This document shows, piece after piece, positions 1-64,000 of a stretch of DNA of 64,000 nucleotides (its first letter is position 1; each line of letters opens with the position of its first letter). The notes below the pieces were generated by a model. That model was not told the origin of the DNA. It did not search any database and was given only the letters and a program-made list of their open reading frames with translations. The position numbers were made by a program, and so were the translations under genes. Location of the stretch: NCBI GenBank assembly GCA_024403855.1, contig JAKSRC010000003.1:1-64000 (forward strand), written 5' to 3'. Source of the stretch: Saccharofermentans sp. (GTDB lineage Bacteria > Bacillota > Clostridia > Saccharofermentanales > Saccharofermentanaceae).

Positions 1-111
1 GGAAACGTCATGCCGCTGTTAGCGGAATCAGCGTGCCGTCGGAGCGGAATTTGCAAAGCGGGGCTTTTCTAATTTCACACAACAAAACTCAAAACAAAGG
101 AGATTAAGAAA
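1..111. other. leader of the relaxase gene, possible oriT
   Basis: This stretch lies directly upstream of a MobV relaxase gene. It contains a small perfect inverted repeat (CCGCT-GTT-AGCGG near 13-25) and further GC-rich near-repeats (GGAGCGG and AAGCGGGG) up to about 70, then a clear AAAGGAG ribosome site. MobV relaxases usually nick an oriT just upstream of their own gene, so an origin of transfer here is plausible. No match to a known oriT core was recognised and the stretch is cut by the window edge. Confidence 0.3.
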
Positions 112-1104
112 ATGTCTTACGCAATTATGAGAATCAACAAATGCAAAGCCGGCGCTGTCGGCCGACTTGCAAAGCACCACGAACGAGAGAAAAAGGAATA
201 CAAGAGTAATCCTGATATCGATCTTACCCGCACGTCAGAGAACTTTCACATCAAGGGCCCGCCTGAAAGCTATAAGGGCTTTATTGATGCACGGATCCAG
301 GAAGTCGGATGCAAAGTTAGAAAAGACAGCGTTGTAATGCAGGACAGTATCTGTACAGCTTCACCAGAGTTCTTCCAAGGAAAGTCATTATATGAGACTT
401 CATTCTTCTTCCGAAGAGCTTACGAGTTTTATGCCAAAACTTTCGGCGAGGAAAATATCATTTCAGCAGTCGTCCATATGGATGAGAAAACACCGCACAT
501 GCACATATGCTTCGTGCCGATCACCAAAGACGGCCGACTGTCTTCCAAAAAGATCATAGGCGGGCCTCAGGGACTGGTGAAACTGCAGGATATGTTCTAC
601 GAGTACATGTCCATATATTTCCCCGAGCTCAAGAGAGGTATCCCGAAGCATCTGACTCACCGTAAACATCTTCCAACATACCTTTTCAAGAACGCGGACA
701 TGCTGATGGAGCATTTCGATGAGATCGCTCAGGCGATAAATGATATCGGACTCATCAAAGGCAAAGAGAAAAAGGCTCAAGCGATCGAACTGATATCACG
801 GTATGCGCCGGAGATGGCAAAGATGAAAGAGCAGATCAAGTCAGTAGATGACTATGTTACCACCCTGAAGAACACGTTAGATACGGAAAGAGATACCGGC
901 CGTTACTGGAAAGGAAAGACTGAGGAACTTGAAAAAGCGGTCAAAGAAAGAGACGGCAGGATTGATGAGCTCAGGGATAAGCAAAAACGGATACAGCAGA
1001 AACTGGATCTTCTGCCGCCGGGATTGCTGGAAGCGCTCGCAGCAGAAGAACAGGCACGAAGAAGATCAATCAACAGAAAGGATAGAGGCGGATTCGCCAG
1101 GTAA
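112..1104 (+). CDS. mobV: MobV-type relaxase (plasmid mobilisation / Pre protein)
   Basis: This is a DNA relaxase of the Mob/Pre (MobV) family, which nicks oriT to start conjugative mobilisation. The N-terminal part begins with the typical SYAIMRINK opening. The metal-binding HxDE...PHxH signature is at residues 122-131 (HMDEKTPHMH). The C-terminal third, about 230-310, is highly charged and predicted coiled coil. At 330 residues it is short for the family but the catalytic domain is complete. The start is supported by AAAGGAG upstream. Together with the downstream Xre regulator and large serine recombinase it marks an integrative mobilisable element that continues left of the window. Confidence 0.9.
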   Translation: MSYAIMRINKCKAGAVGRLAKHHEREKKEYKSNPDIDLTRTSENFHIKGPPESYKGFIDARIQEVGCKVRKDSVVMQDSICTASPEFFQGKSLYETSFFFRRAYEFYAKTFGEENIISAVVHMDEKTPHMHICFVPITKDGRLSSKKIIGGPQGLVKLQDMFYEYMSIYFPELKRGIPKHLTHRKHLPTYLFKNADMLMEHFDEIAQAINDIGLIKGKEKKAQAIELISRYAPEMAKMKEQIKSVDDYVTTLKNTLDTERDTGRYWKGKTEELEKAVKERDGRIDELRDKQKRIQQKLDLLPPGLLEALAAEEQARRRSINRKDRGGFAR

Positions 1105-1108
1105 TGAA

Positions 1109-1327
1109 ATGAAAAGAAATACACAAATAACATGCAAAGACGGAATTAAGAAATACGACAAATGGAGCGGTCTTGCCGATTTCCTGGCAAGGATGATCGA
1201 AAAGTACGGAGACAGTCTCGGTCTCGATAATCTGCCAACTCCTGAATGCGTGAAGAATTATGACAATCGGGCAGAAGTCTTAAGAAGATATGCTGAACTG
1301 CTTGCCAAAATATACGCAAAACATTGA
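1109..1327 (+). CDS. small conserved-looking protein, unknown function
   Basis: A 72-residue, soluble, charged protein. Its ATG lies 5 bp after the relaxase stop codon, so the two are very likely cotranscribed and possibly translationally coupled; no strong separate ribosome site is seen. I chose this ATG over an in-frame start inside mobV because the upstream extension only repeats the relaxase sequence in another frame. The family is not recognised. Its position between a relaxase and an Xre regulator suggests an accessory role in mobilisation or copy control, which is inference only. Confidence 0.6.
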   Translation: MKRNTQITCKDGIKKYDKWSGLADFLARMIEKYGDSLGLDNLPTPECVKNYDNRAEVLRRYAELLAKIYAKH

Positions 1328-1391
1328 TTGACAAGCAAGAATGCCTCTGATAATCTGTACGCATAAACGTACAGGAATAAGGAGGCTATAC

Positions 1392-1721
1392 ATGACTATA
1401 AATGAAAGACTTTTTAAGGTTATGAATGATAAAGGAATAAGTATAAGGGAGCTGTCGCGAAGGACCGGCATTACAGCCAGCACTATCAGTGATTGGAATA
1501 CCAAGCACACTAATCCTACGGCGGAGAAGATTCCGGTTGTTTGTGATGCATTGGGAATAACTACGTCTTATCTGCTTAGAGGAAAGGAAGAATCAAAGAC
1601 AGATTATGTGTTTACAGACGAAGAGATAAACCTGATCGAAGCCTTCAGGAATACAGATGACGGAGCAAAGAAACGTCTCCTTGCATACTTCAAGCATATG
1701 AGCAAAAAGAAAGAAGGATAA
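1392..1721 (+). CDS. Xre-family helix-turn-helix regulator
   Basis: A 109-residue DNA-binding protein of the Xre/Cro-CI family. The HTH occupies about residues 14-48 (ELSRRTGITASTISDWNTK). The C-terminal half is charged and probably mediates dimerisation. The start at 1392 has an ideal GGAGG site 7 bp upstream; the longer reading frame beginning at 1341 lacks one. It ends 2 bp before the serine recombinase gene, so both are one operon, and it probably controls excision or recombinase expression of the mobile element. That role is inferred from position. Confidence 0.85.
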   Translation: MTINERLFKVMNDKGISIRELSRRTGITASTISDWNTKHTNPTAEKIPVVCDALGITTSYLLRGKEESKTDYVFTDEEINLIEAFRNTDDGAKKRLLAYFKHMSKKKEG

Positions 1722-1723
1722 TA

Positions 1724-3400
1724 ATGATCGAAAAGAAAAAGGTATATATGTATACCCGTGTATCAACTGCGATGCAAGTTGACGGGTATTCGCTTGATGC
1801 CCAAAAGAGCAGAATGCGTTCTTATGCGGAGTTCAATAATTTCGAGATAGTCGGTGAATATGAGGATGCCGGTAAATCCGGAAAGTCTGTTGAAGGCAGA
1901 CCTGCTTTTACGCAGATGATCAAGGACATTACAGATGGCAAAGACAATGTTTCTTATGTTCTTGTATTCAAGCTTTCAAGATTCGGCAGGAATGCTGCGG
2001 ATGTTTTATCGACACTTCAGATAATGCAGGACTTTGATGTTAATCTGATCTGTGTTGAAGACGGTATCGATTCGTCCAAGGATGCAGGCAAACTGATCAT
2101 ATCCGTATTATCCGCAGTTGCAGAGATCGAGCGTGAGAATATCAAGATCCAGACAATGGAAGGAAGAATACAGAAGGCTCGTGAAGGCAAGTGGAACGGT
2201 GGCTTTGCTCCCTATGGATACAAATTAGAAAATGGCAGATTAATTGTTGTAGAAGATGAAGCGGAAATAATACGCATTATCTTCGATAAGTATGTGAATA
2301 CTGAGCTGGGTATTAATGGCATTGCAAAGTATTTGCAGAAACATGGATATACAAAACTGATCAGACACACAGGAAAGACGGAACTTATAGCTGCTTCTTT
2401 CATCAAATTCGTACTGCACAACCCTGTTTACAACGGAAAGATTGCGTTCGGGAGAAGGAAGACAGAAAAGGTTCATGGAACTCGAAATGAATACAAAACT
2501 GTCAACCAAAAGGAATATCTGCTTGTTAACGGGCTGCATGAAGCAATTGTGGACGATGATATGTGGGCATTGGTTCAGGCTAAGCTTGAATTGAATACAA
2601 GAAAATATGTCAGAAACGTAGACGGCCGCAATGGAAAGAACCATCTTCTTACTGGGTTATTGCGTTGTCCCGAATGTGGTGCGCCGATGTATCACAATAT
2701 CACAAGGAAGAAGAAAAAGACCGGCGGACATTATAAGGAATATTCATATTATGCATGCAAGCACCGCTACGGGATAAAAGGCCATAAATGCAGTTATAAC
2801 AAACAGGTAAGTGCTGACTTGATCGAATCTGCTGTAAATGAAGTCATAATTAAGCTTGTGAGAAAGCCTGAGTTTGCTGACATTATGAAGAGCCGTATTA
2901 ACTCAAAGGTGGATACTGTAGAGTTGGATAAGGAAATAGCAGCATTAGAGGCTGAACTAAGAAGGATAATTACGCTGAAGAGCAAACTCATTGAAGAATC
3001 AGATGCACTTGATCCTGAGGATAAGCACTTTGAACGTATGAAGAATGATTTATCTGACAGAATATATAAGTTATATGACAAGATAGATGAGATTGAGGAA
3101 AGCCTGAATACCGCAAGAAAGAAGAAAATTGCGATCAATACTGCAAAGCTTGAAGCAGATAACATCTATAAAACGCTTATGTATTTCGATACCTTATATT
3201 ATAGGATGAACAAGGATGAGCAGAGGGAACTTCTTTCAATACTGATTAATGAGATCAAAATTTATAATGAGAAGCAACCAAATGGTCAATGGCTGAAAGA
3301 GATTAGTTTCTCGTTGCCAATCATAGCTGATGAGCAACTCTATATGAGTTTGGACAACGGAAATCACGTTGAGACGATAGCTATTCTTTCCAAGGCTTAA
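1724..3400 (+). CDS. large serine recombinase (site-specific integrase)
   Basis: A 558-residue large serine integrase that would catalyse integration and excision of the mobile element. The resolvase catalytic domain spans about 5-150 with the nucleophile Ser14 in YTRVS and the conserved YSLDAQ and KLSRFGRN segments. A recombinase domain follows at about 165-290. A zinc ribbon starts near 315 (CPECGAP, later YYACKHR and a further Cys). A coiled coil lies at about 400-460, as in integrases that use it to control directionality. The gene looks intact. Such genes usually sit next to their attachment site, so the element boundary is expected just downstream. Confidence 0.95.
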   Translation: MIEKKKVYMYTRVSTAMQVDGYSLDAQKSRMRSYAEFNNFEIVGEYEDAGKSGKSVEGRPAFTQMIKDITDGKDNVSYVLVFKLSRFGRNAADVLSTLQIMQDFDVNLICVEDGIDSSKDAGKLIISVLSAVAEIERENIKIQTMEGRIQKAREGKWNGGFAPYGYKLENGRLIVVEDEAEIIRIIFDKYVNTELGINGIAKYLQKHGYTKLIRHTGKTELIAASFIKFVLHNPVYNGKIAFGRRKTEKVHGTRNEYKTVNQKEYLLVNGLHEAIVDDDMWALVQAKLELNTRKYVRNVDGRNGKNHLLTGLLRCPECGAPMYHNITRKKKKTGGHYKEYSYYACKHRYGIKGHKCSYNKQVSADLIESAVNEVIIKLVRKPEFADIMKSRINSKVDTVELDKEIAALEAELRRIITLKSKLIEESDALDPEDKHFERMKNDLSDRIYKLYDKIDEIEESLNTARKKKIAINTAKLEADNIYKTLMYFDTLYYRMNKDEQRELLSILINEIKIYNEKQPNGQWLKEISFSLPIIADEQLYMSLDNGNHVETIAILSKA

Positions 3401-3515
3401 ATATAATTTTTGGAAAAATTTAAATTCTTTGCAACACTTCCAAAATCCCAATTGTATTAATAGTAGATCGAAAAAAAGATCAAGATAATACACATGCATA
3501 GGGAGAAAAAAGTTT
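3401..3515. other. gap after integrase; candidate attachment-site region
   Basis: An AT-rich gap of 115 bp between the serine integrase and the stefin-like lipoprotein gene. Large serine integrases are commonly encoded at the edge of their element, so attR or attL probably lies here. The other element end is outside the window, so no direct repeat can be shown. AGGGAGAAAAAAG before 3516 is the ribosome site of the next gene. Confidence 0.3.
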
Positions 3516-4208
3516 ATGAAGAAGACAGCACTTGTTTTATTGTTAGCAGCAGCTTGCTGCATGTCCATGGTTGGTTGCAAAGCTAAGCAGAATTCAACCA
3601 ATAATGGTGAAGTAATTGGCGGATACGTACAGGAATATGCCGGTTCGATAGATGCCAATGCGCAGAAGGCATTTGATAAGGCGATGGAGGATTATACCGG
3701 AGGAAAGTTCGAGCCAATTACTGTATTGGGCACACAGGTTGTTGCAGGAACGAATTATGCAATTCTCTGTAATGAGACTCTGATGACCCAGAATGCAGAA
3801 CAGGCATTAAAGATTGTGGTTATTTTCGAGGATTTGGATGGCAGTGCATCTGTTCTTAGCGTAAATGATTTCAGTGCTGATAATGTTTTGCCATCGAATG
3901 CATCAGGGGAAGTTGGAGATGGTGCATGGATGGTGCCTGAGACTGTAACGGCTCCTGATCTTGATAAGACTAAACAGGCTGCTTTTGATAAGGCCTATGA
4001 AGAATTTGTTGGTTCAAACATAGAAGTTATGGCTTATTTGGGATCACAGGTCGTAGCGGGAACCAACTATCGTTATTTATGCAAGGTAACACCTGTAGTT
4101 CCGGATGCAGTTTCTACACTTCAGTTAGTGGTTGTGTACGAAGATTTAGAGGGAAATGCTTCCTTTGAGAACTTTTATCCTGTAGATATTGCAGCATACA
4201 TCAAATAA
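3516..4208 (+). CDS. lipoprotein with two stefin/cystatin-like domains
   Basis: A 230-residue secreted lipoprotein: signal peptide with lipobox ending at Cys21 (MVGC), then two homologous domains. Both carry the exact QVVAGTNY hairpin (residues 74-81 and 178-185), which matches the QxVxG inhibitory loop of stefins. Domain 1 also has a Gly-Gly pair shortly before its first helix (35-36), as stefins do. Each domain reads helix (AFDKAxExx), beta strand, QVVAGTNY, then further strands (LKIVVIFEDL, LQLVVVYEDL). Stefins inhibit papain-type cysteine proteases, so a surface-tethered tandem protease inhibitor is the likely role (inference). It is followed by an ECF sigma factor and a membrane protein. 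Confidence 0.85.
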   Translation: MKKTALVLLLAAACCMSMVGCKAKQNSTNNGEVIGGYVQEYAGSIDANAQKAFDKAMEDYTGGKFEPITVLGTQVVAGTNYAILCNETLMTQNAEQALKIVVIFEDLDGSASVLSVNDFSADNVLPSNASGEVGDGAWMVPETVTAPDLDKTKQAAFDKAYEEFVGSNIEVMAYLGSQVVAGTNYRYLCKVTPVVPDAVSTLQLVVVYEDLEGNASFENFYPVDIAAYIK

Positions 4209-4277
4209 CGCATTCTTGTTTTCAATATCCATATCTCTTAATATTAATGCATATATACAAAAAGGGAGCATGTGTGT

Positions 4278-4904
4278 ATGCAGGGAGTTATGGATTCTCA
4301 TTTGATGCGATATTCAATAGCTGAACTGTATGCTCAGATGTTTTCATATGTATCACTCAGTCGTCAGTCAGATGCTTCCGGCACGAAGAGTTCGGTGCAG
4401 AAGCTGACAGATATCCGTGACAGAAGTGAAAATGAGCGATTGGCTCGTCATTATCTGGATGATTATGGTAATGCTATGTATCGTCTGGCATACAGTTATA
4501 TTCATAACGAATTAGATGCGGAAGAGATCGTTCAGGATGCTATTATCAACGTTCTGCAGAAAAAGATTTCTTTTGAAGGGGAGGCCCATGAGAAGTCCTA
4601 TCTGTTATCTACGGTGGCAAACCTTTCAAAGAATCGAATCAAATACAATCAGTTGAGAGAAACAGAAGAACTGTCGGAAGAACTTACAGGAGATAATCGA
4701 GAGGACTTAAGATATATCTGGGACGCGGTGAAACAGCTTCCCGATCAGTACAGGGAAGTTATTCACCTCTTCTATTATGAGGGATATCAGGCGGTGGAGA
4801 TTTCTAAGATTCTTGGTCGAAAAGAAGCAACGGTTCGTTCTGATTTGAGTCGTGGTCGAAATCTTTTGAAAACGATTTTAAAGGAGGAATACGATTTTGA
4901 GTAA
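4278..4904 (+). CDS. ECF-type RNA polymerase sigma factor
   Basis: A sigma-70 family protein with only regions 2 and 4, as in extracytoplasmic-function sigma factors. Region 2 is recognisable from ARHYLDDYGNAMYRLAYS to the AEEIVQDAIINVLQ segment; region 4 from LPDQYREVIHLFYYEGYQ to the HTH around ATVRSDLSRGR. The start at 4278 is chosen because AGGGAGC lies about 9 bp upstream; the frame can be opened 6 bp earlier with GTG. About 55 extra N-terminal residues precede region 2. It overlaps the next gene by 8 bp, which encodes a single-pass membrane protein likely to be its anti-sigma factor. Confidence 0.9.
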   Translation: MQGVMDSHLMRYSIAELYAQMFSYVSLSRQSDASGTKSSVQKLTDIRDRSENERLARHYLDDYGNAMYRLAYSYIHNELDAEEIVQDAIINVLQKKISFEGEAHEKSYLLSTVANLSKNRIKYNQLRETEELSEELTGDNREDLRYIWDAVKQLPDQYREVIHLFYYEGYQAVEISKILGRKEATVRSDLSRGRNLLKTILKEEYDFE

Positions 4905-5547
4905 ATATGACGAAATCATGGATTATGTTACTCTTACGGATGAGAAAAAAGATCGTATTCTGAGTTATGTTTTAGAAAATGTAGACGAGAAGGCGGTGAA
5001 GAGATCTTCTCGATATATATGGATACCTATTGTATCAATAGCTGTGGCTTGTGCGTGCCTATTGGTTGTTCTGGTACCAAGTCGACTGTTTAATAAAAGC
5101 CCCATTGGTACGACCGAGGTACAGGGTAATGGCAATGATAATGTTGGCGGATTCACCTATGAGGAGTACTCGAGTATTGAGGAACTGTGTGCCAGATATA
5201 ATTACGATATAAAGGAATTACAGGGGATTCCATTCACCGTGCGTGAAACGAAGTATGTAGCTTATGGCAGATATCCTGAGATTCAGTATCGTGGTGATGG
5301 TGAGAACAACATAATCTATTATCGAACTTATACGGAAACCGGAGATCAATCGGGATACTATGGTGAAATGGAATATGATCTGGACACGGCAATGGATGTA
5401 GCCGGCACCACTGTTGGAATCGAAGGCTATGGGGAAACTGTAATTGTATGTTATTGGAGTGACGATAATTATACCCATTCAGTTGTTTGTATATCAGGCA
5501 TGACAAAGGAACAGGTAAGAAATATGGTACAGACCATGATGTCCTGA
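4897..5547 (+). CDS. single-pass membrane protein, probable anti-sigma factor
   Basis: A 216-residue protein: cytoplasmic N-terminal 40 residues, one membrane helix at about 41-60, then a 155-residue extracytoplasmic domain rich in Tyr, Asp and Glu. The start is TTG at 4897 with AAGGAGG 10 bp upstream, overlapping the sigma gene by 8 bp, so the two are translationally coupled. The arrangement is that of a membrane-anchored anti-sigma factor. The cytoplasmic part is short and has no recognisable HxxxCxxC zinc anti-sigma motif, so the anti-sigma role rests on gene order and topology. Confidence 0.75.
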   Translation: MSKYDEIMDYVTLTDEKKDRILSYVLENVDEKAVKRSSRYIWIPIVSIAVACACLLVVLVPSRLFNKSPIGTTEVQGNGNDNVGGFTYEEYSSIEELCARYNYDIKELQGIPFTVRETKYVAYGRYPEIQYRGDGENNIIYYRTYTETGDQSGYYGEMEYDLDTAMDVAGTTVGIEGYGETVIVCYWSDDNYTHSVVCISGMTKEQVRNMVQTMMS

Positions 5548-5629
5548 GTATAGTTGATAAATAGAAGGGTTCCTTCACGGAAACGGGACGTGTATAGCAT
5601 TTATTGAGCAGATAGCAGCGAGGATATAC

Positions 5630-8600
5630 ATGATTATGAAGAGACTAAAATTATTGATTGCATGCATTATGAGCATCATTGCGATTGCCATAATCGGAAA
5701 TTTGCCTCCCTTTGTAACAACATCAAATGCGGCAGAGCAGCAGGTGATCGGGGAATTAAAATATGAATTCGATGAGAGCAATCACACTGCTAAGGTAGTT
5801 GGTAATAGATATACCTTTTCCAGCATTACGATTCCGGAGAAAGTAACCTATAACAATGTGGAATATACGGTTACTGAGATTGGAGCATTTGCATTCATTA
5901 GCTGCAGCAACTTAACATCTGTCAGCATTCCGTCAAGTGTAGTGAAAATTGGAAACTCAGCTTTTTATGAGTGTGGTGCTTTGACAACGGTTAATCTTCC
6001 CAATGATCTAAAAACAATAGATTTATGTGCATTTGTTAATTGCAGCAGTCTGGAAAGCATTACCATCCCAAGTAACATAACAAGTATCGGGTATGGTGCA
6101 TTTATAAACTGCACCAGCCTTAAGGCCTTGCATATTCCGGCGGGAGTAACCGTTGCAGATGGTTATGATATCTTCCGTGGATTAAGTGGCCTGAAGGAAG
6201 TAACTATGCCATCTTATTGGACCAGCATACCGGAATATGCATTTGAAGATTGCAGCAGTCTGGAAAGCATCACTATCCCAAGTAACATAACAAGTATCGG
6301 TAATAGTGCATTTGCAGACTGCACCAGCCTAAAGACCGTAACAATCGAAGATGGATTAACCAGTATTTCGGATGCAACCTTCACAGCTTGTACAAGTTTG
6401 ACGAGTATCAGTATTCCAGGTAGTGTCACAAGTATTGGAAGCGCGGCATTTAGAGCTTGTACAAGTTTGACGAGTATCAGTATACCGGGCAGTGTTACAA
6501 GTATTGGGGATATTGCATTTTACGGTTGTACAAATCTATTCGACATTACTATGGCGGAGGGAGTAACCTCCATTGGTTCTGGTGCATTTTTCGGTACTTC
6601 AATCAGCCGCATTGTAATACCGAACAGTGTAACAAGTATGGGAAGTGATGTATTTGGCAATTGTGGAAATTTGTCAGAGGTTAAGATTGGAACAGGATTA
6701 ACCAGCATCCCGGCTTCGGCATTTATCTATTGCACATCCCTTCGAAGCATCGTAATCCCGTCTAACGTGAAGTCTATTGGAGATTCTGCATTTGCTAACT
6801 GTACGGAATTAAGCAATGTTCAGTTTGCACTTGGATTGGAATCCATTGGTGCCGACGCATTTTCGGGTGATGAGAATTATGGTTGTCCGAATTTGCAAAG
6901 TGTTATACTACCCGTATCGGTTACTTCTATTGGTAGTAAGGCTTTTTATTATACAAATGTCAGACAACACAATGTTCATCTGAACTGTAAGGCTACTGTT
7001 GCAAGTGATGCATTTAAATCTGACTATGAAGGTCCTTATAAACGTGATATGCATGACATGACAACTGCTACAAATGATATTAGCAACAATCATACGGGAA
7101 TATGTGCAAATTGTGGCCAGACAGTCGTTTCCCCACATGTTTATGATAATGCCTGTGATGCGACCTGTAACGTCTGCGGATATACAAGAACAGACCTGCA
7201 TGATTATAGAGTTATAAGTGCGAAAGAACACAGATGCTCAATCTGTGGCGATACGAAAAAACACACCATATACAATGCAGATGGTTCGATTGATACAATG
7301 AAGGAATCATGCTCGGACTGTAAGGATGCTCATGGCTTTGCTGTAAAGAACATCGCATACGAAGGTCTTACTATTACCATTACGAATCCAACCTATGATG
7401 GAACTAAAAAAACACCTGATATTTCTGTTATTGGCTTGAAGAAGAACAAACAATATGCTGTATCTGTTGATGATAAGGCAGATGTCTCCACTACCGATTA
7501 CACCGTAAAGATTACAGGCGTTTTCAATGGTTCAGGCGTGTTTACAAGTTACGTGGGCGAACTTACAAAGACCTGGAATGTAGAACCTAGCAGCCCAGTT
7601 ATCGGTACAGTTTCTTATAGTGGTGGAACATTATATGATACGACCGATTTAAGCGAGGTCGTTTTGACAAGAAGCGATGCTTCCATACCGGGAGAATTAA
7701 AGCTTACTGCAAGTGAACTTACCATTGGAACTGCTTCTTACGAATGGAAGTTTGTACCAACAAGCTTAAATTACAAGGAAATCATAGGAAGCATTCAGCT
7801 TACAGTTGTGAAAGATGTATTGGAAGGCATAGCGATTAAGACGAATCCTGCCAAGATGACATATACACATGGGGATTCCTTTGATAAGACGGGACTTGTT
7901 GTAACAGCGACATTTTCGAGCCATAGTGAAGATATAACTGCTTCCTCTGTAGTAGTTACAGGCAGTACGCTAAATGCAGGTCAGACTTTTATCGAGATCA
8001 GTTATACAAAGGATGGTATTACGAAGAAATGTGACCTGACGGGTCTTGTAGTTAATAAGAAGATCATTGATATTTCAGGTGCATATTGGAATGTGGGCAA
8101 CTACACCTACACAGGCGAGCCTCAAGGCCCAAGTTTAGAAGGATTGCCTGCTGGAGTTGTTGTAGTCACTGTTACAGGAGACAGTGCAACCATGGCCAAT
8201 ACTTATATCGCATCTGCAACTCTTGGACTTGCAGATGGATATAACAGTAGTTTCTATGAATTATCAGGAACCAACCCTGTGACAGCAAGCTGGAGTATTG
8301 AAAAAGCCGAGAAACCGTCGAACACTCCGGTAGACACATTAAACTATCTGGTAAAGAATGGTAAGAAACTTAGTGATGTGGAATTGCCTGCCGGTTGGAG
8401 CTGGGAAGATGGAACGGCCGTTCTTCCAACCGCAGAAGAAACCGTTACAGCAAAGGCTGTATATACAGCATCGGATGCCGGTAATTATGTGACAACCGAA
8501 AAAACAATCACTATTACCATGACAACATGCTCGCATCCTACAAATAAGGTTTCAGTGATTACCGATAAAGAAGCCACTTGTGTGACAGCAGGTTTGGCTC

Positions 8601-9400
8601 ATAAGTATTGTGCTTCCTGTGATATGGATATTGAGTCAAATATTCAGATTCCTGCTAAAGGACATGCTTTTACAACAAAGGCATCTGAAAAAATAGCTAC
8701 AGATGCAACCTGTACTAAGGCGGCTACCTATTATGTTAAATGTGACAGGTGCGATGCCGTTGATACAGTTAAGACAGTTGTGGTGGGTGATCCCCTAGGT
8801 CATAAATATGCCGGATGGACTTATTGCGACAAAGAAAAACATCAGCGTATATGTGCGAATGATGACAGTCATGTCGAGACAGCAGACCATGTATTTGCAG
8901 ATAATAAATGTGTAGATTGTGGCTACGAGAAGAAGTTTGAAGAGTACGATATGGCACAGGGCGCTGACAGCTCATGGGAAAAGGGAAGCAAGGACGGCCT
9001 TGTTTTCGGTTCTGCGGCAACCTCTGATAAGTTTGTGTGCGTTAAGGTCGATGGAGAGATGATTGATGCTTCAAATTACAAGGTTGAATCAGATCCAGCT
9101 AAGATCACACTTTTGGATTCTTACCTGGAATCATTAAGCGATGGCGAACACAGAATCGAGATTGTTTATACTGATGGTAGCGCAACCTCAAAGTTTACTG
9201 TCCGAACTGCGAATGAGCCGGTTGAGCCGACTGAATCGGACGTTCCTAATGGGCCTGAAAAACCGACTGAACCGGAAGAACCGACTACAGGCGATAATAA
9301 ACAGATCATCTGGGTATTGGTACCTGTACTTGTACTTGTTCTTGGTGCCGGAATTGCAGTGGCGGGAATAAGTGTATATCGTAAGAGAACGAATAAATAA
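5630..9400 (+). CDS. BspA-like leucine-rich repeat surface protein with C-terminal anchor helix
   Basis: A 1256-residue secreted surface protein. A signal peptide covers about residues 1-35. BspA/LRR_5-type repeats (units like ITSIGxxAFxxCTSLxSIxIPxSV) run to about residue 450. Next come Cys-pair modules (CANCG, CNVCG, CSICG), Ig-like and MBG-like beta domains at about 600-950 including one Big_3-like unit, then more CxxC modules. A Pro/Glu/Thr linker leads to a membrane helix at about 1228-1250 and a KRTNK tail; no LPXTG motif is seen. BspA proteins mediate adhesion to host or feed surfaces. Near-identical repeats inside 6241-6500 suggest recent internal duplication. It lies after the sigma/anti-sigma pair and may be its target. 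Confidence 0.9.
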   Translation: MIMKRLKLLIACIMSIIAIAIIGNLPPFVTTSNAAEQQVIGELKYEFDESNHTAKVVGNRYTFSSITIPEKVTYNNVEYTVTEIGAFAFISCSNLTSVSIPSSVVKIGNSAFYECGALTTVNLPNDLKTIDLCAFVNCSSLESITIPSNITSIGYGAFINCTSLKALHIPAGVTVADGYDIFRGLSGLKEVTMPSYWTSIPEYAFEDCSSLESITIPSNITSIGNSAFADCTSLKTVTIEDGLTSISDATFTACTSLTSISIPGSVTSIGSAAFRACTSLTSISIPGSVTSIGDIAFYGCTNLFDITMAEGVTSIGSGAFFGTSISRIVIPNSVTSMGSDVFGNCGNLSEVKIGTGLTSIPASAFIYCTSLRSIVIPSNVKSIGDSAFANCTELSNVQFALGLESIGADAFSGDENYGCPNLQSVILPVSVTSIGSKAFYYTNVRQHNVHLNCKATVASDAFKSDYEGPYKRDMHDMTTATNDISNNHTGICANCGQTVVSPHVYDNACDATCNVCGYTRTDLHDYRVISAKEHRCSICGDTKKHTIYNADGSIDTMKESCSDCKDAHGFAVKNIAYEGLTITITNPTYDGTKKTPDISVIGLKKNKQYAVSVDDKADVSTTDYTVKITGVFNGSGVFTSYVGELTKTWNVEPSSPVIGTVSYSGGTLYDTTDLSEVVLTRSDASIPGELKLTASELTIGTASYEWKFVPTSLNYKEIIGSIQLTVVKDVLEGIAIKTNPAKMTYTHGDSFDKTGLVVTATFSSHSEDITASSVVVTGSTLNAGQTFIEISYTKDGITKKCDLTGLVVNKKIIDISGAYWNVGNYTYTGEPQGPSLEGLPAGVVVVTVTGDSATMANTYIASATLGLADGYNSSFYELSGTNPVTASWSIEKAEKPSNTPVDTLNYLVKNGKKLSDVELPAGWSWEDGTAVLPTAEETVTAKAVYTASDAGNYVTTEKTITITMTTCSHPTNKVSVITDKEATCVTAGLAHKYCASCDMDIESNIQIPAKGHAFTTKASEKIATDATCTKAATYYVKCDRCDAVDTVKTVVVGDPLGHKYAGWTYCDKEKHQRICANDDSHVETADHVFADNKCVDCGYEKKFEEYDMAQGADSSWEKGSKDGLVFGSAATSDKFVCVKVDGEMIDASNYKVESDPAKITLLDSYLESLSDGEHRIEIVYTDGSATSKFTVRTANEPVEPTESDVPNGPEKPTEPEEPTTGDNKQIIWVLVPVLVLVLGAGIAVAGISVYRKRTNK

Positions 9401-9436
9401 TTGGATTATTCCGTCAAAGTCTGATGATAACTTTCT

Positions 9437-9477
9437 CATTTGATATTTCTTTGCTTTAAGCGAAGAAATATCAAATG
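9437..9477. terminator. 41-bp hairpin after the BspA-like gene
   Basis: A 15-bp perfect stem (CATTTGATATTTCTT with AAGAAATATCAAATG) encloses an 11-nt centre. It lies 37 bp after the BspA-like stop codon. There is no long T-tract (TTATAC follows), so it is either a weak terminator or one of the intergenic palindromes seen elsewhere in this window. Confidence 0.6.
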
Positions 9478-9585
9478 TTATACAATAGATTCCTGCTGTT
9501 TATCACAATAATCCGGATATAACAAACGATATCTGGTCTCACTTACTTTATAAAGAGCAACAACTTATCTGCAGAGGGTAACTCT

Positions 9586-10041
9586 ATGTACAATGAGGGT
9601 GCACAGAAATACATGCAGGACTTGGCATTGTGGAGTGATATCACAGACTTACAGTTAGAAGTTCAGTATATTGAGACATTCTATACTGTTAAGTATGACG
9701 GCGCAGAGAAGGATGATATCTACTACCTGGTTGAGAACAAGGATCAGGGTACTATCGATTGTTCCGTAAACAAGGAATATTCAGCTATTATGAATCTCAG
9801 ATTCCTTCGTTTAAGCGCTCCTAAGGATGGTACAGCTGAGGGCGAAGCTGCCAAGAGAAAAGAAAAAGACGCTAAGAGAGCATATGAGAAGATGACATAT
9901 GGCGGATACGAGATATACGCATACTATCATGAGAACGGCTCGTTGATTTATCTTCTCGAAAAGGACGGCGCTGTATTTGAAGGTTCAATTTACAGCTATG
10001 TAGATTATATTTCTGCAGATGAGGTAGAAAGATTCTTCTAG
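9586..10041 (+). CDS. hypothetical acidic protein
   Basis: A 151-residue protein without signal peptide or membrane helix, rich in Tyr, Asp and Glu, with a charged central stretch (about 87-100). The family is not recognised. The start at 9586 has a GAGGGT site about 8 bp upstream. The ending (IYSYVDYISADEVERFF) and aromatic strands resemble the C-terminal half of small clostridial lipoproteins, so this could be an N-terminally truncated copy; that is speculation. A strong terminator follows about 90 bp downstream. Confidence 0.5.
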   Translation: MYNEGAQKYMQDLALWSDITDLQLEVQYIETFYTVKYDGAEKDDIYYLVENKDQGTIDCSVNKEYSAIMNLRFLRLSAPKDGTAEGEAAKRKEKDAKRAYEKMTYGGYEIYAYYHENGSLIYLLEKDGAVFEGSIYSYVDYISADEVERFF

Positions 10042-10130
10042 GCAGTCTTCGATAATATGACTATCAATCCATAATGACCTTTTCGTAAGACTATTTAAGA
10101 GATCGATTAAGAAAAACCGATAAAAGGAAA

Positions 10131-10164
10131 AGCAGACTATCACTTGCGGATGGTCTGCTTTTTG
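10131..10164 (+). terminator. rho-independent terminator
   Basis: A 9-bp stem (AGCAGACTA with TGGTCTGCT, one G-T pair) is followed directly by TTTTTG. It ends the transcript of the hypothetical gene upstream. Confidence 0.85.
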
Positions 10165-10431
10165 TGTGATTATAATTGACTAATGAATGATGGTTCTATA
10201 GATGTATTGATAAGTTGACGAGTGGGGAAGGTACCCTGCGCTCCATTAGGAACTTGATATGATGGATATGTCGCCCATCCTATTTATCGAGAAGTCTATT
10301 CGAGAATTAATGCAGTTTAATATAAAGCAAAGAGATTATAAAAACGACAAGTAATTAATAAAAATTGTCATATATATATCAATATTTAGTTAATAATAAT
10401 TATTTCAACCACAATATATTGCGTTAGTGAT
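10165..10431. other. gene-free AT-rich gap before the ImmR-like gene
   Basis: About 270 bp without a supportable gene, part of a 460-bp gap. It is AT-rich towards its right end, with no recognisable RNA, repeat or IS fragment. It may contain remnants of an integration event, but nothing in it identifies one. Confidence 0.4.
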
Positions 10432-10460
10432 TTGACGAAATGATAAGTTGGCGTTATAAT
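10432..10460 (+). promoter_or_regulatory. sigma-A type promoter of the ImmR/ImmA-like pair
   Basis: TTGACG at 10432-10437 and TATAAT at 10455-10460 are separated by 17 bp, a near-consensus housekeeping promoter. It lies 41 bp upstream of the ATG of the Xre regulator at 10502, which may autoregulate it. Confidence 0.8.
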
Positions 10461-10501
10461 TCTTTTAAGCTGTATGTGTGGTGAAAGGCAGGTGCGTTTT
10501 T

Positions 10502-10819
10502 ATGGCTGACAAGTTTAATGAAAGGATTGCAGAACTGCTTAAGGAAAAAGAAATGACACAAAGGGAGTTGGCAACAAGGGTTGGCGTAACAGATGCCGCG
10601 ATGTCACATTATATAAAGGGTGATCGTGTTCCGCGGGCTGCTGTTATGGTGCAAATTGCGAATGTTCTTGAAACAAGTCCTGACTATCTTATGTACGGTA
10701 ATCCGAGTGACTCGAAGACTGAAATCGACCAGGCCGTCAGACTAATTGCTCGCAATTCAGAGCAGCTTAGTCATGAAGACAAAATGAGAATAATGGATAT
10801 CTTGCTGGGAGATAAGTGA
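10502..10819 (+). CDS. Xre-family repressor, ImmR-like
   Basis: A 105-residue HTH protein; the HTH lies at about residues 17-45 (TQRELATRVGVTDAAMSHYI). The C-terminal part (LSHEDKMRIMDILLG) resembles ICE/phage ImmR repressors. The ATG at 10502 is chosen for its AAAGGCAGG site; a GTG 24 bp upstream is the alternative. The next gene starts 1 bp after its stop and encodes a HEIGH metallopeptidase. In ICEBs1 and related elements the matching pair is ImmR repressor plus ImmA antirepressor protease, so the same relation is likely. Confidence 0.85.
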   Translation: MADKFNERIAELLKEKEMTQRELATRVGVTDAAMSHYIKGDRVPRAAVMVQIANVLETSPDYLMYGNPSDSKTEIDQAVRLIARNSEQLSHEDKMRIMDILLGDK

Positions 10820-10820
10820 G

Positions 10821-11438
10821 ATGCTTTTACCTAGTTCTAGATACGAATTCATAAAGGGTGAGGTTGCTAATGTATATAAACAACAGAATATTTGTGAATT
10901 CCCTATCTGCGCAACAGAGCTTGCTGAAAAGATGGGATTTACAATTGTTCAATACTCTTCGTTGAGTCCGTATGCTTATGGAAAAGCTATAAAAGCGTCT
11001 TCGGATGGATTTTATGCTGAACGAAATTGGAAGGAATACATTTTTGTAAATGATAGCAAAGCTATCGGTAAAGAACGGAAGCGTATGACGGTTTTTCACG
11101 AAATCGGTCATCCGGTCTTAGGACACGATGAATATGTTCCTGATGATGATATAAAGGAATCAGAGGCAAGGTTTTTCGGCAAGTATTTGGCTGCGCCACC
11201 AACGGCGATTCATCTGTTTACATTGGGTTCTCAAAATGGAATTCGTACAAAATTCGATATTAGTGATAAAGCTTCTCGTATAGCTTCGGATTATTACATA
11301 AGTTGGAGGAACAAGGTTATAAGAACTGGTCTTGCTGAATATGATGTCACAATACTATTTCAATTAGGCGTGCGTACCGATATTCAGCTAGAGAGATTTA
11401 TAAAGTCTGTAAAGGAGGGAAATGCATATGAGCAGTGA
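10821..11438 (+). CDS. ImmA/IrrE-family metallopeptidase
   Basis: A 205-residue zinc peptidase of the ImmA/IrrE (DUF955) family, which cleaves Xre-type repressors. The zinc-binding HEIGH motif is at residues 93-97 and the third-ligand glutamate lies in the KESEARFFGKYLAAP segment (about 113-115). It is directly downstream of its probable substrate gene. No integrase or ICE transfer genes lie nearby to the right, so the pair may be a remnant of an element or may control the nuclease cassette that follows. Confidence 0.9.
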   Translation: MLLPSSRYEFIKGEVANVYKQQNICEFPICATELAEKMGFTIVQYSSLSPYAYGKAIKASSDGFYAERNWKEYIFVNDSKAIGKERKRMTVFHEIGHPVLGHDEYVPDDDIKESEARFFGKYLAAPPTAIHLFTLGSQNGIRTKFDISDKASRIASDYYISWRNKVIRTGLAEYDVTILFQLGVRTDIQLERFIKSVKEGNAYEQ

Positions 11439-11455
11439 TACAGGATGAGCTTTTT

Positions 11456-11534
11456 CGTTCGTTGATTACTACCAATAATCGATGAACGCCAAATTTTCAT
11501 TAACTCAGAGGATATAAATACTTTTTAAGTAGGT
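11456..11534 (+). repeat. hairpin plus 31-bp repeat, copy 1
   Basis: Copy 1 has a 13-bp imperfect stem (CGTTCGTTGATTA with TAATCGATGAACG) around the loop CTACCAA at 11469-11475. At 11504-11534 follows a 31-bp block that matches copy 2 (13171-13201) at 28 positions. It contains the mini-hairpin TACTT-TTT-AAGTA followed by GGT. The two stems differ in sequence while the loop and block are kept, which suggests that structure is what is conserved. The copies bracket the DUF4417/nuclease/immunity genes. Confidence 0.75.
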
Positions 11535-11572
11535 AAAAAGAATCCTCTGAAATATATTATTATGGAGGATTC
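11505..11572 (+). promoter_or_regulatory. mutually exclusive hairpins controlling the SD of the DUF4417 gene
   Basis: TCAGAGGAT (11505-11513) is perfectly complementary to ATCCTCTGA (11542-11550). The same 11540-11547 segment, GAATCCTC, is also perfectly complementary to GAGGATTC (11565-11572), which contains the ribosome site GGAGG (11564-11568) of the gene at 11578. The two pairings cannot form together, so this is a possible RNA switch: the upstream pairing frees the SD and the downstream one hides it. A ligand or protein trigger is unknown. Confidence 0.5.
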
Positions 11573-11577
11573 TTAAA

Positions 11578-12219
11578 ATGAAGAATCTCAATGATTCCTT
11601 CAAGTGGAATCGGCTTGAAGGTGTAAAAATAACATCCGATTACGACATGCCGGTAGTTGCACCCGTAAACAATGTGCATCCGCGCAACTTTGTATCCTTT
11701 AATAACGCCAAGTATTGCAAGGATAAAGGGAACAGTTGGTACCATTTTTATATCCATGATGCTCACTTTGAACGAATATGGAATGATCCAGATAAGTATC
11801 TTCAGATGCTGAGTCAGTTTGAGGGAGGCATTTCTACTGACTTTAGTTTGTATCTTGATATGCCTTGGGCACAACAGATATATAATTCATGGCGCAACAA
11901 ATACATGGCAGTTCTTTTACAACGCCAAGGCAAGCCTGTCATTCCGAATGTTGGTTGGAGTGATGAATCAAGTTATGATTGGGCATTCAGCGGCATTCCC
12001 GAGAACAGTATTCTCTCCATAACAACTCAAGGTTGTCTTAAAGACCGTATATGTAAACAATCATTATTCAATGGGCTTCATGAGTTAGTCAGAAGAAAAC
12101 ACCCACCAGCAGTAGTTGTGTATGGTGTTTTTCATGATGAATGGAAAGACAAGTTTGGCACGGAGTTTATTGTGATACCACCTTACTCTAGGGAAAAGTG
12201 GGGTGATAACAATGGGTAG
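11578..12219 (+). CDS. DUF4417-family protein
   Basis: A 213-residue soluble protein resembling the DUF4417 family. Visible features are an FSLYLDMPWAQQIYNSWRNK segment, an aromatic-rich middle (WSDESSYDWAFSGIP) and a VVYGVFHDEW strand near the end. The function is unknown; members are frequent in phage-like and mobile regions of Clostridia. It overlaps the next gene by 8 bp, so it is coexpressed with the nuclease-like protein. Its SD sits inside a possible RNA switch. Confidence 0.75.
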   Translation: MKNLNDSFKWNRLEGVKITSDYDMPVVAPVNNVHPRNFVSFNNAKYCKDKGNSWYHFYIHDAHFERIWNDPDKYLQMLSQFEGGISTDFSLYLDMPWAQQIYNSWRNKYMAVLLQRQGKPVIPNVGWSDESSYDWAFSGIPENSILSITTQGCLKDRICKQSLFNGLHELVRRKHPPAVVVYGVFHDEWKDKFGTEFIVIPPYSREKWGDNNG

Positions 12220-12652
12220 AGGGAGAGGCGGATATACAGAAAAACAGACAACCTATAAAGACTCTGGCGGCCATAAGGTTACTGATCCGGGTGCGGTTTT
12301 TGTTGCTGAACGTTACATAGATCAGGGTTATGAGGCGGTGTTTAGACAGGAGCATGCCGGGGTTAAGACTTATGATCTTACAATCAAGACAAGCGATGAT
12401 AAAGAATATATTAAAAACATCGAGGTCAAGAGAGTAACCAGTGAGAATTCCAGTCAGATGGCCAAGAACATTAAAGAGGGATTTGAACAGGTTGGAGAAG
12501 GTGGAACCGTAGCTGTATACTTACCACATCACTCTAATTGTAAATCTTCAACGGCTTTTGCTGAAGAAGCTTATGCGGAGGCCAAACGCAAAGGCTGGAT
12601 AAACGGAAATGTAGAAGTTTGGTTCAACGACAAAACAAAAATAGATTTATAG
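12212..12652 (+). CDS. CdiA-tRNase-like / PD-(D/E)xK-fold nuclease, candidate toxin
   Basis: A 146-residue protein resembling the C-terminal tRNase domains of CdiA-type toxins. A Gly/Arg-rich start is followed by a helix with Glu33, then an Asp55 strand (TYDLTI) and the ExK strand (Glu71-Val-Lys73 in NIEVKRV), the expected D...ExK active site. A later helix and strand (GGTVAVYLP) complete the core fold. Unlike CdiA it is a free-standing protein with no delivery module. It overlaps the DUF4417 gene and is followed 8 bp later by a small Cys-rich gene that could be the immunity partner. The fold call is from motif pattern, and a phage-type role is the alternative. Confidence 0.6.
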   Translation: MGRGRGGYTEKQTTYKDSGGHKVTDPGAVFVAERYIDQGYEAVFRQEHAGVKTYDLTIKTSDDKEYIKNIEVKRVTSENSSQMAKNIKEGFEQVGEGGTVAVYLPHHSNCKSSTAFAEEAYAEAKRKGWINGNVEVWFNDKTKIDL

Positions 12653-12660
12653 GAGGAAAT

Positions 12661-13128
12661 ATGGCCAGATTAAAATGTGTTTGCGGAGTCGGATTAAGTA
12701 ACACGAATGCTCCCAGTGATAATATCTTATATGTTTTTACCAAAGCGGAAGTCAATAACGCAATAAACGACGATGTTGAGATCAGTTTGTACGATTTTGA
12801 AACGAGTATCAACAGAGAACACGAGTATTGGTATTGCCAAGACTGTAAAAGGGTTATGGTTGTTGAAAGAAAACCCTGCGGCAGGCTAATAGATAGCTAT
12901 AGCAGCTGTTCATCTTGTGAAGTAGTAAGTGAACAAGCACTTACGGAATTCTATGTCTTCAGTGACATTGATATCTATAATGCTGAAGAAGAAGATATTA
13001 ATTTATCGCTATCAGTTTTTATTCATCAATATGGCGAAGAACACTTGCGGTTTATTACTTCGGACAAAAAGAATGTATACAAAAAAACACAAGATAACAT
13101 TCTTAAGCTAATCTACACTAAAGAGTAA
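12661..13128 (+). CDS. Cys-rich small protein, candidate immunity protein
   Basis: A 155-residue protein starting at an ATG with AGGAGG 7 bp upstream. It has three Cys pairs: CVC at residues 6-8, CQDC in the middle and CSSC further on, suggesting a zinc ribbon. The opening (CxCGVGLSNTNAPSDN) resembles a group of small clostridial proteins that occur behind toxin genes. It follows the nuclease-like gene in the same operon, the order normal for toxin-immunity pairs. The immunity role is inference; the family is not firmly recognised. Confidence 0.5.
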   Translation: MARLKCVCGVGLSNTNAPSDNILYVFTKAEVNNAINDDVEISLYDFETSINREHEYWYCQDCKRVMVVERKPCGRLIDSYSSCSSCEVVSEQALTEFYVFSDIDIYNAEEEDINLSLSVFIHQYGEEHLRFITSDKKNVYKKTQDNILKLIYTKE

Positions 13129-13133
13129 AGGAA

Positions 13134-13201
13134 ACCCCTGTGATCGCTACCAACAATCACAGGGGTTTATCTCAAAGAATATAAATACTCTTTAAGTAGG
13201 T
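13134..13201 (+). repeat. hairpin plus 31-bp repeat, copy 2
   Basis: A perfect 10-bp stem (CCCCTGTGAT with ATCACAGGGG) surrounds a loop containing CTACCAA at 13147-13153, followed by TTTAT. At 13171-13201 lies the second copy of the 31-bp block, differing at 3 positions from copy 1. It lies just after the candidate immunity gene. The hairpin may act as a terminator for that operon. The same loop with a different stem occurs in copy 1. Confidence 0.75.
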
Positions 13202-13284
13202 GCAAACAGTATAACATATTTTCGGATCCGAAGATTACACAAAAAACATAAAATCAAATTTACAAACGAAAGGACCGGTTTAAG

Positions 13285-13416
13285 ATGATAAATGAGATCT
13301 CTTTAAAACATTTATCGAAGTTCTCTATTATTTCATTAAGGAGGACAAGAAATGGCAAGAGATATTCGCAACCTCGTTGCGCGAATGGCATTCGTAGTGG
13401 TTCTTCGTATTCTTGA
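13285..13416 (+). CDS. possible 43-aa leader peptide
   Basis: ATG at 13285 opens a 43-residue basic reading frame (MINEISLKHLSKFSI...) with AAAGGACC about 10 bp upstream. It overlaps, in another frame, the better-supported 41-residue ORF at 13352, whose ribosome site lies inside it. It could be a translated leader or chance. Nothing recognisable was found in it. Confidence 0.2.
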   Translation: MINEISLKHLSKFSIISLRRTRNGKRYSQPRCANGIRSGSSYS

Positions 13417-13477
13417 GACGGTATGTTTATTGACCAAACTCAATGTCGACGAGCATATCCCCAAAAAAGTTGTTTAG
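13352..13477 (+). CDS. 41-residue small hydrophobic protein
   Basis: A very short ORF with an excellent AAGGAGG site 7 bp before the ATG. The product (MARDIRNLVARMAF...) has a basic amphipathic start, a hydrophobic stretch at about residues 12-28 and a charged end, like a small membrane peptide. It sits alone between repeat copy 2 and a strong hairpin. The function is unknown; a type I toxin-like peptide or a leader are options, neither shown by the sequence. Confidence 0.45.
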   Translation: MARDIRNLVARMAFVVVLRILETVCLLTKLNVDEHIPKKVV

Positions 13478-13499
13478 TATCAGGTATCACCTCAGATAG

Positions 13500-13549
13500 C
13501 GAACGATAAAGCGAACGTAAAAAATACGTTTGTCTAATCGTTCGTTTTG
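13500..13549 (+). terminator. double hairpin terminator
   Basis: The outer stem CGAACGAT/ATCGTTCG (13500-13507 and 13537-13544) encloses an inner stem AACGTA/TACGTT. TTTTGTT follows directly. It ends the small-ORF transcript. Confidence 0.75.
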
Positions 13550-13571
13550 TTGTATTAAAGACATTGACATT

Positions 13572-13604
13572 TAAAAAGGCATCCGCTGTAACTGCAGATG
13601 CCTT
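13572..13604 (-). terminator. terminator of the minus-strand lipoprotein gene
   Basis: The stem AAGGCATC/GATGCCTT (13576-13583 and 13597-13604), read on the minus strand, is followed by a T-run. It lies 29 bp after the stop codon of the lipoprotein gene at 13633 and could also serve the plus strand. Confidence 0.8.
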
Positions 13605-13632
13605 GATTTTTATTTTTCGCTTTTAAAACAAA

Positions 13633-14877
13633 TTATTTAACCAGATATGCCAAAGGATGAATTAAGGTTTCCGGATCTTTTATATCTACGAAGTAATACT
13701 TGCCATTTGACTTTCTGACTGTCATGCCTGTTGACAAATCGACATCGGAGAAGAAAACCTCATCTGCAGCATACTCATTCTTATTACCGGAATTATCCAA
13801 GTATGTCATGCTAGTATAATCACTATAAGCTAAACCACTATTTGTGAGTGCTATATTTGTAGGTGCCTTTATAGGCTCCATTACCTCGTTACTACTTCTG
13901 TCTAATACAACAAGATAACTTTCGCCATTGGGATTGTTTGCTGTAAATACAATGTACGAATCGTTAATTCCAAAAAAGTTCTGAATGTCATACTTACTCA
14001 GATCAATATTTATCTGATTTAAATCTTCGTCAAATAATAAATATGAAACTGCAGAATTAGCATTACGACGTAGCATAATACCCTTTTGCAGACCGTTATA
14101 ACTCAAAGACATATATACATCTGCATTATCGAGAAGTACTGTTTCATCTGATGAAGTATTGTACATGTAAAGCTTGAAATTAGAGCTGTCAGAAACATCT
14201 TCGAACAATACTTTTTCGTTTGTACCGGCTAAAATGTCATTTTTACCAATAACATCCTTACCGTTTAACAGATTAAGCTTAACACCACAATCAAAGGTGA
14301 CTATGTTTCCGACACCTCCATTAGGTCTGAAGCCGTATTCCGCCGGAATCACACCCTCATATTCCTTAAGAGGCGATACCCATTCTCCGGTCAAGCTGTC
14401 TAAAGAACCGATCTTATATGTATCTTCCTTTGTTACAACCTGGATAATATTTCTGGCATTTCCCTTTGCCCATGATGCAAATCCGTAAAATGTTGTATCT
14501 ACATTTGTTGCAATAGTTTCTCCAGTAACAACATTTACTAAAGCTCCATTATCAAAAGCAACTCTGCCGCCAACAATGTAACCGGAGTATTCATATGTCT
14601 TGTTTGCAAGAACATCGAAATAATAATTCTTATTGTCTGCTACAAATGTAATATAGCCATTTCCTACAACAGCATTCTTATTGATAGCTGGATAATCCTC
14701 TACCGAAAGCTGAGCCTCTGTTGTTTCAGATACTGTTGTTTCCTCAGAAGTAGTTGTCTCAACTTCTGTAGTATTCTCCGTCATAGATTCTGTGGTGCTC
14801 TCTGAGGAACCGCTGCATCCGGACAGCATTAATCCCAAAGCAACAACAAATCCGAGTGTTAAAACTGTTTTCTTCAT
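13633..14877 (-). CDS. Ser/Thr-linker lipoprotein of unknown function
   Basis: A 414-residue secreted lipoprotein: signal peptide with lipobox at LSGC (Cys21), then a Ser/Thr/Glu-rich linker (about 22-55), then a roughly 350-residue beta-rich domain. That domain has recurring short strands (DNGALVNVVTGE, GITFDCGVKLNLLNGK-like, SYLVVLDRSS) suggestive of a beta-propeller such as DUF5050-type proteins. No catalytic motif was recognised. It is monocistronic on the minus strand with its own terminator. Confidence 0.7.
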   Translation of the reverse strand: MKKTVLTLGFVVALGLMLSGCSGSSESTTESMTENTTEVETTTSEETTVSETTEAQLSVEDYPAINKNAVVGNGYITFVADNKNYYFDVLANKTYEYSGYIVGGRVAFDNGALVNVVTGETIATNVDTTFYGFASWAKGNARNIIQVVTKEDTYKIGSLDSLTGEWVSPLKEYEGVIPAEYGFRPNGGVGNIVTFDCGVKLNLLNGKDVIGKNDILAGTNEKVLFEDVSDSSNFKLYMYNTSSDETVLLDNADVYMSLSYNGLQKGIMLRRNANSAVSYLLFDEDLNQINIDLSKYDIQNFFGINDSYIVFTANNPNGESYLVVLDRSSNEVMEPIKAPTNIALTNSGLAYSDYTSMTYLDNSGNKNEYAADEVFFSDVDLSTGMTVRKSNGKYYFVDIKDPETLIHPLAYLVK

Positions 14878-14959
14878 TCTTGTAACCTCGATTAGTTATT
14901 TTAATCGGAAACAAGAATATATATGTGTGTGTATCGTGTCAATAACGAATGTCCAAAAT

Positions 14960-14996
14960 AAAACAGCTGGCTGTCAGTGATACTGAGTGCCAGCTG
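14960..14996 (-). terminator. terminator of the 124-aa protein gene
   Basis: An 8-bp perfect stem (CAGCTGGC/GCCAGCTG) with an inner TCAGT-GAT-ACTGA hairpin is followed on the minus strand by TTTTATTTT. It lies about 40 bp after the stop codon at 15037. Confidence 0.85.
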
Positions 14997-15036
14997 CGTT
15001 TCCTGTAAAAGTTGAAAATATAGATTATGAAGTTTA

Positions 15037-15411
15037 TCAGAAGAGAATAGTTGATGCTGCTGAAATAGCAAGTGCTGCCTCTGCATCTTCCTTCATCTTG
15101 TTGATTTCATCTTCAGAATATGGAGTAAAAAGGCCATCCGGATCCTCTTTACCGAAAGTCATCGGAACAGACTTAGCAGCCATCACATCACAAGTTACGA
15201 TGCCTTCCTTAACACCATCGAGCTTAGCGATAATGATAATGTCTGTATTAGGGATAGGTGCACGGAGCTCGTACTCCAGATGAACAAGACCCTTCTCCTT
15301 GGCAGCTTCTACTCCATCGATCCAGAGCTTTGCTTTACCATCGTTTGTAACCCTGATTTTGTGACCTTCTACTTCACCAATCCAAATGTTATGTGTCTTT
15401 GCCTTTGCCAT
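15037..15411 (-). CDS. hypothetical protein
   Basis: A 124-residue soluble protein starting MAKAKTHNIWIGEVEG, with a good ribosome site (GAGGAT) upstream. The N-terminal 80 residues look like a small beta-sheet domain (HKIRVTNDGKAKLWIDG, NTDIIIIAKLDG) and the C-terminal 40 residues an amphipathic helix. I do not recognise the family. It has its own terminator and appears monocistronic. Confidence 0.65.
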   Translation of the reverse strand: MAKAKTHNIWIGEVEGHKIRVTNDGKAKLWIDGVEAAKEKGLVHLEYELRAPIPNTDIIIIAKLDGVKEGIVTCDVMAAKSVPMTFGKEDPDGLFTPYSEDEINKMKEDAEAALAISAASTILF

Positions 15412-15525
15412 ATTATCCTCCTCGTTTTGTAATATAAGTACATGTTTATTTTATCTCATTCTTTAACAATGACCAACTTAGCCTTTCACGAGAATGGTTG
15501 AGCATAGGCTACCATTTTGAGCAGT

Positions 15526-16311
15526 TCACTCAGCGAAAACTATCTGGTAAGCAATGCCGAATAATTCCCTGACATAGTAGCTTGGAAGAAGCCACGCTGA
15601 AGTGCTGGCACCGTATCCGCCTGCCGGCAGATCAAGGCTGCTGGCGATGAGCTGGGCACGTAATTCGTGGAAAGAATCAGTCACGATAACGATCGTGTCA
15701 CCTAAATCTTCGTCTACCATTATTTTCTTGCTAAAGCGGAGATTTTCGCGTGTTGAAGTTGATTTATCCTCCATATAAAGCCTGTCGGGTTCTATTCCTT
15801 TTCGAATGAGTTCATCACGAATGCATTTTGCTTCCGACATGCTTTCGTCTGCGCCTTGTCCGCCTGAGCAAATGCAGTAGGAATCAGGGTGTTGGCTTAA
15901 GTACTCATATGCCGTGTTGATCCTTTTAGCGAGCATCATGCTGGGGCGGCCATCCTTAACCCTGCAGCCGAGCACGACAACAACGGCAGGCCTTGAAGAT
16001 TCCGGAGCCTGTTTGTGAGCACTCGTTACGATGAAGAATGTCGCAACGCCGATATAAAGAATACCGAGCGTGAGGATCGTACAGGTGACGCCCTTAAGAA
16101 TTTTGTGCTTGGCAAAGAATGCGTTGATCTTCTTGAAAAAGATGCAGTAGAGAACGATTAAAAGTGTCGCGAATGCACCGAAAACGCCGCCGATGTTTCT
16201 GCCCGGTCCGGCCAGTATCGCAGCAAGAAAATCTGCCAGGAACACGCCGAAAACCAGTCCTGCCACGATTCGCAAAAATAAAGAAAGTCTATTCATATTA
16301 TGTTTACCCAT
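15526..16311 (-). CDS. SanA/YdcF-family (DUF218) membrane protein
   Basis: A 261-residue protein with hydrophobic helices in the first 100 residues and a C-terminal DUF218 domain. The domain shows VVVLGCRVKDGRPS at its start, an RINTAYEYL helix, ICSGGQGADE and the STSTRENL motif typical of SanA/YdcF/ElyC proteins. These are linked to cell-envelope precursor metabolism, but the exact reaction is unknown. It is transcribed away from the palindrome array, which lies just beyond its start. Confidence 0.85.
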   Translation of the reverse strand: MGKHNMNRLSLFLRIVAGLVFGVFLADFLAAILAGPGRNIGGVFGAFATLLIVLYCIFFKKINAFFAKHKILKGVTCTILTLGILYIGVATFFIVTSAHKQAPESSRPAVVVVLGCRVKDGRPSMMLAKRINTAYEYLSQHPDSYCICSGGQGADESMSEAKCIRDELIRKGIEPDRLYMEDKSTSTRENLRFSKKIMVDEDLGDTIVIVTDSFHELRAQLIASSLDLPAGGYGASTSAWLLPSYYVRELFGIAYQIVFAE

Positions 16312-16693
16312 ATGAATATTTTATCGTACTGTGGCGAAGTATGTGTGTGAAAAGAGTAAGGATATTGGTCTTTAGCGATTATCCAAGATCGGAGTTTTCA
16401 AGCGATTTGGATAATCGAACTTATCCAGAATTGAAGTTTTCTCCCGATTTGGATAAGAAATCTCGAAAACCTTATCCAAATCGAAGATTTTTCACCATTT
16501 TGGATAAGCACTCTCGAAAATCCTTATCCAGAATCGAAGAAATTATCAGTTTTGGATAACCGCGGCATGTTGAACTCATAGATTCTCTACATTGTCTCCT
16601 TTGGTGGAAAAGTGCTTTTGGAAAAATCTCAAAACTTGCAAAATCACTCAAAAAGTGTAAAATTACACCACAAGCAACCAGGAAGGACTCTAC
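16312..16693. other. 380-bp intergenic region with palindrome array and promoter
   Basis: The divergent gap between the SanA-like gene and the Xre operon. It holds four 36-bp palindromes (16379-16559) and a promoter-like pair, TTGCAA at 16636-16641 and TAAAAT at 16658-16663 with 16 bp spacing, upstream of the Xre gene at 16694. No gene is supported. Confidence 0.7.
16379..16559. repeat. array of four 36-bp palindromic units (TTATCC...GGATAA)
   Basis: Units lie at 16379-16414, 16421-16456, 16472-16507 and 16524-16559, each exactly 36 bp. Each begins TTATCCA and ends TTGGATAA, so each can fold on itself. Interiors vary around a GAAGTTTTC-like centre. Spacers are 6, 15 and 16 bp; the last two share TCTCGAAAA. 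The array could be operators for the neighbouring Xre protein or a REP-like element. Confidence 0.85.
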
Positions 16694-17146
16694 ATGAAGA
16701 GAGAAGAATTCATCAAGGCTATCAGCCAGAGACTTAAACTCATCAGAACTGAGTATGGAATTACTCAGGAGGTTATGAGCGATGTTTTGGGCATTTCGAA
16801 AAAGACCCTGGTGGAGACTGAAAAGGGTAGAAGAGAACTGGCGTGGACAGAGGCAATTGCTGTGGCCACGGTTTTCGAGAAGAGTGAGGTGCTTCAGCAG
16901 ATTTTGGGAGGCGATGCGGGAGATATAATCCGCGCACTGGCTTTCGAAGATCGACACATACAATACCCACCGACAATGGGCGGGAAAGTATGGTGGCGAA
17001 CGATCGATGAGAAGGATGAGATCAGGCTTCAGCAGAATTACGTCACAGGGCACTACAGACTTCTGGATAAAGAAGATTGTCGGCTAATATCTTCGTTCGA
17101 CAGAAACGAAGTTGAAGAATATAGAAATTCATTGGGGAGGAAATAA
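16694..17146 (+). CDS. Xre-family transcriptional regulator
   Basis: A 150-residue protein with an HTH in the first 65 residues (ITQEVMSDVLGISKKTLVETEKGRR) followed by a 75-residue domain (VWWRTIDEKDEIRLQQNY, GHYRLLDKEDCRLISSF) seen in some clostridial regulators. AGGAAGG lies about 9 bp before the ATG. It is the first gene of a four-gene operon with two small membrane proteins and a PstS-like protein. The palindrome array 135 bp upstream is a candidate binding region. Confidence 0.85.
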   Translation: MKREEFIKAISQRLKLIRTEYGITQEVMSDVLGISKKTLVETEKGRRELAWTEAIAVATVFEKSEVLQQILGGDAGDIIRALAFEDRHIQYPPTMGGKVWWRTIDEKDEIRLQQNYVTGHYRLLDKEDCRLISSFDRNEVEEYRNSLGRK

Positions 17147-17147
17147 T

Positions 17148-17402
17148 ATGATTTTTCTTGCAGCCAGATCACTTGAGGCAATGATGGCAGAATTGCTGAC
17201 TTTCGCAATTATGGCAGTACCTCCGGCACTGTTAATTTTGTTCCTGACGCTGTTTATCGTGAATATGGTAAAGATGATCAAGCAAAAGCTGAAGCCGACA
17301 AAGACGATCGTTTTCGGCTGTCTCACAGGTCTCTTTTTACTTATTAGCATTGTTGAAGCCTTTTTCGTAATGGTGCTTTCGATGTTTGTCGCAAGTATGT
17401 AA
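17148..17402 (+). CDS. small membrane protein, two helices
   Basis: An 84-residue protein with two membrane helices (about 13-40 and 54-80) joined by a basic loop (KMIKQKLKPTK). The ATG at 17148 lies 1 bp after the Xre stop codon and has GGGGAGG upstream; a longer frame start inside the Xre gene is less likely. The family is not recognised. It is in an operon with a 45-residue membrane peptide and a PstS-like protein. Confidence 0.75.
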   Translation: MIFLAARSLEAMMAELLTFAIMAVPPALLILFLTLFIVNMVKMIKQKLKPTKTIVFGCLTGLFLLISIVEAFFVMVLSMFVASM

Positions 17403-17410
17403 GAGGTCCT

Positions 17411-17548
17411 ATGAAAGACAAAACATTTATAGCAATTCTTGCGGCAGTAATGGTTATCGGGACAGGCGTAACAGTCGGTCTTCTGATCCACGGATACAAT
17501 CTTTGGCAACACATATCTATAGTTGAACTGATTTCGAATTGGGGATGA
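17411..17548 (+). CDS. 45-residue membrane peptide
   Basis: A short ORF between two operon genes. ATG at 17411 is 8 bp after the previous stop and has an AGAGG site. It has one hydrophobic helix at about residues 6-26 (IAILAAVMVIGTGVTVGLLI) and a short outer tail. The stop lies 4 bp before the next gene. Tight packing supports that it is real; the function is unknown. Confidence 0.6.
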   Translation: MKDKTFIAILAAVMVIGTGVTVGLLIHGYNLWQHISIVELISNWG

Positions 17549-17552
17549 TGAA

Positions 17553-18515
17553 ATGGATAAGAAGAAACTGGTAAAGCAGCTATTGGTAATAGCTTTTATT
17601 GTTCTGCTTTTCGCGGGTACGGACTTTTCGATTTATAAGTTTTTCATCAAGAGGGTTACGAGCCATCACTCCCCCGGAATGCAGAAGATGAGCGTAGAAG
17701 TTGGTAACTACGTGCCTTTCAGCGGAAGTGCGAATATTTACACTTCGAAAGATGCACCGAAGCTTGAAGGTGATATACCCAGAATTGACGGCGCAGCAGC
17801 TCTCCTTCCTGTTTATGCAGGTTTCGTCGAGAGTACATATCCGGAAAGTTCAGTAATCTATAACGGTGAAGAATACGATCCTTCAAGTGCCATGCAGTAC
17901 ACGAATACAAGAGGTGCCATGAAGGATATCGTTGACGGTAAGGCAGACATCGTAATCTGCGCGTCGCCGTCTGACGAGCAGTTCGCTTACGCTAAGGAAA
18001 ACGGCGTGGAGCTTGAGATGGTCCCTATCGGTTCTGACGCTTTTGTATTTATCGTAAATGCGAACAATCCGGTATCGAACATCACTATCGAACAAGTCAG
18101 AGGAATCTATTCCGGAAAGATCACGAACTGGGAAGAACTTGGTGGAAAAAACGTCCCGATCGCAGCTATGCGCAGAAACAAGAACAGCGGTTCTGAGACT
18201 GCCCTCGAAATGGTAATGGGCGGAACACCGATCAAGCCGGACTACACGACGCTTTTCGCAAGCCCTATCGGCATCTCATTCAGATACTATGTAACCGGAA
18301 TGCTTGAAGAAGGCGGAGTAAAGATCCTCACGATTAACGGTATAGCTCCGACTCCCGAAACCATCGAAAATGGCACATATCCGATTTCCGGAAACATCTA
18401 TGCAATCTATCGAAAAGGCGAAAAGAACGAGAACGTTTACAAGTTGGTTGACTTCATGTTATCACCGGAAGGACAGAAGATTGTTGAGAGAAGCGGATAT
18501 ATCCCCCTCAAATAA
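17553..18515 (+). CDS. PstS-like phosphate-type substrate-binding protein, membrane anchored
   Basis: A 320-residue protein of the PstS/PBP-like-2 family. A membrane helix at about residues 8-30 is an uncleaved anchor rather than a lipobox, as no Cys follows. The binding domain shows RIDGAAALLPVYAGF, then DIVICASPSDEQ, AFVFIVNANNPVSN, the IRGIYSGKITNWEELGG-like segment and RNKNSGSETALE, the usual order of PstS motifs. Unlike pst operons, no permease or ATPase genes follow; its partners are an Xre regulator and two small membrane proteins. It may therefore sense or signal rather than transport, which is inference. Confidence 0.85.
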   Translation: MDKKKLVKQLLVIAFIVLLFAGTDFSIYKFFIKRVTSHHSPGMQKMSVEVGNYVPFSGSANIYTSKDAPKLEGDIPRIDGAAALLPVYAGFVESTYPESSVIYNGEEYDPSSAMQYTNTRGAMKDIVDGKADIVICASPSDEQFAYAKENGVELEMVPIGSDAFVFIVNANNPVSNITIEQVRGIYSGKITNWEELGGKNVPIAAMRRNKNSGSETALEMVMGGTPIKPDYTTLFASPIGISFRYYVTGMLEEGGVKILTINGIAPTPETIENGTYPISGNIYAIYRKGEKNENVYKLVDFMLSPEGQKIVERSGYIPLK

Positions 18516-18677
18516 AATCAGAAAAGATCTGGGTATTCGTATTTGTTAGTCAATTTAACCAAATAATGGGAAGAATGTTACCTAATAATATTATTTTGTA
18601 GATTTACTTTTCATTGCTTAAATGTAATAATTGTGCCCGGAGCACACTTATGTGCACACTTTTTAGGAGGGTATATT
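18516..18677. other. intergenic leader with hairpin before small membrane protein gene
   Basis: The gap contains a hairpin (GCACA-CTTA-TGTGC at about 18640-18653) followed by ACACTTTTT and then the AGGAGGG ribosome site of the gene at 18678. The hairpin with T-run so close to the SD could be an attenuator. It may also simply be the terminator of the PstS-like operon. Confidence 0.4.
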
Positions 18678-19031
18678 ATGGAAACCACAAAGAATAAGCA
18701 GATCACAGCAATGATCTTGGGTATCGCTTCACTTGTAATTCCTAACATTGGTACAAGCATCACAAACGCTATCGACACATCTAACAACTCCGGCTCATTG
18801 GCTGCTGGTATCGTAATCATGGTAGCTACATTGGCAGCTATCGTTGTTGGTGTTATCGGTATGATCAAGTCCGCTGGCGTTAGAAAAGAAGCTACAGCAG
18901 CTGGTGAGAAGAAGGTTCTTGCTACAATCGGTCTTATCACATCTATCGTTGGTACAGTTGAGAGTGCTATCGTATTCTTCTCTTGCGGTCTCTGCATCGC
19001 TTGTGTTGCATGCGCAGCAGCTTCAATGTAA
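18678..19031 (+). CDS. small membrane protein, DUF4190-like
   Basis: A 117-residue protein with three hydrophobic helices (about 8-27, 42-65 and 83-117). It resembles small membrane proteins with Gly/Ala-rich helices of the DUF4190 type, but the match is weak. The C-terminal helix is Cys-rich (five Cys within FFSCGLCIACVACAAASM). ATG at 18678 with AGGAGGG upstream is a clear start. It is monocistronic with a strong terminator following. Codon use is strongly biased, suggesting high expression. Confidence 0.7.
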   Translation: METTKNKQITAMILGIASLVIPNIGTSITNAIDTSNNSGSLAAGIVIMVATLAAIVVGVIGMIKSAGVRKEATAAGEKKVLATIGLITSIVGTVESAIVFFSCGLCIACVACAAASM

Positions 19032-19063
19032 TAGCTACTAACAAAACTATTAAAAGTAAGAAG

Positions 19064-19096
19064 ACAGTTGCTTTTAACTAAGCAACTGCCTTTTTA
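19064..19096 (+). terminator. rho-independent terminator
   Basis: The stem ACAGTTGCTT/AAGCAACTG (from 19064 to 19088) is followed by CCTTTTTAT. It ends the small membrane protein transcript 15 bp before the lgt start. Confidence 0.85.
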
Positions 19097-19110
19097 TATA
19101 AAGGGAATTT

Positions 19111-19926
19111 ATGTATCCATTTATCGAAATATTCGGAAAGACAATAGGCACATACGGAATCGCGACAGCAGCAGGAATGCTTGTCGCTGCTCTGGTCTTT
19201 TATTTCCTCTTGAGAGAAAAAGAAGTAGCTTTTGAAGACGTCGTAATCACCGGTCTGATCTATGCCGGCGGTGCAGTTATCGGTGCACACATTATTTACG
19301 GTATAACAAATACTGATAAGATCATCACATTGTTTAAGAACATCAAGGATTACGGATTTATTGATTTTGTAGTCACACTGTTCGGAAACTATTTTGGCGG
19401 TATGGTCTTCTATGGTGGAATGCTTGGCGGACTGGTCGCTCTGTTAATTGCAGATAAGGTTTCTCAGAAGTATTTCAGAGGAGCTGATATGTTTGATGCA
19501 GTTGCAGTAGTAATTCCGCTGTTCCATGTATTTGGCCGTATCGGTTGTTTCTTCGGCGGATGCTGCTATGGTATCCCTAGTGAATTCGGATTTACGGCTC
19601 ACGGCAACACATTGTATCCGTCATTAAATGACGTCAACAGACTTCCGATCCAGCTTATTGAAGCATGTCTTAACCTGATCCTGTTTTTCGTGCTTCTGGC
19701 TTTATATAAGAAAAAGAAATTTCCGCACAGAATGATAATTGTTTATTTCTTCACATATCCGGTTATCAGATTCTGTGATGAATTCTTCAGAGGTGATGAG
19801 ATAAGAGGATTCTTTATGGGTCTTTCAACATCCCAGATCATAAGCATTCTGCTTTTCACTTTCGCGATTATCGTCACAGTTAAAGACCTAATCCAAAAGA
19901 AGGCTTCCGGCAGTGCGAAAACATAA
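19111..19926 (+). CDS. lgt: prolipoprotein diacylglyceryl transferase
   Basis: A 271-residue, seven-helix membrane enzyme that transfers diacylglycerol from phosphatidylglycerol to the lipobox Cys of prolipoproteins. The Lgt signature HVFGRIGCFFGGCCYG lies in the central part, with the conserved YGGMLGG loop before it and RFCDEFFRGDE after it. The ATG at 19111 has AAAGGGAA upstream. Several lipoproteins in this window (3516 and 13633) would be its substrates. The length is normal for Firmicutes. Confidence 0.92.
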   Translation: MYPFIEIFGKTIGTYGIATAAGMLVAALVFYFLLREKEVAFEDVVITGLIYAGGAVIGAHIIYGITNTDKIITLFKNIKDYGFIDFVVTLFGNYFGGMVFYGGMLGGLVALLIADKVSQKYFRGADMFDAVAVVIPLFHVFGRIGCFFGGCCYGIPSEFGFTAHGNTLYPSLNDVNRLPIQLIEACLNLILFFVLLALYKKKKFPHRMIIVYFFTYPVIRFCDEFFRGDEIRGFFMGLSTSQIISILLFTFAIIVTVKDLIQKKASGSAKT

Positions 19927-19942
19927 ACTACCTTTATTTATT

Positions 19943-20167
19943 TATAATTATTAACGTATCGGGATGGTCTAAAAGGCCATCCAGTGTTATTCTAAAGGAG
20001 CATTGGAAATCAGCTTTTTCCTGTTTCCCGTGCAAAATGACAATATGAATTTAACGGACTCTGACGGTGAGGTTTTTCCAAGCGGGAATAGTCTTTTATC
20101 AATAAGCTTTGGCAGATTGTTATAGGCTCCTTTTCGTCAGATTTCTGAAGATGAAGGGGCTTTTTTT
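19943..20167 (+). ncRNA. riboswitch-like leader of the nitrogenase-like/hyp/hyd operon
   Basis: TATAAT at 19943-19948 suggests a transcript start near 19955. A hairpin (GGATGGTC/GGCCATCC) lies at 19962-19982. A domain of about 140 nt is then closed by a perfect 8-bp P1, AAAGGAGC (19994-20001) with GCTCCTTT (20126-20133). Inside it are P2 (GGAAA 20005-20009 with TTTCC 20017-20021) and P3 (TTCCCG 20025-20030 with CGGGAA 20083-20088). The P1 3' strand also pairs with GATGAAGGGGC ending at 20160, forming a hairpin with seven T directly before the ATG at 20168. That hairpin also hides the SD (AAGGGG 20154-20159). P1 and terminator are mutually exclusive, as in ON riboswitches. The class is not recognised. 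Confidence 0.6.
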
Positions 20168-20923
20168 ATGCTTAAGATAGCTATTTACGGCAAAGGCGGA
20201 ATTGGAAAATCGACGGTAACGTCAAATCTTTCTGCTGCTTTCGCACGCCTTGGCAAGCGCGTCATTCAGATTGGATGCGATCCAAAGGCTGATTCAACGA
20301 TTAACTTATTGGGCGGCAAAGCTTTAAAGCCCGTTATCGAAATACTTAAGGACGGCGAGGAACCGACATCAGCTTCTGAGATTTCAGCAGAAGGTTTCGG
20401 TGGAGTCCTCTGCATTGAGACAGGTGGTCCTACACCTGGTCTTGGATGTGCCGGAAGAGGCATTATCGCGACATTCAATCTTCTCGATGAACTCGGATTA
20501 TTTGAAAGCTATAAGCCGGATGTCGTTTTGTATGACGTTTTAGGTGACGTTGTATGCGGCGGTTTCGCAGCTCCTATTAGAGAGGGCTATGCTGAGCATG
20601 TTCTTATCGTCACATCAGGCGAGAAGATGGCACTCTATGCTGCCAACAACATCTGCCAGGCAGTAAGAAACTTCGAAGACAGAGGATATGCGAGTGTCAG
20701 AGGAATTATCTTAAACAAGCGTAATGTTCCTAATGAAGATGAGAAGGTAAAGGCATTTGCCGATGAACATGACGTCGAGATAGTTGCAGTTATTCCGAGA
20801 AGTGATGATATTGCTCTTTGTGAGGATAAGGGAATGACATGCGTTGAAGGCGCTATTGATTCTGATGCAGCTTCTAAATTCATGAAGCTTGCAGAGCAGC
20901 TTATAAGCGAAGCGGAGAAGTAA
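20168..20923 (+). CDS. NifH-like iron protein (nitrogenase-family reductase)
   Basis: A 251-residue ATP-dependent [4Fe-4S] reductase of the NifH/BchL/CfbC family. It has the P-loop GKGGIGKST (residues 8-16), switch [11 protein letters not shown], and both cluster-ligating cysteines: Cys94 in GCAGRG and Cys130 in [11 protein letters not shown]. As a homodimer it would pass low-potential electrons to the component-1-like proteins encoded downstream. It is the first gene of an operon that also carries hypFCDE and hydF. Real nitrogenase genes (nifD/K with cofactor ligands, nifB) are not in the window, so dinitrogen is unlikely to be the substrate. Confidence 0.93.
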
Positions 20924-20926
20924 TTT

Positions 20927-22255
20927 ATGAAGCGCGAAGCGGTTTTTTATACAGCAAAAGACGTTGCAGAGCGTGGCAAACAGGGAATTCCTGACGAGTT
21001 GTTATCGGGAAAAAGCCTTGTTTACAGTTCTCCTGCAACACTTGCCTACAACTCACCCGGTGCGGAAGGCTTTGGTGTTAAGCGAGCAGGATTAAGCGTT
21101 CCTGAATCAGTAATGCTGATCGTTGCGCCCGGCTGTTGCGGTCGTAATACATCGCTCATTTCGAATATGCCAGGATATAAGAACAGATTCTTCTATCTCG
21201 AGATGAACGAAGCTGACCTTGTAACCGGAAGACATCTTACAAAGGTCCCCGGTGCTATCAAGGAAGTTCTTGAATTCCTGAAGGGAACAGCTTCGCACAA
21301 GCTCCCTAAGGTCGTCATGATCTGCATAACATGTGTAGATGCTCTTTTGGGAACAGACATGGAAAGAGTATGCCGCAAGGCAGAAGACTCTCTTAAGGAT
21401 TCAGAATTTGAAGGCACGAGAGTAAGACCATGCTACATGTATGCACTTACAAGAGAAGGTCGTCGTCCTCCTATGGTTCATGTCAGACAGACGATTTATT
21501 CGCTCCTTGAGCCAATGGAAAAGGACCCTAAGTCCGTCAACATAATCGGAGGCTTTGCCCCGCTCGAAAATACTGAGCTTCTGAAATATTTAAAGAATGC
21601 CGGCATCGAAAACATAAGACAGATATCTACCTGTGATACTTATGAAGAATTTTTATGCATGGCAAAAGCAAACTTCAATATCGTTATCAATCCTGAGGCA
21701 AGAGCATGCGCTGAGGATATGCACAACAGACTTTCGATCCCGTATATTGAGCTTACGAGAGTATACGGAACTGATAAGATTGCTGCGCAGTATAAGGCGC
21801 TCGCAAATGTTGTAGGAACTGTTTTCGAAGATGAAGAAGATAAGGCTGAAGCTGATGGCGCTATTGCAAGACTTAAAGCGGAGTATCCTGATCTTACTTT
21901 TAATATCGGTGAGTGTGTTAACGGCAATCCTTTCGAGCTGGCATTAAGCCTTGCAAGAATGGGATTTAAGGTCGAGGAGATCTACGCAACTCTTGCACCT
22001 GAAAACTATGTATTCGTAAAAAAGCTCGCCGAACTTTCACCTTCCACAAAGCTTTACTGCAATATGGAACCCACGATGCTCTATTACGACATTTCAAATT
22101 CGAAGGCGGATATAACGATTGGTAAGGATGCCGGATTCTATTGCCCGGATATTCCGAATGTCTCTTGGAATCAGGACACTGAGCCTTTGGGATACCAGGG
22201 CGTCAGAGACCTCATGAACAGGGTATATGACAGCTTGAAGGAGGACAGGAAATGA
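20927..22255 (+). CDS. nitrogenase component-1-like protein, long subunit (pair A)
   Basis: A 442-residue member of the NifD/NifK/NifE/NifN superfamily (oxidoreductase/nitrogenase component 1). The P-cluster-like region holds Cys70-Cys71 in VAPGCCGRN and Cys133/Cys136 in MICITCVDALLGTD, matching positions used to bind a bridging [4Fe-4S] or P-type cluster. No clear Cys/His pair for a FeMo-type cofactor is evident near the C-terminus. It starts 3 bp after the NifH-like gene and overlaps the next by 4 bp, so both component-1-like subunits are made together, probably as an alpha/beta pair. Confidence 0.85.
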   Translation: MKREAVFYTAKDVAERGKQGIPDELLSGKSLVYSSPATLAYNSPGAEGFGVKRAGLSVPESVMLIVAPGCCGRNTSLISNMPGYKNRFFYLEMNEADLVTGRHLTKVPGAIKEVLEFLKGTASHKLPKVVMICITCVDALLGTDMERVCRKAEDSLKDSEFEGTRVRPCYMYALTREGRRPPMVHVRQTIYSLLEPMEKDPKSVNIIGGFAPLENTELLKYLKNAGIENIRQISTCDTYEEFLCMAKANFNIVINPEARACAEDMHNRLSIPYIELTRVYGTDKIAAQYKALANVVGTVFEDEEDKAEADGAIARLKAEYPDLTFNIGECVNGNPFELALSLARMGFKVEEIYATLAPENYVFVKKLAELSPSTKLYCNMEPTMLYYDISNSKADITIGKDAGFYCPDIPNVSWNQDTEPLGYQGVRDLMNRVYDSLKEDRK

Positions 22256-23187
22256 AGGGACTTCGCAAGGTTTTAACTCCTTTTGCACCCGATCAGTCCG
22301 GTGCTTCCGGAGTAGTTTATTCAATGGGTGCCCTGATCGTAATTATCGATGCAGGCGGCTGCACAGGTAACATCTGCGGCTTCGATGAACTCAGATGGCG
22401 TGATACCAGAAGTGCGGTTTTCTCAGCCGGACTTCGTGATATGGATGCGATTTTAGGACGAGATGAACTCCTGGCTTCCAAGATCGAATCTGCTGCATCA
22501 AGAATAGATGCTTCATTCGTAGCAATTATCGGAACACCAGTTCCTGCTACTATCGGAACAGACTACAAGGCGCTCAAAAAGCTTATTTCAAACAAGGTTA
22601 CAATCCCTGTTGTTGCAATTCCGACTAACGGAATGAAGACTTATAACGAGGGAGAGTGGGAAGCTTATAAAGCATTAATCGACGAGTTCGCAAAAGATTC
22701 TGTAGAAGATGAATCCGGCGAAATTATCGTAGGCATGACACCTCTTACTTATGGCGACGACTATATGGACATCACGCTTGACGACATAAAGAGGATCAAG
22801 TCTTCTAAAAAGCTTGTTGCGGCATCTTCTTCAGGTATTGATGCGTGCATTTATTCCGGTAACGACTTTGAGATCTATAACCCTGTAGTAAGGGCAAATA
22901 TTCCTGACGGAATTACCGGAAAAACTCTTGTCTGTCACGATGAAGTAGTCGGAAAAACGATAAGAGATGCAGGTATTGATGTAGATATCGCGACTTTCTT
23001 TAAGCTCCACGATTCGATTAAAAGAGATGGCGACAGAAAGCTCACCGAAGAGGACGATTTTGTCGCTATGGTAAAGGAAGGCGGTTACGACACGATAGTT
23101 GCCGATATCTGCCTGAAAGAACTTGTTCCTGATTTTGAGGGCAAGTGGATCGACCTTAAATGCTTTGCTGTTAGCGGGAGAAGTTGA
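22252..23187 (+). CDS. nitrogenase component-1-like protein, short subunit (pair A)
   Basis: A 311-residue, shortened component-1-like protein. The segment DAGGCTGNICGFDELRW has Cys37 and Cys42. The position that normally carries a second cluster Cys reads IIGTPVPATIGTD, without Cys. It is paralogous to the short subunit of pair B (29281): both share an SGAxxxxYxxG start, an xGC motif, DExRW and GLxDMDAIxGxD. It lacks the C-terminal domain of NifK. It is coupled to the long subunit upstream and to hypF downstream by overlapping stop and start codons. Confidence 0.82.
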   Translation: MKGLRKVLTPFAPDQSGASGVVYSMGALIVIIDAGGCTGNICGFDELRWRDTRSAVFSAGLRDMDAILGRDELLASKIESAASRIDASFVAIIGTPVPATIGTDYKALKKLISNKVTIPVVAIPTNGMKTYNEGEWEAYKALIDEFAKDSVEDESGEIIVGMTPLTYGDDYMDITLDDIKRIKSSKKLVAASSSGIDACIYSGNDFEIYNPVVRANIPDGITGKTLVCHDEVVGKTIRDAGIDVDIATFFKLHDSIKRDGDRKLTEEDDFVAMVKEGGYDTIVADICLKELVPDFEGKWIDLKCFAVSGRS

Positions 23188-25460
23188 TGGTAACAAAGCG
23201 CATTAAAGTTTACGGAATCGTCCAGGGCGTTGGCTTCAGACCCACCGTCTCAAGACATGCCGCTTCCCTTGGAATAAAGGGAAGTGTTGCTAACCTTGGC
23301 CCTTACGTAGAGATCTATGCGCAGGGAGAAGAAGATACTGTCGATGAATTCATCCGCAAGATCAAGGAAGAACCACCGAAGCGTGCAGTAATCCTGAAGA
23401 CTGATGTGAAGCTCGTCGAAAAGGAAGACTACGACAGTTTTAACATTATTGAGAGCGGCAAGACTTCAGGCGAGATTTTCGTATCACCTGACATCGCTAT
23501 CTGCGACGAGTGCCTGGATGAACTTTTCGACAAGAATAACAAAAGATACCTTCATCCGTTTATAAACTGCACATGTTGCGGACCGCGCCTTACGATTCTG
23601 GATGCGCTCCCTTATGACAGGGAGAGAACTTCCATGAAGGAATTTCCGATGTGTCCTGCATGCGAGAAGGAGTATCACGATCCTGATACCAGAAGATATG
23701 ACGCTCAGCCCGTATGCTGCAATGATTGCGGTCCTGAAGTGTTCATTCTTGATGATCCTGATAATCGAAAAGGAAGAGACGCAATCACTTATGTGCGCAA
23801 GGTTTTGGCAGAAGGTGGCGTTGCTGCAATTAAAGGAATCGGAGGATTCCATTTGGCATGCAACGCTTACGATGACGACGCCGTAAAGAGATTGAGAAGT
23901 CTTAAGAACCGTCCGTTCAAGCCCTTTGCAGTGATGATGAAAAACAGAGAAGAAGTTCTGAAGAACTGTTACATCGAGGAGTATCAGGAGAGCATCCTTA
24001 CTGGTCATCAGAAGCCTATTATGCTTCTTAAGAGAAAGGCAGGATCAGAAATCGCTGCAAGCGTCGCACCGGAGAATCCGATGGTTGGAGTTATGCTTCC
24101 ATATGCTCCTGTTCAGAGCCTTCTTTTCGATTATGACGATGGTATTGATATGCCTTCATGCCTTGTAATGACAAGTGGAAATTTGTCAGGACTTCCTATA
24201 TGCAGAAATGACGATGACGCCAGAAAAGAGATTGCTTCATACTGCGACGTCATCCTTACACATAACAGAAAGATCCGCGTAAGAGCAGACGATTCAGTAA
24301 TGGATTTCTTCGATGGAAAGCCTTATATGATAAGAAGATCCAGAGGTTATGCTCCTCTTCCGTTCATGATGACAAAGCCTTTTGGCGGAACAGTTATCGC
24401 ATATGGCGGAGAGCTTAAAAATACATTCTGCGTGGCAGTAAATAACCTTATGTATCCGTCATCTTATATTGGTGATCTTACTGACCTTAAAGGCAAGAAT
24501 GCACTGATAGAATCAACACAGAGAATGTGCACACTTTTAGAAGCAGAGCCTTTCTATGCAGTGTGCGACCTTCATCCTACATATAACTCGTCTGCAGCTG
24601 CCGAAGAATCCGGACTGCCGCTGATAAGAGTGCAGCATCACTATGCTCACATCCTTTCCTGCATGGCTGAAAACGACTATACAGGCGATTGCATCGGAAT
24701 ATCTCTTGATGGTACAGGCTATGGAACAGATGGCACTATCTGGGGTGGCGAAGTTTTGAAGTGCAGTCTTGACGGATTCGAAAGGCTTGGCCACATCAGA
24801 CCGTTCCTTCACACAGGCGGTGATGTTGCTTCAAGAGAGGGCTTTAGAATTGCAATATCGATGCTCATCGATATATATGGTGATGACGCTGAAGCCAAGG
24901 CACAATCACTCGGACTTGTTCGCAAAGGTAATTTCAAGACATATAAAGCGATGCACGATAACAGGATCAATACTGCCGTGTCTACAAGCTGCGGAAGACT
25001 TTTCGATGCTGCAAGCGCAATACTTGGAATCAGGTATGAGCAGAGCTTCGAAGGTGAAGCGGCAACTTCTCTCGAGTTCAAGGCACTGGAATTTTCCGGA
25101 CAGGAGTTTGCTGCTCCCGGTCTTATCGAAGGTGATGTTATTACTACGGATAAGATTATTTCAAGGCTCGTATCCGGTATGGAAAACGGCGAGGACATCT
25201 CAAAGCTTGCCTATGAATTCCATTATCTTCTCGCAAAGGGCGTGGCTCAGATGGCGATGGAGAAGTCCGGTGATATCAGAACTGTCGCATTAAGCGGTGG
25301 CTGCTATCAGAACAAGCTGCTTACAAAGCTCACAAGAGATGAGCTTACAAAAAATGGGTATAACGTCCTGATCCACTCGATGGTTCCACCTAATGACGGC
25401 GGAATCGCTCTGGGACAGGCGCTTTACGGAATAAATAAAATTAACAGTCTAAATAAATGA
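23187..25460 (+). CDS. hypF: carbamoyltransferase HypF
   Basis: HypF uses carbamoyl phosphate and ATP to carbamoylate the C-terminal Cys of HypE, the first step in making the cyanide ligands of hydrogenase iron. Domains in order: acylphosphatase (about 1-90, GIVQGVGFRPTV), two zinc-finger motifs (CDECLDELF, CTCCGPR, CPACEKEY, CCNDCGP), a YrdC-like ATP domain (about 200-380), and a Kae1-like C-terminal domain (VQHHYAHILSCMAEN, SLDGTGYGTDG, LSGGCYQN). The length of 757 is normal. ATG at 23187 overlaps the previous stop. It appears complete, which implies that cyanide synthesis is wanted here. Confidence 0.96.
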   Translation: MVTKRIKVYGIVQGVGFRPTVSRHAASLGIKGSVANLGPYVEIYAQGEEDTVDEFIRKIKEEPPKRAVILKTDVKLVEKEDYDSFNIIESGKTSGEIFVSPDIAICDECLDELFDKNNKRYLHPFINCTCCGPRLTILDALPYDRERTSMKEFPMCPACEKEYHDPDTRRYDAQPVCCNDCGPEVFILDDPDNRKGRDAITYVRKVLAEGGVAAIKGIGGFHLACNAYDDDAVKRLRSLKNRPFKPFAVMMKNREEVLKNCYIEEYQESILTGHQKPIMLLKRKAGSEIAASVAPENPMVGVMLPYAPVQSLLFDYDDGIDMPSCLVMTSGNLSGLPICRNDDDARKEIASYCDVILTHNRKIRVRADDSVMDFFDGKPYMIRRSRGYAPLPFMMTKPFGGTVIAYGGELKNTFCVAVNNLMYPSSYIGDLTDLKGKNALIESTQRMCTLLEAEPFYAVCDLHPTYNSSAAAEESGLPLIRVQHHYAHILSCMAENDYTGDCIGISLDGTGYGTDGTIWGGEVLKCSLDGFERLGHIRPFLHTGGDVASREGFRIAISMLIDIYGDDAEAKAQSLGLVRKGNFKTYKAMHDNRINTAVSTSCGRLFDAASAILGIRYEQSFEGEAATSLEFKALEFSGQEFAAPGLIEGDVITTDKIISRLVSGMENGEDISKLAYEFHYLLAKGVAQMAMEKSGDIRTVALSGGCYQNKLLTKLTRDELTKNGYNVLIHSMVPPNDGGIALGQALYGINKINSLNK

Positions 25461-25476
25461 TTGGGAGGAATTTACA

Positions 25477-25689
25477 ATGTGCGTAGGTTTATCCGCAAAA
25501 GTAATCGGTGTTAAAGATGGTGTGGCATTGGTCGATTGTACCGGTGCGAAGCGTGAAGTATCAGCTGAGCTCTTAGACGATCTTGAGCCCGGTGATTATG
25601 TAATGGTTCACGCAGGATGCGCTATCGCGAAGATCACAGATGACGACAAGTCACAGACTCAGAAACTCGCAAAGGAGCACCTGTCATGA
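25477..25689 (+). CDS. hypC: hydrogenase maturation chaperone HypC
   Basis: A 70-residue HypC/HupF-family chaperone. It has the essential Cys2 (MCVG start) and the conserved EPGDYVMVHAGCAI-type motif near residue 43. HypC partners HypD to hold the Fe(CN)2CO unit and then delivers it to the acceptor apo-protein. GGGAGG precedes the ATG. It overlaps hypD by 4 bp. No large hydrogenase subunit with a C-terminal extension is present in the window, so the acceptor may be unusual. Confidence 0.95.
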   Translation: MCVGLSAKVIGVKDGVALVDCTGAKREVSAELLDDLEPGDYVMVHAGCAIAKITDDDKSQTQKLAKEHLS

Positions 25690-26741
25690 CGAATTTTTCA
25701 GATACTTCTGAACTCAGAAAATATCTCGAATCTTACGACGGACCTGCAGTCAGAATTATGGAGGTCTGTGGTACACATACTCATGAGATCTTCAGACAGG
25801 GAATAAGGAAATTTTTATCACCCAAGATCAATCTCATCTCCGGTCCTGGCTGTCCTGTATGCGTAACTCCTGCATCTTACATTGATGAGGCAGTTTATCT
25901 TGCGCTCGAAAAGGGCTGCACTCTGACTACGTTCGGTGACCTTGTAAGAGTTCCGGGAAACAAGCAGAGCATCCAGCAGGCAAGAGCTGCAGGCGGAAAA
26001 GTAAAGGTTGTTTATTCTCCTATTGATGGTGAGAAGTATGCAAAAGAGCATCCTGAAGAACAGGTCGTTTTCCTTTCTGTAGGCTTTGAGACGACAACTC
26101 CTTCCGACGTAATAGCAGTTAAGAATGCTATAAGAGATGGTATCGATAACTTCTCAATCCTTACTGCCAATAAGACAATGCCGGGTGCATATAATGCAAT
26201 GGCTGCTTCAACTGATGCATACCTTTATCCCGGTCATGTTCATGCTGTTATCGGCACTCAGATCTGCAAGGATTTCCTTGCTAAAGGTGTATCCGGAACA
26301 ATCGCCGGTTTTACAGGTGACGAGCTTCTTGCAGCTCTTGCGATCACAGTTAAGAAATGCTCCGAAGGCAAGCCTTTCTTTGTAAATGCATATCCAAGAG
26401 TTGTAACTGACGAAGGAAGCCCTGCTGCAGTTGCTCTTGTTGATAAATATATGCAGGCATGTGATGCAGAGTGGAGAGGAATCGGCATGATTCCTGCTTC
26501 CGGAGTTGAACTCAAGGAAGAATTCGCTGCATACGATGCACGCAAGAAATATAACATCCCGAAAATGGAATACGAGCATAAGACAGCCTGCAGATGCGGT
26601 GACGTATTGCAGGGAAAGATCAAGTCTTCTGACTGTCCGCTTTTCGGGAAGGCATGTAATCCCGATCACCCTGTCGGAGCATGCATGGTGTCTGATGAAG
26701 GCGCATGCTCTGCATTCTATATGTATGGAGGCAATGTATGA
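25686..26741 (+). CDS. hypD: hydrogenase maturation protein HypD
   Basis: A 351-residue iron-sulfur protein that forms the scaffold with HypC on which Fe(CN)2CO is built. Conserved motifs are CGTHTHEIF, GPGCPVCVTP (the redox-active Cys pair), SVGFETTTPS and the C-terminal [4Fe-4S] Cys cluster (CRCGDVLQGK, CPLFGKACNP, GACMVSDEGAC). All expected cysteines are visible, so the protein should be active. It overlaps hypC and hypE by 4 bp each, as in typical hypCDE operons. Confidence 0.96.
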   Translation: MTNFSDTSELRKYLESYDGPAVRIMEVCGTHTHEIFRQGIRKFLSPKINLISGPGCPVCVTPASYIDEAVYLALEKGCTLTTFGDLVRVPGNKQSIQQARAAGGKVKVVYSPIDGEKYAKEHPEEQVVFLSVGFETTTPSDVIAVKNAIRDGIDNFSILTANKTMPGAYNAMAASTDAYLYPGHVHAVIGTQICKDFLAKGVSGTIAGFTGDELLAALAITVKKCSEGKPFFVNAYPRVVTDEGSPAAVALVDKYMQACDAEWRGIGMIPASGVELKEEFAAYDARKKYNIPKMEYEHKTACRCGDVLQGKIKSSDCPLFGKACNPDHPVGACMVSDEGACSAFYMYGGNV

Positions 26742-27742
26742 ACGACGTAATCACACTCGCACACGGAAGCGGCGGAAGACAGACTTCCGAGCTTATCGCA
26801 GAGATTTTCAAGAAGAATCTTGGAAATGAATTCTTCACAGCAGACGATGCGGCTGTCCTTCCCAGACCTGACGGCAAGATCGCAATGTCAACTGACGGCT
26901 TTATCGTATCTCCCTGGAATTATCCGGGCGGAAATATCGGAAGACTTGCAATCTGCGGTACTGTTAACGATATCGCATGCATGGGTGCCAAGCCTCTCTA
27001 TATCACATGTTCTTATGTTATCGAGGAAGGCTTCCCGATATCTGATCTCGAGCTCATCGTAAAGACAATGGGTGAGACAGCCAGAGAAGCAGGCGTTTAT
27101 ATTGTTGCAGGTGATACAAAGGTTGCAGGCAAGGGCCAGGTAGACAAGATTTTTATCACCACAGCCGGTGTCGGAATTATCGATGACGGTGTTGCCACAT
27201 CAGGAAGATTTGCAAAGCCCGGTGACAAGATTATCGTAACCGGTGATGTCGGAAGACATGGTACTGCAATCCTTCTTGCAAGAGATGAATACGGCATCGA
27301 AGCTGATGTTACATCCGACTGTGCACCTTTGTGGGAGCCTGTCAGAAAAGTTCTTGAAGTATGCCCTGAGATTCATGTAATAAGAGATGCTACAAGAGGC
27401 GGCGTCGGAACGGTTCTTTATGAGATTGCTGACGAAGCAGGCGTCGGAATCAAGATCAATTCCAAGGAAGTTCCGGTTGCACCAGAAGTAAGAGGTGTTA
27501 CAGGACTTCTCGGATTGGAACCGCTCTATCTTGCATGCGAAGGCAGAATGGTAATGATGTGTCCTGCTGATAAGGCTGATGCAGTCGTCGAGGCATTGAA
27601 GGGTACCAAGTACACTGAAGGTGCAAAGATCATAGGTGAGGTTACAGATACTGAAGTTGGAAGAGTTGTAATGACTACTGAAGTAGGTGGCCAGACATAT
27701 CTTCCCAAGCCGGGAAATGAGCTTTTGCCGAGAATTTGCTGA
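26738..27742 (+). CDS. hypE: hydrogenase maturation protein HypE
   Basis: HypE dehydrates the carbamoyl group on its own C-terminal Cys to thiocyanate, providing CN to HypC-HypD. It is 334 residues with an AIR-synthase-like fold (LAHGSGGRQT, EFFTADDAAVLP, MSTDGFIVSP) and ends exactly in PRIC, the obligatory C-terminal motif. ATG at 26738 overlaps the hypD stop. HypF, HypE, HypC and HypD together are a full cyanide-ligation set, but the nickel-insertion proteins HypA and HypB are not encoded in this operon. Confidence 0.96.
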   Translation: MNDVITLAHGSGGRQTSELIAEIFKKNLGNEFFTADDAAVLPRPDGKIAMSTDGFIVSPWNYPGGNIGRLAICGTVNDIACMGAKPLYITCSYVIEEGFPISDLELIVKTMGETAREAGVYIVAGDTKVAGKGQVDKIFITTAGVGIIDDGVATSGRFAKPGDKIIVTGDVGRHGTAILLARDEYGIEADVTSDCAPLWEPVRKVLEVCPEIHVIRDATRGGVGTVLYEIADEAGVGIKINSKEVPVAPEVRGVTGLLGLEPLYLACEGRMVMMCPADKADAVVEALKGTKYTEGAKIIGEVTDTEVGRVVMTTEVGGQTYLPKPGNELLPRIC

Positions 27743-27750
27743 GGCCATAT

Positions 27751-27999
27751 ATGGATTACAGAGTTGCTGCAATTTCAATAATCGTCGAGAATCCTGATTC
27801 AGTTGAGGAGTTAAATGCTCTTCTCCACGAAGCAGGCAAATATATTATCGGAAGAATGGGTGTTCCCTATCGCGAAAAGGGAATCAACATCATCATGATC
27901 GCGATTAATGCACCCCAGGATTACACAAGCGAGATCACCGGAAAGATCGGAAGACTTAAGGGAGTTAACGTAAAGACTTCTTATGCAAATGTCCATTGA
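27751..27999 (+). CDS. TM1266-family [FeFe]-hydrogenase system putative regulator
   Basis: An 82-residue ACT/NikR-C-like protein matching the TM1266 family (MDYRVAAISIIVENPDS at the start, IGRMGVPYREKGINII in the middle). Family members occur with [FeFe]-hydrogenase maturation genes and are called putative regulators; they have no DNA-binding domain. ATG at 27751 is chosen because the protein then starts at the family's usual MDxRVA. It is embedded between hypE and another nitrogenase-like gene, which ties the operon to [FeFe]-hydrogenase biology. Confidence 0.88.
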   Translation: MDYRVAAISIIVENPDSVEELNALLHEAGKYIIGRMGVPYREKGINIIMIAINAPQDYTSEITGKIGRLKGVNVKTSYANVH

Positions 28000-29284
28000 A
28001 GAAAAAGTATTGATCAGAGACGCCTCATTCCCGAAGCCGTTCAGCAACGGCCTTGAGTTCAATGCGCCCGCTCACGGAACATGGAATATCGTCCACATCG
28101 GCTTCAGGATTCCAAAGGCTCATCAGATTTATATTTGCGCCATCAATTGTCTTAGAGGCGTCGTCATGACGGCCGCTGAGATGGGTGAACTTGGAAGGTT
28201 CTCGTCGGTCGTTCTTGAAGAAGATGATATGACTCATTCAGGACGCATCGAGGAGACAACAATCGAAGGAATAACAGATGCATTAAATAAGCTTCCCGAG
28301 CTTCCTCCGGTTGTTATTGTTTTCCCTGTCTGTACGCATAAGTTCATGGGTTGCGACATCGATTATATTTACAGGGTTTTGAATGAGCGCTTCCCGGATG
28401 TAATTTTCGTAAAAGGATTCATGGATCCTATCATGCAGAAGCGTGGCACAAGTCCTGACCAGCGCCTTCGAAAAGCAATGTCTGACATAATACCTCAGAT
28501 GCCTGTAAATCCTGATGTTGCGGCATTTGTCGGTTGTGATGTTCCGGCTTCACTTAGCAACGATATCCGTGTTCTTCTTACAGAGAATAATCGCATAATT
28601 AGAGATACTGCAGCATGCAAAACGCTCGAAGAGTATTTGTCGATTGGCGAAGCTGAGAAACTTATCTGCCAGTATCCGGCAGGTCTTCTTGCTACAAAGA
28701 CAGCATCGGCAAGGCTTGGCAGAGAGTATTTTTACCTTCCTTTGAGTTTTAACTACAAGACGATTGAAGAAGAGATTTCTTCATTGAATCTTGATGTGCC
28801 GGATGGCTTTTTCGAAGCTGGAAAGAAGGCTTGTGAGGAAGAACTCTTAAATCTCAAAGAACTTATAAAAGATACACCTGTCGCAATCGATTATACGGCA
28901 GTCCCGAAGCCTTTGTCTTTTGCGAGATTTCTTCTCTCAAATGGCATTAATGTGAGGACAATTTATCTTGATGCTATCGATGGAAGTGAAGAAGAGGACT
29001 TTCAGTATCTTGCATCAAATTACCCTGAGCTGGTCCTCCATTCAACTATTCATGTCAGCGACAGAAGACTTGTAAGAAGTCCTGAAAAGATCCTTGCCGT
29101 AGGACAGAAGGCTGCATGGTTCGAAGGAACTGAGAACTTCGTAAACATCATTGAAGGTAACGGACTTTATGGATATTCCGGCATTAAGGAAATGCTAAAA
29201 CTCATGGAAGATGCTTTCACGAACAGTAAGGATTTGAGAGACATCGTACCGCGCAAGGGATTAGGTTGCAGGAGCATCGTATGA
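27983..29284 (+). CDS. nitrogenase component-1-like protein, long subunit (pair B)
   Basis: A 433-residue component-1-like protein. Cluster-region cysteines are Cys52 and Cys56 (ICAINCLRG) and Cys117 and Cys124 (FPVCTHKFMGCDIDY), so at least four candidate ligands lie where NifD/NifK bind the P-cluster. The rest has Rossmann-like repeats (AAFVGCDVPASL, FARFLLSNGINVRTIYLDA). It differs strongly from pair A's long subunit. The start overlaps the TM1266-like gene by 17 bp; ATG at 27989 is an alternative. It is probably an alpha-type partner of the next gene. Confidence 0.82.
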   Translation: MQMSIEEKVLIRDASFPKPFSNGLEFNAPAHGTWNIVHIGFRIPKAHQIYICAINCLRGVVMTAAEMGELGRFSSVVLEEDDMTHSGRIEETTIEGITDALNKLPELPPVVIVFPVCTHKFMGCDIDYIYRVLNERFPDVIFVKGFMDPIMQKRGTSPDQRLRKAMSDIIPQMPVNPDVAAFVGCDVPASLSNDIRVLLTENNRIIRDTAACKTLEEYLSIGEAEKLICQYPAGLLATKTASARLGREYFYLPLSFNYKTIEEEISSLNLDVPDGFFEAGKKACEEELLNLKELIKDTPVAIDYTAVPKPLSFARFLLSNGINVRTIYLDAIDGSEEEDFQYLASNYPELVLHSTIHVSDRRLVRSPEKILAVGQKAAWFEGTENFVNIIEGNGLYGYSGIKEMLKLMEDAFTNSKDLRDIVPRKGLGCRSIV

Positions 29285-30345
29285 AGAAGACTTACAGAAT
29301 ACTTCCGGTATATACAGGTGATGTGTCAGGTGCGGCTTCCGCTCTTTATGAGCTTGGCGGCATGACCGTTATTCACGATCCTTCAGGCTGCAATTCCACA
29401 TATAATACGCACGATGAAGTCAGGTGGTATGACAAGGAGAGCCTTATTTATATCTCCGGCTTGAATGACATGGACGCAATAACCGGAAATGACACTAAGT
29501 TCATTAACGATATCTGTTTTGCAGCAGAGAGAATGAAGCCGAAGTTTATTGCACTTGCCAATTCTCCATTGCCGTATCTTAACGGAACTGACTTCAAGGG
29601 CATCACACGAATTCTCGAAAAGAAGACGGGCCTGCCGTGCTTCTACATAAAAACTAATGCGATGCACGATTATTCAAAGGGTCAGTCCGAAGCATACTTA
29701 AGTTTTGCAAAAAGAATGCTTGAACCGAGCGATTCAAAGATCGAAAATGGCGTCAACATTATCGGTGTGACACCTCTGGATTTTACATCGACGGACATCT
29801 ATATAAATGACAGATACCAGATTGTATCTAACTGGTCTTTGAATACGACACTTGATGAAGTTTTGAATGCACCAAAGGCATCACTTAACATCGCAGTATC
29901 TTCATCTGCGATCGCTGTCTGCGAATATATGAAAGACAGATTTGGAATACCATACATTAAGGGACTTCCATGGGATGGTGAAGTTGAAGACTATCTTGCA
30001 ACCCAGCGTTCAAAATCCAAAAACTATATTGTGGGAGAGCCTGTGATATCAGCTTCGATCGCCGCTAAGATCAAGAAGATGTACGGTATCGATTTCAATG
30101 TCATTGCATCTACCGAGATCACTGATGGTCTGCTTCTTGATTGCGACAAGGTCTGCCACGGTGAAGAAGAGATCGAAGAAGCTTTGAAGGATGCTAAGAA
30201 GATAATTGCTGATCCTTTGGTAAAGCTGATTGCACCTTCAGGCGCTGAATTTATAGAGCTTCCTCATTTCGCAATGTCAGGAAGATTATATAAAAAAAAC
30301 ATTCCAAATCTTATGAAACCGGAGGAGTATTACCATGGGACTTAA
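29281..30345 (+). CDS. nitrogenase component-1-like protein, short subunit (pair B)
   Basis: A 354-residue component-1-like protein paralogous to the short subunit of pair A. It shows SGAASALYELGG, HDPSGCNST with Cys37, HDEVRWYDKES and GLNDMDAITGND. As in pair A, the second cluster-Cys position reads without Cys (LANSPLPYLNGTD). ATG at 29281 forms an ATGA overlap with the long subunit. It ends 11 bp inside hydF. The repeated long/short architecture suggests two heteromeric complexes sharing one NifH-like reductase, comparable in layout to NifDK plus NifEN. Confidence 0.82.
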   Translation: MKKTYRILPVYTGDVSGAASALYELGGMTVIHDPSGCNSTYNTHDEVRWYDKESLIYISGLNDMDAITGNDTKFINDICFAAERMKPKFIALANSPLPYLNGTDFKGITRILEKKTGLPCFYIKTNAMHDYSKGQSEAYLSFAKRMLEPSDSKIENGVNIIGVTPLDFTSTDIYINDRYQIVSNWSLNTTLDEVLNAPKASLNIAVSSSAIAVCEYMKDRFGIPYIKGLPWDGEVEDYLATQRSKSKNYIVGEPVISASIAAKIKKMYGIDFNVIASTEITDGLLLDCDKVCHGEEEIEEALKDAKKIIADPLVKLIAPSGAEFIELPHFAMSGRLYKKNIPNLMKPEEYYHGT

Positions 30346-31537
30346 TGACACACCCTCATCTGAAAGAATTCATATCGGATTTTTCGGCAGAACCAATGCC
30401 GGCAAATCAAGCCTCGTAAACAAGATTACCAATCAGGAGCTTGCGATCGTATCTGATACAAAAGGTACGACAACAGACCCTGTCTATAAAGCAATGGAGA
30501 TACTTCCGTTAGGGCCGGTTGTAATTATCGACACTCCCGGTTTTGACGACGATGGCATCCTGGGAGAGAAGAGAATTACCAGAACAAAACTCGTTCTTAA
30601 TAAGGTCGATGTAGCTGTCCTCGTTGTTGACAGCACTTTGGGTCTGACTGATACGGAGAAGGTGTTGGTAAGTCTTTTCGAAGAGAAGAAAATTCCGTAC
30701 ATCATTGCATATAACAAGGCTGATCTGAAGGAAGATACGCCCTCTGCAGCTAACGAGATTTATGTCAGTGCAGTCAATGGCAAGAATGTCGATGCTCTTA
30801 AGGAGATGATCGCAAAAGCAGGTCTTGCAAAAGAGCCGGCAGTACCTCTCATCAGCGATCTGATCAATCCGGGCGATACGGTTGTCCTTGTTATCCCGAT
30901 CGATGAATCTGCACCTAAGGGAAGAATCATTCTCCCTCAGCAGCAGGTATTAAGAGAGATCCTCGATTCAAATGCCATGGCATATATTGCACAGGATACT
31001 GACCTAAAGGATCTTCTTGATAATCTTAAGACTAAGCCGAAGCTTGTAGTTACCGACAGCCAGGCCTTTGGCAAGGTATCGAAAATCGTTCCTTCCGACA
31101 TCCCGCTTACATCCTTTTCGATTCTTCTGGCAAGACATAAGGGATTCCTTGAATCAGCAGTTAAGGGCGTAAAGGCAATCGATACGCTTGAAGACGGTGA
31201 TATGGTATTGATCTCTGAAGGCTGCACCCATCACAGACAGTGCAAGGATATCGGCACATATAAGATTCCGAAGTGGCTTCATGAACACACCGGAAAAGAC
31301 ATCACTTTTGAGACTACTTCCGGCATGTCTTTTGCAGATGATCTGAGCAAGTATAAAGTGATAATTCACTGCGGTGCATGTATGCTCAACGACAGGGAAA
31401 TGACATACAGAACAAAGAGCGCTTCCGATTGCGGAATCCCGATGACTAATTACGGTACCGCAATCGCACATATGCATGGCATACTTAAGCGCTCTTTGGA
31501 AGTATTTCCTGATATTTTGAAGTTGCTCGACGCTTAA
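30335..31537 (+). CDS. hydF: [FeFe]-hydrogenase maturation GTPase HydF
   Basis: HydF is the GTPase scaffold that carries the 2Fe subcluster and hands it to apo-HydA. Its 400 residues show a Ras-like GTPase (GRTNAGKSSL at 18-27, DTPGFDDDG, YNKADL), a dimerisation domain, and the C-terminal cluster domain with Cys297 and His299 (CTHH) plus His345, Cys346 and Cys349 (HCGAC). All expected [4Fe-4S] ligands are present. The start has GGAGGAG upstream and overlaps the preceding gene. HydE and HydG, which make CO, CN and the dithiolate bridge in the known pathway, are absent from the operon. The stop abuts the convergent thiC stop. Confidence 0.95.
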   Translation: MGLNDTPSSERIHIGFFGRTNAGKSSLVNKITNQELAIVSDTKGTTTDPVYKAMEILPLGPVVIIDTPGFDDDGILGEKRITRTKLVLNKVDVAVLVVDSTLGLTDTEKVLVSLFEEKKIPYIIAYNKADLKEDTPSAANEIYVSAVNGKNVDALKEMIAKAGLAKEPAVPLISDLINPGDTVVLVIPIDESAPKGRIILPQQQVLREILDSNAMAYIAQDTDLKDLLDNLKTKPKLVVTDSQAFGKVSKIVPSDIPLTSFSILLARHKGFLESAVKGVKAIDTLEDGDMVLISEGCTHHRQCKDIGTYKIPKWLHEHTGKDITFETTSGMSFADDLSKYKVIIHCGACMLNDREMTYRTKSASDCGIPMTNYGTAIAHMHGILKRSLEVFPDILKLLDA

Positions 31538-32845
31538 TCAGAGAATATCTACATATTCATCGTTAAGCGCTTTGTTCATGCTTCTGACGGCACAGAATTT
31601 GCCACACATGGAGCATGTATCTTCGTGCTCAGGTGCTCTTGAATCACGGATAGCTTTTGCTGTCTCAGGATCCATTGCACATTCCCACTGAGCGTCCCAG
31701 TCGAGTTTTCTTCTCGCTTTACCCATCTTGTAATCCTGATCGATTGCATGGGGAATTCCCTTTGCGATATCTGCAGCATGAGCGGCGATCTTGGATGCCA
31801 TAATGCCCTGCTTAACGTCATCGACATTAGGAAGTGCCAGGTGCTCTGCAGGAGTTACATAGCAAAGGAATGCTGCACCTGAAGCTGCGGCGATTGCACC
31901 GCCGATAGCAGATGTGATGTGGTCGTATCCCGGAGCGATATCAGTAACGAGTGGTCCGAGAACATAGAAAGGTGCGCCCATGCAGATGCTCTGCTGGATC
32001 TTCATGTTTGCTTCGATCTGATCCATCGGCATGTGGCCGGGGCCTTCTATCATTACCTGAACATCCTTTGCCCATGCGCGCTTTGTGAGCTCACCAAGTC
32101 TTACGAGTTCTTCAATCTGGCATACATCGCCTGCATCAGCAAGGCATCCCGGGCGGCATGCGTCACCAAGAGAAATTGTTACATCGTATTCACGGCAGAT
32201 ATCGAGAATCTCATCGAAATATTCGTAGAAAGGATTCTCATTTCCTGTCATGGACATCCACGCGAAAATGAGTGAACCGCCTCTTGAAACGATGTTCATG
32301 TCACGTCCCTGATTCTTGATCTGGTCGATAGTATGTCTTGTGATTCCGCAGTGCAAAGTTACGAAGTCAACGCCGTCTTCTGCGTGAAGTCTTACTACAT
32401 CGATGAGGTCCTTAGCAGTAAGTGTAGAAAGGTCTCTCTGATAGTGGATTACAGAGTCGTAAACGGGTACAGTACCGATCATGGCAGGGCATTCGGAAGT
32501 GAGCTTTCTTCTGAATGGAATCGTGTTGCCGTGTGATGAGAGGTCCATAATGGCATCAGCTCCCATAGCAACAGCTGCATTGACCTTTTCCATCTCGATA
32601 TCGTAGTCCTTGCAGTCACGTGATACGCCAAGATTTACATTGATCTTGGTTCTGAGCATGGAACCGACACCTTCAGGATTGATGCATTTGTGATTCTTGT
32701 TTGCACAGATTGCGACCTTGCCCTGAGCGACCCATTCGCGGATCTCTTCTTCGGTTCTGTATTCCTTTTGGGCAACAATTTTCATCTCAGGTGTAATGAT
32801 GCCTTTTTTCGCTGCTTCCATTTGTGTTTTGTAATTTCTTTCCAT
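31538..32845 (-). CDS. thiC: phosphomethylpyrimidine synthase ThiC
   Basis: A radical-SAM enzyme converting aminoimidazole ribotide to HMP-phosphate for thiamine. It is 435 residues, the short form typical of anaerobic Clostridia. The C-terminal cluster motif reads Cys411-x2-Cys414-x3-Cys418 (CSMCGKFC), one residue shorter than the common CX2CX4C, as in clostridial versions. It is the last gene of thiWMEDC on the minus strand. The stop codon abuts that of the convergent hydF with no base between and no terminator in the gap. Confidence 0.96.
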
Positions 32846-32858
32846 TGTTTATTTCCTC

Positions 32859-33656
32859 TCAGTTTTTGTAATCAGTTTTTATGTCGTAGCCATGATCTAA
32901 CGGGCCTTTTCCGTTGCCCAGATCAAGGCCTGCAGATATTGCGCCGGTTATGTAGTCTTTAGCTCTTTGTACGGCATCGGAAATCGTCATTCCTTTTGCA
33001 AGATTGCATGCAATTGCACTGGATAAAGTGCATCCCGTTCCGTGAGTGTTCGGATTATCGATTTTCTTCATCTCGAAAACCGTAACTTCGCCATCTGCAA
33101 GAAGAACATCATCGCAATCAGATTCACTATGTCCGCCCTTTATGAGAACTGCAGCACCGCACTCCTGATTTATCTTTTTCGCGGCAGCGATCATGTCATC
33201 TTTGGTGTGAATCTTCATTCCTGTTAACACTTCAGCTTCAGGAATATTTGGTGTCACTAAAGTGCAGAGTGGAAGCAGCTTTTCTTTAAGCGCTTTGACA
33301 CTTTCTGAAGTAGCCAGATCAGCTCCGCTTGTTGCGACCATTACAGGATCGGTCACAAGATTTTTTACTCCGTAAAATTTAAGTCTTTCAGCAATCACTT
33401 CGACGAGTTCCTTTGATGGGATCATGCCGGTCTTAACTGCGTCAGGGCAGATGTCTTCAAATACGCTGTCGATCTGCACCTTAAGAAATTCGGGTTCGGT
33501 GTTGGAGATTGCTCTGACACCGGTTGTATTCTGTGCAGTAAGTGATGTAATAACCGACATTCCGTAACAGCCGTTTGCGAGCATAGTCTTCAGGTCAGCC
33601 TGAATTCCTGCACCGCCCGAACAGTCGCTTCCTGCTATGGTCAGTACTTTCCTCAT
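32859..33656 (-). CDS. thiD: hydroxymethylpyrimidine/phosphomethylpyrimidine kinase ThiD
   Basis: A kinase of the ribokinase fold that phosphorylates HMP and HMP-P. It is 265 residues with the opening LTIAGSDCSGGAGIQADLKT and the anion-hole motif HGTGCTLSSAIA. It overlaps thiE by 4 bp and lies 13 bp before thiC, so translation is coupled. Confidence 0.96.
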   Translation of the reverse strand: MRKVLTIAGSDCSGGAGIQADLKTMLANGCYGMSVITSLTAQNTTGVRAISNTEPEFLKVQIDSVFEDICPDAVKTGMIPSKELVEVIAERLKFYGVKNLVTDPVMVATSGADLATSESVKALKEKLLPLCTLVTPNIPEAEVLTGMKIHTKDDMIAAAKKINQECGAAVLIKGGHSESDCDDVLLADGEVTVFEMKKIDNPNTHGTGCTLSSAIACNLAKGMTISDAVQRAKDYITGAISAGLDLGNGKGPLDHGYDIKTDYKN

Positions 33657-34288
33657 TGCATAGCCCTCATCTCATCGTAAGCTTTTCTAAGCTCAATTGC
33701 GGCAGCCTTCGGATCGTCTGCTTTCATGATTGCCGATACTGCGCAGATTCCATCGATATCAATGCCCTTAAGCACACCAAGATTTGCAGAGTTCAGTCCG
33801 CCAATAGCGTTGACCTTGATAGGAACTGCTTTTGTTATTGCATCCAGAGTCGCTGTTGAAGTGAGGACTGTCTTAACCTTTGTGGTCGTTGGATAGATCG
33901 CACCAACGCCCAGATAGTCGGCACCATCGTTGAATGCTTTCTTTGCTGCTTCAACGGTTTTCGCTGTTGCTCCAAGGATCTTTCCTTCGCCGATTACTTT
34001 TCGGGCGAGTTCAACAGGCATATCTTCAGCGCCAACATGTACGCCTTCGGCATCTACGGCGAGCATAACGTCGATTCTGTCATCGATTATGAGCGGCACT
34101 TTGAATTCCTTTGTTATGTTGTGAACTGCGATGGCAAGATCGATGTATTCTTTTGTTGTCCTGTTCTTTTCGCGAAGTTGGACAAGTGTGACTCCGCCTT
34201 CGAGTGCGAGACGTACTCTTCTTAAGAATTCGTCAGTCTCATAAGGCGTACTGTCCGTTATGAAATAGAGTGTTGTGTCAAATGTCAT
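33653..34288 (-). CDS. thiE: thiamine-phosphate synthase ThiE
   Basis: A TIM-barrel enzyme that joins HMP-PP and thiazole phosphate. It is 211 residues with VTLVQLREKN, VPLIIDDRIDVMLA, VGAEDMP and YLGVGAIYPTTTK, all characteristic. It overlaps thiD by 4 bp and thiM by 11 bp. The length is normal. Confidence 0.95.
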   Translation of the reverse strand: MTFDTTLYFITDSTPYETDEFLRRVRLALEGGVTLVQLREKNRTTKEYIDLAIAVHNITKEFKVPLIIDDRIDVMLAVDAEGVHVGAEDMPVELARKVIGEGKILGATAKTVEAAKKAFNDGADYLGVGAIYPTTTKVKTVLTSTATLDAITKAVPIKVNAIGGLNSANLGVLKGIDIDGICAVSAIMKADDPKAAAIELRKAYDEMRAMQ

Positions 34289-35021
34289 CTCTTTCTCCTA
34301 TCGCATCCATTAGATTCACCATATATGTTCCAAGTCCTTTGGTGGTCTCTGCCTTTACACCACAGGATTTGAAGAATCGGCATGCCCTTGTGACGCTCTC
34401 GAAATCGTTCTCGAAAGCCAGATATGTTGTGATCACAGCACCGAGCATACAGCCGGTACCGGTCACCTGAGCCATCATCTTGGAACCACCTGAGATTTTT
34501 TCGATTCTGCCGTCGAAAGCCACAATGTCTGTCTTGCCGGTAGCGACGACTATCGCACCGGTGCTTTTCGAGAATTCGAGAGCAGACTTTTCGACCTGTT
34601 CCTGACTGATGTCCTGAGCGGCATCTACGCCGGAACTCTTATATGTGTCATCCGTAAGTGCCAGGATCTCTGAGTAGTTGCCCTTTATGCAGGCGAATTT
34701 ACCTGTTGTCAGAAGGAGCTTCGTATAAGTCTTTCGAAGCATTGAGCAGGACACTCCGACCGCATCCAGAGTAACGGGGATGCCGATTCTGTTTGCTTCC
34801 TTAAGGGAAAGCCTCATTGAAGTCATCCTCACATCAGTGATATTTCCCAGATTGAGAAGGAGGGAAGAGGCGGTTCTCGTAATCTCCGTGACCTCGTCAG
34901 GATGCTCTGCCATGATCGGTCTGGCACCCAAAGCAAGAATCGCGTTGGCGCAGTTGGTCATGGAGATCGGATTCGTTATGCAATGAATCAGCTTGCTTTT
35001 TTTGCAGCTTTTTTCTTCCAC
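34278..35021 (-). CDS. thiM: hydroxyethylthiazole kinase ThiM
   Basis: It phosphorylates the thiazole moiety for salvage. I place the start at a GTG (35021) giving 247 residues: GGAGG lies about 7 bp upstream and the following residues (LIHCITNPISMTNCANAIL) are where ThiM proteins normally begin. The reading frame continues 45 codons further upstream but that part has no ThiM similarity and lies within thiW. The C-terminal GTGCMLGAVI motif is intact. It overlaps thiW by 34 bp. Confidence 0.93.
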   Translation of the reverse strand: MEEKSCKKSKLIHCITNPISMTNCANAILALGARPIMAEHPDEVTEITRTASSLLLNLGNITDVRMTSMRLSLKEANRIGIPVTLDAVGVSCSMLRKTYTKLLLTTGKFACIKGNYSEILALTDDTYKSSGVDAAQDISQEQVEKSALEFSKSTGAIVVATGKTDIVAFDGRIEKISGGSKMMAQVTGTGCMLGAVITTYLAFENDFESVTRACRFFKSCGVKAETTKGLGTYMVNLMDAIGERDDI

Positions 35022-35536
35022 AACTTGCCTCCTTCTCTGATCCTTAACTGCATCTTCTGCAAAGCACCCATATGCTGGAGTCTGTAGAGAACGATGAGGG
35101 CGATTGTTCCGCCGATAAGTGTTCCGCAAATAAATGAAGGAACATAGAAGAACCATGTAAGGCCCTCTTTGCCCCAGAGAAAGGTCATTACGGGGTATGA
35201 GACGATAGCACCGATGACACCGGTTCCGATGACTTCACCGATAACTGCTGCCCAGATTTTTCCTTTGGAGACTTTATAAAGGATTCCTGAAAGCAATGCG
35301 CCGAAAACCGCACCCGTAAGAGCAAGCGGCGGGATTCCCATAACGGCCATTCTGATGACACCAATAAAGAGTGCTACCAGGAATGAATCCAAAGGACCAA
35401 GCAGTACTGCTGCGGTAATGTTAATAAGGTGAGCCATCGGGCACATGCCCTCAATTCTCAGGATCGGTGAGATTACGACACCGATTGCGATCAGCATTGC
35501 CATAACGGCAAGTCTTAAAATGTTGTATCTTTTCAT
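34988..35536 (-). CDS. thiW: thiazole-precursor ECF transporter substrate-binding subunit ThiW
   Basis: A 182-residue membrane protein with five to six helices (LAVMAMLIAIGVVISPI at the start), the S-component of an energy-coupling-factor transporter. ThiW proteins are predicted to import the thiazole precursor, which fits with thiM next to it. The C-terminus is lysine-rich and cytoplasmic. It is the first gene after the TPP riboswitch; the shared ECF ATPase/EcfT module must be elsewhere. AAGGAGT precedes the ATG. Confidence 0.93.
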   Translation of the reverse strand: MKRYNILRLAVMAMLIAIGVVISPILRIEGMCPMAHLINITAAVLLGPLDSFLVALFIGVIRMAVMGIPPLALTGAVFGALLSGILYKVSKGKIWAAVIGEVIGTGVIGAIVSYPVMTFLWGKEGLTWFFYVPSFICGTLIGGTIALIVLYRLQHMGALQKMQLRIREGGKLWKKKAAKKAS

Positions 35537-35558
35537 GACAACTCCTTTCGAATGAACG

Positions 35559-35591
35559 AAAAAAGGAAGCTGCCTGACTTAAGCAACTTCC
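35559..35591 (-). terminator. riboswitch-controlled terminator before thiW
   Basis: On the minus strand GGAAGTTGC and GCAGCTTCC form a 9-bp stem followed by TTTTTT. It lies between the TPP aptamer and thiW, in the place expected for the expression platform. Confidence 0.85.
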
Positions 35592-35611
35592 TTCAAAACA
35601 ACTTATATACG

Positions 35612-35703
35612 TTAAGTGTCCCTACGTTGGCATTACCCAAATCAGGTATTCGGTCGAAGGGAAAACCTTCCTCTCAGCCCGTATGCGAGCTCCCGTCCTT
35701 ATA
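35612..35703 (-). promoter_or_regulatory. TPP riboswitch (THI element)
   Basis: Read on the minus strand, it contains the THI-box core: GGGCTGAGAGGAAGG, then ACCGAATACCTGATTTGGGT, then AATGCCAACGTAGGGA. These are the HMP-sensing and pyrophosphate-sensing helices of the TPP aptamer. A terminator hairpin follows and then the thiWMEDC genes, so TPP should shut the operon off by transcription termination. Confidence 0.95.
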
Positions 35704-35902
35704 TTCGATTTTTCACATCAAAAGTTACACTAAAGTTCGTTTTGACGCAACACCTTTTTCAAACCGATTTTCATAAGGTTATCTGAAGCGTTTTTCGAGC
35801 CTTTGGCAACTGTTATTTGTCCTAAAAAGCCCAAAATCTCCATTTACTTTTGACGCTCGATTAATTATTATTCTTGTGTATTTCAATTAAAGGAGTGTAA
35901 TT
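35704..35902. other. divergent promoter region between thi operon and PPi-PFK
   Basis: About 200 bp. TTGACG at 35850-35855 is a likely -35 for the plus-strand PFK gene, with a weaker -10 about 17 bp on. The minus-strand promoter for the THI leader must lie between about 35710 and 35760, but no clean consensus was picked. AAAGGAG precedes 35903. Confidence 0.45.
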
Positions 35903-37561
35903 ATGGATATTTCACCACTTCAGAAGGCAAGATATGAGTACAGCCCTAAGCTTCCGGGCATGCTTAGAAACGGCATTTCCGAGATCTCCGTTCAGGAAGG
36001 CGCTGCTACACAGAGCGTTGCTGATCAGGACAAGATCAAGGCACTTTTCCCTAATACATACGGTAAGCCCGAGATCACATTCGTAAAGGGCGCTAACACA
36101 TCTGCAGCTAAGAAGCAGGTTGTAGGCGTTATTCTTTCAGGCGGTCAGGCTCCCGGCGGACACAACGTTATCTCCGGTCTCTATGACGCTTTGAAGGCTA
36201 CAAACAGCGAGAACGAACTCCTCGGCTTCAAGGGCGGTCCGGACGGACTTCTCAAGAACGATTATGTTGTATTCGACGACAAGTTCATCGATGCATACAG
36301 AAACACAGGTGGTTTCGACATCATCGGTTCCGGCAGAACAAAGCTTGAGACAGTTGAGCAGTTCCAGACAGTTGCAGCTAACGCTAAGGTAAACGGCCTC
36401 ACAGCTATCGTTATCATCGGCGGCGACGACTCCAACACAAACGCTGCTACACTCGCTGAGTACATGGCTGCTAACAACACAGGCATCCAGGTTATCGGCT
36501 GCCCTAAGACAATCGACGGCGACTTGAAGAACGAAGATATCGAAGCTTCTTTCGGTTTCGACACAGCTACAAAGACATATTCCGAGCTCATCGGTAACAT
36601 CGAGCGTGACGCTAACTCTGCAAAGAAGTACTGGCACTTCATCAAGGTAATGGGACGTTCTGCTTCCCACGTTGCTCTTGAGTGCGCTCTTGAGACACAG
36701 CCTAACATCTGCCTCATCGGTGAGGAAGTTGCAGCTAAGAAGATGTCTCTTGCTGATATCACAAACCAGATTGCTGATTCCGTTGAGAAGAGAGCAGCTA
36801 ACGGCAACAACTTCGGTGTTGCAATCATCCCTGAGGGTATCGTAGAGTTCGTTCCTGAGTTCTCCGCTCTCATCGCTGAGATCAACGAGCTCCTCGCAGG
36901 CGAGAAGACAGCAGCTTTCAATGCTCTTCCTGACTGGAACGCAAAGTATGAGTTTATCAAGGCTGGTCTTTCTGACGAAGCATTCAAGGTATTTGATATT
37001 CTTCCTCAGGGCATCCAGCAGCAGCTCTTCCTCGAGAGAGACCCTCACGGCAACGTTCAGGTATCCCTCATCGAGTCCGAGAAGCTCTTCTCCGAAATGG
37101 TTAAGAACGAACTCGCTAAGAGAAAGGCAGCTGGCACATTCAAGGGCAAGTTCGGCGCTCAGCACCACTTCTTCGGTTATGAAGGCCGTTGCGCATTCCC
37201 TTCTAACTTCGATGCAGACTACTGCTACTCTCTCGGCTTCAACGCTTTCATGCTCATCCAGTATGGCTTCACAGGTTACCTCTCAAAGGTTTCCAACATC
37301 AGCAAGCCTGCTGACGAGTGGGTTGCTGGCGGTATGCCTATCACAAAGATGATGAACATGGAGAGAAGAAACGGCGAGGATAAGCCGGTTATCCGTAAGG
37401 CTCTTGTTGAGCTCGACGGCAAGCCGTTCCAGTACTTCGCAGCAAACAGAGATAAGTGGGCTGTTGAGACATGCTTCACATTCCCTGGCGCTATCCAGTA
37501 CTTTGGACCTTCCGACGTTTGCGATCGTCCTACAGTTACTCTCACACTCGAGAAGGGCTGA
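35903..37561 (+). CDS. pfp: diphosphate-fructose-6-phosphate 1-phosphotransferase (PPi-PFK)
   Basis: A pyrophosphate-dependent phosphofructokinase of the long type, 552 residues. The glycine-rich start [12 protein letters not shown], the [10 protein letters not shown] motif (Asp in place of the ATP-PFK Gly marks PPi use) and PKTIDGDL with the catalytic Asp are all present. The enzyme is reversible and saves ATP in glycolysis. Codon use is strongly biased, indicating high expression. It is monocistronic, with a terminator 25 bp downstream. Together with the fused PGK-TIM gene it suggests a PPi-based glycolysis. Confidence 0.95.
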
Positions 37562-37584
37562 TAACTTAATATAAGTTGCTTAAT

Positions 37585-37614
37585 AGGGCTGCTCAGGTTT
37601 CTGGGCGGCCCTTT
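37585..37614 (+). terminator. terminator of the PPi-PFK gene
   Basis: A GGGCTGC/GCGGCCC stem with an 11-nt loop is followed by TTTTTGTT. Confidence 0.9.
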
Positions 37615-37653
37615 TTGTTGCCCGGTTGCGTTGAATTTGTGTAGTGTGGGTGC

Positions 37654-37745
37654 ACTCAACCAAAACGGCTGTTTTCCCCGTTTTTGGTTGAGTTTTTCGT
37701 GCCACACTCAACCAATTTACGCAAAATAGTCGATTTTGGTTGAGT
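37654..37745. repeat. two 40-bp palindromic units (ACTCAACCA...TGGTTGAGT)
   Basis: Units lie at 37654-37693 and 37706-37745, each exactly 40 bp and bounded by a 10-12 bp inverted repeat (ACTCAACCAA with TTGGTTGAGT); a 12-bp spacer separates them. Interiors differ. The plan is the same as that of the 36-bp TTATCC array at 16379: fixed length, conserved inverted ends, variable centre, short spacer. Confidence 0.85.
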
Positions 37746-37804
37746 GCATTTGGCTTGTCTCATAATATAATGAAGAAAAGCACTCAGCAGAGAGGTAAAA
37801 GACC

Positions 37805-38491
37805 ATGAAAAGATCAGAGATTAATAAAGCATTGAAGCGCATGGAAAGTGTACTCAATGAGCTGAAGATAAGTCTTCCGCCGTTCTGCAATTTCACGCCT
37901 GAAGAATGGAAGACAAAAGGTCACGAGTACGATGAAATCAGAGAAAACATGCTCGGCTGGGATATCACTGATTATGGCTTGGGCGATTTCGAAAAGGTGG
38001 GCTTTTCTCTGATCACTCTCCGCAACGGCAATCTCAAGGAAAAGGATAAGTATCCCAAGTCATACGCAGAAAAATTGCTTTTTATAGAGGAAGGCCAGTA
38101 TTCTCCGAACCATTTCCACTGGAATAAGATGGAAGATATTATTAATAAAGGTGGCGGCAACCTTCTGATTCGTGTCTACAATTCACTCCCGAATGAAGAG
38201 ATCGACAGGGAGAGCGATGTAACGGTTCACACTGACGGCAGAACTTATCAGGTTAAGGCCGGCACGCAGATCAGGCTTACTCCCGGCGAGAGCATTTCGA
38301 TTCAGCCTTATATGTATCACGATTTTGAGGTCGAAAAGGGTAGCGGTGCAGTAATGCTTGGCGAAGTATCCCAGGTAAATGACGACAATACAGATAACAG
38401 ATTTAATCCGCCGGTAGGAAGATTTCCGGAGATTATTGAGGACGAAGAGCCTTACAGACTTCTCTGCAATGAGTACCCCAAAGCTGACTGA
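37805..38491 (+). CDS. D-lyxose isomerase family protein (sugar isomerase, cupin)
   Basis: A 228-residue cupin of the D-lyxose ketol-isomerase family (YdaE-like), interconverting D-lyxose/D-xylulose and D-mannose/D-fructose. Metal ligands expected are the His pair in HFHWNKMEDI, Glu in the same strand and a His in MYHDFEVE. The GHEYDEIRENMLGWDITDYG segment is characteristic of the family. AGAGGT precedes the ATG. No other sugar genes adjoin it. Confidence 0.88.
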   Translation: MKRSEINKALKRMESVLNELKISLPPFCNFTPEEWKTKGHEYDEIRENMLGWDITDYGLGDFEKVGFSLITLRNGNLKEKDKYPKSYAEKLLFIEEGQYSPNHFHWNKMEDIINKGGGNLLIRVYNSLPNEEIDRESDVTVHTDGRTYQVKAGTQIRLTPGESISIQPYMYHDFEVEKGSGAVMLGEVSQVNDDNTDNRFNPPVGRFPEIIEDEEPYRLLCNEYPKAD

Positions 38492-38563
38492 GACTTTGAC
38501 AATTGCCACATAAAACACGCTGTTTTGCCTGAAAATGTAACCTATCTGTAAGGTAGGATAACC

Positions 38564-38592
38564 TTGACTTACTATAGCAACTAAAGCATTAT
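38564..38592 (+). promoter_or_regulatory. promoter candidate of the GH25 gene
   Basis: TTGACT at 38564-38569 and CATTAT at 38587-38592 are spaced 17 bp. It lies about 40 bp before the TTG start at 38631. Confidence 0.5.
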
Positions 38593-38630
38593 GTAAGTTG
38601 TATTATTATAAATTAAGCAGGGGTAACGGC

Positions 38631-40439
38631 TTGAAAAAGAAAGCAGAAAGCGGAAAACAGAGCTTTTTTACGAAGCTTTGTCTGGCGAGCGAGAAGACTG
38701 CAAGAGTTAGTCTGGTTCTTGCCGGAGCAATAGTTTTAGGAATAATCGGTACGGTAAGTGCAGTTGCGATCAGGAATAATTCCAATGTCGAACTGCTTTC
38801 CGAAAACGTTGAGCTCAATGCAGCTCAGGAATATCTCGATAAGGTTGCTTTTGCTGACGGTGAAAGCGACGCAACATCGGAACCTGAAGAAACTCAGATA
38901 CAGGTTAATGCAGTAGAGTCTTCTGAAGAGACAAAGGAAACAAAGCGTGGCGGACTTACAGGCGAGAATATCGTTGATGTTAAGGATCTTAAGTCATTAA
39001 GCGATGAAGACCTCCTTAAGGCAGTCAAGCAGGGTAAGGTCAAGGTTATTGCCAAGAAGGATATTAAGCAGGATCAGTCTCAGAATGTTAATGTGACACA
39101 TAAAGGATCCATTGCAGAAGCTCCTAAGGCGACAAACACTCCTACTCCCAAGCCTACTACACCTCCGGCAGTAGCTATTACAGTTACGCCTAAGCCGACA
39201 CCTACAATGGCACCTATCAAGGTTGTAAATTATCAGCTCGGTATTGATATCTCAGAGTTCCAGGGCACAATCGACTGGAAAAAGGTTAAGGCTGATGGAA
39301 TTGAATTTGCATTCATCAGATGCGGTGGCCGTGGATATTCAAAGGGCGGTTTGTATGAAGACAAGAAGTTTGCCCAGAACGTCAAGAATGCCAAGGCAGC
39401 AGGCGTAAAGGTCGGAGCTTATTTCTTCTCACAGGCTATAACAGTTGAAGAAGCGATTGAAGAAGCATCTTTGACACTTGCCATGGTTAATGGCTATGGC
39501 ATGGATCTTCCTGTTGTAATGGACTGGGAAACAGGTTCCGGTTATAGGACTCAGGTTTTGAAGGGTCAGGATTTCGCGAATGTATTGGACGCGTACTGCA
39601 CAATGATCGCGCAGAACGGTTACACTCCTTGCGTATATCTTTGCTCTGACGATATCAACAACAGACTTGGTAAGTATTCCGGACAGATTTTAGGCAAGTA
39701 CAAGCTCTGGTATGCATATCCTTACAGCTGCTACTGGAAATCAAGCAGCAGTTATAAATCCAACTACTATCAGACAGGTGATACTATCCCGCCTAGAAGT
39801 TATGCTTACGAGTACTGGCAGTATTCCTGGCATGGAAAAGTATCAGGTATCAGCACTGAGGTTGACCTTAACATCAAAATTCTGGGCAATACCACGCTCA
39901 AGGCACCTGAGATCAACATCACGAATAAGGCACCTGTGACATCGGTAGGACGCGACTTCAATCCTATGGATGGCGTAACAGGCAAGACATCACAGGGCGT
40001 TTCAACGACCAAGGATCTTACATATGCACTCACGAATGCATCCGGTCAGGCAGTATCACTTGATCAGGCAAAGCAGACAATAGGAAAGTATCTGATTACA
40101 TATACTTTCAAGGATCCTTTCAGAGGATCGATTACTGCAACGGCAGTATGGGAGGTAACAGCGGCAACAGTCTCTGATACACCTACACCGACTCCGGAGA
40201 CACCTGAGACAAGTGATCCGTCAAGTGGTGCTACAGATACACCTACGCCTGTACCTGAAAGTGGTGCAACGGACACACCTACACCTACACCTGAGGGAAG
40301 CGTAGATACACCAACACCGACGCCGACATCTACACCAACTCCTACACCTGTTCCTCAGCCATCTGAGACAAATGGTGGCGGCAACAGTGGTAGCGACTCA
40401 AACGGCGGCGGAGACAATACAGATTCAGGCAACACATAA
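38631..40439 (+). CDS. membrane-anchored GH25 lysozyme (muramidase)
   Basis: A cell-wall hydrolase of glycoside hydrolase family 25. The start is TTG at 38631 (AGGGG about 8 bp upstream); an in-frame TTG 33 bp earlier is less well placed. After a basic start, a membrane helix at about residues 25-48 anchors the protein. An acidic linker leads to the GH25 domain at about 200-415 (LGIDISEFQGTIDW, then VVMDWETGSGY with the catalytic DxE pair). A small Ig-like domain follows, then Thr/Pro repeats (DTPTPTPE type) and a Gly/Ser-rich end. It lies just before an HdeD-like membrane protein gene. Confidence 0.92.
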   Translation: MKKKAESGKQSFFTKLCLASEKTARVSLVLAGAIVLGIIGTVSAVAIRNNSNVELLSENVELNAAQEYLDKVAFADGESDATSEPEETQIQVNAVESSEETKETKRGGLTGENIVDVKDLKSLSDEDLLKAVKQGKVKVIAKKDIKQDQSQNVNVTHKGSIAEAPKATNTPTPKPTTPPAVAITVTPKPTPTMAPIKVVNYQLGIDISEFQGTIDWKKVKADGIEFAFIRCGGRGYSKGGLYEDKKFAQNVKNAKAAGVKVGAYFFSQAITVEEAIEEASLTLAMVNGYGMDLPVVMDWETGSGYRTQVLKGQDFANVLDAYCTMIAQNGYTPCVYLCSDDINNRLGKYSGQILGKYKLWYAYPYSCYWKSSSSYKSNYYQTGDTIPPRSYAYEYWQYSWHGKVSGISTEVDLNIKILGNTTLKAPEINITNKAPVTSVGRDFNPMDGVTGKTSQGVSTTKDLTYALTNASGQAVSLDQAKQTIGKYLITYTFKDPFRGSITATAVWEVTAATVSDTPTPTPETPETSDPSSGATDTPTPVPESGATDTPTPTPEGSVDTPTPTPTSTPTPTPVPQPSETNGGGNSGSDSNGGGDNTDSGNT

Positions 40440-40464
40440 TACCGACGAAAGCGAGGAGCAGATT

Positions 40465-41154
40465 ATGGCAAAGAAAGAACCCAAGGCAAAGAAGCAGAAG
40501 AAGAACAAGATTGCTGATTACAAACTCAGTTCAATTATTTTGGATATAGTAATGCTCTTTTTGGGTCTGATCTTCTTCATCGGAACGTTAGCTGGCAAGG
40601 GCGATGAAATTGCATCCGGATTTGTCAGAATCGTTGGCGGAGTCATGATCATTGTCGGCATACTTGAACTTATCAATTTCCTAAGAATCAAGGAAAAGAC
40701 AGTTTTCGACTGGATCGTCCTGATTATTGCTGCTGCAATCGCTGTAACCGGAATAGTATTTATCGTAAATCCTCTTCCGATCATCACTGTATTCAATTTC
40801 ATTTTCGGAATCATCATCGCCGTATATGCGATTATCATCATCGTTTCTGCTCTTGGAACATTGAGACCTGCCGGTGCTAAATACTGGTGGTTCTCGCTCC
40901 TTTTCGGTCTTGCCGCTCTCGGACTTGGAATCTTTGTAGGTTTCTTTAACGGCGCGACAAAGACACTCACGATTATCATCGGAATTACTCTGGTTGTCGG
41001 TGCAATCGGTGGTATTGCCAACGCTATCCTCGCTTCCCAGGCGAAAAAGGAATATAAGGCAAATTCCAAGATCCTTGAGGATGCAAAGTACACTGTTGAA
41101 TCAGAGACAGTCGCTTCCGACGATAAGAACTCCGATGATACTGTAAAGTACTGA
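40465..41154 (+). CDS. HdeD/DUF308-like membrane protein
   Basis: A 229-residue protein with a Lys-rich cytoplasmic start (MAKKEPKAKKQKKNK), about six membrane helices and an acidic tail (SDDKNSDDTVKY). Paired helices with Gly-rich turns match DUF308/HdeD-type proteins. ATG at 40465 has GAGGAG upstream; the longer frame only reads the C-terminal repeat of the GH25 gene. It is probably cotranscribed with the GH25 gene. The function is unknown. Confidence 0.8.
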   Translation: MAKKEPKAKKQKKNKIADYKLSSIILDIVMLFLGLIFFIGTLAGKGDEIASGFVRIVGGVMIIVGILELINFLRIKEKTVFDWIVLIIAAAIAVTGIVFIVNPLPIITVFNFIFGIIIAVYAIIIIVSALGTLRPAGAKYWWFSLLFGLAALGLGIFVGFFNGATKTLTIIIGITLVVGAIGGIANAILASQAKKEYKANSKILEDAKYTVESETVASDDKNSDDTVKY

Positions 41155-41191
41155 TTTTCGAGCACTAAGAAAGACAGGGAAGGACCCTCTT

Positions 41192-41830
41192 ATGGAAGTT
41201 AATTACATCGGACATGCGTGTTTTGTAATCAGGTTCAACACCGGCCTTACAGTTTGTTTTGATCCATACAAATCCGGTTCTGTACCGGGACTTTCAGATG
41301 CAAATGCTTGTGCTGATGAAGTTTTCTGCTCTCATTCTCACGCTGATCATGCGGATTACGAATCTGTCAGAGAACCATTTGACCGTTATACAGGTGAAGC
41401 TCCGCAAATCGAAGTTATTAAATCTTTCCACGACGAATGCGAAGGTGCAAAGCGTGGCAGAAATAACATCACCAAAGTAACATCCGGTGGCGAGACTGTC
41501 GTTCATATGGGCGATATCGGCTGCGATCTGACTTCTGAACAGATCGAAATAATAAAGGGTTGCGATCTTCTTATGATTCCGGTCGGAGGCTTTTTCACAA
41601 TCGACTGCAAGCAGGCAAACGAGCTGGTAAAGCTCATTGATCCTAAGGTTGTCATTCCTATGCACTACAGGAGTAAAAAGTTCGGATACGATATGATCTC
41701 AGGAAGAGAAGAATTCGTTGAGCTCATTGGAAATGACGGCGATCGCGAGATAGTAAGTCGAAAAGGAATCGTTGACGAGTTGCCTGAAGTGAAGTCACTT
41801 CTCCTGATGGAGCCTTTAAGAATTTTCTAA
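41192..41830 (+). CDS. metallo-beta-lactamase fold hydrolase
   Basis: A 212-residue MBL-fold protein of the UlaG/UPF0173-like type. It has IGHACFVI at the start, the SHSHADHAD metal motif (HxHxDH), HMGDIGCD and IPMHYRSKKF near the end. Substrate unknown; relatives act on phosphodiester or cyclic ester bonds. GGAAGGA precedes the ATG. It lies between an HdeD-like and a DUF1846 gene. Confidence 0.88.
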   Translation: MEVNYIGHACFVIRFNTGLTVCFDPYKSGSVPGLSDANACADEVFCSHSHADHADYESVREPFDRYTGEAPQIEVIKSFHDECEGAKRGRNNITKVTSGGETVVHMGDIGCDLTSEQIEIIKGCDLLMIPVGGFFTIDCKQANELVKLIDPKVVIPMHYRSKKFGYDMISGREEFVELIGNDGDREIVSRKGIVDELPEVKSLLLMEPLRIF

Positions 41831-41896
41831 GAAACGAATTTTGTAACATAAGAACGGTCCCTGATGCGATATAATTTCACGCAGGAGGGTGTGAGT

Positions 41897-43381
41897 ATGT
41901 TTAAAATCGGTTTTTCAAATGACAAGTATGTTGAGCTTCAGAGCCAGCATATCAGAGAGCGCGTTGACAAGTTCGGCGGCAAGCTTTATCTCGAATTCGG
42001 CGGCAAATTATTCGACGATTATCACGCATCAAGAGTATTACCCGGATTTGAGCCCGACAGTAAGATCAGAATGCTTAAGGCTCTTTCTGAAGAAGCAGAG
42101 ATCGTAATCGCAATTAATGCTGATGCTATTGAGAAGAATAAGAGAAGAGGCGACCTTGGTATCACTTACGACCAGGAAGTTCTCAGACTTATTGATGCTT
42201 TCACAGAGTTCGGACTCATGGTAGGAAGCGTTGTAATTACTCAGTTTGCAGGTCAGGCTTTGGCAGAGAAGTTTGAATCCAGACTTCGTGGCTTAGGCGT
42301 TAAGACATACAGACATTATCCTATTGCAGGATATCCTTCCGACATCCCGCTTATCGTAAGCGAAGATGGTTACGGCAAGAATGACTATATTGAGACAACA
42401 AGAAAGCTCGTTGTCGTTACAGCACCCGGCCCCGGTTCCGGAAAGATGGCTACATGCTTATCACAGCTCTATCACGAGAATAAGCGTGGCATCAAGGCTG
42501 GCTATGCTAAGTTTGAGACATTCCCTATCTGGTCAATCCCGCTTCAGCACCCTGTAAATGTTGCTTATGAAGCAGCAACAGCAGACCTTGCTGACGTTAA
42601 TATGATCGATCCTTTCCACCTTGAAGCATATGGAAAGACAACTGTTAACTATAACAGAGACGTTGAGATTTTCCCTGTAGTAAATGCTATTTTCGAGAAG
42701 ATCTACGGAGAGAGCCCTTACAAGTCACCTACGGACATGGGCGTAAACATGGCAGGCTTTGCAATCGTTGATGATGAGGCATGCCAGGAAGCATCCAGAC
42801 AGGAAATCATCAGAAGATACTATGAGGCAAAGATGGCTACACGTGCCGGCAATTCTGACGGTTCCGATGTAACAAAGATCGAATTCCTCATGAAGAAGAG
42901 CGGAATTGATATTTCTGATCGCCGCGTAATCAGTGCAGCTTCTGTTCGTGCTGAATCAACAGGCGCTCCGGCAGTTGCTTTGGAACTTCCTGACGGACAG
43001 ATTGTCACAGGCAAGACAACACCTCTTCTTGGACCAGCTTCTGCAGCTCTCCTTAACGCACTTAAGGTTCTTGCAGGAATCGCACACGACATTCCGTTGA
43101 TCTCACCCAATGTCATTGAGCCTATCTCTGATCTTAAGATCAATCACATGGGCAACCACAACCCCAGACTTCATACAGATGAGGTTCTTACAGCTCTTGC
43201 AATCAGCGCTGCAACCAACCCGGTAGCTGAACTTGCAATGCAGCAGCTTGGTAATCTTGCGAGAAGCGATGCTCACTCAACAACTATGATGAGCTCAGTT
43301 GATATCAATATGTTCCACAAGCTTGGTATCAACCTTACTTGCGAGCCTGTATACGAGACAAAGAAGCTTTATCACAGATAA
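41897..43381 (+). CDS. DUF1846-family protein
   Basis: A 494-residue cytoplasmic protein matching DUF1846, a large conserved family in Firmicutes of unknown function with an ATP/GTP-like [11 protein letters not shown] motif (about residue 177) and a [25 protein letters not shown] start. The C-terminal domain has [19 protein letters not shown] at 41897 is preceded by AGGAGGG; a start 33 bp upstream has no site. Codon bias suggests solid expression. A strong terminator follows. Confidence 0.93.
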
Positions 43382-43396
43382 GTTTAAAAGTTTAAC

Positions 43397-43429
43397 GGCG
43401 GTTCCATCTTTTTGGGACCGCCTTTTTTT
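43397..43429 (+). terminator. terminator of DUF1846 gene abutting the next start codon
   Basis: A GGCGGTTCC/GGACCGCC stem is followed by seven T. The ATG of the acyltransferase gene begins at the next base (43430). Confidence 0.9.
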
Positions 43430-44434
43430 ATGCAACAAACAGATTTAGCTAAAAGAAACAGTACTATCGACATCGTCCGCATAATCGCCAGTTTCGCGGT
43501 TGTGCTTTGTCATGTTCCTTTTCCGGAACCATTTACCCATGGTTCAATGGCTGTTACGAGATTTGCTGTTCCATTTTTCTTTATGGTTGCCGGATGGTTT
43601 ATCTTTTCGCCAGAAGACAGTAAGGAAATACGTGAAAAGAAGATAAAGAAGAGCCTCAAATCTACTATCCGCATGACGGTTATATGCACGGTACTCAATT
43701 GTGTCGTAAATACGATTAACTGCGTGCTGAAGGGCCGTGATATGTTCCAATGGTTCACCTCGTGGATGAGCGGTGAGACATTGCTTAATCTTGTTGCTTT
43801 CAATTATGGTCAGCTTATAGCCTCCATGATGTGGTATCTGTTCGCTTATATTTACGTCCTTCTTATCCTTCTGGTACTGACCAATAGCGGGCTTATGAAG
43901 AAATTATATTTCCTCATACCGGTGCTCCTTATAGCTAATCTGGTAATGGCGGACACACTTGAAATAAGATGGTTCCATGTCGGCAACTGGCTTTTTACCG
44001 CACTCCCGTTTGTTCTTCTCGGTATTTTCTTAAGAGAAAAGCCGGATATCATTGCGCGTTTTTCAAACATAACCCTCTGGGTCATGATCGTTGCGGGAAC
44101 TGCCATGACAATTGCAGAATCCCTTGTTTTCCACGAGCATGTTCTTTATGTCGGAACGCTTTTTACAGTCTGGGGCATATTCTCCCTGTCGATAAAACAC
44201 AAGGATAAGAAGTGGCCGGAGCCTTTGTGCTGGTTCGGAAACCACTGCACACCTTTTATCTTTTTCATGCATTGCGCAACGAGAGACCTTGCCTATGCGA
44301 TATTTGGAATGCCGAAAGGTAACTTAAGATTCGTTATGCCGGTCATCATTTATTTTTTCACCGGTATTGTTTCAATGATGATCGTAATAGTAAAAAAGAA
44401 CCTGCCTTCAAAAGCTTCGAAAGCGGAAGTCTGA
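43430..44434 (+). CDS. acyltransferase family 3 membrane protein
   Basis: A 334-residue, about ten-helix membrane protein of the Acyltransferase_3 family, which O-acylates surface sugars or peptidoglycan. The opening DIVRIIASFAVVLCHVP carries the conserved Arg and His (RxxAxxxVxxxH). A later helix has GNHCTPFIFFMHC. There is no SD other than the terminator stem; the ATG directly follows the T-run of the preceding terminator, so expression must come from read-through or a leaderless start. An alternative start was not found. Confidence 0.88.
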   Translation: MQQTDLAKRNSTIDIVRIIASFAVVLCHVPFPEPFTHGSMAVTRFAVPFFFMVAGWFIFSPEDSKEIREKKIKKSLKSTIRMTVICTVLNCVVNTINCVLKGRDMFQWFTSWMSGETLLNLVAFNYGQLIASMMWYLFAYIYVLLILLVLTNSGLMKKLYFLIPVLLIANLVMADTLEIRWFHVGNWLFTALPFVLLGIFLREKPDIIARFSNITLWVMIVAGTAMTIAESLVFHEHVLYVGTLFTVWGIFSLSIKHKDKKWPEPLCWFGNHCTPFIFFMHCATRDLAYAIFGMPKGNLRFVMPVIIYFFTGIVSMMIVIVKKNLPSKASKAEV

Positions 44435-44462
44435 ACAACTTTTCCTGTTTGAAATTACGCTG

Positions 44463-44491
44463 TTGACAAACGTCGAAAACAGTACGATAAT
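44463..44491 (+). promoter_or_regulatory. sigma-A promoter of the ctsR operon
   Basis: TTGACA at 44463-44468 and GATAAT at 44486-44491 with 17 bp between, close to consensus. CtsR binding repeats lie directly downstream. Confidence 0.9.
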
Positions 44492-44497
44492 CTCATT

Positions 44498-44526
44498 GGT
44501 CAAAGAAAGTCAAAGTCAAAGTCAAT
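44498..44526 (+). promoter_or_regulatory. CtsR operator
   Basis: GGTCAAA (44498-44504), GAA, AGTCAAA (44508-44514), then two overlapping AGTCAAA/T heptamers at 6-bp steps. This matches the CtsR box RGTCAAANANRGTCAAA and lies at the transcription start, so CtsR would repress its own operon. Confidence 0.93.
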
Positions 44527-44566
44527 AAAAGTCGAATACCATTCAAAGTGGGAGGAGGTTGATCTT

Positions 44567-45028
44567 GTGGCAAGACTTGTCGATGTAATTGAACAGATGA
44601 TCAAAGAGATGGTTGACGAGAATGACGGCACGGCAACCATTTGCAGAAGCCAATTAGCTGAGCAGGCGAACTGTGTGCCTTCTCAGATCACATACGTGCT
44701 CTCAACAAGATTTTCAGGCGGAAACGGATACATAGTAGAGAGCCGCAGAGGCGGTGGCGGACAGATTACCATTACCAGGGTTAATCACGTAGGTCCGGCC
44801 GAATACCTTAAGGCGATAATTGACAGTGTGGGCGATGATCTCTCACAGCAGCAGGCAAAGAATCTACTGACTAATGCAGTAACGATAGGCGCTATGACCT
44901 CCAAGGAGGGCACAGCTATTATGGCAGCTGTATCTGACAGAGCGCTCGCAAGAGTTGATTCGGATATAAGGGCAGCTTTAAGAGCAGATATCTTCAAGCA
45001 TGCACTTCTTGGATTGATGGTTACATAA
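44567..45028 (+). CDS. ctsR: transcriptional repressor CtsR
   Basis: The class III heat-shock repressor. It is 153 residues with a winged HTH (QLAEQANCVPSQITYVLSTRF), the arginine/glycine wing ESRRGGGGQI that senses heat, and a C-terminal domain normally bound by McsB. GTG start with GGGAGGAGG upstream. It is the first gene of the operon ctsR-mcsA-mcsB-clpC and controlled by its own operator. Confidence 0.96.
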   Translation: MARLVDVIEQMIKEMVDENDGTATICRSQLAEQANCVPSQITYVLSTRFSGGNGYIVESRRGGGGQITITRVNHVGPAEYLKAIIDSVGDDLSQQQAKNLLTNAVTIGAMTSKEGTAIMAAVSDRALARVDSDIRAALRADIFKHALLGLMVT

Positions 45029-45052
45029 GGGAAAGCAAAGGAGGATTTATCG

Positions 45053-45721
45053 ATGAGATGTGAAAGATGCGGTAAGGAACTTACCAACAGGATAATCAAG
45101 ATAAACGGAGTCACATATTGTGAGAACTGCGCTCGTCTGATGGGATACGACAGATTTCTTAAAGACCCTACAGACCTTCTGGGCGACCCCTTTTCACCTT
45201 TGGACCAACTCGCTTCATCACTTATGCAGATGAGCGAACTCGATTTTGGTAACAGCACACTTACATGCCCCAGATGCGGCATGACATTAAGAGAGTTCGA
45301 GACTGACGGACGTGTAGGATGCATCGAATGCTACAACGCATTTAATGAGAATATCGTAAGAGAGATGTTCAAGCAGCAGGGTAACAGTGTATATCAGGGT
45401 CGTCTCCCGGCTTTCTCCGATGAAGCACGCACTGTACCGGGCAAGACAGATAAGCCTAAGAAGGCTGCATCTGAGGATTCTCCCAAGGCTGTCGAAAAGG
45501 CTGAGCCGGAAGCAAAAGAGCCCAAGGCTGAAGCGCCTGTTAAGAAGGAAACTAAGGGCGGACTTACTTTGGATAAGCTCATGAAGGCTGATTTGGGAAT
45601 GCTTTCTGACGAAGATCTCGAAAAGGGTATTAAGCTCGCAGCAGAAGCTGAAGAATACAAGCTCGCTTCAAGACTCAGAGATGAATTGAAGGGAAGAAAG
45701 GCTGGTGAAGCAAATGGCTGA
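45053..45721 (+). CDS. mcsA: McsA, activator of protein arginine kinase
   Basis: A zinc protein that activates McsB and couples it to CtsR and ClpC. It is 222 residues: Cys pairs CERCG and CENCA, then CPRCG and CIECY form two zinc ribbons in the first 110 residues. A charged Ala/Lys/Glu-rich linker follows (about 130-165). A UVR motif (LEKGIKLAAEAEEYKLASRLRDEL) ends it. The linker makes it longer than Bacillus McsA. It overlaps mcsB by 8 bp. Confidence 0.92.
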   Translation: MRCERCGKELTNRIIKINGVTYCENCARLMGYDRFLKDPTDLLGDPFSPLDQLASSLMQMSELDFGNSTLTCPRCGMTLREFETDGRVGCIECYNAFNENIVREMFKQQGNSVYQGRLPAFSDEARTVPGKTDKPKKAASEDSPKAVEKAEPEAKEPKAEAPVKKETKGGLTLDKLMKADLGMLSDEDLEKGIKLAAEAEEYKLASRLRDELKGRKAGEANG

Positions 45722-46739
45722 GTGGTACACAAAAGAAGGTAAAGATAACGACGTAGTTCTTTCCACCAAGGCCTGCTTCGTGCGCAATATCAAAGGCTAC
45801 AATTTCATGCCCAGACTCGATGACAAAGACTGTCAGAGCCTTATCGAGACAATCGACAAAGCAATAGACAAAGATATGTACATGGGTGGCACCGCTTCAA
45901 GCTTCGACAAGAACATGATCCTAAGGCTTACAAGACTCCAGCTTTTAGGCCGTGAAGCGAGCCAGATGGCTAACCCGGAACGCAAGGCATTCTACTATAA
46001 CGAAGACGCAAGTCTCTCGATTGCAGTCGGAAGCGGCGAACACATTACCGTAAGGGCAATGGCACAAGGACACAATCCTAACGTTATCAAGGAAGCTGCC
46101 CTGGAGACATTGAAACTCGAAGAAAAACTTCAGGTAGCATTTTCCGACAACTATGGATTCCTGACATCTAATGTCAGACTTGCAGGAACCGGATTTAAGC
46201 TCCTCTACACAGTATCGCTTCCGGCAATTTCAAAGACCGAAGGCGGAATCGAAGCTATGAAACAGCGTGTAGAGCAGTATGAATGGACTATCTATCCGTT
46301 TGCTGAAAGAGGCGATGTATCAGATTCCGATGTTTACATCATTGCAAGCGTAAACACCCTCGGTGTTACAGAAGAAGAGATCTTGCGCAAAGGTGAGATG
46401 CTCATAGCAGATGTAATCAAGGCAGAAAGAGCCTTAAGAGATGAGATAGCAGGGAATAAGAAGGATCAGTCACGTGACATTTATGGTAGATCTTACGGCA
46501 CATTGAGATATGCCAATATGATCTCAAGAAGTGAAGCACTTCAGTGTCTGGGATGGATCAGATTGTTCCACGATTATGATGATTCCGGAGAGGTTGAAAT
46601 CTCCTGGAACAAGATTGATAAGCTCACAATGGATATTCTGTGGGAACCTGAAGCTCCGTCAAGAAAGAGCAGTCAGAGTGTAGCTTCACAGAAGTACAGA
46701 GCACAGGGAATAAAGAAGATTTTGAAAGGGGAAGATTAA
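45714..46739 (+). CDS. mcsB: McsB-like protein arginine kinase, divergent active site
   Basis: The phosphagen-kinase-fold protein of the stress operon; McsB phosphorylates arginines to mark proteins for ClpC. It is 341 residues, and position and overall pattern (SRDIYGRSYGTLRYANMISRSEAL near the end) fit. Yet the segment normally reading SSRIRLAR near the start reads STKACFVR, so two conserved arginines are replaced by Lys and Cys. The NVGTGLRAS region reads RLAGTGFKLL. Nucleotide binding may be weakened. ATG at 45714 is used; a GTG 9 bp upstream is also in frame. Confidence 0.85.
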   Translation: MAEWYTKEGKDNDVVLSTKACFVRNIKGYNFMPRLDDKDCQSLIETIDKAIDKDMYMGGTASSFDKNMILRLTRLQLLGREASQMANPERKAFYYNEDASLSIAVGSGEHITVRAMAQGHNPNVIKEAALETLKLEEKLQVAFSDNYGFLTSNVRLAGTGFKLLYTVSLPAISKTEGGIEAMKQRVEQYEWTIYPFAERGDVSDSDVYIIASVNTLGVTEEEILRKGEMLIADVIKAERALRDEIAGNKKDQSRDIYGRSYGTLRYANMISRSEALQCLGWIRLFHDYDDSGEVEISWNKIDKLTMDILWEPEAPSRKSSQSVASQKYRAQGIKKILKGED

Positions 46740-46740
46740 T

Positions 46741-49410
46741 ATGAGAATTACAGAAGATACCGCAAAGGTACTCGCAGTATCAAGTCTTATTGCGGAAGAA
46801 AGACACACATCGCTCATCAGAGATACTATCCTTTTCGCAGCTTTATGCGTAAGTGATACACCTGCAAAGGAACTCCTCACAGAAAATGTTCCGGATATGT
46901 CAGTTATTCTGGATAACCTAGGAGTTGCAAATGAATATAATCTTGACGACCATTCTGTAAAGATGCTCGCTGACAGGGCATTTCAGAGCCTTCGAATCGA
47001 TGTAAGAAGAATCTTTTCGAGCGCAGCAGAGCTTTCAAGAAGAACAGGCTTTGAGGGTGCCGTAAATCCTGAACACCTCCTGTTCATTATCATGTCACGC
47101 AAGATATCGAATCACCCTGAAATCTTCACATGCCTTGACGCTGCCGGTTGCGATCCTGAGGCGTTGAGATCTGAGATCATCAACATTTTCAATGAGCAGG
47201 CTGAAGCTGCAAGAGCTGAGAAGAATTCTTCCGGAAGAGGAAACAGAGACGATTCTGAAGGTTCGGAAAGACCGTCTGCAAGAAATGAAAAAACCAACGG
47301 CAAACCCAATGGCAAATCCGGCCACAAGACTCTCGAAAAGTTCGGCAAGAACCTCACTGAACTCGCAAAACAGGGCAAGATCGATCCTGTAATCGGCCGT
47401 GAAGAAGAAATCTCCCGTGTAATGCAGATCCTCATCCGCCGCACCAAGAACAATCCCTGCCTCGTAGGTGACCCTGGTGTAGGTAAGACAGCAATCGCAG
47501 AAGGTCTCGCGTTAAAGATTGCAGAAAATGACGTTCCTGATGTTATTAAGGGCAAAGTCGTCTACAGCATGGAAATGGGTTCAATGGTAGCCGGCTCCAA
47601 GTACAGAGGCGAATTCGAAGAGCGTATCAAGGGCATGCTTGACGAAGCTGTAGCCGATCCTAATGTAATCCTTTTCATCGATGAGATTCATACTCTTGTC
47701 GGTGCGGGTGAATCCCAGGGAGGTTCCATGGATGCTGCGAACATCATGAAGCCGCTCCTCACAAAGAACGAACTCCAGATCATTGGTGCTACAACACTTG
47801 ATGAATATTCCAAGTTCATCGAAAAGGACCACGCTCTTGAAAGACGTTTCCAGAAAGTAATTGTCGATGAGCCTTCAGTCGAAGATGCAATTGCCATCAT
47901 GAAGGGACTTCGCTCAAAGTACGAAGATCACCATAAGGTCCATATTCCGGATGACGTATTAGAGCAGTCTGTAAGACTTTCTGCAAGATATGTATCCGAC
48001 AGATTCCTTCCTGATAAGGCAATCGACCTTGTTGATGAAGCAGCTGCAGCAAAGCGAATCAATTATGCTGATTCCAAAGTCAGAAACGATCTTGAGAAGA
48101 AGATTAAAGAACTTAACGATAAGAAGGCTGAAGCAGTCGAAGTACAGGATTTCGAAGCTGCCCAGACTATCAAGGAAGAAGTCGAGAAGCTTAACGAAAG
48201 ACTTTCTCACCTTCAGGACAAGGTCAAGCCAGACAGTGACGGTTTCACAGGCTCACTCACAGTTGACGATGTCGCTTTGGTTCTTGCCAAGTGGACAGGA
48301 ATTCCTGTTACCAAGATTACCGAGTCTGACGCTGATAAGCTCAAGAATCTTGAATCTGAACTCGCAAAGAGAGTCGTAGGCCAGGATGAAGCAGTTCATG
48401 CGATTTCCAAGGCAATCCGCCGTGGCAGACTCGGCCTCAAGGACGAGAAGAGACCTTCCGGTTCCTTCATTTTCCTTGGTACAACAGGTGTCGGTAAGAC
48501 CGAACTTGCAAAGGCACTTGCAGAGGTAATGTTCGGCAATGAGAGCGCACTTGTAAGAATCGATATGTCCGAATATATGGAAAAGCACGACGTCTCAAGA
48601 CTTATTGGTGCCCCTCCTGGATATGTCGGATACGATGAAGGCGGTCAGCTTACAGAAGCAGTCAGAAGACATCCTTATTCAGTAGTTCTTTTCGACGAGA
48701 TCGAAAAGGCTCACCCTGAGATCTTCAACTCAATGCTTCAGGTATTAGACGATGGCCGATTAACTGATGGCCACGGCAGAACCGTTGACTTCAGAAATAC
48801 GATAATCATCATGACATCCAACATCGGTGCCAGAATGCTTGTCGGAAGCGAAGGCAGAAGAATCGGATTCTCTATGGAAGACGAGAGCGATAAGGACGAA
48901 CTTTCAAGAGAAGGCCTATACGGTGGTAAGTCCTACGATGAAGCTAAGAAGGTCGTTATCGACGAGCTCAAGAAGACATTCACTCCTGAATTCGTTAACC
49001 GTGTCGATGACATTATCTTCTTCCGTATGCTCGGTAAGGATTCACTCGTAAGAATCGTTGATATCCTCATGAAGCAGGTCGGTAAGAGAATCAGAGATTT
49101 GGGAATGGATATCGAACTCACCGAAAGTGCGAAGGAACTCCTCGCAAAGAAGGGCTACGATCCCCAGTATGGTGCAAGACCGCTCAGAAGAGTCATTACA
49201 TCAATGGTTGAGGACCGCTTCTCCGAAGCAATGCTCGATGGTATCGTTAAGCCTGGTCACCTCGCGATAATCGATGCAGTTGAGACCACTGATCCTGATG
49301 CACTCCTTGCACAGGGCAGTGCAGCAGAAGACGGAAAAGTAATCGTCATCAAGGACGGCGGCGAACTTTCTGTCAGCATCGACAAGAAAGAAAATGAAGT
49401 AAAAGCCTGA
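46741..49410 (+). CDS. clpC: ClpC-type Clp protease ATPase subunit
   Basis: An AAA+ unfoldase that feeds ClpP. It is 889 residues: a divergent N-domain (about 1-150), a charged linker, the first AAA module with Walker A GDPGVGKT near 243, a central UVR-type coiled coil, the second AAA module with GTTGVGKT near 580 and the C-terminal domain with GARPLRRVI. The N-domain, where McsB-marked substrates and adaptors bind, is less conserved than the ATPase parts. It is the last gene of the CtsR regulon operon. Confidence 0.96.
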
Positions 49411-49429
49411 CTTTAAGTCGGTTGATTTG

Positions 49430-49463
49430 CGGTGGATTCTATATGAGTCCACCGCTTTTTTAT
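49430..49463 (+). terminator. terminator of the ctsR-clpC operon
   Basis: A GCGGTGGA/TCCACCGC stem with an 11-nt loop is followed by TTTTTTA. Confidence 0.92.
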
Positions 49464-49554
49464 ACGAATAAAAGCTAATTGGATAAACATCTCTGCAAGG
49501 GTCTTGACAATGATGTATAATACTTATCCCGATTACTTAATTTAGGAGACACCA

Positions 49555-50886
49555 ATGAGTGAAAACGTAAGCAACGCTGCCTCAAGAGCCAAGGCTCCTC
49601 GCGACTACGACATAGGCTGCGTTCCAAGCAAATTCTATTTTGGTTTTTTAGGTTCACGTATTATCGTTCCTTTGACATGTGCTTATGCTCATATCAAAGT
49701 TAAGCCCGACATGGAGTTCGTAAACCATGAGGGTCCTATTATTGTTATTGCTAACCACGAGTCATATCTTGACCCTATGATCATTAACCGTCTTACAAAG
49801 GCTCGTTCTGCGAACTTTGTAACAGGTGAATTCGTATTCAGAGCACCTGCATGGGGACACTGGTTCAAGCTTGGTGGTGCTATCCCCAAGAAGCAGTTCG
49901 TTGTTGATACTACTGCCGTTAAGGCTATGATGCGCGTAATGAAGCGTAATGGCGTCATTATCGTTTTCCCTGAAGCTACAAGACATGTTGACGGCAAATC
50001 TGTAACTTTCGATGATGGTATAGCAAAGCTCGCAAAGAAGTCCAATGCATCCGTTTATGTTGCTCATATCCACGGTGCTTATCTTGCATGGCCAAGATGG
50101 TCACAGTCAGGTATGCGTAAGGGAAGAATCAGTGCTGAGTTCGTTAAGAAGATCTATTCCGAAGAAGTTAAGGAAATGTCAGTTGAAGAACTCCATCAGA
50201 AGATTCTCGATGCCATCGATTACAACGAGAACGAATGGATTCGTACAAATCCCAGAAGCTTCAAGAGCAGAAAGCTCGCTTCAGGTCTTCAGAATATTGC
50301 CTATGCATGCCCCAGATGCGGTTCCGAATACACAATGCAGTACATGGATTCCGGCAAGCACGATATGATTCAGTGCTCCAACTGCGGTAATGCGGCAAGA
50401 TATCTCCCGACAGGTCTTATCGAGAAGGTTGATCCACAGTGCGTGGTTTTCGAAGATCTTCACCAGTGGACAGACTGGGAAAGAGGTCTTATTGAAGAGC
50501 AGCTCAAGAACGGTGGCTTCAAGATGGAGATGAATGCTGATCTGTTCAAGGTTTTCGACAGATTCACATTTGCAAAGACCGGAAAGGGCAGAGTCACTAT
50601 CACCGATAAGGAAATCACCTATGTCGGAACAGACTGTCCTGCTGAATCAGGTATTCCGTTCAAGAAGGGTAAGCCGATCAGAAAGTATAAGGACAGAAAG
50701 CTTGATCCTAACGCACCTTTGCAGACCAAGGTTTTCGAGATCGATACTATGAGAGGCCTTGTTGCTTCTTATGGAAAGTATTTCGAGATCTACGATAAGG
50801 ATGGCGAACTTTACAGATTCTACGTAGATGGACAGAAAGTCTTCAAGATTCACGAGATAGTTACGCTCCTCGGAAAGAAGAAATAA
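49555..50886 (+). CDS. PlsC-type acyltransferase with zinc-ribbon C-terminal extension
   Basis: The N-terminal half (about 40-235) is a PlsC/LPLAT acyltransferase, probably acylating 1-acyl-glycerol-3-phosphate: HESYLDP supplies the HX4D motif and FPEATR motif III. It is unusually extended: at about 245-285 a zinc ribbon (CPRCGSEY and CSNCGNAARY), followed by some 160 residues of beta-rich sequence with no recognised function. The 443-residue total is almost twice a typical PlsC. GGAGAC precedes the ATG. It is monocistronic with a terminator downstream. Confidence 0.88.
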   Translation: MSENVSNAASRAKAPRDYDIGCVPSKFYFGFLGSRIIVPLTCAYAHIKVKPDMEFVNHEGPIIVIANHESYLDPMIINRLTKARSANFVTGEFVFRAPAWGHWFKLGGAIPKKQFVVDTTAVKAMMRVMKRNGVIIVFPEATRHVDGKSVTFDDGIAKLAKKSNASVYVAHIHGAYLAWPRWSQSGMRKGRISAEFVKKIYSEEVKEMSVEELHQKILDAIDYNENEWIRTNPRSFKSRKLASGLQNIAYACPRCGSEYTMQYMDSGKHDMIQCSNCGNAARYLPTGLIEKVDPQCVVFEDLHQWTDWERGLIEEQLKNGGFKMEMNADLFKVFDRFTFAKTGKGRVTITDKEITYVGTDCPAESGIPFKKGKPIRKYKDRKLDPNAPLQTKVFEIDTMRGLVASYGKYFEIYDKDGELYRFYVDGQKVFKIHEIVTLLGKKK

Positions 50887-50917
50887 TTTTCACTACTACA
50901 TTAAAAGGACAATTTAT

Positions 50918-50955
50918 GGCGAGTTTGGCAAATAATTCCCCAAACTCGCCTTTTT
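50918..50955 (+). terminator. terminator of the PlsC-like gene
   Basis: A perfect 11-bp stem GGCGAGTTTGG/CCAAACTCGCC is followed by TTTTTATTG. Confidence 0.93.
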
Positions 50956-51066
50956 ATTGCTTTTATATATCCCACGAAGATAGTATAATTTTCACGTCAG
51001 TATATAAGAGGCGTCCTGACGGACGTTTCCCAAAACACAAAATATGAATCAGGAGTGTGACAATCC

Positions 51067-53016
51067 ATGGCAATGTATGACAAGAAAAGTGTCGAAGATT
51101 TGAACGTAGCCGGCAAGAGAGTTATTGTCCGCGTTGACTTCAACGTACCGCTCGACAAGGCAACAGGCACAACAATCACAGACGACAAGCGTATCAAGGG
51201 TGCTCTCCCTACAATCAAGTACCTCGTTGATAACAATGCGAAGGTTATCCTCGTATCACACCTTGGCCGTCCGAAGAATGGACCTGAGGCTAAGTTCTCT
51301 ATGAAGCCTGCAGCAGATCGTCTCGCTGAGCTCATCGGCAAGCCTGTTACTTTGGCTGCTGACGTTATCGGTGAAGATGCTAAGGCTAAGGCAGCAGCTC
51401 TTAAGGATGGCGAGATCTTAATGCTCGAGAACGTTCGTTTCCACAAGGAAGAGACAAAGAACGATCCTAAGTTCGCAGCTGAGCTCGCTTCTATGGCTGA
51501 TCTCTATGTTAACGACGCATTCGGTACAGCTCACCGTGCTCACGCATCCACAGCTGGTCTTGCTAACTTCCTTCCTTCCGCTTGCGGTTACCTCATCAAG
51601 AAGGAAATCGACTTCATCGGTGGTGCACTTGATAATCCGGCTAGACCTTTCGTTGCTATCCTTGGCGGAGCTAAGGTTTCCGACAAGATCGGCGTTATCA
51701 CAAACCTCTTAGACAAGGCTGATACAATCATCATCGGTGGTGGTATGGCTTATACATTCATCGGCGCTCAGGGCGGCCAGATCGGTGATTCACTTTTCGA
51801 GGCTGACAAGGTTGACCTCGCTAAGGAGATCCTCGCTAAGGCTGAAGAGAAGGGCGTTAAGCTCTTGCTCCCTACAGACACTGTAGTTGCTGATGCTTTC
51901 GATCCTAACGCTAACAGCAAGGTAGTTCCTACAATGGAAATTCCTGATGGTTGGCAGGGCCTCGACATCGGACCTGAGACAATCGCTAACTTCTCAGCTG
52001 CTATCAAGAGCGCTAAGACAGTTATCTGGAATGGTCCTGCAGGCGTTTTCGAGTTCGAGAAGTTCGCAGTTGGTACAAAGGCTATCGCTCAGGCTATCGC
52101 AGATGCTGATTGCACATCAATCATCGGCGGTGGTGACTCTGCAGCTGCTATCGAGAAGCTCGGCTTCGCTGAGAAGGTTTCTCACATTTCTACAGGCGGC
52201 GGCGCTTCTCTCGAGTACATCGAGGGTAAGGTTCTCCCTGGTATCGATTGCTTGAACGACAAGAAGGTTGGCAGAATCTTTGCTGCTGGTAACTGGAAGA
52301 TGAACTGCGGTATCCCTGCTGATGCAGTTAAGCTCATCAACGAGCTTAAGCCTCTCGTTAAGGATGCTACATCCAAGATCGCTTTGGGCGTTCCTGCTAC
52401 TGCTCTTGCTGCTGCTGTTGAAGCTGCTGCTTACACAAACATCAAGATTGCTGCTCAGAACTGCCACTTCGAAGAGAAGGGCGCTTTCACAGGTGAGATT
52501 TCACCTCTCTGGCTCGCTAAGATGGGCGTAAATTACTGCATCATCGGTCACTCTGAGCGTCGTGAATACAACGCAGAGACAGACGAGACAGTTAACTTGA
52601 AGGCTAAGGCACTCCTTAAGTACGGCGTAAGACCTATCATCTGCTGCGGTGAGTCTCTTGCTCAGCGTGAAGCTGGTGAGACATTCGATTGGATCAAGGG
52701 TCAGATCGTTGGCGCTTTCAAGGATATCCCTGCTGATAAGCTCTGCCAGATCACAATCGCTTATGAGCCTATCTGGGCTATCGGCACAGGTAAGACAGCT
52801 ACTGATGAGCAGGCTGAGGAAGTTTGCGCATTCATCAGAGGCGTTATCGCTGAGCTCTATTGCGAGAAGTGCGCTGAGGCTATCACAATCCAGTACGGTG
52901 GTTCTTGCAACGCTAAGAACGCTGCAAGCCTCTTCTCACAGAAGGACATCAACGGCGGTCTCGTTGGCGGTGCTTCTTTGAAGGCTGAGGATTTCTCCGT
53001 TATCTGCAACGCATAA
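51067..53016 (+). CDS. pgk-tpiA: fused phosphoglycerate kinase / triosephosphate isomerase
   Basis: One 649-residue reading frame carries two glycolytic enzymes. PGK occupies about 1-395 ([32 protein letters not shown]). TIM occupies about 402-649 ([16 protein letters not shown] with the catalytic His, [14 protein letters not shown] with the catalytic Glu, and the YGGS phosphate loop). No stop or frameshift lies at the junction, where [13 protein letters not shown] joins the parts. Both active sites appear complete. Such a fusion is known from Thermotoga. Codon bias is very strong, so expression is high. GGAGTG precedes the ATG. Confidence 0.96.
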
Positions 53017-53045
53017 GTTTTAGACTTATAAATTGAAGAATTATC

Positions 53046-53081
53046 AAGAGGTTGTCTCATACAGAGGCAACCTCTTTTTTA
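53046..53081 (+). terminator. terminator of the PGK-TIM gene
   Basis: A 13-bp stem (AAGAGGTTGTCTC with GAGGCAACCTCTT) is followed by a T-run. The same stem with a different loop recurs at 63311. Confidence 0.93.
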
Positions 53082-53097
53082 TTACTGTGTTTGATAA

Positions 53098-53131
53098 AAA
53101 AAGACCGTTTCCCTGAAAGAAACGGTCCTTT
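53098..53131 (-). terminator. terminator of the nfnAB operon
   Basis: The stem GACCGTTTC/GAAACGGTC, read on the minus strand, is followed by TTTTTTT. It can also act on the plus strand (CTTTTC). Confidence 0.88.
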
Positions 53132-53183
53132 TCTAGTTTCAATTGTATTCACGAGTATGCCTGAAGTGAAGTTCAGACTGAGC

Positions 53184-54581
53184 TTAATTCTGAGAAGAGA
53201 GATACTCGTCGATTCCCTTTGCAGCTGATTTTCCTGCACCCATGGCAAGGATTACCGTAGCAGCACCTGTTACAGCGTCACCACCGGCAAAAACACCAGG
53301 TCTGGAAGTCATTTCAGAATCGTTTACGACAATTCCGCCGCGCTTGTTTGTCTCAAGTCCATCTGTTGTCTTCTTGATGAGCGGGTTAGGAGATGTACCG
53401 AGTGACATGATTACTGCATCGCATTCGATTACGAATTCAGAACCTTCTACTACGACAGGTGATCTTCTGCCGGATGCGTCAGGTTCACCAAGCTCCATAC
53501 GAACGCACTTAATTCCCTTTACCCAGCCCTTTTCATCAGAAAGGATTTCAACAGGATTTGTAAGAAGGTCGAAAATAATGCCTTCTTCTTTTGCGTGATG
53601 TACTTCTTCTGCACGAGCGGGAAGCTCTGCTTCGGAACGACGGTAAACTACGTGTACTTCAGCACCAAGTCTCTTTGCTGTTCTAGCGGCATCCATTGCT
53701 ACATTTCCGCCACCTACGATTACTGCCTTCTTGGCTCTCATGATGGGCGTTCTTGCATCAGGCAGATAAGCCTTCATGAGGTTGGATCTTGTAAGATATT
53801 CGTTAGCAGAGAATACGCCCAAAGCCTGTTCGCCGGGAATATTCATGAAGCGGGGAAGACCTGCACCGGAACCGATAAATACTGCTGAGAAGCCTTCTGT
53901 ATCCAGGAGTTCATCAACAGTGAAAGCGCGACCGATAACTGCGTCAGTTACGATTTCTACGCCCAATTCTTTGATATTCTCGACTTCCTTAGCAACAACC
54001 TTCTCCTTAGGGAGACGGAATTCAGGGATGCCGTAAACGAGCACACCGCCTGCTTTGTGCAAAGCCTCGAAAACAGTTACGTCATAACCCATTTTCGCGA
54101 GGTCGCCAGCGCATGTAAGTCCTGAAGGACCGGCGCCGATGATGGCGACGTTCTTATTCTTCTTAACCATATCAGCAGGAAGCTGGGGCTTTAATCCCAT
54201 TTCCTTAGCTGTGTCAGCGACAAATCTTTCAAGGCGTCCGATAGAGATAGCTTCGCCCTTAACGCCTCTTACGCAAACTGCTTCACACTGTGTTTCCTGA
54301 GGACAAACTCTTCCGCAAACTGCGGGAAGGGAAGACGAAAGAGAAATTACGTTATATGCACCCTCAATATCGCCTTCTTTTACCTTGGAAATGAATCCCG
54401 GAATGTTAATTGATACCGGACAACCTTCTACGCAACGTGCATTCTTGCAGCTAAGGCAACGAGAAGCTTCCAATACTGCCTCTTCCTTGGTGTAGCCTAA
54501 GTTAACTTCGTCGAAGTTAGTCGCACGGATTATAGGATCCTGCTCCTTAACGGGTACTTTCTTCATTACATCAAAATCCAT
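53184..54581 (-). CDS. nfnB: NfnB / GltD-like large subunit of NADH-dependent ferredoxin:NADP+ oxidoreductase
   Basis: A 465-residue flavoprotein. The N-terminal Cys-rich domain (SRCLSCKNARCVEGCPV, later RVCPQETQCEAVCVRG) binds two [4Fe-4S] clusters, followed by FAD (GAGPSGLTCAGDLA) and NADP (GGGNVAMDAARTAKR) Rossmann domains. Paired with the next gene it forms NfnAB, which bifurcates electrons between ferredoxin, NAD(H) and NADP(H); SudA and small glutamate synthase are related alternatives. ATG at 54581 has GAGGGGG upstream and is preferred to a GTG-type start further inside nfnA. It lies 13 bp after the nfnA stop. Confidence 0.9.
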   Translation of the reverse strand: MDFDVMKKVPVKEQDPIIRATNFDEVNLGYTKEEAVLEASRCLSCKNARCVEGCPVSINIPGFISKVKEGDIEGAYNVISLSSSLPAVCGRVCPQETQCEAVCVRGVKGEAISIGRLERFVADTAKEMGLKPQLPADMVKKNKNVAIIGAGPSGLTCAGDLAKMGYDVTVFEALHKAGGVLVYGIPEFRLPKEKVVAKEVENIKELGVEIVTDAVIGRAFTVDELLDTEGFSAVFIGSGAGLPRFMNIPGEQALGVFSANEYLTRSNLMKAYLPDARTPIMRAKKAVIVGGGNVAMDAARTAKRLGAEVHVVYRRSEAELPARAEEVHHAKEEGIIFDLLTNPVEILSDEKGWVKGIKCVRMELGEPDASGRRSPVVVEGSEFVIECDAVIMSLGTSPNPLIKKTTDGLETNKRGGIVVNDSEMTSRPGVFAGGDAVTGAATVILAMGAGKSAAKGIDEYLSSQN

Positions 54582-54594
54582 TATCTTATCCCCC

Positions 54595-55473
54595 TCATGA
54601 ACACTTTCCGCAACCACCGTGGTGTGTATCGCCTTCGGTGAGTCTTAACATGAGTTCGCCTTCCTGTGTTGCGTAAAGGCGAGAACGCTGCAGTGCCTGA
54701 TCGAAATCGACTGCATGACCGTCGAATTCAGGTCCGTCAACGCAAGCGAACTTGACCTGGCCATCTACGAGAAGTCTGCAGGCACCGCACATTCCTGTAC
54801 CGTCAACCATGATGGTATTCATTGAGATGATGGTGTGGATACCGAGCTTCTTTGTAAGAAGACAAGCGAATTTCATCATGATAACCGGTCCGATTACAAC
54901 GCAGTGATCGTAACGAACACCTTCGTCCCAAAGCTTCTGCAAAGCGTCGCAGACATTTCCGTGAACACCGAAGGTACCGTCATCAGTAGCAAAATAGAGA
55001 TTCTTTGTTACGGCTTTCATTTCATCTTTGAAGATGAGAAGATCCTTTGTCTTGGCACCCTGGATACAATCGACATCGATGCCGTTGTCGTGGAGCCACT
55101 TGAGCTGATTATATACAGGTGCTGTGCCGACACCACCTGCGATAAAGAGAATCTTTTTTGCTTTTAATTCTTCAATTGAAAGATCGCAAAGGTCAGAAGA
55201 ATTTCCTAAAGGACCAACGATATCTGCAAAACAATCACCGACTTCTTTTCTGTTCATACGCTCTGTCTCAGCGCCAACAGTCTGGTAAACGATGGTTACA
55301 ATGCCTGTCTCGCGATTGAAATCGCAAACGGTAAGAGGAATTCTCTCACCATCTTTATCTGCTCTTACGATCATGAACTGACCTGGCATAGCCTTTCTTG
55401 CAACAAGCGGAGCTACTACTTCCATCATGTAGGCATTTGGACCAAGGTATTTTTTGTTTACTATTTCAAACAT
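54595..55473 (-). CDS. nfnA: NfnA / sulfide dehydrogenase small subunit-like FAD-NAD protein
   Basis: A 292-residue ferredoxin-NADP reductase-fold protein. A beta-barrel FAD domain is followed by an NAD domain (FIAGGVGTAPVYNQLKWL). A [2Fe-2S] motif lies near residues 225-245 (GMCGACRLLVDGQVKFAC). It matches NfnA/SudB. It forms the electron-bifurcating NfnAB pair with the downstream gene and would balance NADPH with ferredoxin in a fermenting anaerobe. GAGCGGG precedes the ATG. Confidence 0.9.
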   Translation of the reverse strand: MFEIVNKKYLGPNAYMMEVVAPLVARKAMPGQFMIVRADKDGERIPLTVCDFNRETGIVTIVYQTVGAETERMNRKEVGDCFADIVGPLGNSSDLCDLSIEELKAKKILFIAGGVGTAPVYNQLKWLHDNGIDVDCIQGAKTKDLLIFKDEMKAVTKNLYFATDDGTFGVHGNVCDALQKLWDEGVRYDHCVVIGPVIMMKFACLLTKKLGIHTIISMNTIMVDGTGMCGACRLLVDGQVKFACVDGPEFDGHAVDFDQALQRSRLYATQEGELMLRLTEGDTHHGGCGKCS

Positions 55474-55713
55474 ATCCCGCTCTCCTGATTAGATAGATTG
55501 ATAATCAAAGTATTTTATACTGTATTGTATCAGAAATAAAAATCATTTCACCTATTTGATTGTTATTATTTGTTATTTGTTAAAAGAAATAAAAATCATT
55601 ACACAATTCAGGCAAATTTCCGAACTTGCTTATCACATCCGGAAAAGATGCTAAAATAGTGATTGGTAGGATAACGGAGAAAGTTTAAGACGATTTTTAA
55701 AGGAGGAATTCCA

Positions 55714-56679
55714 ATGTCACTACTTAATCCGCAGAAAGTAGAATTCGCAAGTTCAATCGGAAAAGGCTATAGGATTGCCGGTTTCTTTTATCCTTCTTCA
55801 GCACCTGAGATTAAGGGTGTTGTTCAGATCTGCCATGGTATGGCTGAATATCTTGAACGATATGAGGAAATGATCAAATCATTTAACGAAGCCGGTTACC
55901 ACGTATGTGGAATGGATATGCCCGGCCACGGACTTACCTACCATATAAATAAAGATAATGGATACCCGAAGGGATATTTCGGTGGCGTCAAAGATGCCTG
56001 GAGAGTTCTCCTCACAGATGAGATGGGCATGCATGAATATGCAATTAAGCGTTTTGGCCGAGATGGTCTCAAATATATTCTTTACGGTCACTCTATGGGT
56101 TCATTTGTCGCAAGAGCTATTTTTTCGACTCCCAGATACAGCAGGCAGTTCGACGGATTTGTTTTCTCTTCGACGATGGGTCCTAATCCGGCAGTTGGTG
56201 TAGGTAAATTCTTGGCAAGTGTCAGCTGCGTCTTCGGAGGCGCGAAAAGAGCGAACGGCCTTCTGACTCTCATCGCTTTCGGAAGTTATACCAAAAGAAT
56301 CAAGAAGCCAAGAACAAGTTGCGACTGGCTTTCTACAGACGATACTGAAGTCCAGAAATATATCGATGATCCCATGTGTGGATTCAAGTTCACAGGCGAA
56401 GGCTTTAAGACGATGTTCGGCCTCGTTGAATTCATTCAGAGCAAAGAAGCTTATGCACTTGTTCCTAACCGTCCGTGCTTCATGACCTATGGTGAAGAAG
56501 ATCCTGTCGGAAGTTATGGCGCAGGCGTCGAAAAGGTAATCGCCAGAATGAAAGAAGTCGATGCGAACATCAAGGCAAAGAACTACGGCCCCTATCGCCA
56601 CGAGATTCAGAACGAACCCTGCAGACAGGAGTATTTCAAAGATCTTGTAGACTTCTTTGACGAGGTGCCTTTAGCCTAA
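55714..56679 (+). CDS. alpha/beta hydrolase, serine aminopeptidase S33 / lysophospholipase type
   Basis: A 321-residue cytoplasmic hydrolase. The nucleophile elbow GHSMGSFVAR contains the Ser, the GMDMPGHGLT segment the oxyanion region, and a His lies in YRHEIQNEP near the end; an Asp in EDPVGSYG completes the triad. Related to monoacylglycerol lipases. AGGAGGAA precedes the ATG. It converges with the GH31 gene and overlaps it by 9 bp. Confidence 0.88.
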   Translation: MSLLNPQKVEFASSIGKGYRIAGFFYPSSAPEIKGVVQICHGMAEYLERYEEMIKSFNEAGYHVCGMDMPGHGLTYHINKDNGYPKGYFGGVKDAWRVLLTDEMGMHEYAIKRFGRDGLKYILYGHSMGSFVARAIFSTPRYSRQFDGFVFSSTMGPNPAVGVGKFLASVSCVFGGAKRANGLLTLIAFGSYTKRIKKPRTSCDWLSTDDTEVQKYIDDPMCGFKFTGEGFKTMFGLVEFIQSKEAYALVPNRPCFMTYGEEDPVGSYGAGVEKVIARMKEVDANIKAKNYGPYRHEIQNEPCRQEYFKDLVDFFDEVPLA

Positions 56680-58962
56680 GCTAATTACAAGCTCGTTTCC
56701 TAAGAACTCGATGGATGTACCATAACTGAGTTTTTCCGGAACGGATTCGGAAAGTCCTACTACATTGAATATGCCGGACAGTACGAGATGCTTTGTGCCG
56801 CCGAGATTCTGCGTGCGTACAGTAATCTTGTTTCCTGAGACCTCTACAGAGAGGATTCCTGATCCCTGACCGTTATTTGCAAAGACTTCGCAGGCAGTAG
56901 TCGTGCCGTTTGCGAGGCCGAAGCATGTGAATGTCAGATTATCCAAAGAGCCGAGACCACTTGCTGAATCCGGTGTTCTTGTAGCGATTATTGAATTAGG
57001 GCGTACAAAGACTGGAACTGAAGCAGCATTTGTTTTTCGTGAAATGAAACGTGGTCCCTGGATTTTTTCGTGAGTCATGAAATCAGTCCAGATGCCTGAA
57101 GGAATATAGACTCTTACACTGTCACTCGGTGTTACGACCGGTGCAACGAGAAGGGAAGAGCCAAGCATATATTCGTAATCGCAGTTTTCGGCAACAGGAT
57201 CGCCGGATACTTCAATTGGCAATGCTCGCATTGTAGGAGTGCCGTAATTTGCACTCTCACAGATGCTTGAATAGATGTAAGGCGCAAGAACGGTTCTTAT
57301 TGCAGAGAACGCCCTGATCGAGTCAAGAGATGCAGCATTCTTCAAGAATTTTAATGTACCCTTGAATCTTACATGAGGAACATATGAAGCGAATCCGACA
57401 TAACGATCGAAAAGTTTGGGATCGTTCATTTCCTGCTCAGGAATATCGATATTGATACCGCCAAAGCCTGTAAGTCCATATGAAATTGCATTCTTTACTG
57501 CTGCGTTGAGATCTGAATAATCTGCTTTTAATGTCGTATAGATGTTGCTGTACGGAGAACGCTGGTCACCGGATGCGATTGAATCAGCGATTATGAAAGA
57601 GCCCAGACGTCCGCGCTCTCTTGCCGAAACATCGCTTAAAGCGCAATTCAGAATGCTTGTAAAGTTGATGAGATAATCCTTTTTGCCGGATGCCTTTTCG
57701 AATGCCTGGGTTAATGAATAGTTATAGTTGGATTCGAAAACAGAGAATCCTTCTCTTGCAAGTGCAGAGCTTGCATTAATGAACCAGGATCTTGCCTCCG
57801 GAATATTCAGGTCGAGCATTGCAACGCCACCCTTTTCGGCATCGCAGAGAACAGCTCTTCCGTCAGGGAATGATACGAACAATCCGGAATCAAGCAATTC
57901 GTTATATTCAGGTGCTCTTTCGGATACAAAAGGGTTGACTGAAAGACCAAGCGTTATGCCTAAGTCCTGAACAGCTTTTGCAAAGCCTGTAGGATCAGGG
58001 AATCTTACCGGATCGAAAGTAAATCCGTAAGGTGCATAATCCGGACGCCAGGAATTGCCGATCCAGATTTCCTTTACATTGACGCCATAGCTTTTTGCTT
58101 CTTTAAGGGCATCGAGTATCTCGACAGCTGTAAGTTTCTCGTCGTCATTCAAAGCAACTGAGATTCCGCCTGAAACATATGAGAGTGCAGGGATTCTTCC
58201 ATTGAGCTGTGAGAACAATTCAAGAATCTGCATTGATGTGTCGCCTGCAATTACGCTGTATTCGAGTTCTTCGCCCTCAACTTCGAAATTCATGGAACCG
58301 CTTTCGGAACCAACATCGAAAGAAACAGGACGGTTGGTATTTACAAAGAGACCGTATTTTGAGCTCGAAAGGACGAACGGGATATGTTCTGATCCGGCTC
58401 TCGAGTCGATGGTATTGCACTTAACCTTCTGGCCATTGCGAAGAATAGATGCACCGGCTCCGCCGAGACCATAAAGATTCTCTCTGGGCTTAAGATCGAT
58501 AGAAGCACCTAAGATAGCGTTAGTTGAAAGCGTGTAGTAGCTTTCCGAACCGGAATCGGTTTTGTAGTATACCGGCATGTTGGTGTTCTGAGCCAGAAGT
58601 TCAGAACCGCAATAGTAGAACTTGATTGCGAAAACGTCTTTGCTGATCCTTGCTTCAAGATGTCCGCTCTTGAATACGAGGCAGTCTCCTGTGTCATCGA
58701 GAGTGCCAAATCCGGCAGGAGAAAGATCTATTACGGAGTAGCCCTTGTTTTTGGGTTCAGCGTGATGGCTGAGAACTCTCACCGTGATGATGTTGTTGGC
58801 AGGTGAGAAGACGGATAAAGTAATACGTCCTTTGGCATCCTTAAAGCAGTCCTTACATCCTGTGAGTGATTCGGAAAAGGCCTGACAGTCGCATCCAATC
58901 TTCAGCGTGTTGTCAGAATAGTAGATAGAATCAATCTGATAAGGTTTTCTGGTAAAAAACAT
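56671..58962 (-). CDS. GH31-family glycosidase with atypical nucleophile motif
   Basis: A 763-residue GH31 protein with an N-terminal beta-sandwich, (beta/alpha)8 barrel (about 250-560) and C-terminal sheets. Family segments are recognisable: LYGLGGAGASIL, EIWIGNSWRPDYAPYGFTFDPVRFPDP, ASGDQRSPYSN with the probable acid/base Asp and GLTGFGGINIDIP. The position where GH31 enzymes have their nucleophile (usual DxNE or TDFGE) reads SVFESNYNYS, so the usual Asp is not apparent. It may have a different specificity or be inactive. Likely an intracellular alpha-glycosidase, as no signal peptide is seen. Its 3' end overlaps the convergent hydrolase gene. Confidence 0.85.
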   Translation of the reverse strand: MFFTRKPYQIDSIYYSDNTLKIGCDCQAFSESLTGCKDCFKDAKGRITLSVFSPANNIITVRVLSHHAEPKNKGYSVIDLSPAGFGTLDDTGDCLVFKSGHLEARISKDVFAIKFYYCGSELLAQNTNMPVYYKTDSGSESYYTLSTNAILGASIDLKPRENLYGLGGAGASILRNGQKVKCNTIDSRAGSEHIPFVLSSSKYGLFVNTNRPVSFDVGSESGSMNFEVEGEELEYSVIAGDTSMQILELFSQLNGRIPALSYVSGGISVALNDDEKLTAVEILDALKEAKSYGVNVKEIWIGNSWRPDYAPYGFTFDPVRFPDPTGFAKAVQDLGITLGLSVNPFVSERAPEYNELLDSGLFVSFPDGRAVLCDAEKGGVAMLDLNIPEARSWFINASSALAREGFSVFESNYNYSLTQAFEKASGKKDYLINFTSILNCALSDVSARERGRLGSFIIADSIASGDQRSPYSNIYTTLKADYSDLNAAVKNAISYGLTGFGGINIDIPEQEMNDPKLFDRYVGFASYVPHVRFKGTLKFLKNAASLDSIRAFSAIRTVLAPYIYSSICESANYGTPTMRALPIEVSGDPVAENCDYEYMLGSSLLVAPVVTPSDSVRVYIPSGIWTDFMTHEKIQGPRFISRKTNAASVPVFVRPNSIIATRTPDSASGLGSLDNLTFTCFGLANGTTTACEVFANNGQGSGILSVEVSGNKITVRTQNLGGTKHLVLSGIFNVVGLSESVPEKLSYGTSIEFLGNELVISLG

Positions 58963-59079
58963 ATTATCCCTCCGGTAAAATCGCTTTTAAGCGCAAAAAA
59001 TCAAGTAAAACAATTATAACTAAACAGACGTACATATATTATTTCAAGAATATGACGATTCTATTGATATAATTAATAT

Positions 59080-60462
59080 ATGAATGACATTTCTCTCGCA
59101 AAACAAAGAATCCCGGATTATGTTGGGAAGATCCTGAATCTGATTACAGCTGAAGGCTACAAGGCGTATGTAGCCGGAGGTGCTGTGCGCGATATAGTTT
59201 TGGGTTCAGTTCCCCACGACTACGATGTTGCGACTTCCGCCAAGCCGGAAGAAACAGTAGAGATTTTCAGAAAGTCCGGAATAGATTTTTTCGATAATGC
59301 TGCAAAACACGGAACGGTGACAGCTGTTCTTCCTGAGGGAAATGTTGAGGTCACCACATTCAGAGAAGATGGCACCTACACCGACTTGAGAAGACCGGAT
59401 GAAGTCGTTTTCAAAACATCTATCGAAGAGGACGTCAAGAGAAGAGACTTCACGATTAACGCCATGTATATGGATGCCGAAGGGAATATTTTCGATCCTG
59501 AAGGTGGCCAGAAAGACTGTGCAGACTGCCTGATCAGAACGGTTGGTAATCCCAGGGAACGCTTTGAGGAAGATGCTTTGAGAATACTCAGAGGTATCAG
59601 ATTCTGTTCCAGATTAGGCTTTGAGATCGAGCCTTCTACACTCACCGCTATGGAAGATTTAAGGGATGAACTCAAGAAGATTTCAGGCGAGAGAATTGCT
59701 GCCGAGCTCATTGGAATAATATCAGGCAAATATGCTCCTCACGCCATCAGGACCGGCTGGAAGATTTTAAGTGTGATCATTCCCGAAATTGCCATTTGCA
59801 GAGGTTTTGACCAGCGTTCGTCCTACCATGACAGGGATGTACTTGAGCACACTATCGATGTTGTGGGAGGAATTCCATATGTCGAAGGTGAAGGTCGATC
59901 ACCGGAGCTTGCCATGGCTGCGCTTTTCCACGATCTTGGAAAACCTGCCTGCTTCATACTTGTTGACGGAATTGGTCATATGAGAGGCCATCCGCTTGTC
60001 AGTACGGAAATAGCTGGCAGAGTTCTCAACGAACTGAAATATCCCAAGCAGTTCACAAGTGAAGTATGTCTTCTTATAAAACTTCATGACACATATATGG
60101 AACCTGACAGGATTGAAGTTCATAAATTCATGTCATTGTATCCTGAAGATATCCTGAACAAACTCAAGATTTTGCAAAGAGCGGATATTCTCGCTCATTC
60201 GCCTAAAGGACTGAAGAGGCTTGAAAGACTTGAAGAATTGATAGAGATAGAAGAGGAACTCAGAGCTTCGGGCGAGGTTTTCGATGTAAAAGACCTTGAA
60301 ATTGACGGCAAGGACATTATCGAACTTGGTGTAAAAGAGGGCGTTATGGTCGGAAAGGTGTTATCGGAGGTCTTTGAGCATTATCTGGAAGAAAAATGTC
60401 CGAATTCAAGGGAAGCATTGCTCAATGAGGCTCGAAAAGTAATCTCGACAAAGACCGTTTAA
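59080..60462 (+). CDS. cca: CCA tRNA nucleotidyltransferase with HD domain
   Basis: It adds or repairs the CCA end of tRNAs. It is 460 residues: the class II nucleotidyltransferase head with GGAVRD and HDYD in the first 55 residues, the RRDFTINAM motif, the tRNA-binding neck (RFEEDALRILRGIRF), and an HD phosphohydrolase domain (YHDRDVLEHTIDVV, ALFHDLGKPA). The start at 59080 lacks a strong SD. It is monocistronic in a divergent arrangement with the GH31 gene. Confidence 0.94.
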   Translation: MNDISLAKQRIPDYVGKILNLITAEGYKAYVAGGAVRDIVLGSVPHDYDVATSAKPEETVEIFRKSGIDFFDNAAKHGTVTAVLPEGNVEVTTFREDGTYTDLRRPDEVVFKTSIEEDVKRRDFTINAMYMDAEGNIFDPEGGQKDCADCLIRTVGNPRERFEEDALRILRGIRFCSRLGFEIEPSTLTAMEDLRDELKKISGERIAAELIGIISGKYAPHAIRTGWKILSVIIPEIAICRGFDQRSSYHDRDVLEHTIDVVGGIPYVEGEGRSPELAMAALFHDLGKPACFILVDGIGHMRGHPLVSTEIAGRVLNELKYPKQFTSEVCLLIKLHDTYMEPDRIEVHKFMSLYPEDILNKLKILQRADILAHSPKGLKRLERLEELIEIEEELRASGEVFDVKDLEIDGKDIIELGVKEGVMVGKVLSEVFEHYLEEKCPNSREALLNEARKVISTKTV

Positions 60463-60591
60463 CGGTTTGTAACATATTGTTAAAAATATACTCATAAAAT
60501 CAATATTCTGATGATTGAAAAGTCAAAAATTACATAACTATAATTGGTGTATCAGCTAAAGGGTAAGCTTGATAAAGGGAGTGTGATCTAT

Positions 60592-61323
60592 ATGAAAAAA
60601 ATCAGAAACAGCAAGAGGGGTTTCACCCTCGTAGAAATCATCATCGTTGTTGCGATTATCGTTATCGTCTCAGCAGCTTCATTTGTAGGCATTGCAGTAA
60701 CACTTAACAATGCGAAAGCTAATGCTAAAAAGGTTCAACAGCAGCACGGTGTTGATGAAAATGGCAAAGACTTGTTCGAAGCTGATGCTTGGGATAAGAT
60801 CGACGGACTTACAAAGGATGCAGCTAAATTCTTTGATGCTTCAAAGTACAAGCCTGCAAATCCTACTAACACACCTACACCTGCTCCGACTGCCGCAGAT
60901 CCGGGTCCTGCGATTCCGGAGGCAACAGCTACACCTGTTCCGACAGCAGCTGTTCCGACCGCTGCACCTACTGCAACACCAGAGCCGACAAAGGCACCTG
61001 AAGGTGGAGCTGGCGGTTCCGGTGCGGTTACATATGGCGGTTCATATGGCAAGAGGGGTGATCCCGGAAACAGCGTATTAGGCATTCAGAATAATCCTGA
61101 CGGTTCGACCACGGTATCTGTCTGCTACCAGCAGTGGAATGACGGCACCGTAACAGTTTGGAATAATGGTGACGGAACGTACGATTTCCGTATAAATTCA
61201 GATAACACATACTATATCAATGGCATCTTGGGCACTTGGAACCACGGCGGAAATCAGAGATGGACTTTGAGCGATTCCGAGAAGGAAAAGCTCGAAAAGG
61301 CTTATGGCTTCAAGATTGGATAA
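60592..61323 (+). CDS. type IV prepilin-like protein with Thr/Pro linker
   Basis: A 243-residue protein. The class III signal (KRGFTLVEIIIVVAIIVIVS) has the cleavage Gly-Phe and Glu at position 5 of the mature part, so it is processed by a prepilin peptidase. It then has a short coil, a long Ala/Thr/Pro linker (about 100-150) and an aromatic C-terminal domain (SVCYQQWNDGTVTVWNN, ending GNQRWTLSDSEKEK). The linker resembles that of the GH25 protein. No other pilus genes are in the window. ATG at 60592 has GGGAGTG upstream; an earlier in-frame start is less likely. Confidence 0.85.
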   Translation: MKKIRNSKRGFTLVEIIIVVAIIVIVSAASFVGIAVTLNNAKANAKKVQQQHGVDENGKDLFEADAWDKIDGLTKDAAKFFDASKYKPANPTNTPTPAPTAADPGPAIPEATATPVPTAAVPTAAPTATPEPTKAPEGGAGGSGAVTYGGSYGKRGDPGNSVLGIQNNPDGSTTVSVCYQQWNDGTVTVWNNGDGTYDFRINSDNTYYINGILGTWNHGGNQRWTLSDSEKEKLEKAYGFKIG

Positions 61324-61385
61324 TCAAGATATCTAATATCGGTAACTATATAATAGAATTCACTATATATAGATCACCCTTGAGA

Positions 61386-61412
61386 TGGGCTACTCTTCGG
61401 AGTAGCCTTTCT
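61386..61412 (+). terminator. terminator of the prepilin-like gene
   Basis: A GGCTACTC/GAGTAGCC stem with a TTCG tetraloop is followed by TTTCTT. Confidence 0.9.
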
Positions 61413-61585
61413 TAATTTCAGACGGGGCAGCAGAATGAGGGCAGGCACCAGATATATCGCCTTGGAGTTAACTAAAAATTAATATAAATCTTCTTAAGAA
61501 AACTTAATATTTTCAAATTTGCTGGTATATAATATGGTATAGAATTTTTCGCGCATTTTTTGCGTGATTTTTAGGAGAATCAAGT

Positions 61586-63286
61586 ATGAAGAGATGTCCG
61601 GTTTGCGGCGTAATGATGGGCGACAACGTAGCTCGTTGCTCCATGTGCAAATACGATTTCCAGAAGGCTTCACAGGGTAATAACGATGAAGCAACTGCTG
61701 AGGCAAAAAAGATCCTTGACCAGAAACAGGCTGAGAATATTGCACGTGCAGAAGCTAAGCGTTCCGAAGAAGAGAAGAGAATCCTTGAGGCTTTGGATAA
61801 ACTCAAGCGTGACTATGCAGTAATGCAGGAACAGTTTGAGAATGAGAAGGCAAAACTTGATAAAGAATTTACGACATACCAGAGCAAGAAACTTGCTGAG
61901 CAGGAAGCTTTGGAAAAGTCTGTAGATACTATTCGTGAAGAAGTAATCGAAGCTCGTGATAAGAGAGATGCTCTCCGTAAGGAAGCAAACGAGATGATGG
62001 CAGAGGCCAAGAAGAAGTCTCAGCAGGAACACGACGAGATGATTCAGGCTGCGAAGGTTGAGCAGCAGAAGATTTTCGAAGAGACTCAGAAGCAGACAGA
62101 ACAGCTCGCTGCACAGGTCGAGAAGGAATATTCGGCAGCACTTAACCAGAGAGATGAACTTATAGCTCAGGCTAAGGAAGTCCAGGCAATGATGGACAAT
62201 GCCGATAAGATCAAGGCTGAGAAAGAGAAGGAAATCAAGGCAGCTGAAGAGAAGATCGTTAAGCTTGGCGAAGATTTCGAGCAGGAAAAGATCAGAATTG
62301 CTGAAGAGAATAAGAAGATTGCCGAGCAGCAGGCTGCAGAAATCCTCAAGATGAAGCAGCAGGCTGAGCACGACAGAGATGTTGCTAATGCTGAGAAGGA
62401 AAAGCTCATCGCTGAAGCTCAGGCTGAAAGAGATCAGATCATTGCACACCTCGAAGAGCGTAATAAGCTTGCTCAGGCTGAGTTGGATGACATGACTGAA
62501 AAGGCAAAGCAGGTCATGGTTGAAGCTGAAGCTGCTATCACAAGACGTGATGAACTTTACCGTGAGATTGATAACTTCCAGAAGGAAGCAGATCAGCGCA
62601 GAAAAGATTTGGATGATACTTTGAAGGCAGCAAGCAATGAACTTTCTGAGGCAGAGCAGAAGTTGAACGAAGCTGAGCAGAAGTATAACGACTATAATGC
62701 ACAATCTGATAACCTCCAGGCACAGATTAAAGGTCTTCAGGCTGAACTTAAGGAAGCAAATCAGATAATCGCTGATTCTAAGAATGCTACAGTTCTTGCA
62801 GAAGCAGCTGCTCAGGAGATTGTCCTCAATGCAGAGAAGCAGTCAGTATTCCTTAAGCAGGTAGCTTTGAGCGAGAGCGAGAAGGGCAAGATGCTCGATC
62901 GTATCGAAGAATTAGAAAATCAGATCAAGGAGAAAGAGATGGAGAAGGCTGAGCTTGAGAAGAAGCTTGCATCACTCGACGCAGCTGTTGCAGATTTGGA
63001 GAAGAAGGTCAGAGCAGGCGGCGGAGCCGGAACTGCTATGGAATATTCTGTAGAGGTTGTTGAACACAACAAGGCATCCGAAGTTAACGTTGAAGCTCTT
63101 TCAAAGCTCCTTAAGAAGAAGTCTTCTGAAGGATGGACATTGATTTCTGTTGTCGATGACGATGGCGGAAAGCTTATTTCTTCAATGGGTGGCGGATCCG
63201 ACAGCGGATTGTCTTCACTTGCTGCTAGCCCGTTTTCACAGAAGGAAGACAGACTGGTACTTATTTTCGGTAAGCCGGCAGTATAA
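61586..63286 (+). CDS. zinc-ribbon, long coiled-coil and DUF4177-like protein
   Basis: A 566-residue cytoplasmic protein. Residues 3-25 form a zinc ribbon (CPVCG...CSMCK). About 45-480 is one uninterrupted, Glu/Lys/Ala-rich coiled coil of nearly 440 residues. The last 90 residues (MEYSVEVVEHNK to LVLIFGKP) resemble a DUF4177-type small alpha/beta domain. No transmembrane helix. A structural or scaffold role is likely but unproven; smaller proteins with zinc ribbon plus DUF4177 occur in Firmicutes. AGGAGAA precedes the ATG. Confidence 0.8.
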   Translation: MKRCPVCGVMMGDNVARCSMCKYDFQKASQGNNDEATAEAKKILDQKQAENIARAEAKRSEEEKRILEALDKLKRDYAVMQEQFENEKAKLDKEFTTYQSKKLAEQEALEKSVDTIREEVIEARDKRDALRKEANEMMAEAKKKSQQEHDEMIQAAKVEQQKIFEETQKQTEQLAAQVEKEYSAALNQRDELIAQAKEVQAMMDNADKIKAEKEKEIKAAEEKIVKLGEDFEQEKIRIAEENKKIAEQQAAEILKMKQQAEHDRDVANAEKEKLIAEAQAERDQIIAHLEERNKLAQAELDDMTEKAKQVMVEAEAAITRRDELYREIDNFQKEADQRRKDLDDTLKAASNELSEAEQKLNEAEQKYNDYNAQSDNLQAQIKGLQAELKEANQIIADSKNATVLAEAAAQEIVLNAEKQSVFLKQVALSESEKGKMLDRIEELENQIKEKEMEKAELEKKLASLDAAVADLEKKVRAGGGAGTAMEYSVEVVEHNKASEVNVEALSKLLKKKSSEGWTLISVVDDDGGKLISSMGGGSDSGLSSLAASPFSQKEDRLVLIFGKPAV

Positions 63287-63310
63287 ATCCAAATTTTAGA
63301 ATTACTATCC

Positions 63311-63348
63311 AAGAGGTTGTCTCGAGCATGAGGCAACCTCTTTTTTTG
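63311..63348 (+). terminator. terminator of the coiled-coil protein gene
   Basis: The stem AAGAGGTTGTCTC/GAGGCAACCTCTT is followed by TTTTTTT; the same 13-bp stem occurs at 53046. Confidence 0.93.
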
Positions 63349-63485
63349 TTCTCGTGCGCTGTGAAACTATCTAAAGTATGCACAAAAAAACTTTTAGTCT
63401 TGCCTCAAATTTTGTGGAATTCGCATACCGAATCTTATATAATAGGAAAATGTTTAACATCTCACTTCGAAGGAGGAAATGACTG

Positions 63486-64000
63486 ATGGAAAAGTATTCC
63501 GCAGACAAGATTCGCAACATAGCGTTGTTCGGCCACGTAGGATCCGGCAAGACGACCTTAGCTGAGGCTATTCTCTTTTATACCAAAGCAATTAATCGTC
63601 AGGGCCGCATAAATGACGGTAATACTACACTCGACTACGATCCTGAAGAGATTAAGAGACAGATGTCAGTTGGTCTTTCAGTTGCTTGTTGTGAATATAA
63701 GGGAAGCAAGATTAATATTATCGACACTCCCGGCGACTTCGACTTCCTCGGTGAAGAGATGAGCGGTATCAGAATTGCTGATTCCGGCGTTATTATGATC
63801 TCGGCAAAGGGCGGTACATCCGTTGGTTCCGAGAAGGCAATCAGACTTTTGAATGGTAAGAAGGTGCCTTTCTTATTCTTTGTGAACAGAATGGACGAGC
63901 CTAATGCGGATTTCGAAGCTGTAGCAGCTCGAATGATGAATCGTTACGGACCTTCAGTTATCCCGCTTTCTTTCCCTATCATGGTAGATGGCAAGATGAC
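63486..64000 (+). CDS. elongation factor G paralogue, partial (5' end)
   Basis: The reading frame opens at ATG 63486 with GGAGG about 10 bp upstream and runs off the window end (171 codons seen). The G domain shows GHVGSGKTTL (P-loop), DTPGDFDF (G3) and NRMDEPN where EF-G has NKMD. The RQMSVGLSVA segment matches EF-G switch I. The Gly-His-Val-Gly-Ser P-loop and absent TTTER motif mark the non-canonical EF-G-like paralogue group common in Firmicutes rather than the main fusA. Confidence 0.85.
   Translation, partial: MEKYSADKIRNIALFGHVGSGKTTLAEAILFYTKAINRQGRINDGNTTLDYDPEEIKRQMSVGLSVACCEYKGSKINIIDTPGDFDFLGEEMSGIRIADSGVIMISAKGGTSVGSEKAIRLLNGKKVPFLFFVNRMDEPNADFEAVAARMMNRYGPSVIPLSFPIMVDGKM

Follow-up and report, generated by a model that had tools for sequence, protein, structure and literature searches.

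The NifH-like gene at position 20168 of the window (the whole 64,000-nt stretch of Saccharofermentans sp. DNA that was analysed) opens a long operon and is preceded by a leader, namely the gap between its start and an lgt-like ORF (19111-19926). What is this leader, and what does it control? In a first-pass annotation, it had been described as a riboswitch-like leader of an unrecognised class, a description that agrees with our results: we found no match in Rfam, covariation among homologues, and an expression platform made of a terminator and a Shine-Dalgarno (SD) sequence. A covariance-model search of the leader against Rfam 15 returned no plausible family even at E ≤ 10, with nothing reaching a gathering threshold, and none of 25 related loci had an Rfam match at the element described below at E ≤ 1. 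A known riboswitch or Rfam family was thus rejected as the identity of the leader. Elsewhere in the window, we noted a TPP riboswitch (RF00059, 61.7 bits, 35601-35706, minus strand) before a thiamin gene cluster and a skipping-rope RNA (RF02924, 41.9 bits, 10210-10287, plus strand), which belongs to an orphan sRNA family.

The following features were located in the leader itself.

20000-20033, + strand: upstream hairpin (94/110 cells paired in 10 leaders, one mis-set pair included; fold z -4.2)
20125-20160 with T7 at 20161-20167, + strand: intrinsic terminator hairpin (fold energy; kept with pair changes in relatives)
20153-20159, + strand: Shine-Dalgarno-like GAAGGGG in the terminator 3' arm, 8 nt before the ATG

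The hairpin ending in seven T, which had been said to hide the SD and to touch the ATG, is real and was found in 10/10 close-relative leaders. Its stem (20125-20160) has a folding energy of -17.8 kcal/mol (z -3.9, with 0/200 shuffles equally stable), and the ATG at 20168 lies directly 3' of the T run. We aligned the leader of the window with those of nine close relatives (L002-L005, L009, L010, L012, L013, L107). Pairs change within the terminator among these 10 leaders, and the layout in which the terminator 3' arm holds the SD (GAGGAG in relatives) and leads into T7 and the ATG is present in all of them, window included (10/10). The 226-nt leader as a whole exceeds its shuffles in stability only modestly (z -1.8, with 10/200 as stable), and whole-leader folding energy was dropped as evidence for that reason. 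That energy alone would not have revealed the structure, which was seen through homologues. The upstream hairpin (20000-20033) is lineage-specific, being kept in close relatives only, and no counterpart was apparent in more distant loci. A further hairpin, GGATGGTC-TAAAA-GGCCATCC, lies at 19962-19983 just 3' of the lgt-like gene and has no T run; similar hairpins occupy the equivalent place in L011 and L014.

As a starting set, we took 80 loci that encode a relative of the NifH-like protein and examined the sequence upstream of that gene. A short pattern was common to Saccharofermentans-like, Lachnospiraceae, Coriobacterial and other genomes of this set, and where the operon starts with another gene, the element precedes that gene instead. 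Inspection of translated leader regions placed it before hydF in L050, L054, L062, L065, L068, L069 and L077, and inspection likewise placed it before a HydE-like gene in L025, L064, L066 and L075. In L022, hypC has its own copy with a terminator. The corresponding part of the window, missed in the first pass, is the place where DNA similarity to congeneric genomes peaks (around 20057-20096). We call it the hyd element.

20057-20093, + strand: hyd element, a hairpin of ~40 nt (covariance-model matches and compensatory changes in P1-P3)
20057-20060/20090-20093, + strand: P1 of the hyd element
20061-20064, + strand: CUGA of the hyd element
20065-20068/20082-20085, + strand: P2 of the hyd element
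20069-20070/20080-20081, + strand: tandem purines of the hyd element
20071-20072/20078-20079, + strand: P3 of the hyd element
20086-20088, + strand: GAA of the hyd element

The consensus from 57 aligned sequences reads C-U-G-A-[C N N N]-R-A-R-R-loop-Y-Y-R-A-[N' N' N' G]-G-A-A-G. At either end of a 4-bp helix, CUGA lies opposite GAAG, giving C-G, U-A and then two adjacent G·A oppositions, which are putative sheared pairs. The element is nearly two-fold symmetric, with CUGA-N4-GAAG occurring twice. The covariation score was 0.497 in a 43-sequence alignment compared with 0.214 after shuffling (0/500), and 0.548 compared with 0.196 in the 57-sequence alignment (0/500). In the latter, 8 of the 9 pairs had both-sided changes (109 such cells versus 31.8 when shuffled, 0/500), and 89% of the cells pair, a proportion that fell to 44-53% when the partner was slid by one column. 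RNAalifold, run unguided, recovered P2 and P3. Among 43 further matches outside model building, P2 cells were paired in 149/172 cases with many pair types, a slightly favourable count as it used the best-pairing register near each match. Within the genus, P2 has little covariation of its own, and a single G·G opposition in the P2 of the window is found in every member of the genus aligned (0/10 paired). Covariation among homologous leaders was found, as sought, in the 20057-20093 hairpin (0/500 shuffles), whereas the closing helix proposed in the first pass is not conserved. As known for riboswitches, this leader RNA is conserved, structured and subject to compensatory change. A DNA operator is an unlikely explanation for the element because the loop is not of constant length and P2 shows covariation at the RNA level.

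We built covariance model R1 from the 43-sequence alignment and model R2 after adding the R1 matches; the E-values of both come from a short calibration. The window element scored 46.2 bits with R1 and 37.2 bits with R2, and it is the single real R1 match of its own genome, the next best place reaching 13.9 bits. At E ≤ 0.01, R1 matched 39/391 class genomes and 8/300 phylum genomes. With R2, the element was detected in 102/391 sampled class genomes (E ≤ 0.05) and 22/300 phylum genomes (E ≤ 0.01), frequencies that are lower bounds since this model was run with strict filters. Most of the sequences appear to come from metagenome-assembled genomes. The R2 matches within open reading frames in L171, L189, L192 and L196 were judged false, as were those of L126/L214. 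Some arrangements depart from the single copy. Five Coriobacterial NifH-like leaders (L031, L039, L043, L055, L087) apparently carry two tandem copies, some of them with no obvious terminator. A variant with a longer 5' strand (UUCUGAAUGCACGAGGGUUAGUCCCAAGUGGUAAGGCGG) was observed upstream of TM1266 in L220, L221-L224, L226 and L232, and in L221-L224 it sits in tandem behind a normal copy.

The element almost always precedes the [FeFe]-hydrogenase maturation genes hydG, hydE, hydF, aspA or TM1266. Of 47 independent class-sample matches, 39 had hydG, hydE, hydF, TM1266 or nifHDK-like genes immediately downstream, and the other eight comprised three NitT/TauT-type ABC transporters, one contig end and four matches in coding sequence that look false. 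Earlier matches also placed it before aspA, in L106 and L113. Reference identities were assigned by NCBIfam (HydG 909 bits, HydE 496 bits, AspA). According to PMC11736057, the ammonia-lyase AspA provides the nitrogen atom in the bridge of the H-cluster, and aspA is linked to hyd operons. The broad link to a metabolite, metal or cofactor suggested at first can, by gene context, be narrowed to assembly of the [FeFe]-hydrogenase H-cluster. Transporters of three families (NitT/TauT ABC, FecCD ABC and ECF), often adjoining TM1266, also lie under the element (L179, L187, L195, L197, L182, L096, L100, L102, L109, L211). They include NitT/TauT-type ABC transporter operons in L179, L187 and L195. The gene after TM1266 encodes a FecCD-type permease in two loci (L096, L100) and an ECF-type component in two others (L102, L109), with L100 and L109 assigned by sequence resemblance to scanned ones. 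In L211, also assigned by sequence resemblance, the element stands directly before an ECF-like gene without TM1266. These transporters may import the ligand or a precursor, and the presence of three unrelated families under the element argues for a small molecule or ion as the signal.

The operon of the window itself has the following composition.

20168-20923, + strand: NifH-like ATPase, first operon gene (PF00142, 301 bits; below the nifH, CfbC, BchL and BchX cut-offs)
20927-22255, + strand: NifD-like protein (PF00148, 109 bits)
22252-23187, + strand: NifK-like protein (PF00148, 51 bits)
23184-25460, + strand: HypF (TIGR00143, 749 bits)
25478-25690, + strand: HypC-like small protein, MCVGLSAKV... 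(by inspection; position between hypF and hypD)
25686-26741, + strand: HypD (TIGR00075, 358 bits)
26705-27742, + strand: HypE (TIGR02124, 414 bits)
27736-27999, + strand: TM1266-family putative regulator of the iron-only hydrogenase system (TIGR03959, 106.7 bits)
27983-29284, + strand: second NifD-like protein (inferred from its position before the second NifK-like protein)
29266-30345, + strand: second NifK-like protein (PF00148, 85.6 bits)
30335-31537, + strand: HydF, [FeFe]-hydrogenase maturation GTPase (TIGR03918, 547 bits)

The hypC-like gene falls below the first ORF size cut-off. The TM1266-family protein has about 87 aa and is a relative of PDB 2nzc. Profile searches gave no family match for the second NifD-like protein, which has 38% identity to a relative in L186. 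The operon does not encode a nitrogenase NifHDK by score, with 305 bits for the NifH-like protein (cut-off 394) and 31 bits for the NifD-like protein (cut-off 654). The genome of the window (G000) encodes an [FeFe]-hydrogenase (518 bits) just beyond the right edge of the window and a HydE-like ORF elsewhere. HydG is absent from this genome: the best match had 73.7 bits against a cut-off of 312 and is HydE-like by inspection. No [NiFe]-hydrogenase large subunit was found there either. We also searched 50 genomes, namely G001 and G142, two congeners without a detected element that were added for comparison, and others in which a NifH-like gene of this family is present. HydG exceeded the cut-off only in G001, G142 and G749, the genome of L051, where it was barely over (332 bits). 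Within the genus, HydG was thus found in 0/10 genomes with the operon and in 2/2 without (Fisher p = 0.015), operon absence in G001 and G142 being judged from the lack of an element match.

Tyrosine is the normal source from which HydG produces CO and cyanide, and for [NiFe]-hydrogenase the Fe(CN)2CO unit is built by HypCDEF using carbamoyl phosphate. From these roles and the HydG pattern, we infer that the NifHDK-like/HypFCDE/HydF operon replaces HydG. The G000 operon, with its two NifD/NifK-like pairs, is likely a HydG-less H-cluster pathway, and one RNA class would then control both the HydG and the HydG-less versions. The HydEFG pathway with AspA (PMC11736057) resembles this system in that HydE and HydF are present here and the element precedes aspA in L106 and L113, but here HydG is missing and HypFCDE, two NifDK-like pairs and a NifH-like protein stand in its place. 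The [NiFe] system likewise shares HypC, D, E and F genes with the window, although the genome lacks the [NiFe]-hydrogenase large subunit. Because the HydG and HydG-less routes share the element, the signal should be common to both; it could be iron, a late product such as the diiron precursor, or a precursor that is taken up. Tyrosine, p-cresol and carbamoyl phosphate are unlikely for the same reason.

How could the element act on the operon? Two short strands connect it with the terminator.

20060-20066, + strand: proposed antiterminator 5' strand UCUGACG, inside the hyd element
20135-20141, + strand: proposed antiterminator 3' strand CGUCAGA, inside the terminator hairpin

The mutually exclusive folding read in the first pass was borne out, with different partners: 20060-20066 and 20135-20141 are paired in 61/65 cells of the 10 leaders, and the duplex of the window had a z of -3.7 against shuffled terminators (1/200 as good). 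As in riboswitches, the expression platform is, computationally, mutually exclusive with the aptamer, the antiterminator sharing strands with both element and terminator. The antiterminator varies little within the genus, L009 and L012 have it only partly, and several z values are weak. Among Saccharofermentans relatives, the element 5' strand gave z values of -0.6 to -5.4 against the terminator (-5.4 in L005, weakest in L022). In L102, L103, L109, L114, L116, L121, L169 and L181, it is the element 3' strand that matches the terminator 5' arm (z -2.7 to -5.0), the 5' strand matching the terminator much less. L097, L099, L117 and L118 have no intervening terminator, and their SD borders the element on its 3' side. 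Whether element strands pair with the terminator 5' arm or the element adjoins the SD, all three designs therefore predict that a stable element switches expression off.

We consider it probable that the leader is a cis-regulatory RNA outside Rfam, most likely an OFF riboswitch reporting on [FeFe]-hydrogenase H-cluster assembly. Binding of the signal would stabilise the hairpin at 20057-20093, making 20060-20066 unavailable to 20135-20141, and the terminator/SD hairpin (20125-20167) would form, so that the NifHDK-like/HypFCDE/HydF operon would be neither transcribed nor translated. Without signal, UCUGACG would pair with CGUCAGA, breaking the terminator and freeing the SD, and the operon would be expressed. 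In other lineages, pairing of the element 3' strand with the terminator 5' arm, or an element abutting the SD, would give the same sign. A wider proposal is more tentative and falls slightly short of probable: a new riboswitch class would sense the state of H-cluster assembly and govern two pathways, the known one with HydG and an unrecognised one without it, where the CO-/CN-bearing iron unit would come from HypFCDE and two nitrogenase-like complexes.

The same RNA could instead be bound by a regulatory protein, for which a TM1266-family dimer is the most plausible candidate; binding would stabilise the hairpin and cause termination or SD block, a form of autoregulation. We find this rather unlikely, although several observations fit. 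The small, pseudo-two-fold symmetric conserved core would suit a protein dimer, and TM1266, which is encoded in or beside those operons, often directly follows the element. In the class sample, TM1266 occurs in 76/79 element-bearing genomes (element at E ≤ 1e-3, counted by hand) versus 163/312 others (Fisher p = 3e-15). However, such an association is also expected simply since both belong to [FeFe]-hydrogenase maturation, and one element lies directly before an ECF transporter gene. No TM1266 was detected in element-bearing genomes G250, G072 and G698 (phylum sample), which are 93-97% complete and have credible matches, possibly reflecting assembly gaps; the third class-sample exception, G223, is probably a false element match. 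By inspection, about half of 18 TM1266 loci from element-negative genomes have no element upstream, and some of the TM1266 genomes that had scored as element-negative do contain divergent or tandem versions of it (L221-L224, L226, L232). Because of these exceptions and of the TM1266 loci without the element, TM1266 is probably not an obligate partner, and it was kept as a rival.

We regard it as improbable that the element is a conserved RNA of H-cluster operons that is not ligand-gated, such as a processing or stability element, or an attenuator responding to temperature or to an iron-sulphur protein. The element is often located between genes or directly before the SD, as processing elements can be, but terminators complementary to it in unrelated families indicate conditional termination. 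Least credible is the ON switch of the first-pass annotation, in which a closing helix of 8 bp would act as antiterminator when ligand binds a 140-nt domain. Its perfect complementarity (AAAGGAGC at 19994-20001 and GCUCCUUU at 20126-20133) can be read in the letters of the window alone. In the alignment of 10 leaders, however, two of the eight pairs are each possible in 1/10 and a third in 5/10, its 5' strand overlaps the conserved hairpin at 20000-20033, and the ~40-nt core occurs without the 140-nt domain in other lineages. The helix is thus unsupported as a structure, and the ON logic loses its support with it, as formation of the element implies OFF.

As an OFF riboswitch, the leader would resemble the transcription-terminating riboswitches of Firmicutes, of which the TPP riboswitch at 35601-35706 is an example, in its conserved aptamer-like structure in the 5' leader, its alternative antiterminator and terminator, and its gene-family-specific distribution. 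It differs from them by a very small core, a terminator arm that carries the SD and touches the ATG, and no covariance match to any Rfam family. The pan motif is also a small hairpin upstream of a biosynthetic operon, sometimes in tandem, and is so simple that a protein dimer has been considered as its ligand (Weinberg et al., 2010, PMC2864571). It has bulged A residues where the hyd element has CUGA/GAAG modules, it is associated with different genes, and cmscan gave no match between them. The nifV motif (PMC11109978) is a candidate riboswitch upstream of a gene for a complex metallocofactor pathway, with the SD within the structure, but it has four Geobacter representatives and unrelated genes, and hyd or nifH leaders are not mentioned in that paper. 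Among the published papers searched, preprints and one large published motif list excepted, none dealt with an RNA element at hyd genes or with a nif-like/Hyp route to the H-cluster; an earlier description of either is possible.

If our reading is right, a cis-regulatory RNA absent from Rfam would control the assembly of a most unusual metal cofactor in common gut and environmental anaerobes, and it would offer a way to identify the signal by which cells gauge their H-cluster level. The shared RNA would also assign the NifHDK-like/HypFCDE/HydF operon to H-cluster assembly and suggest that the CO and CN ligands can be supplied without HydG. Gut nifH-like genes of this kind are probably not nitrogen-fixation genes.
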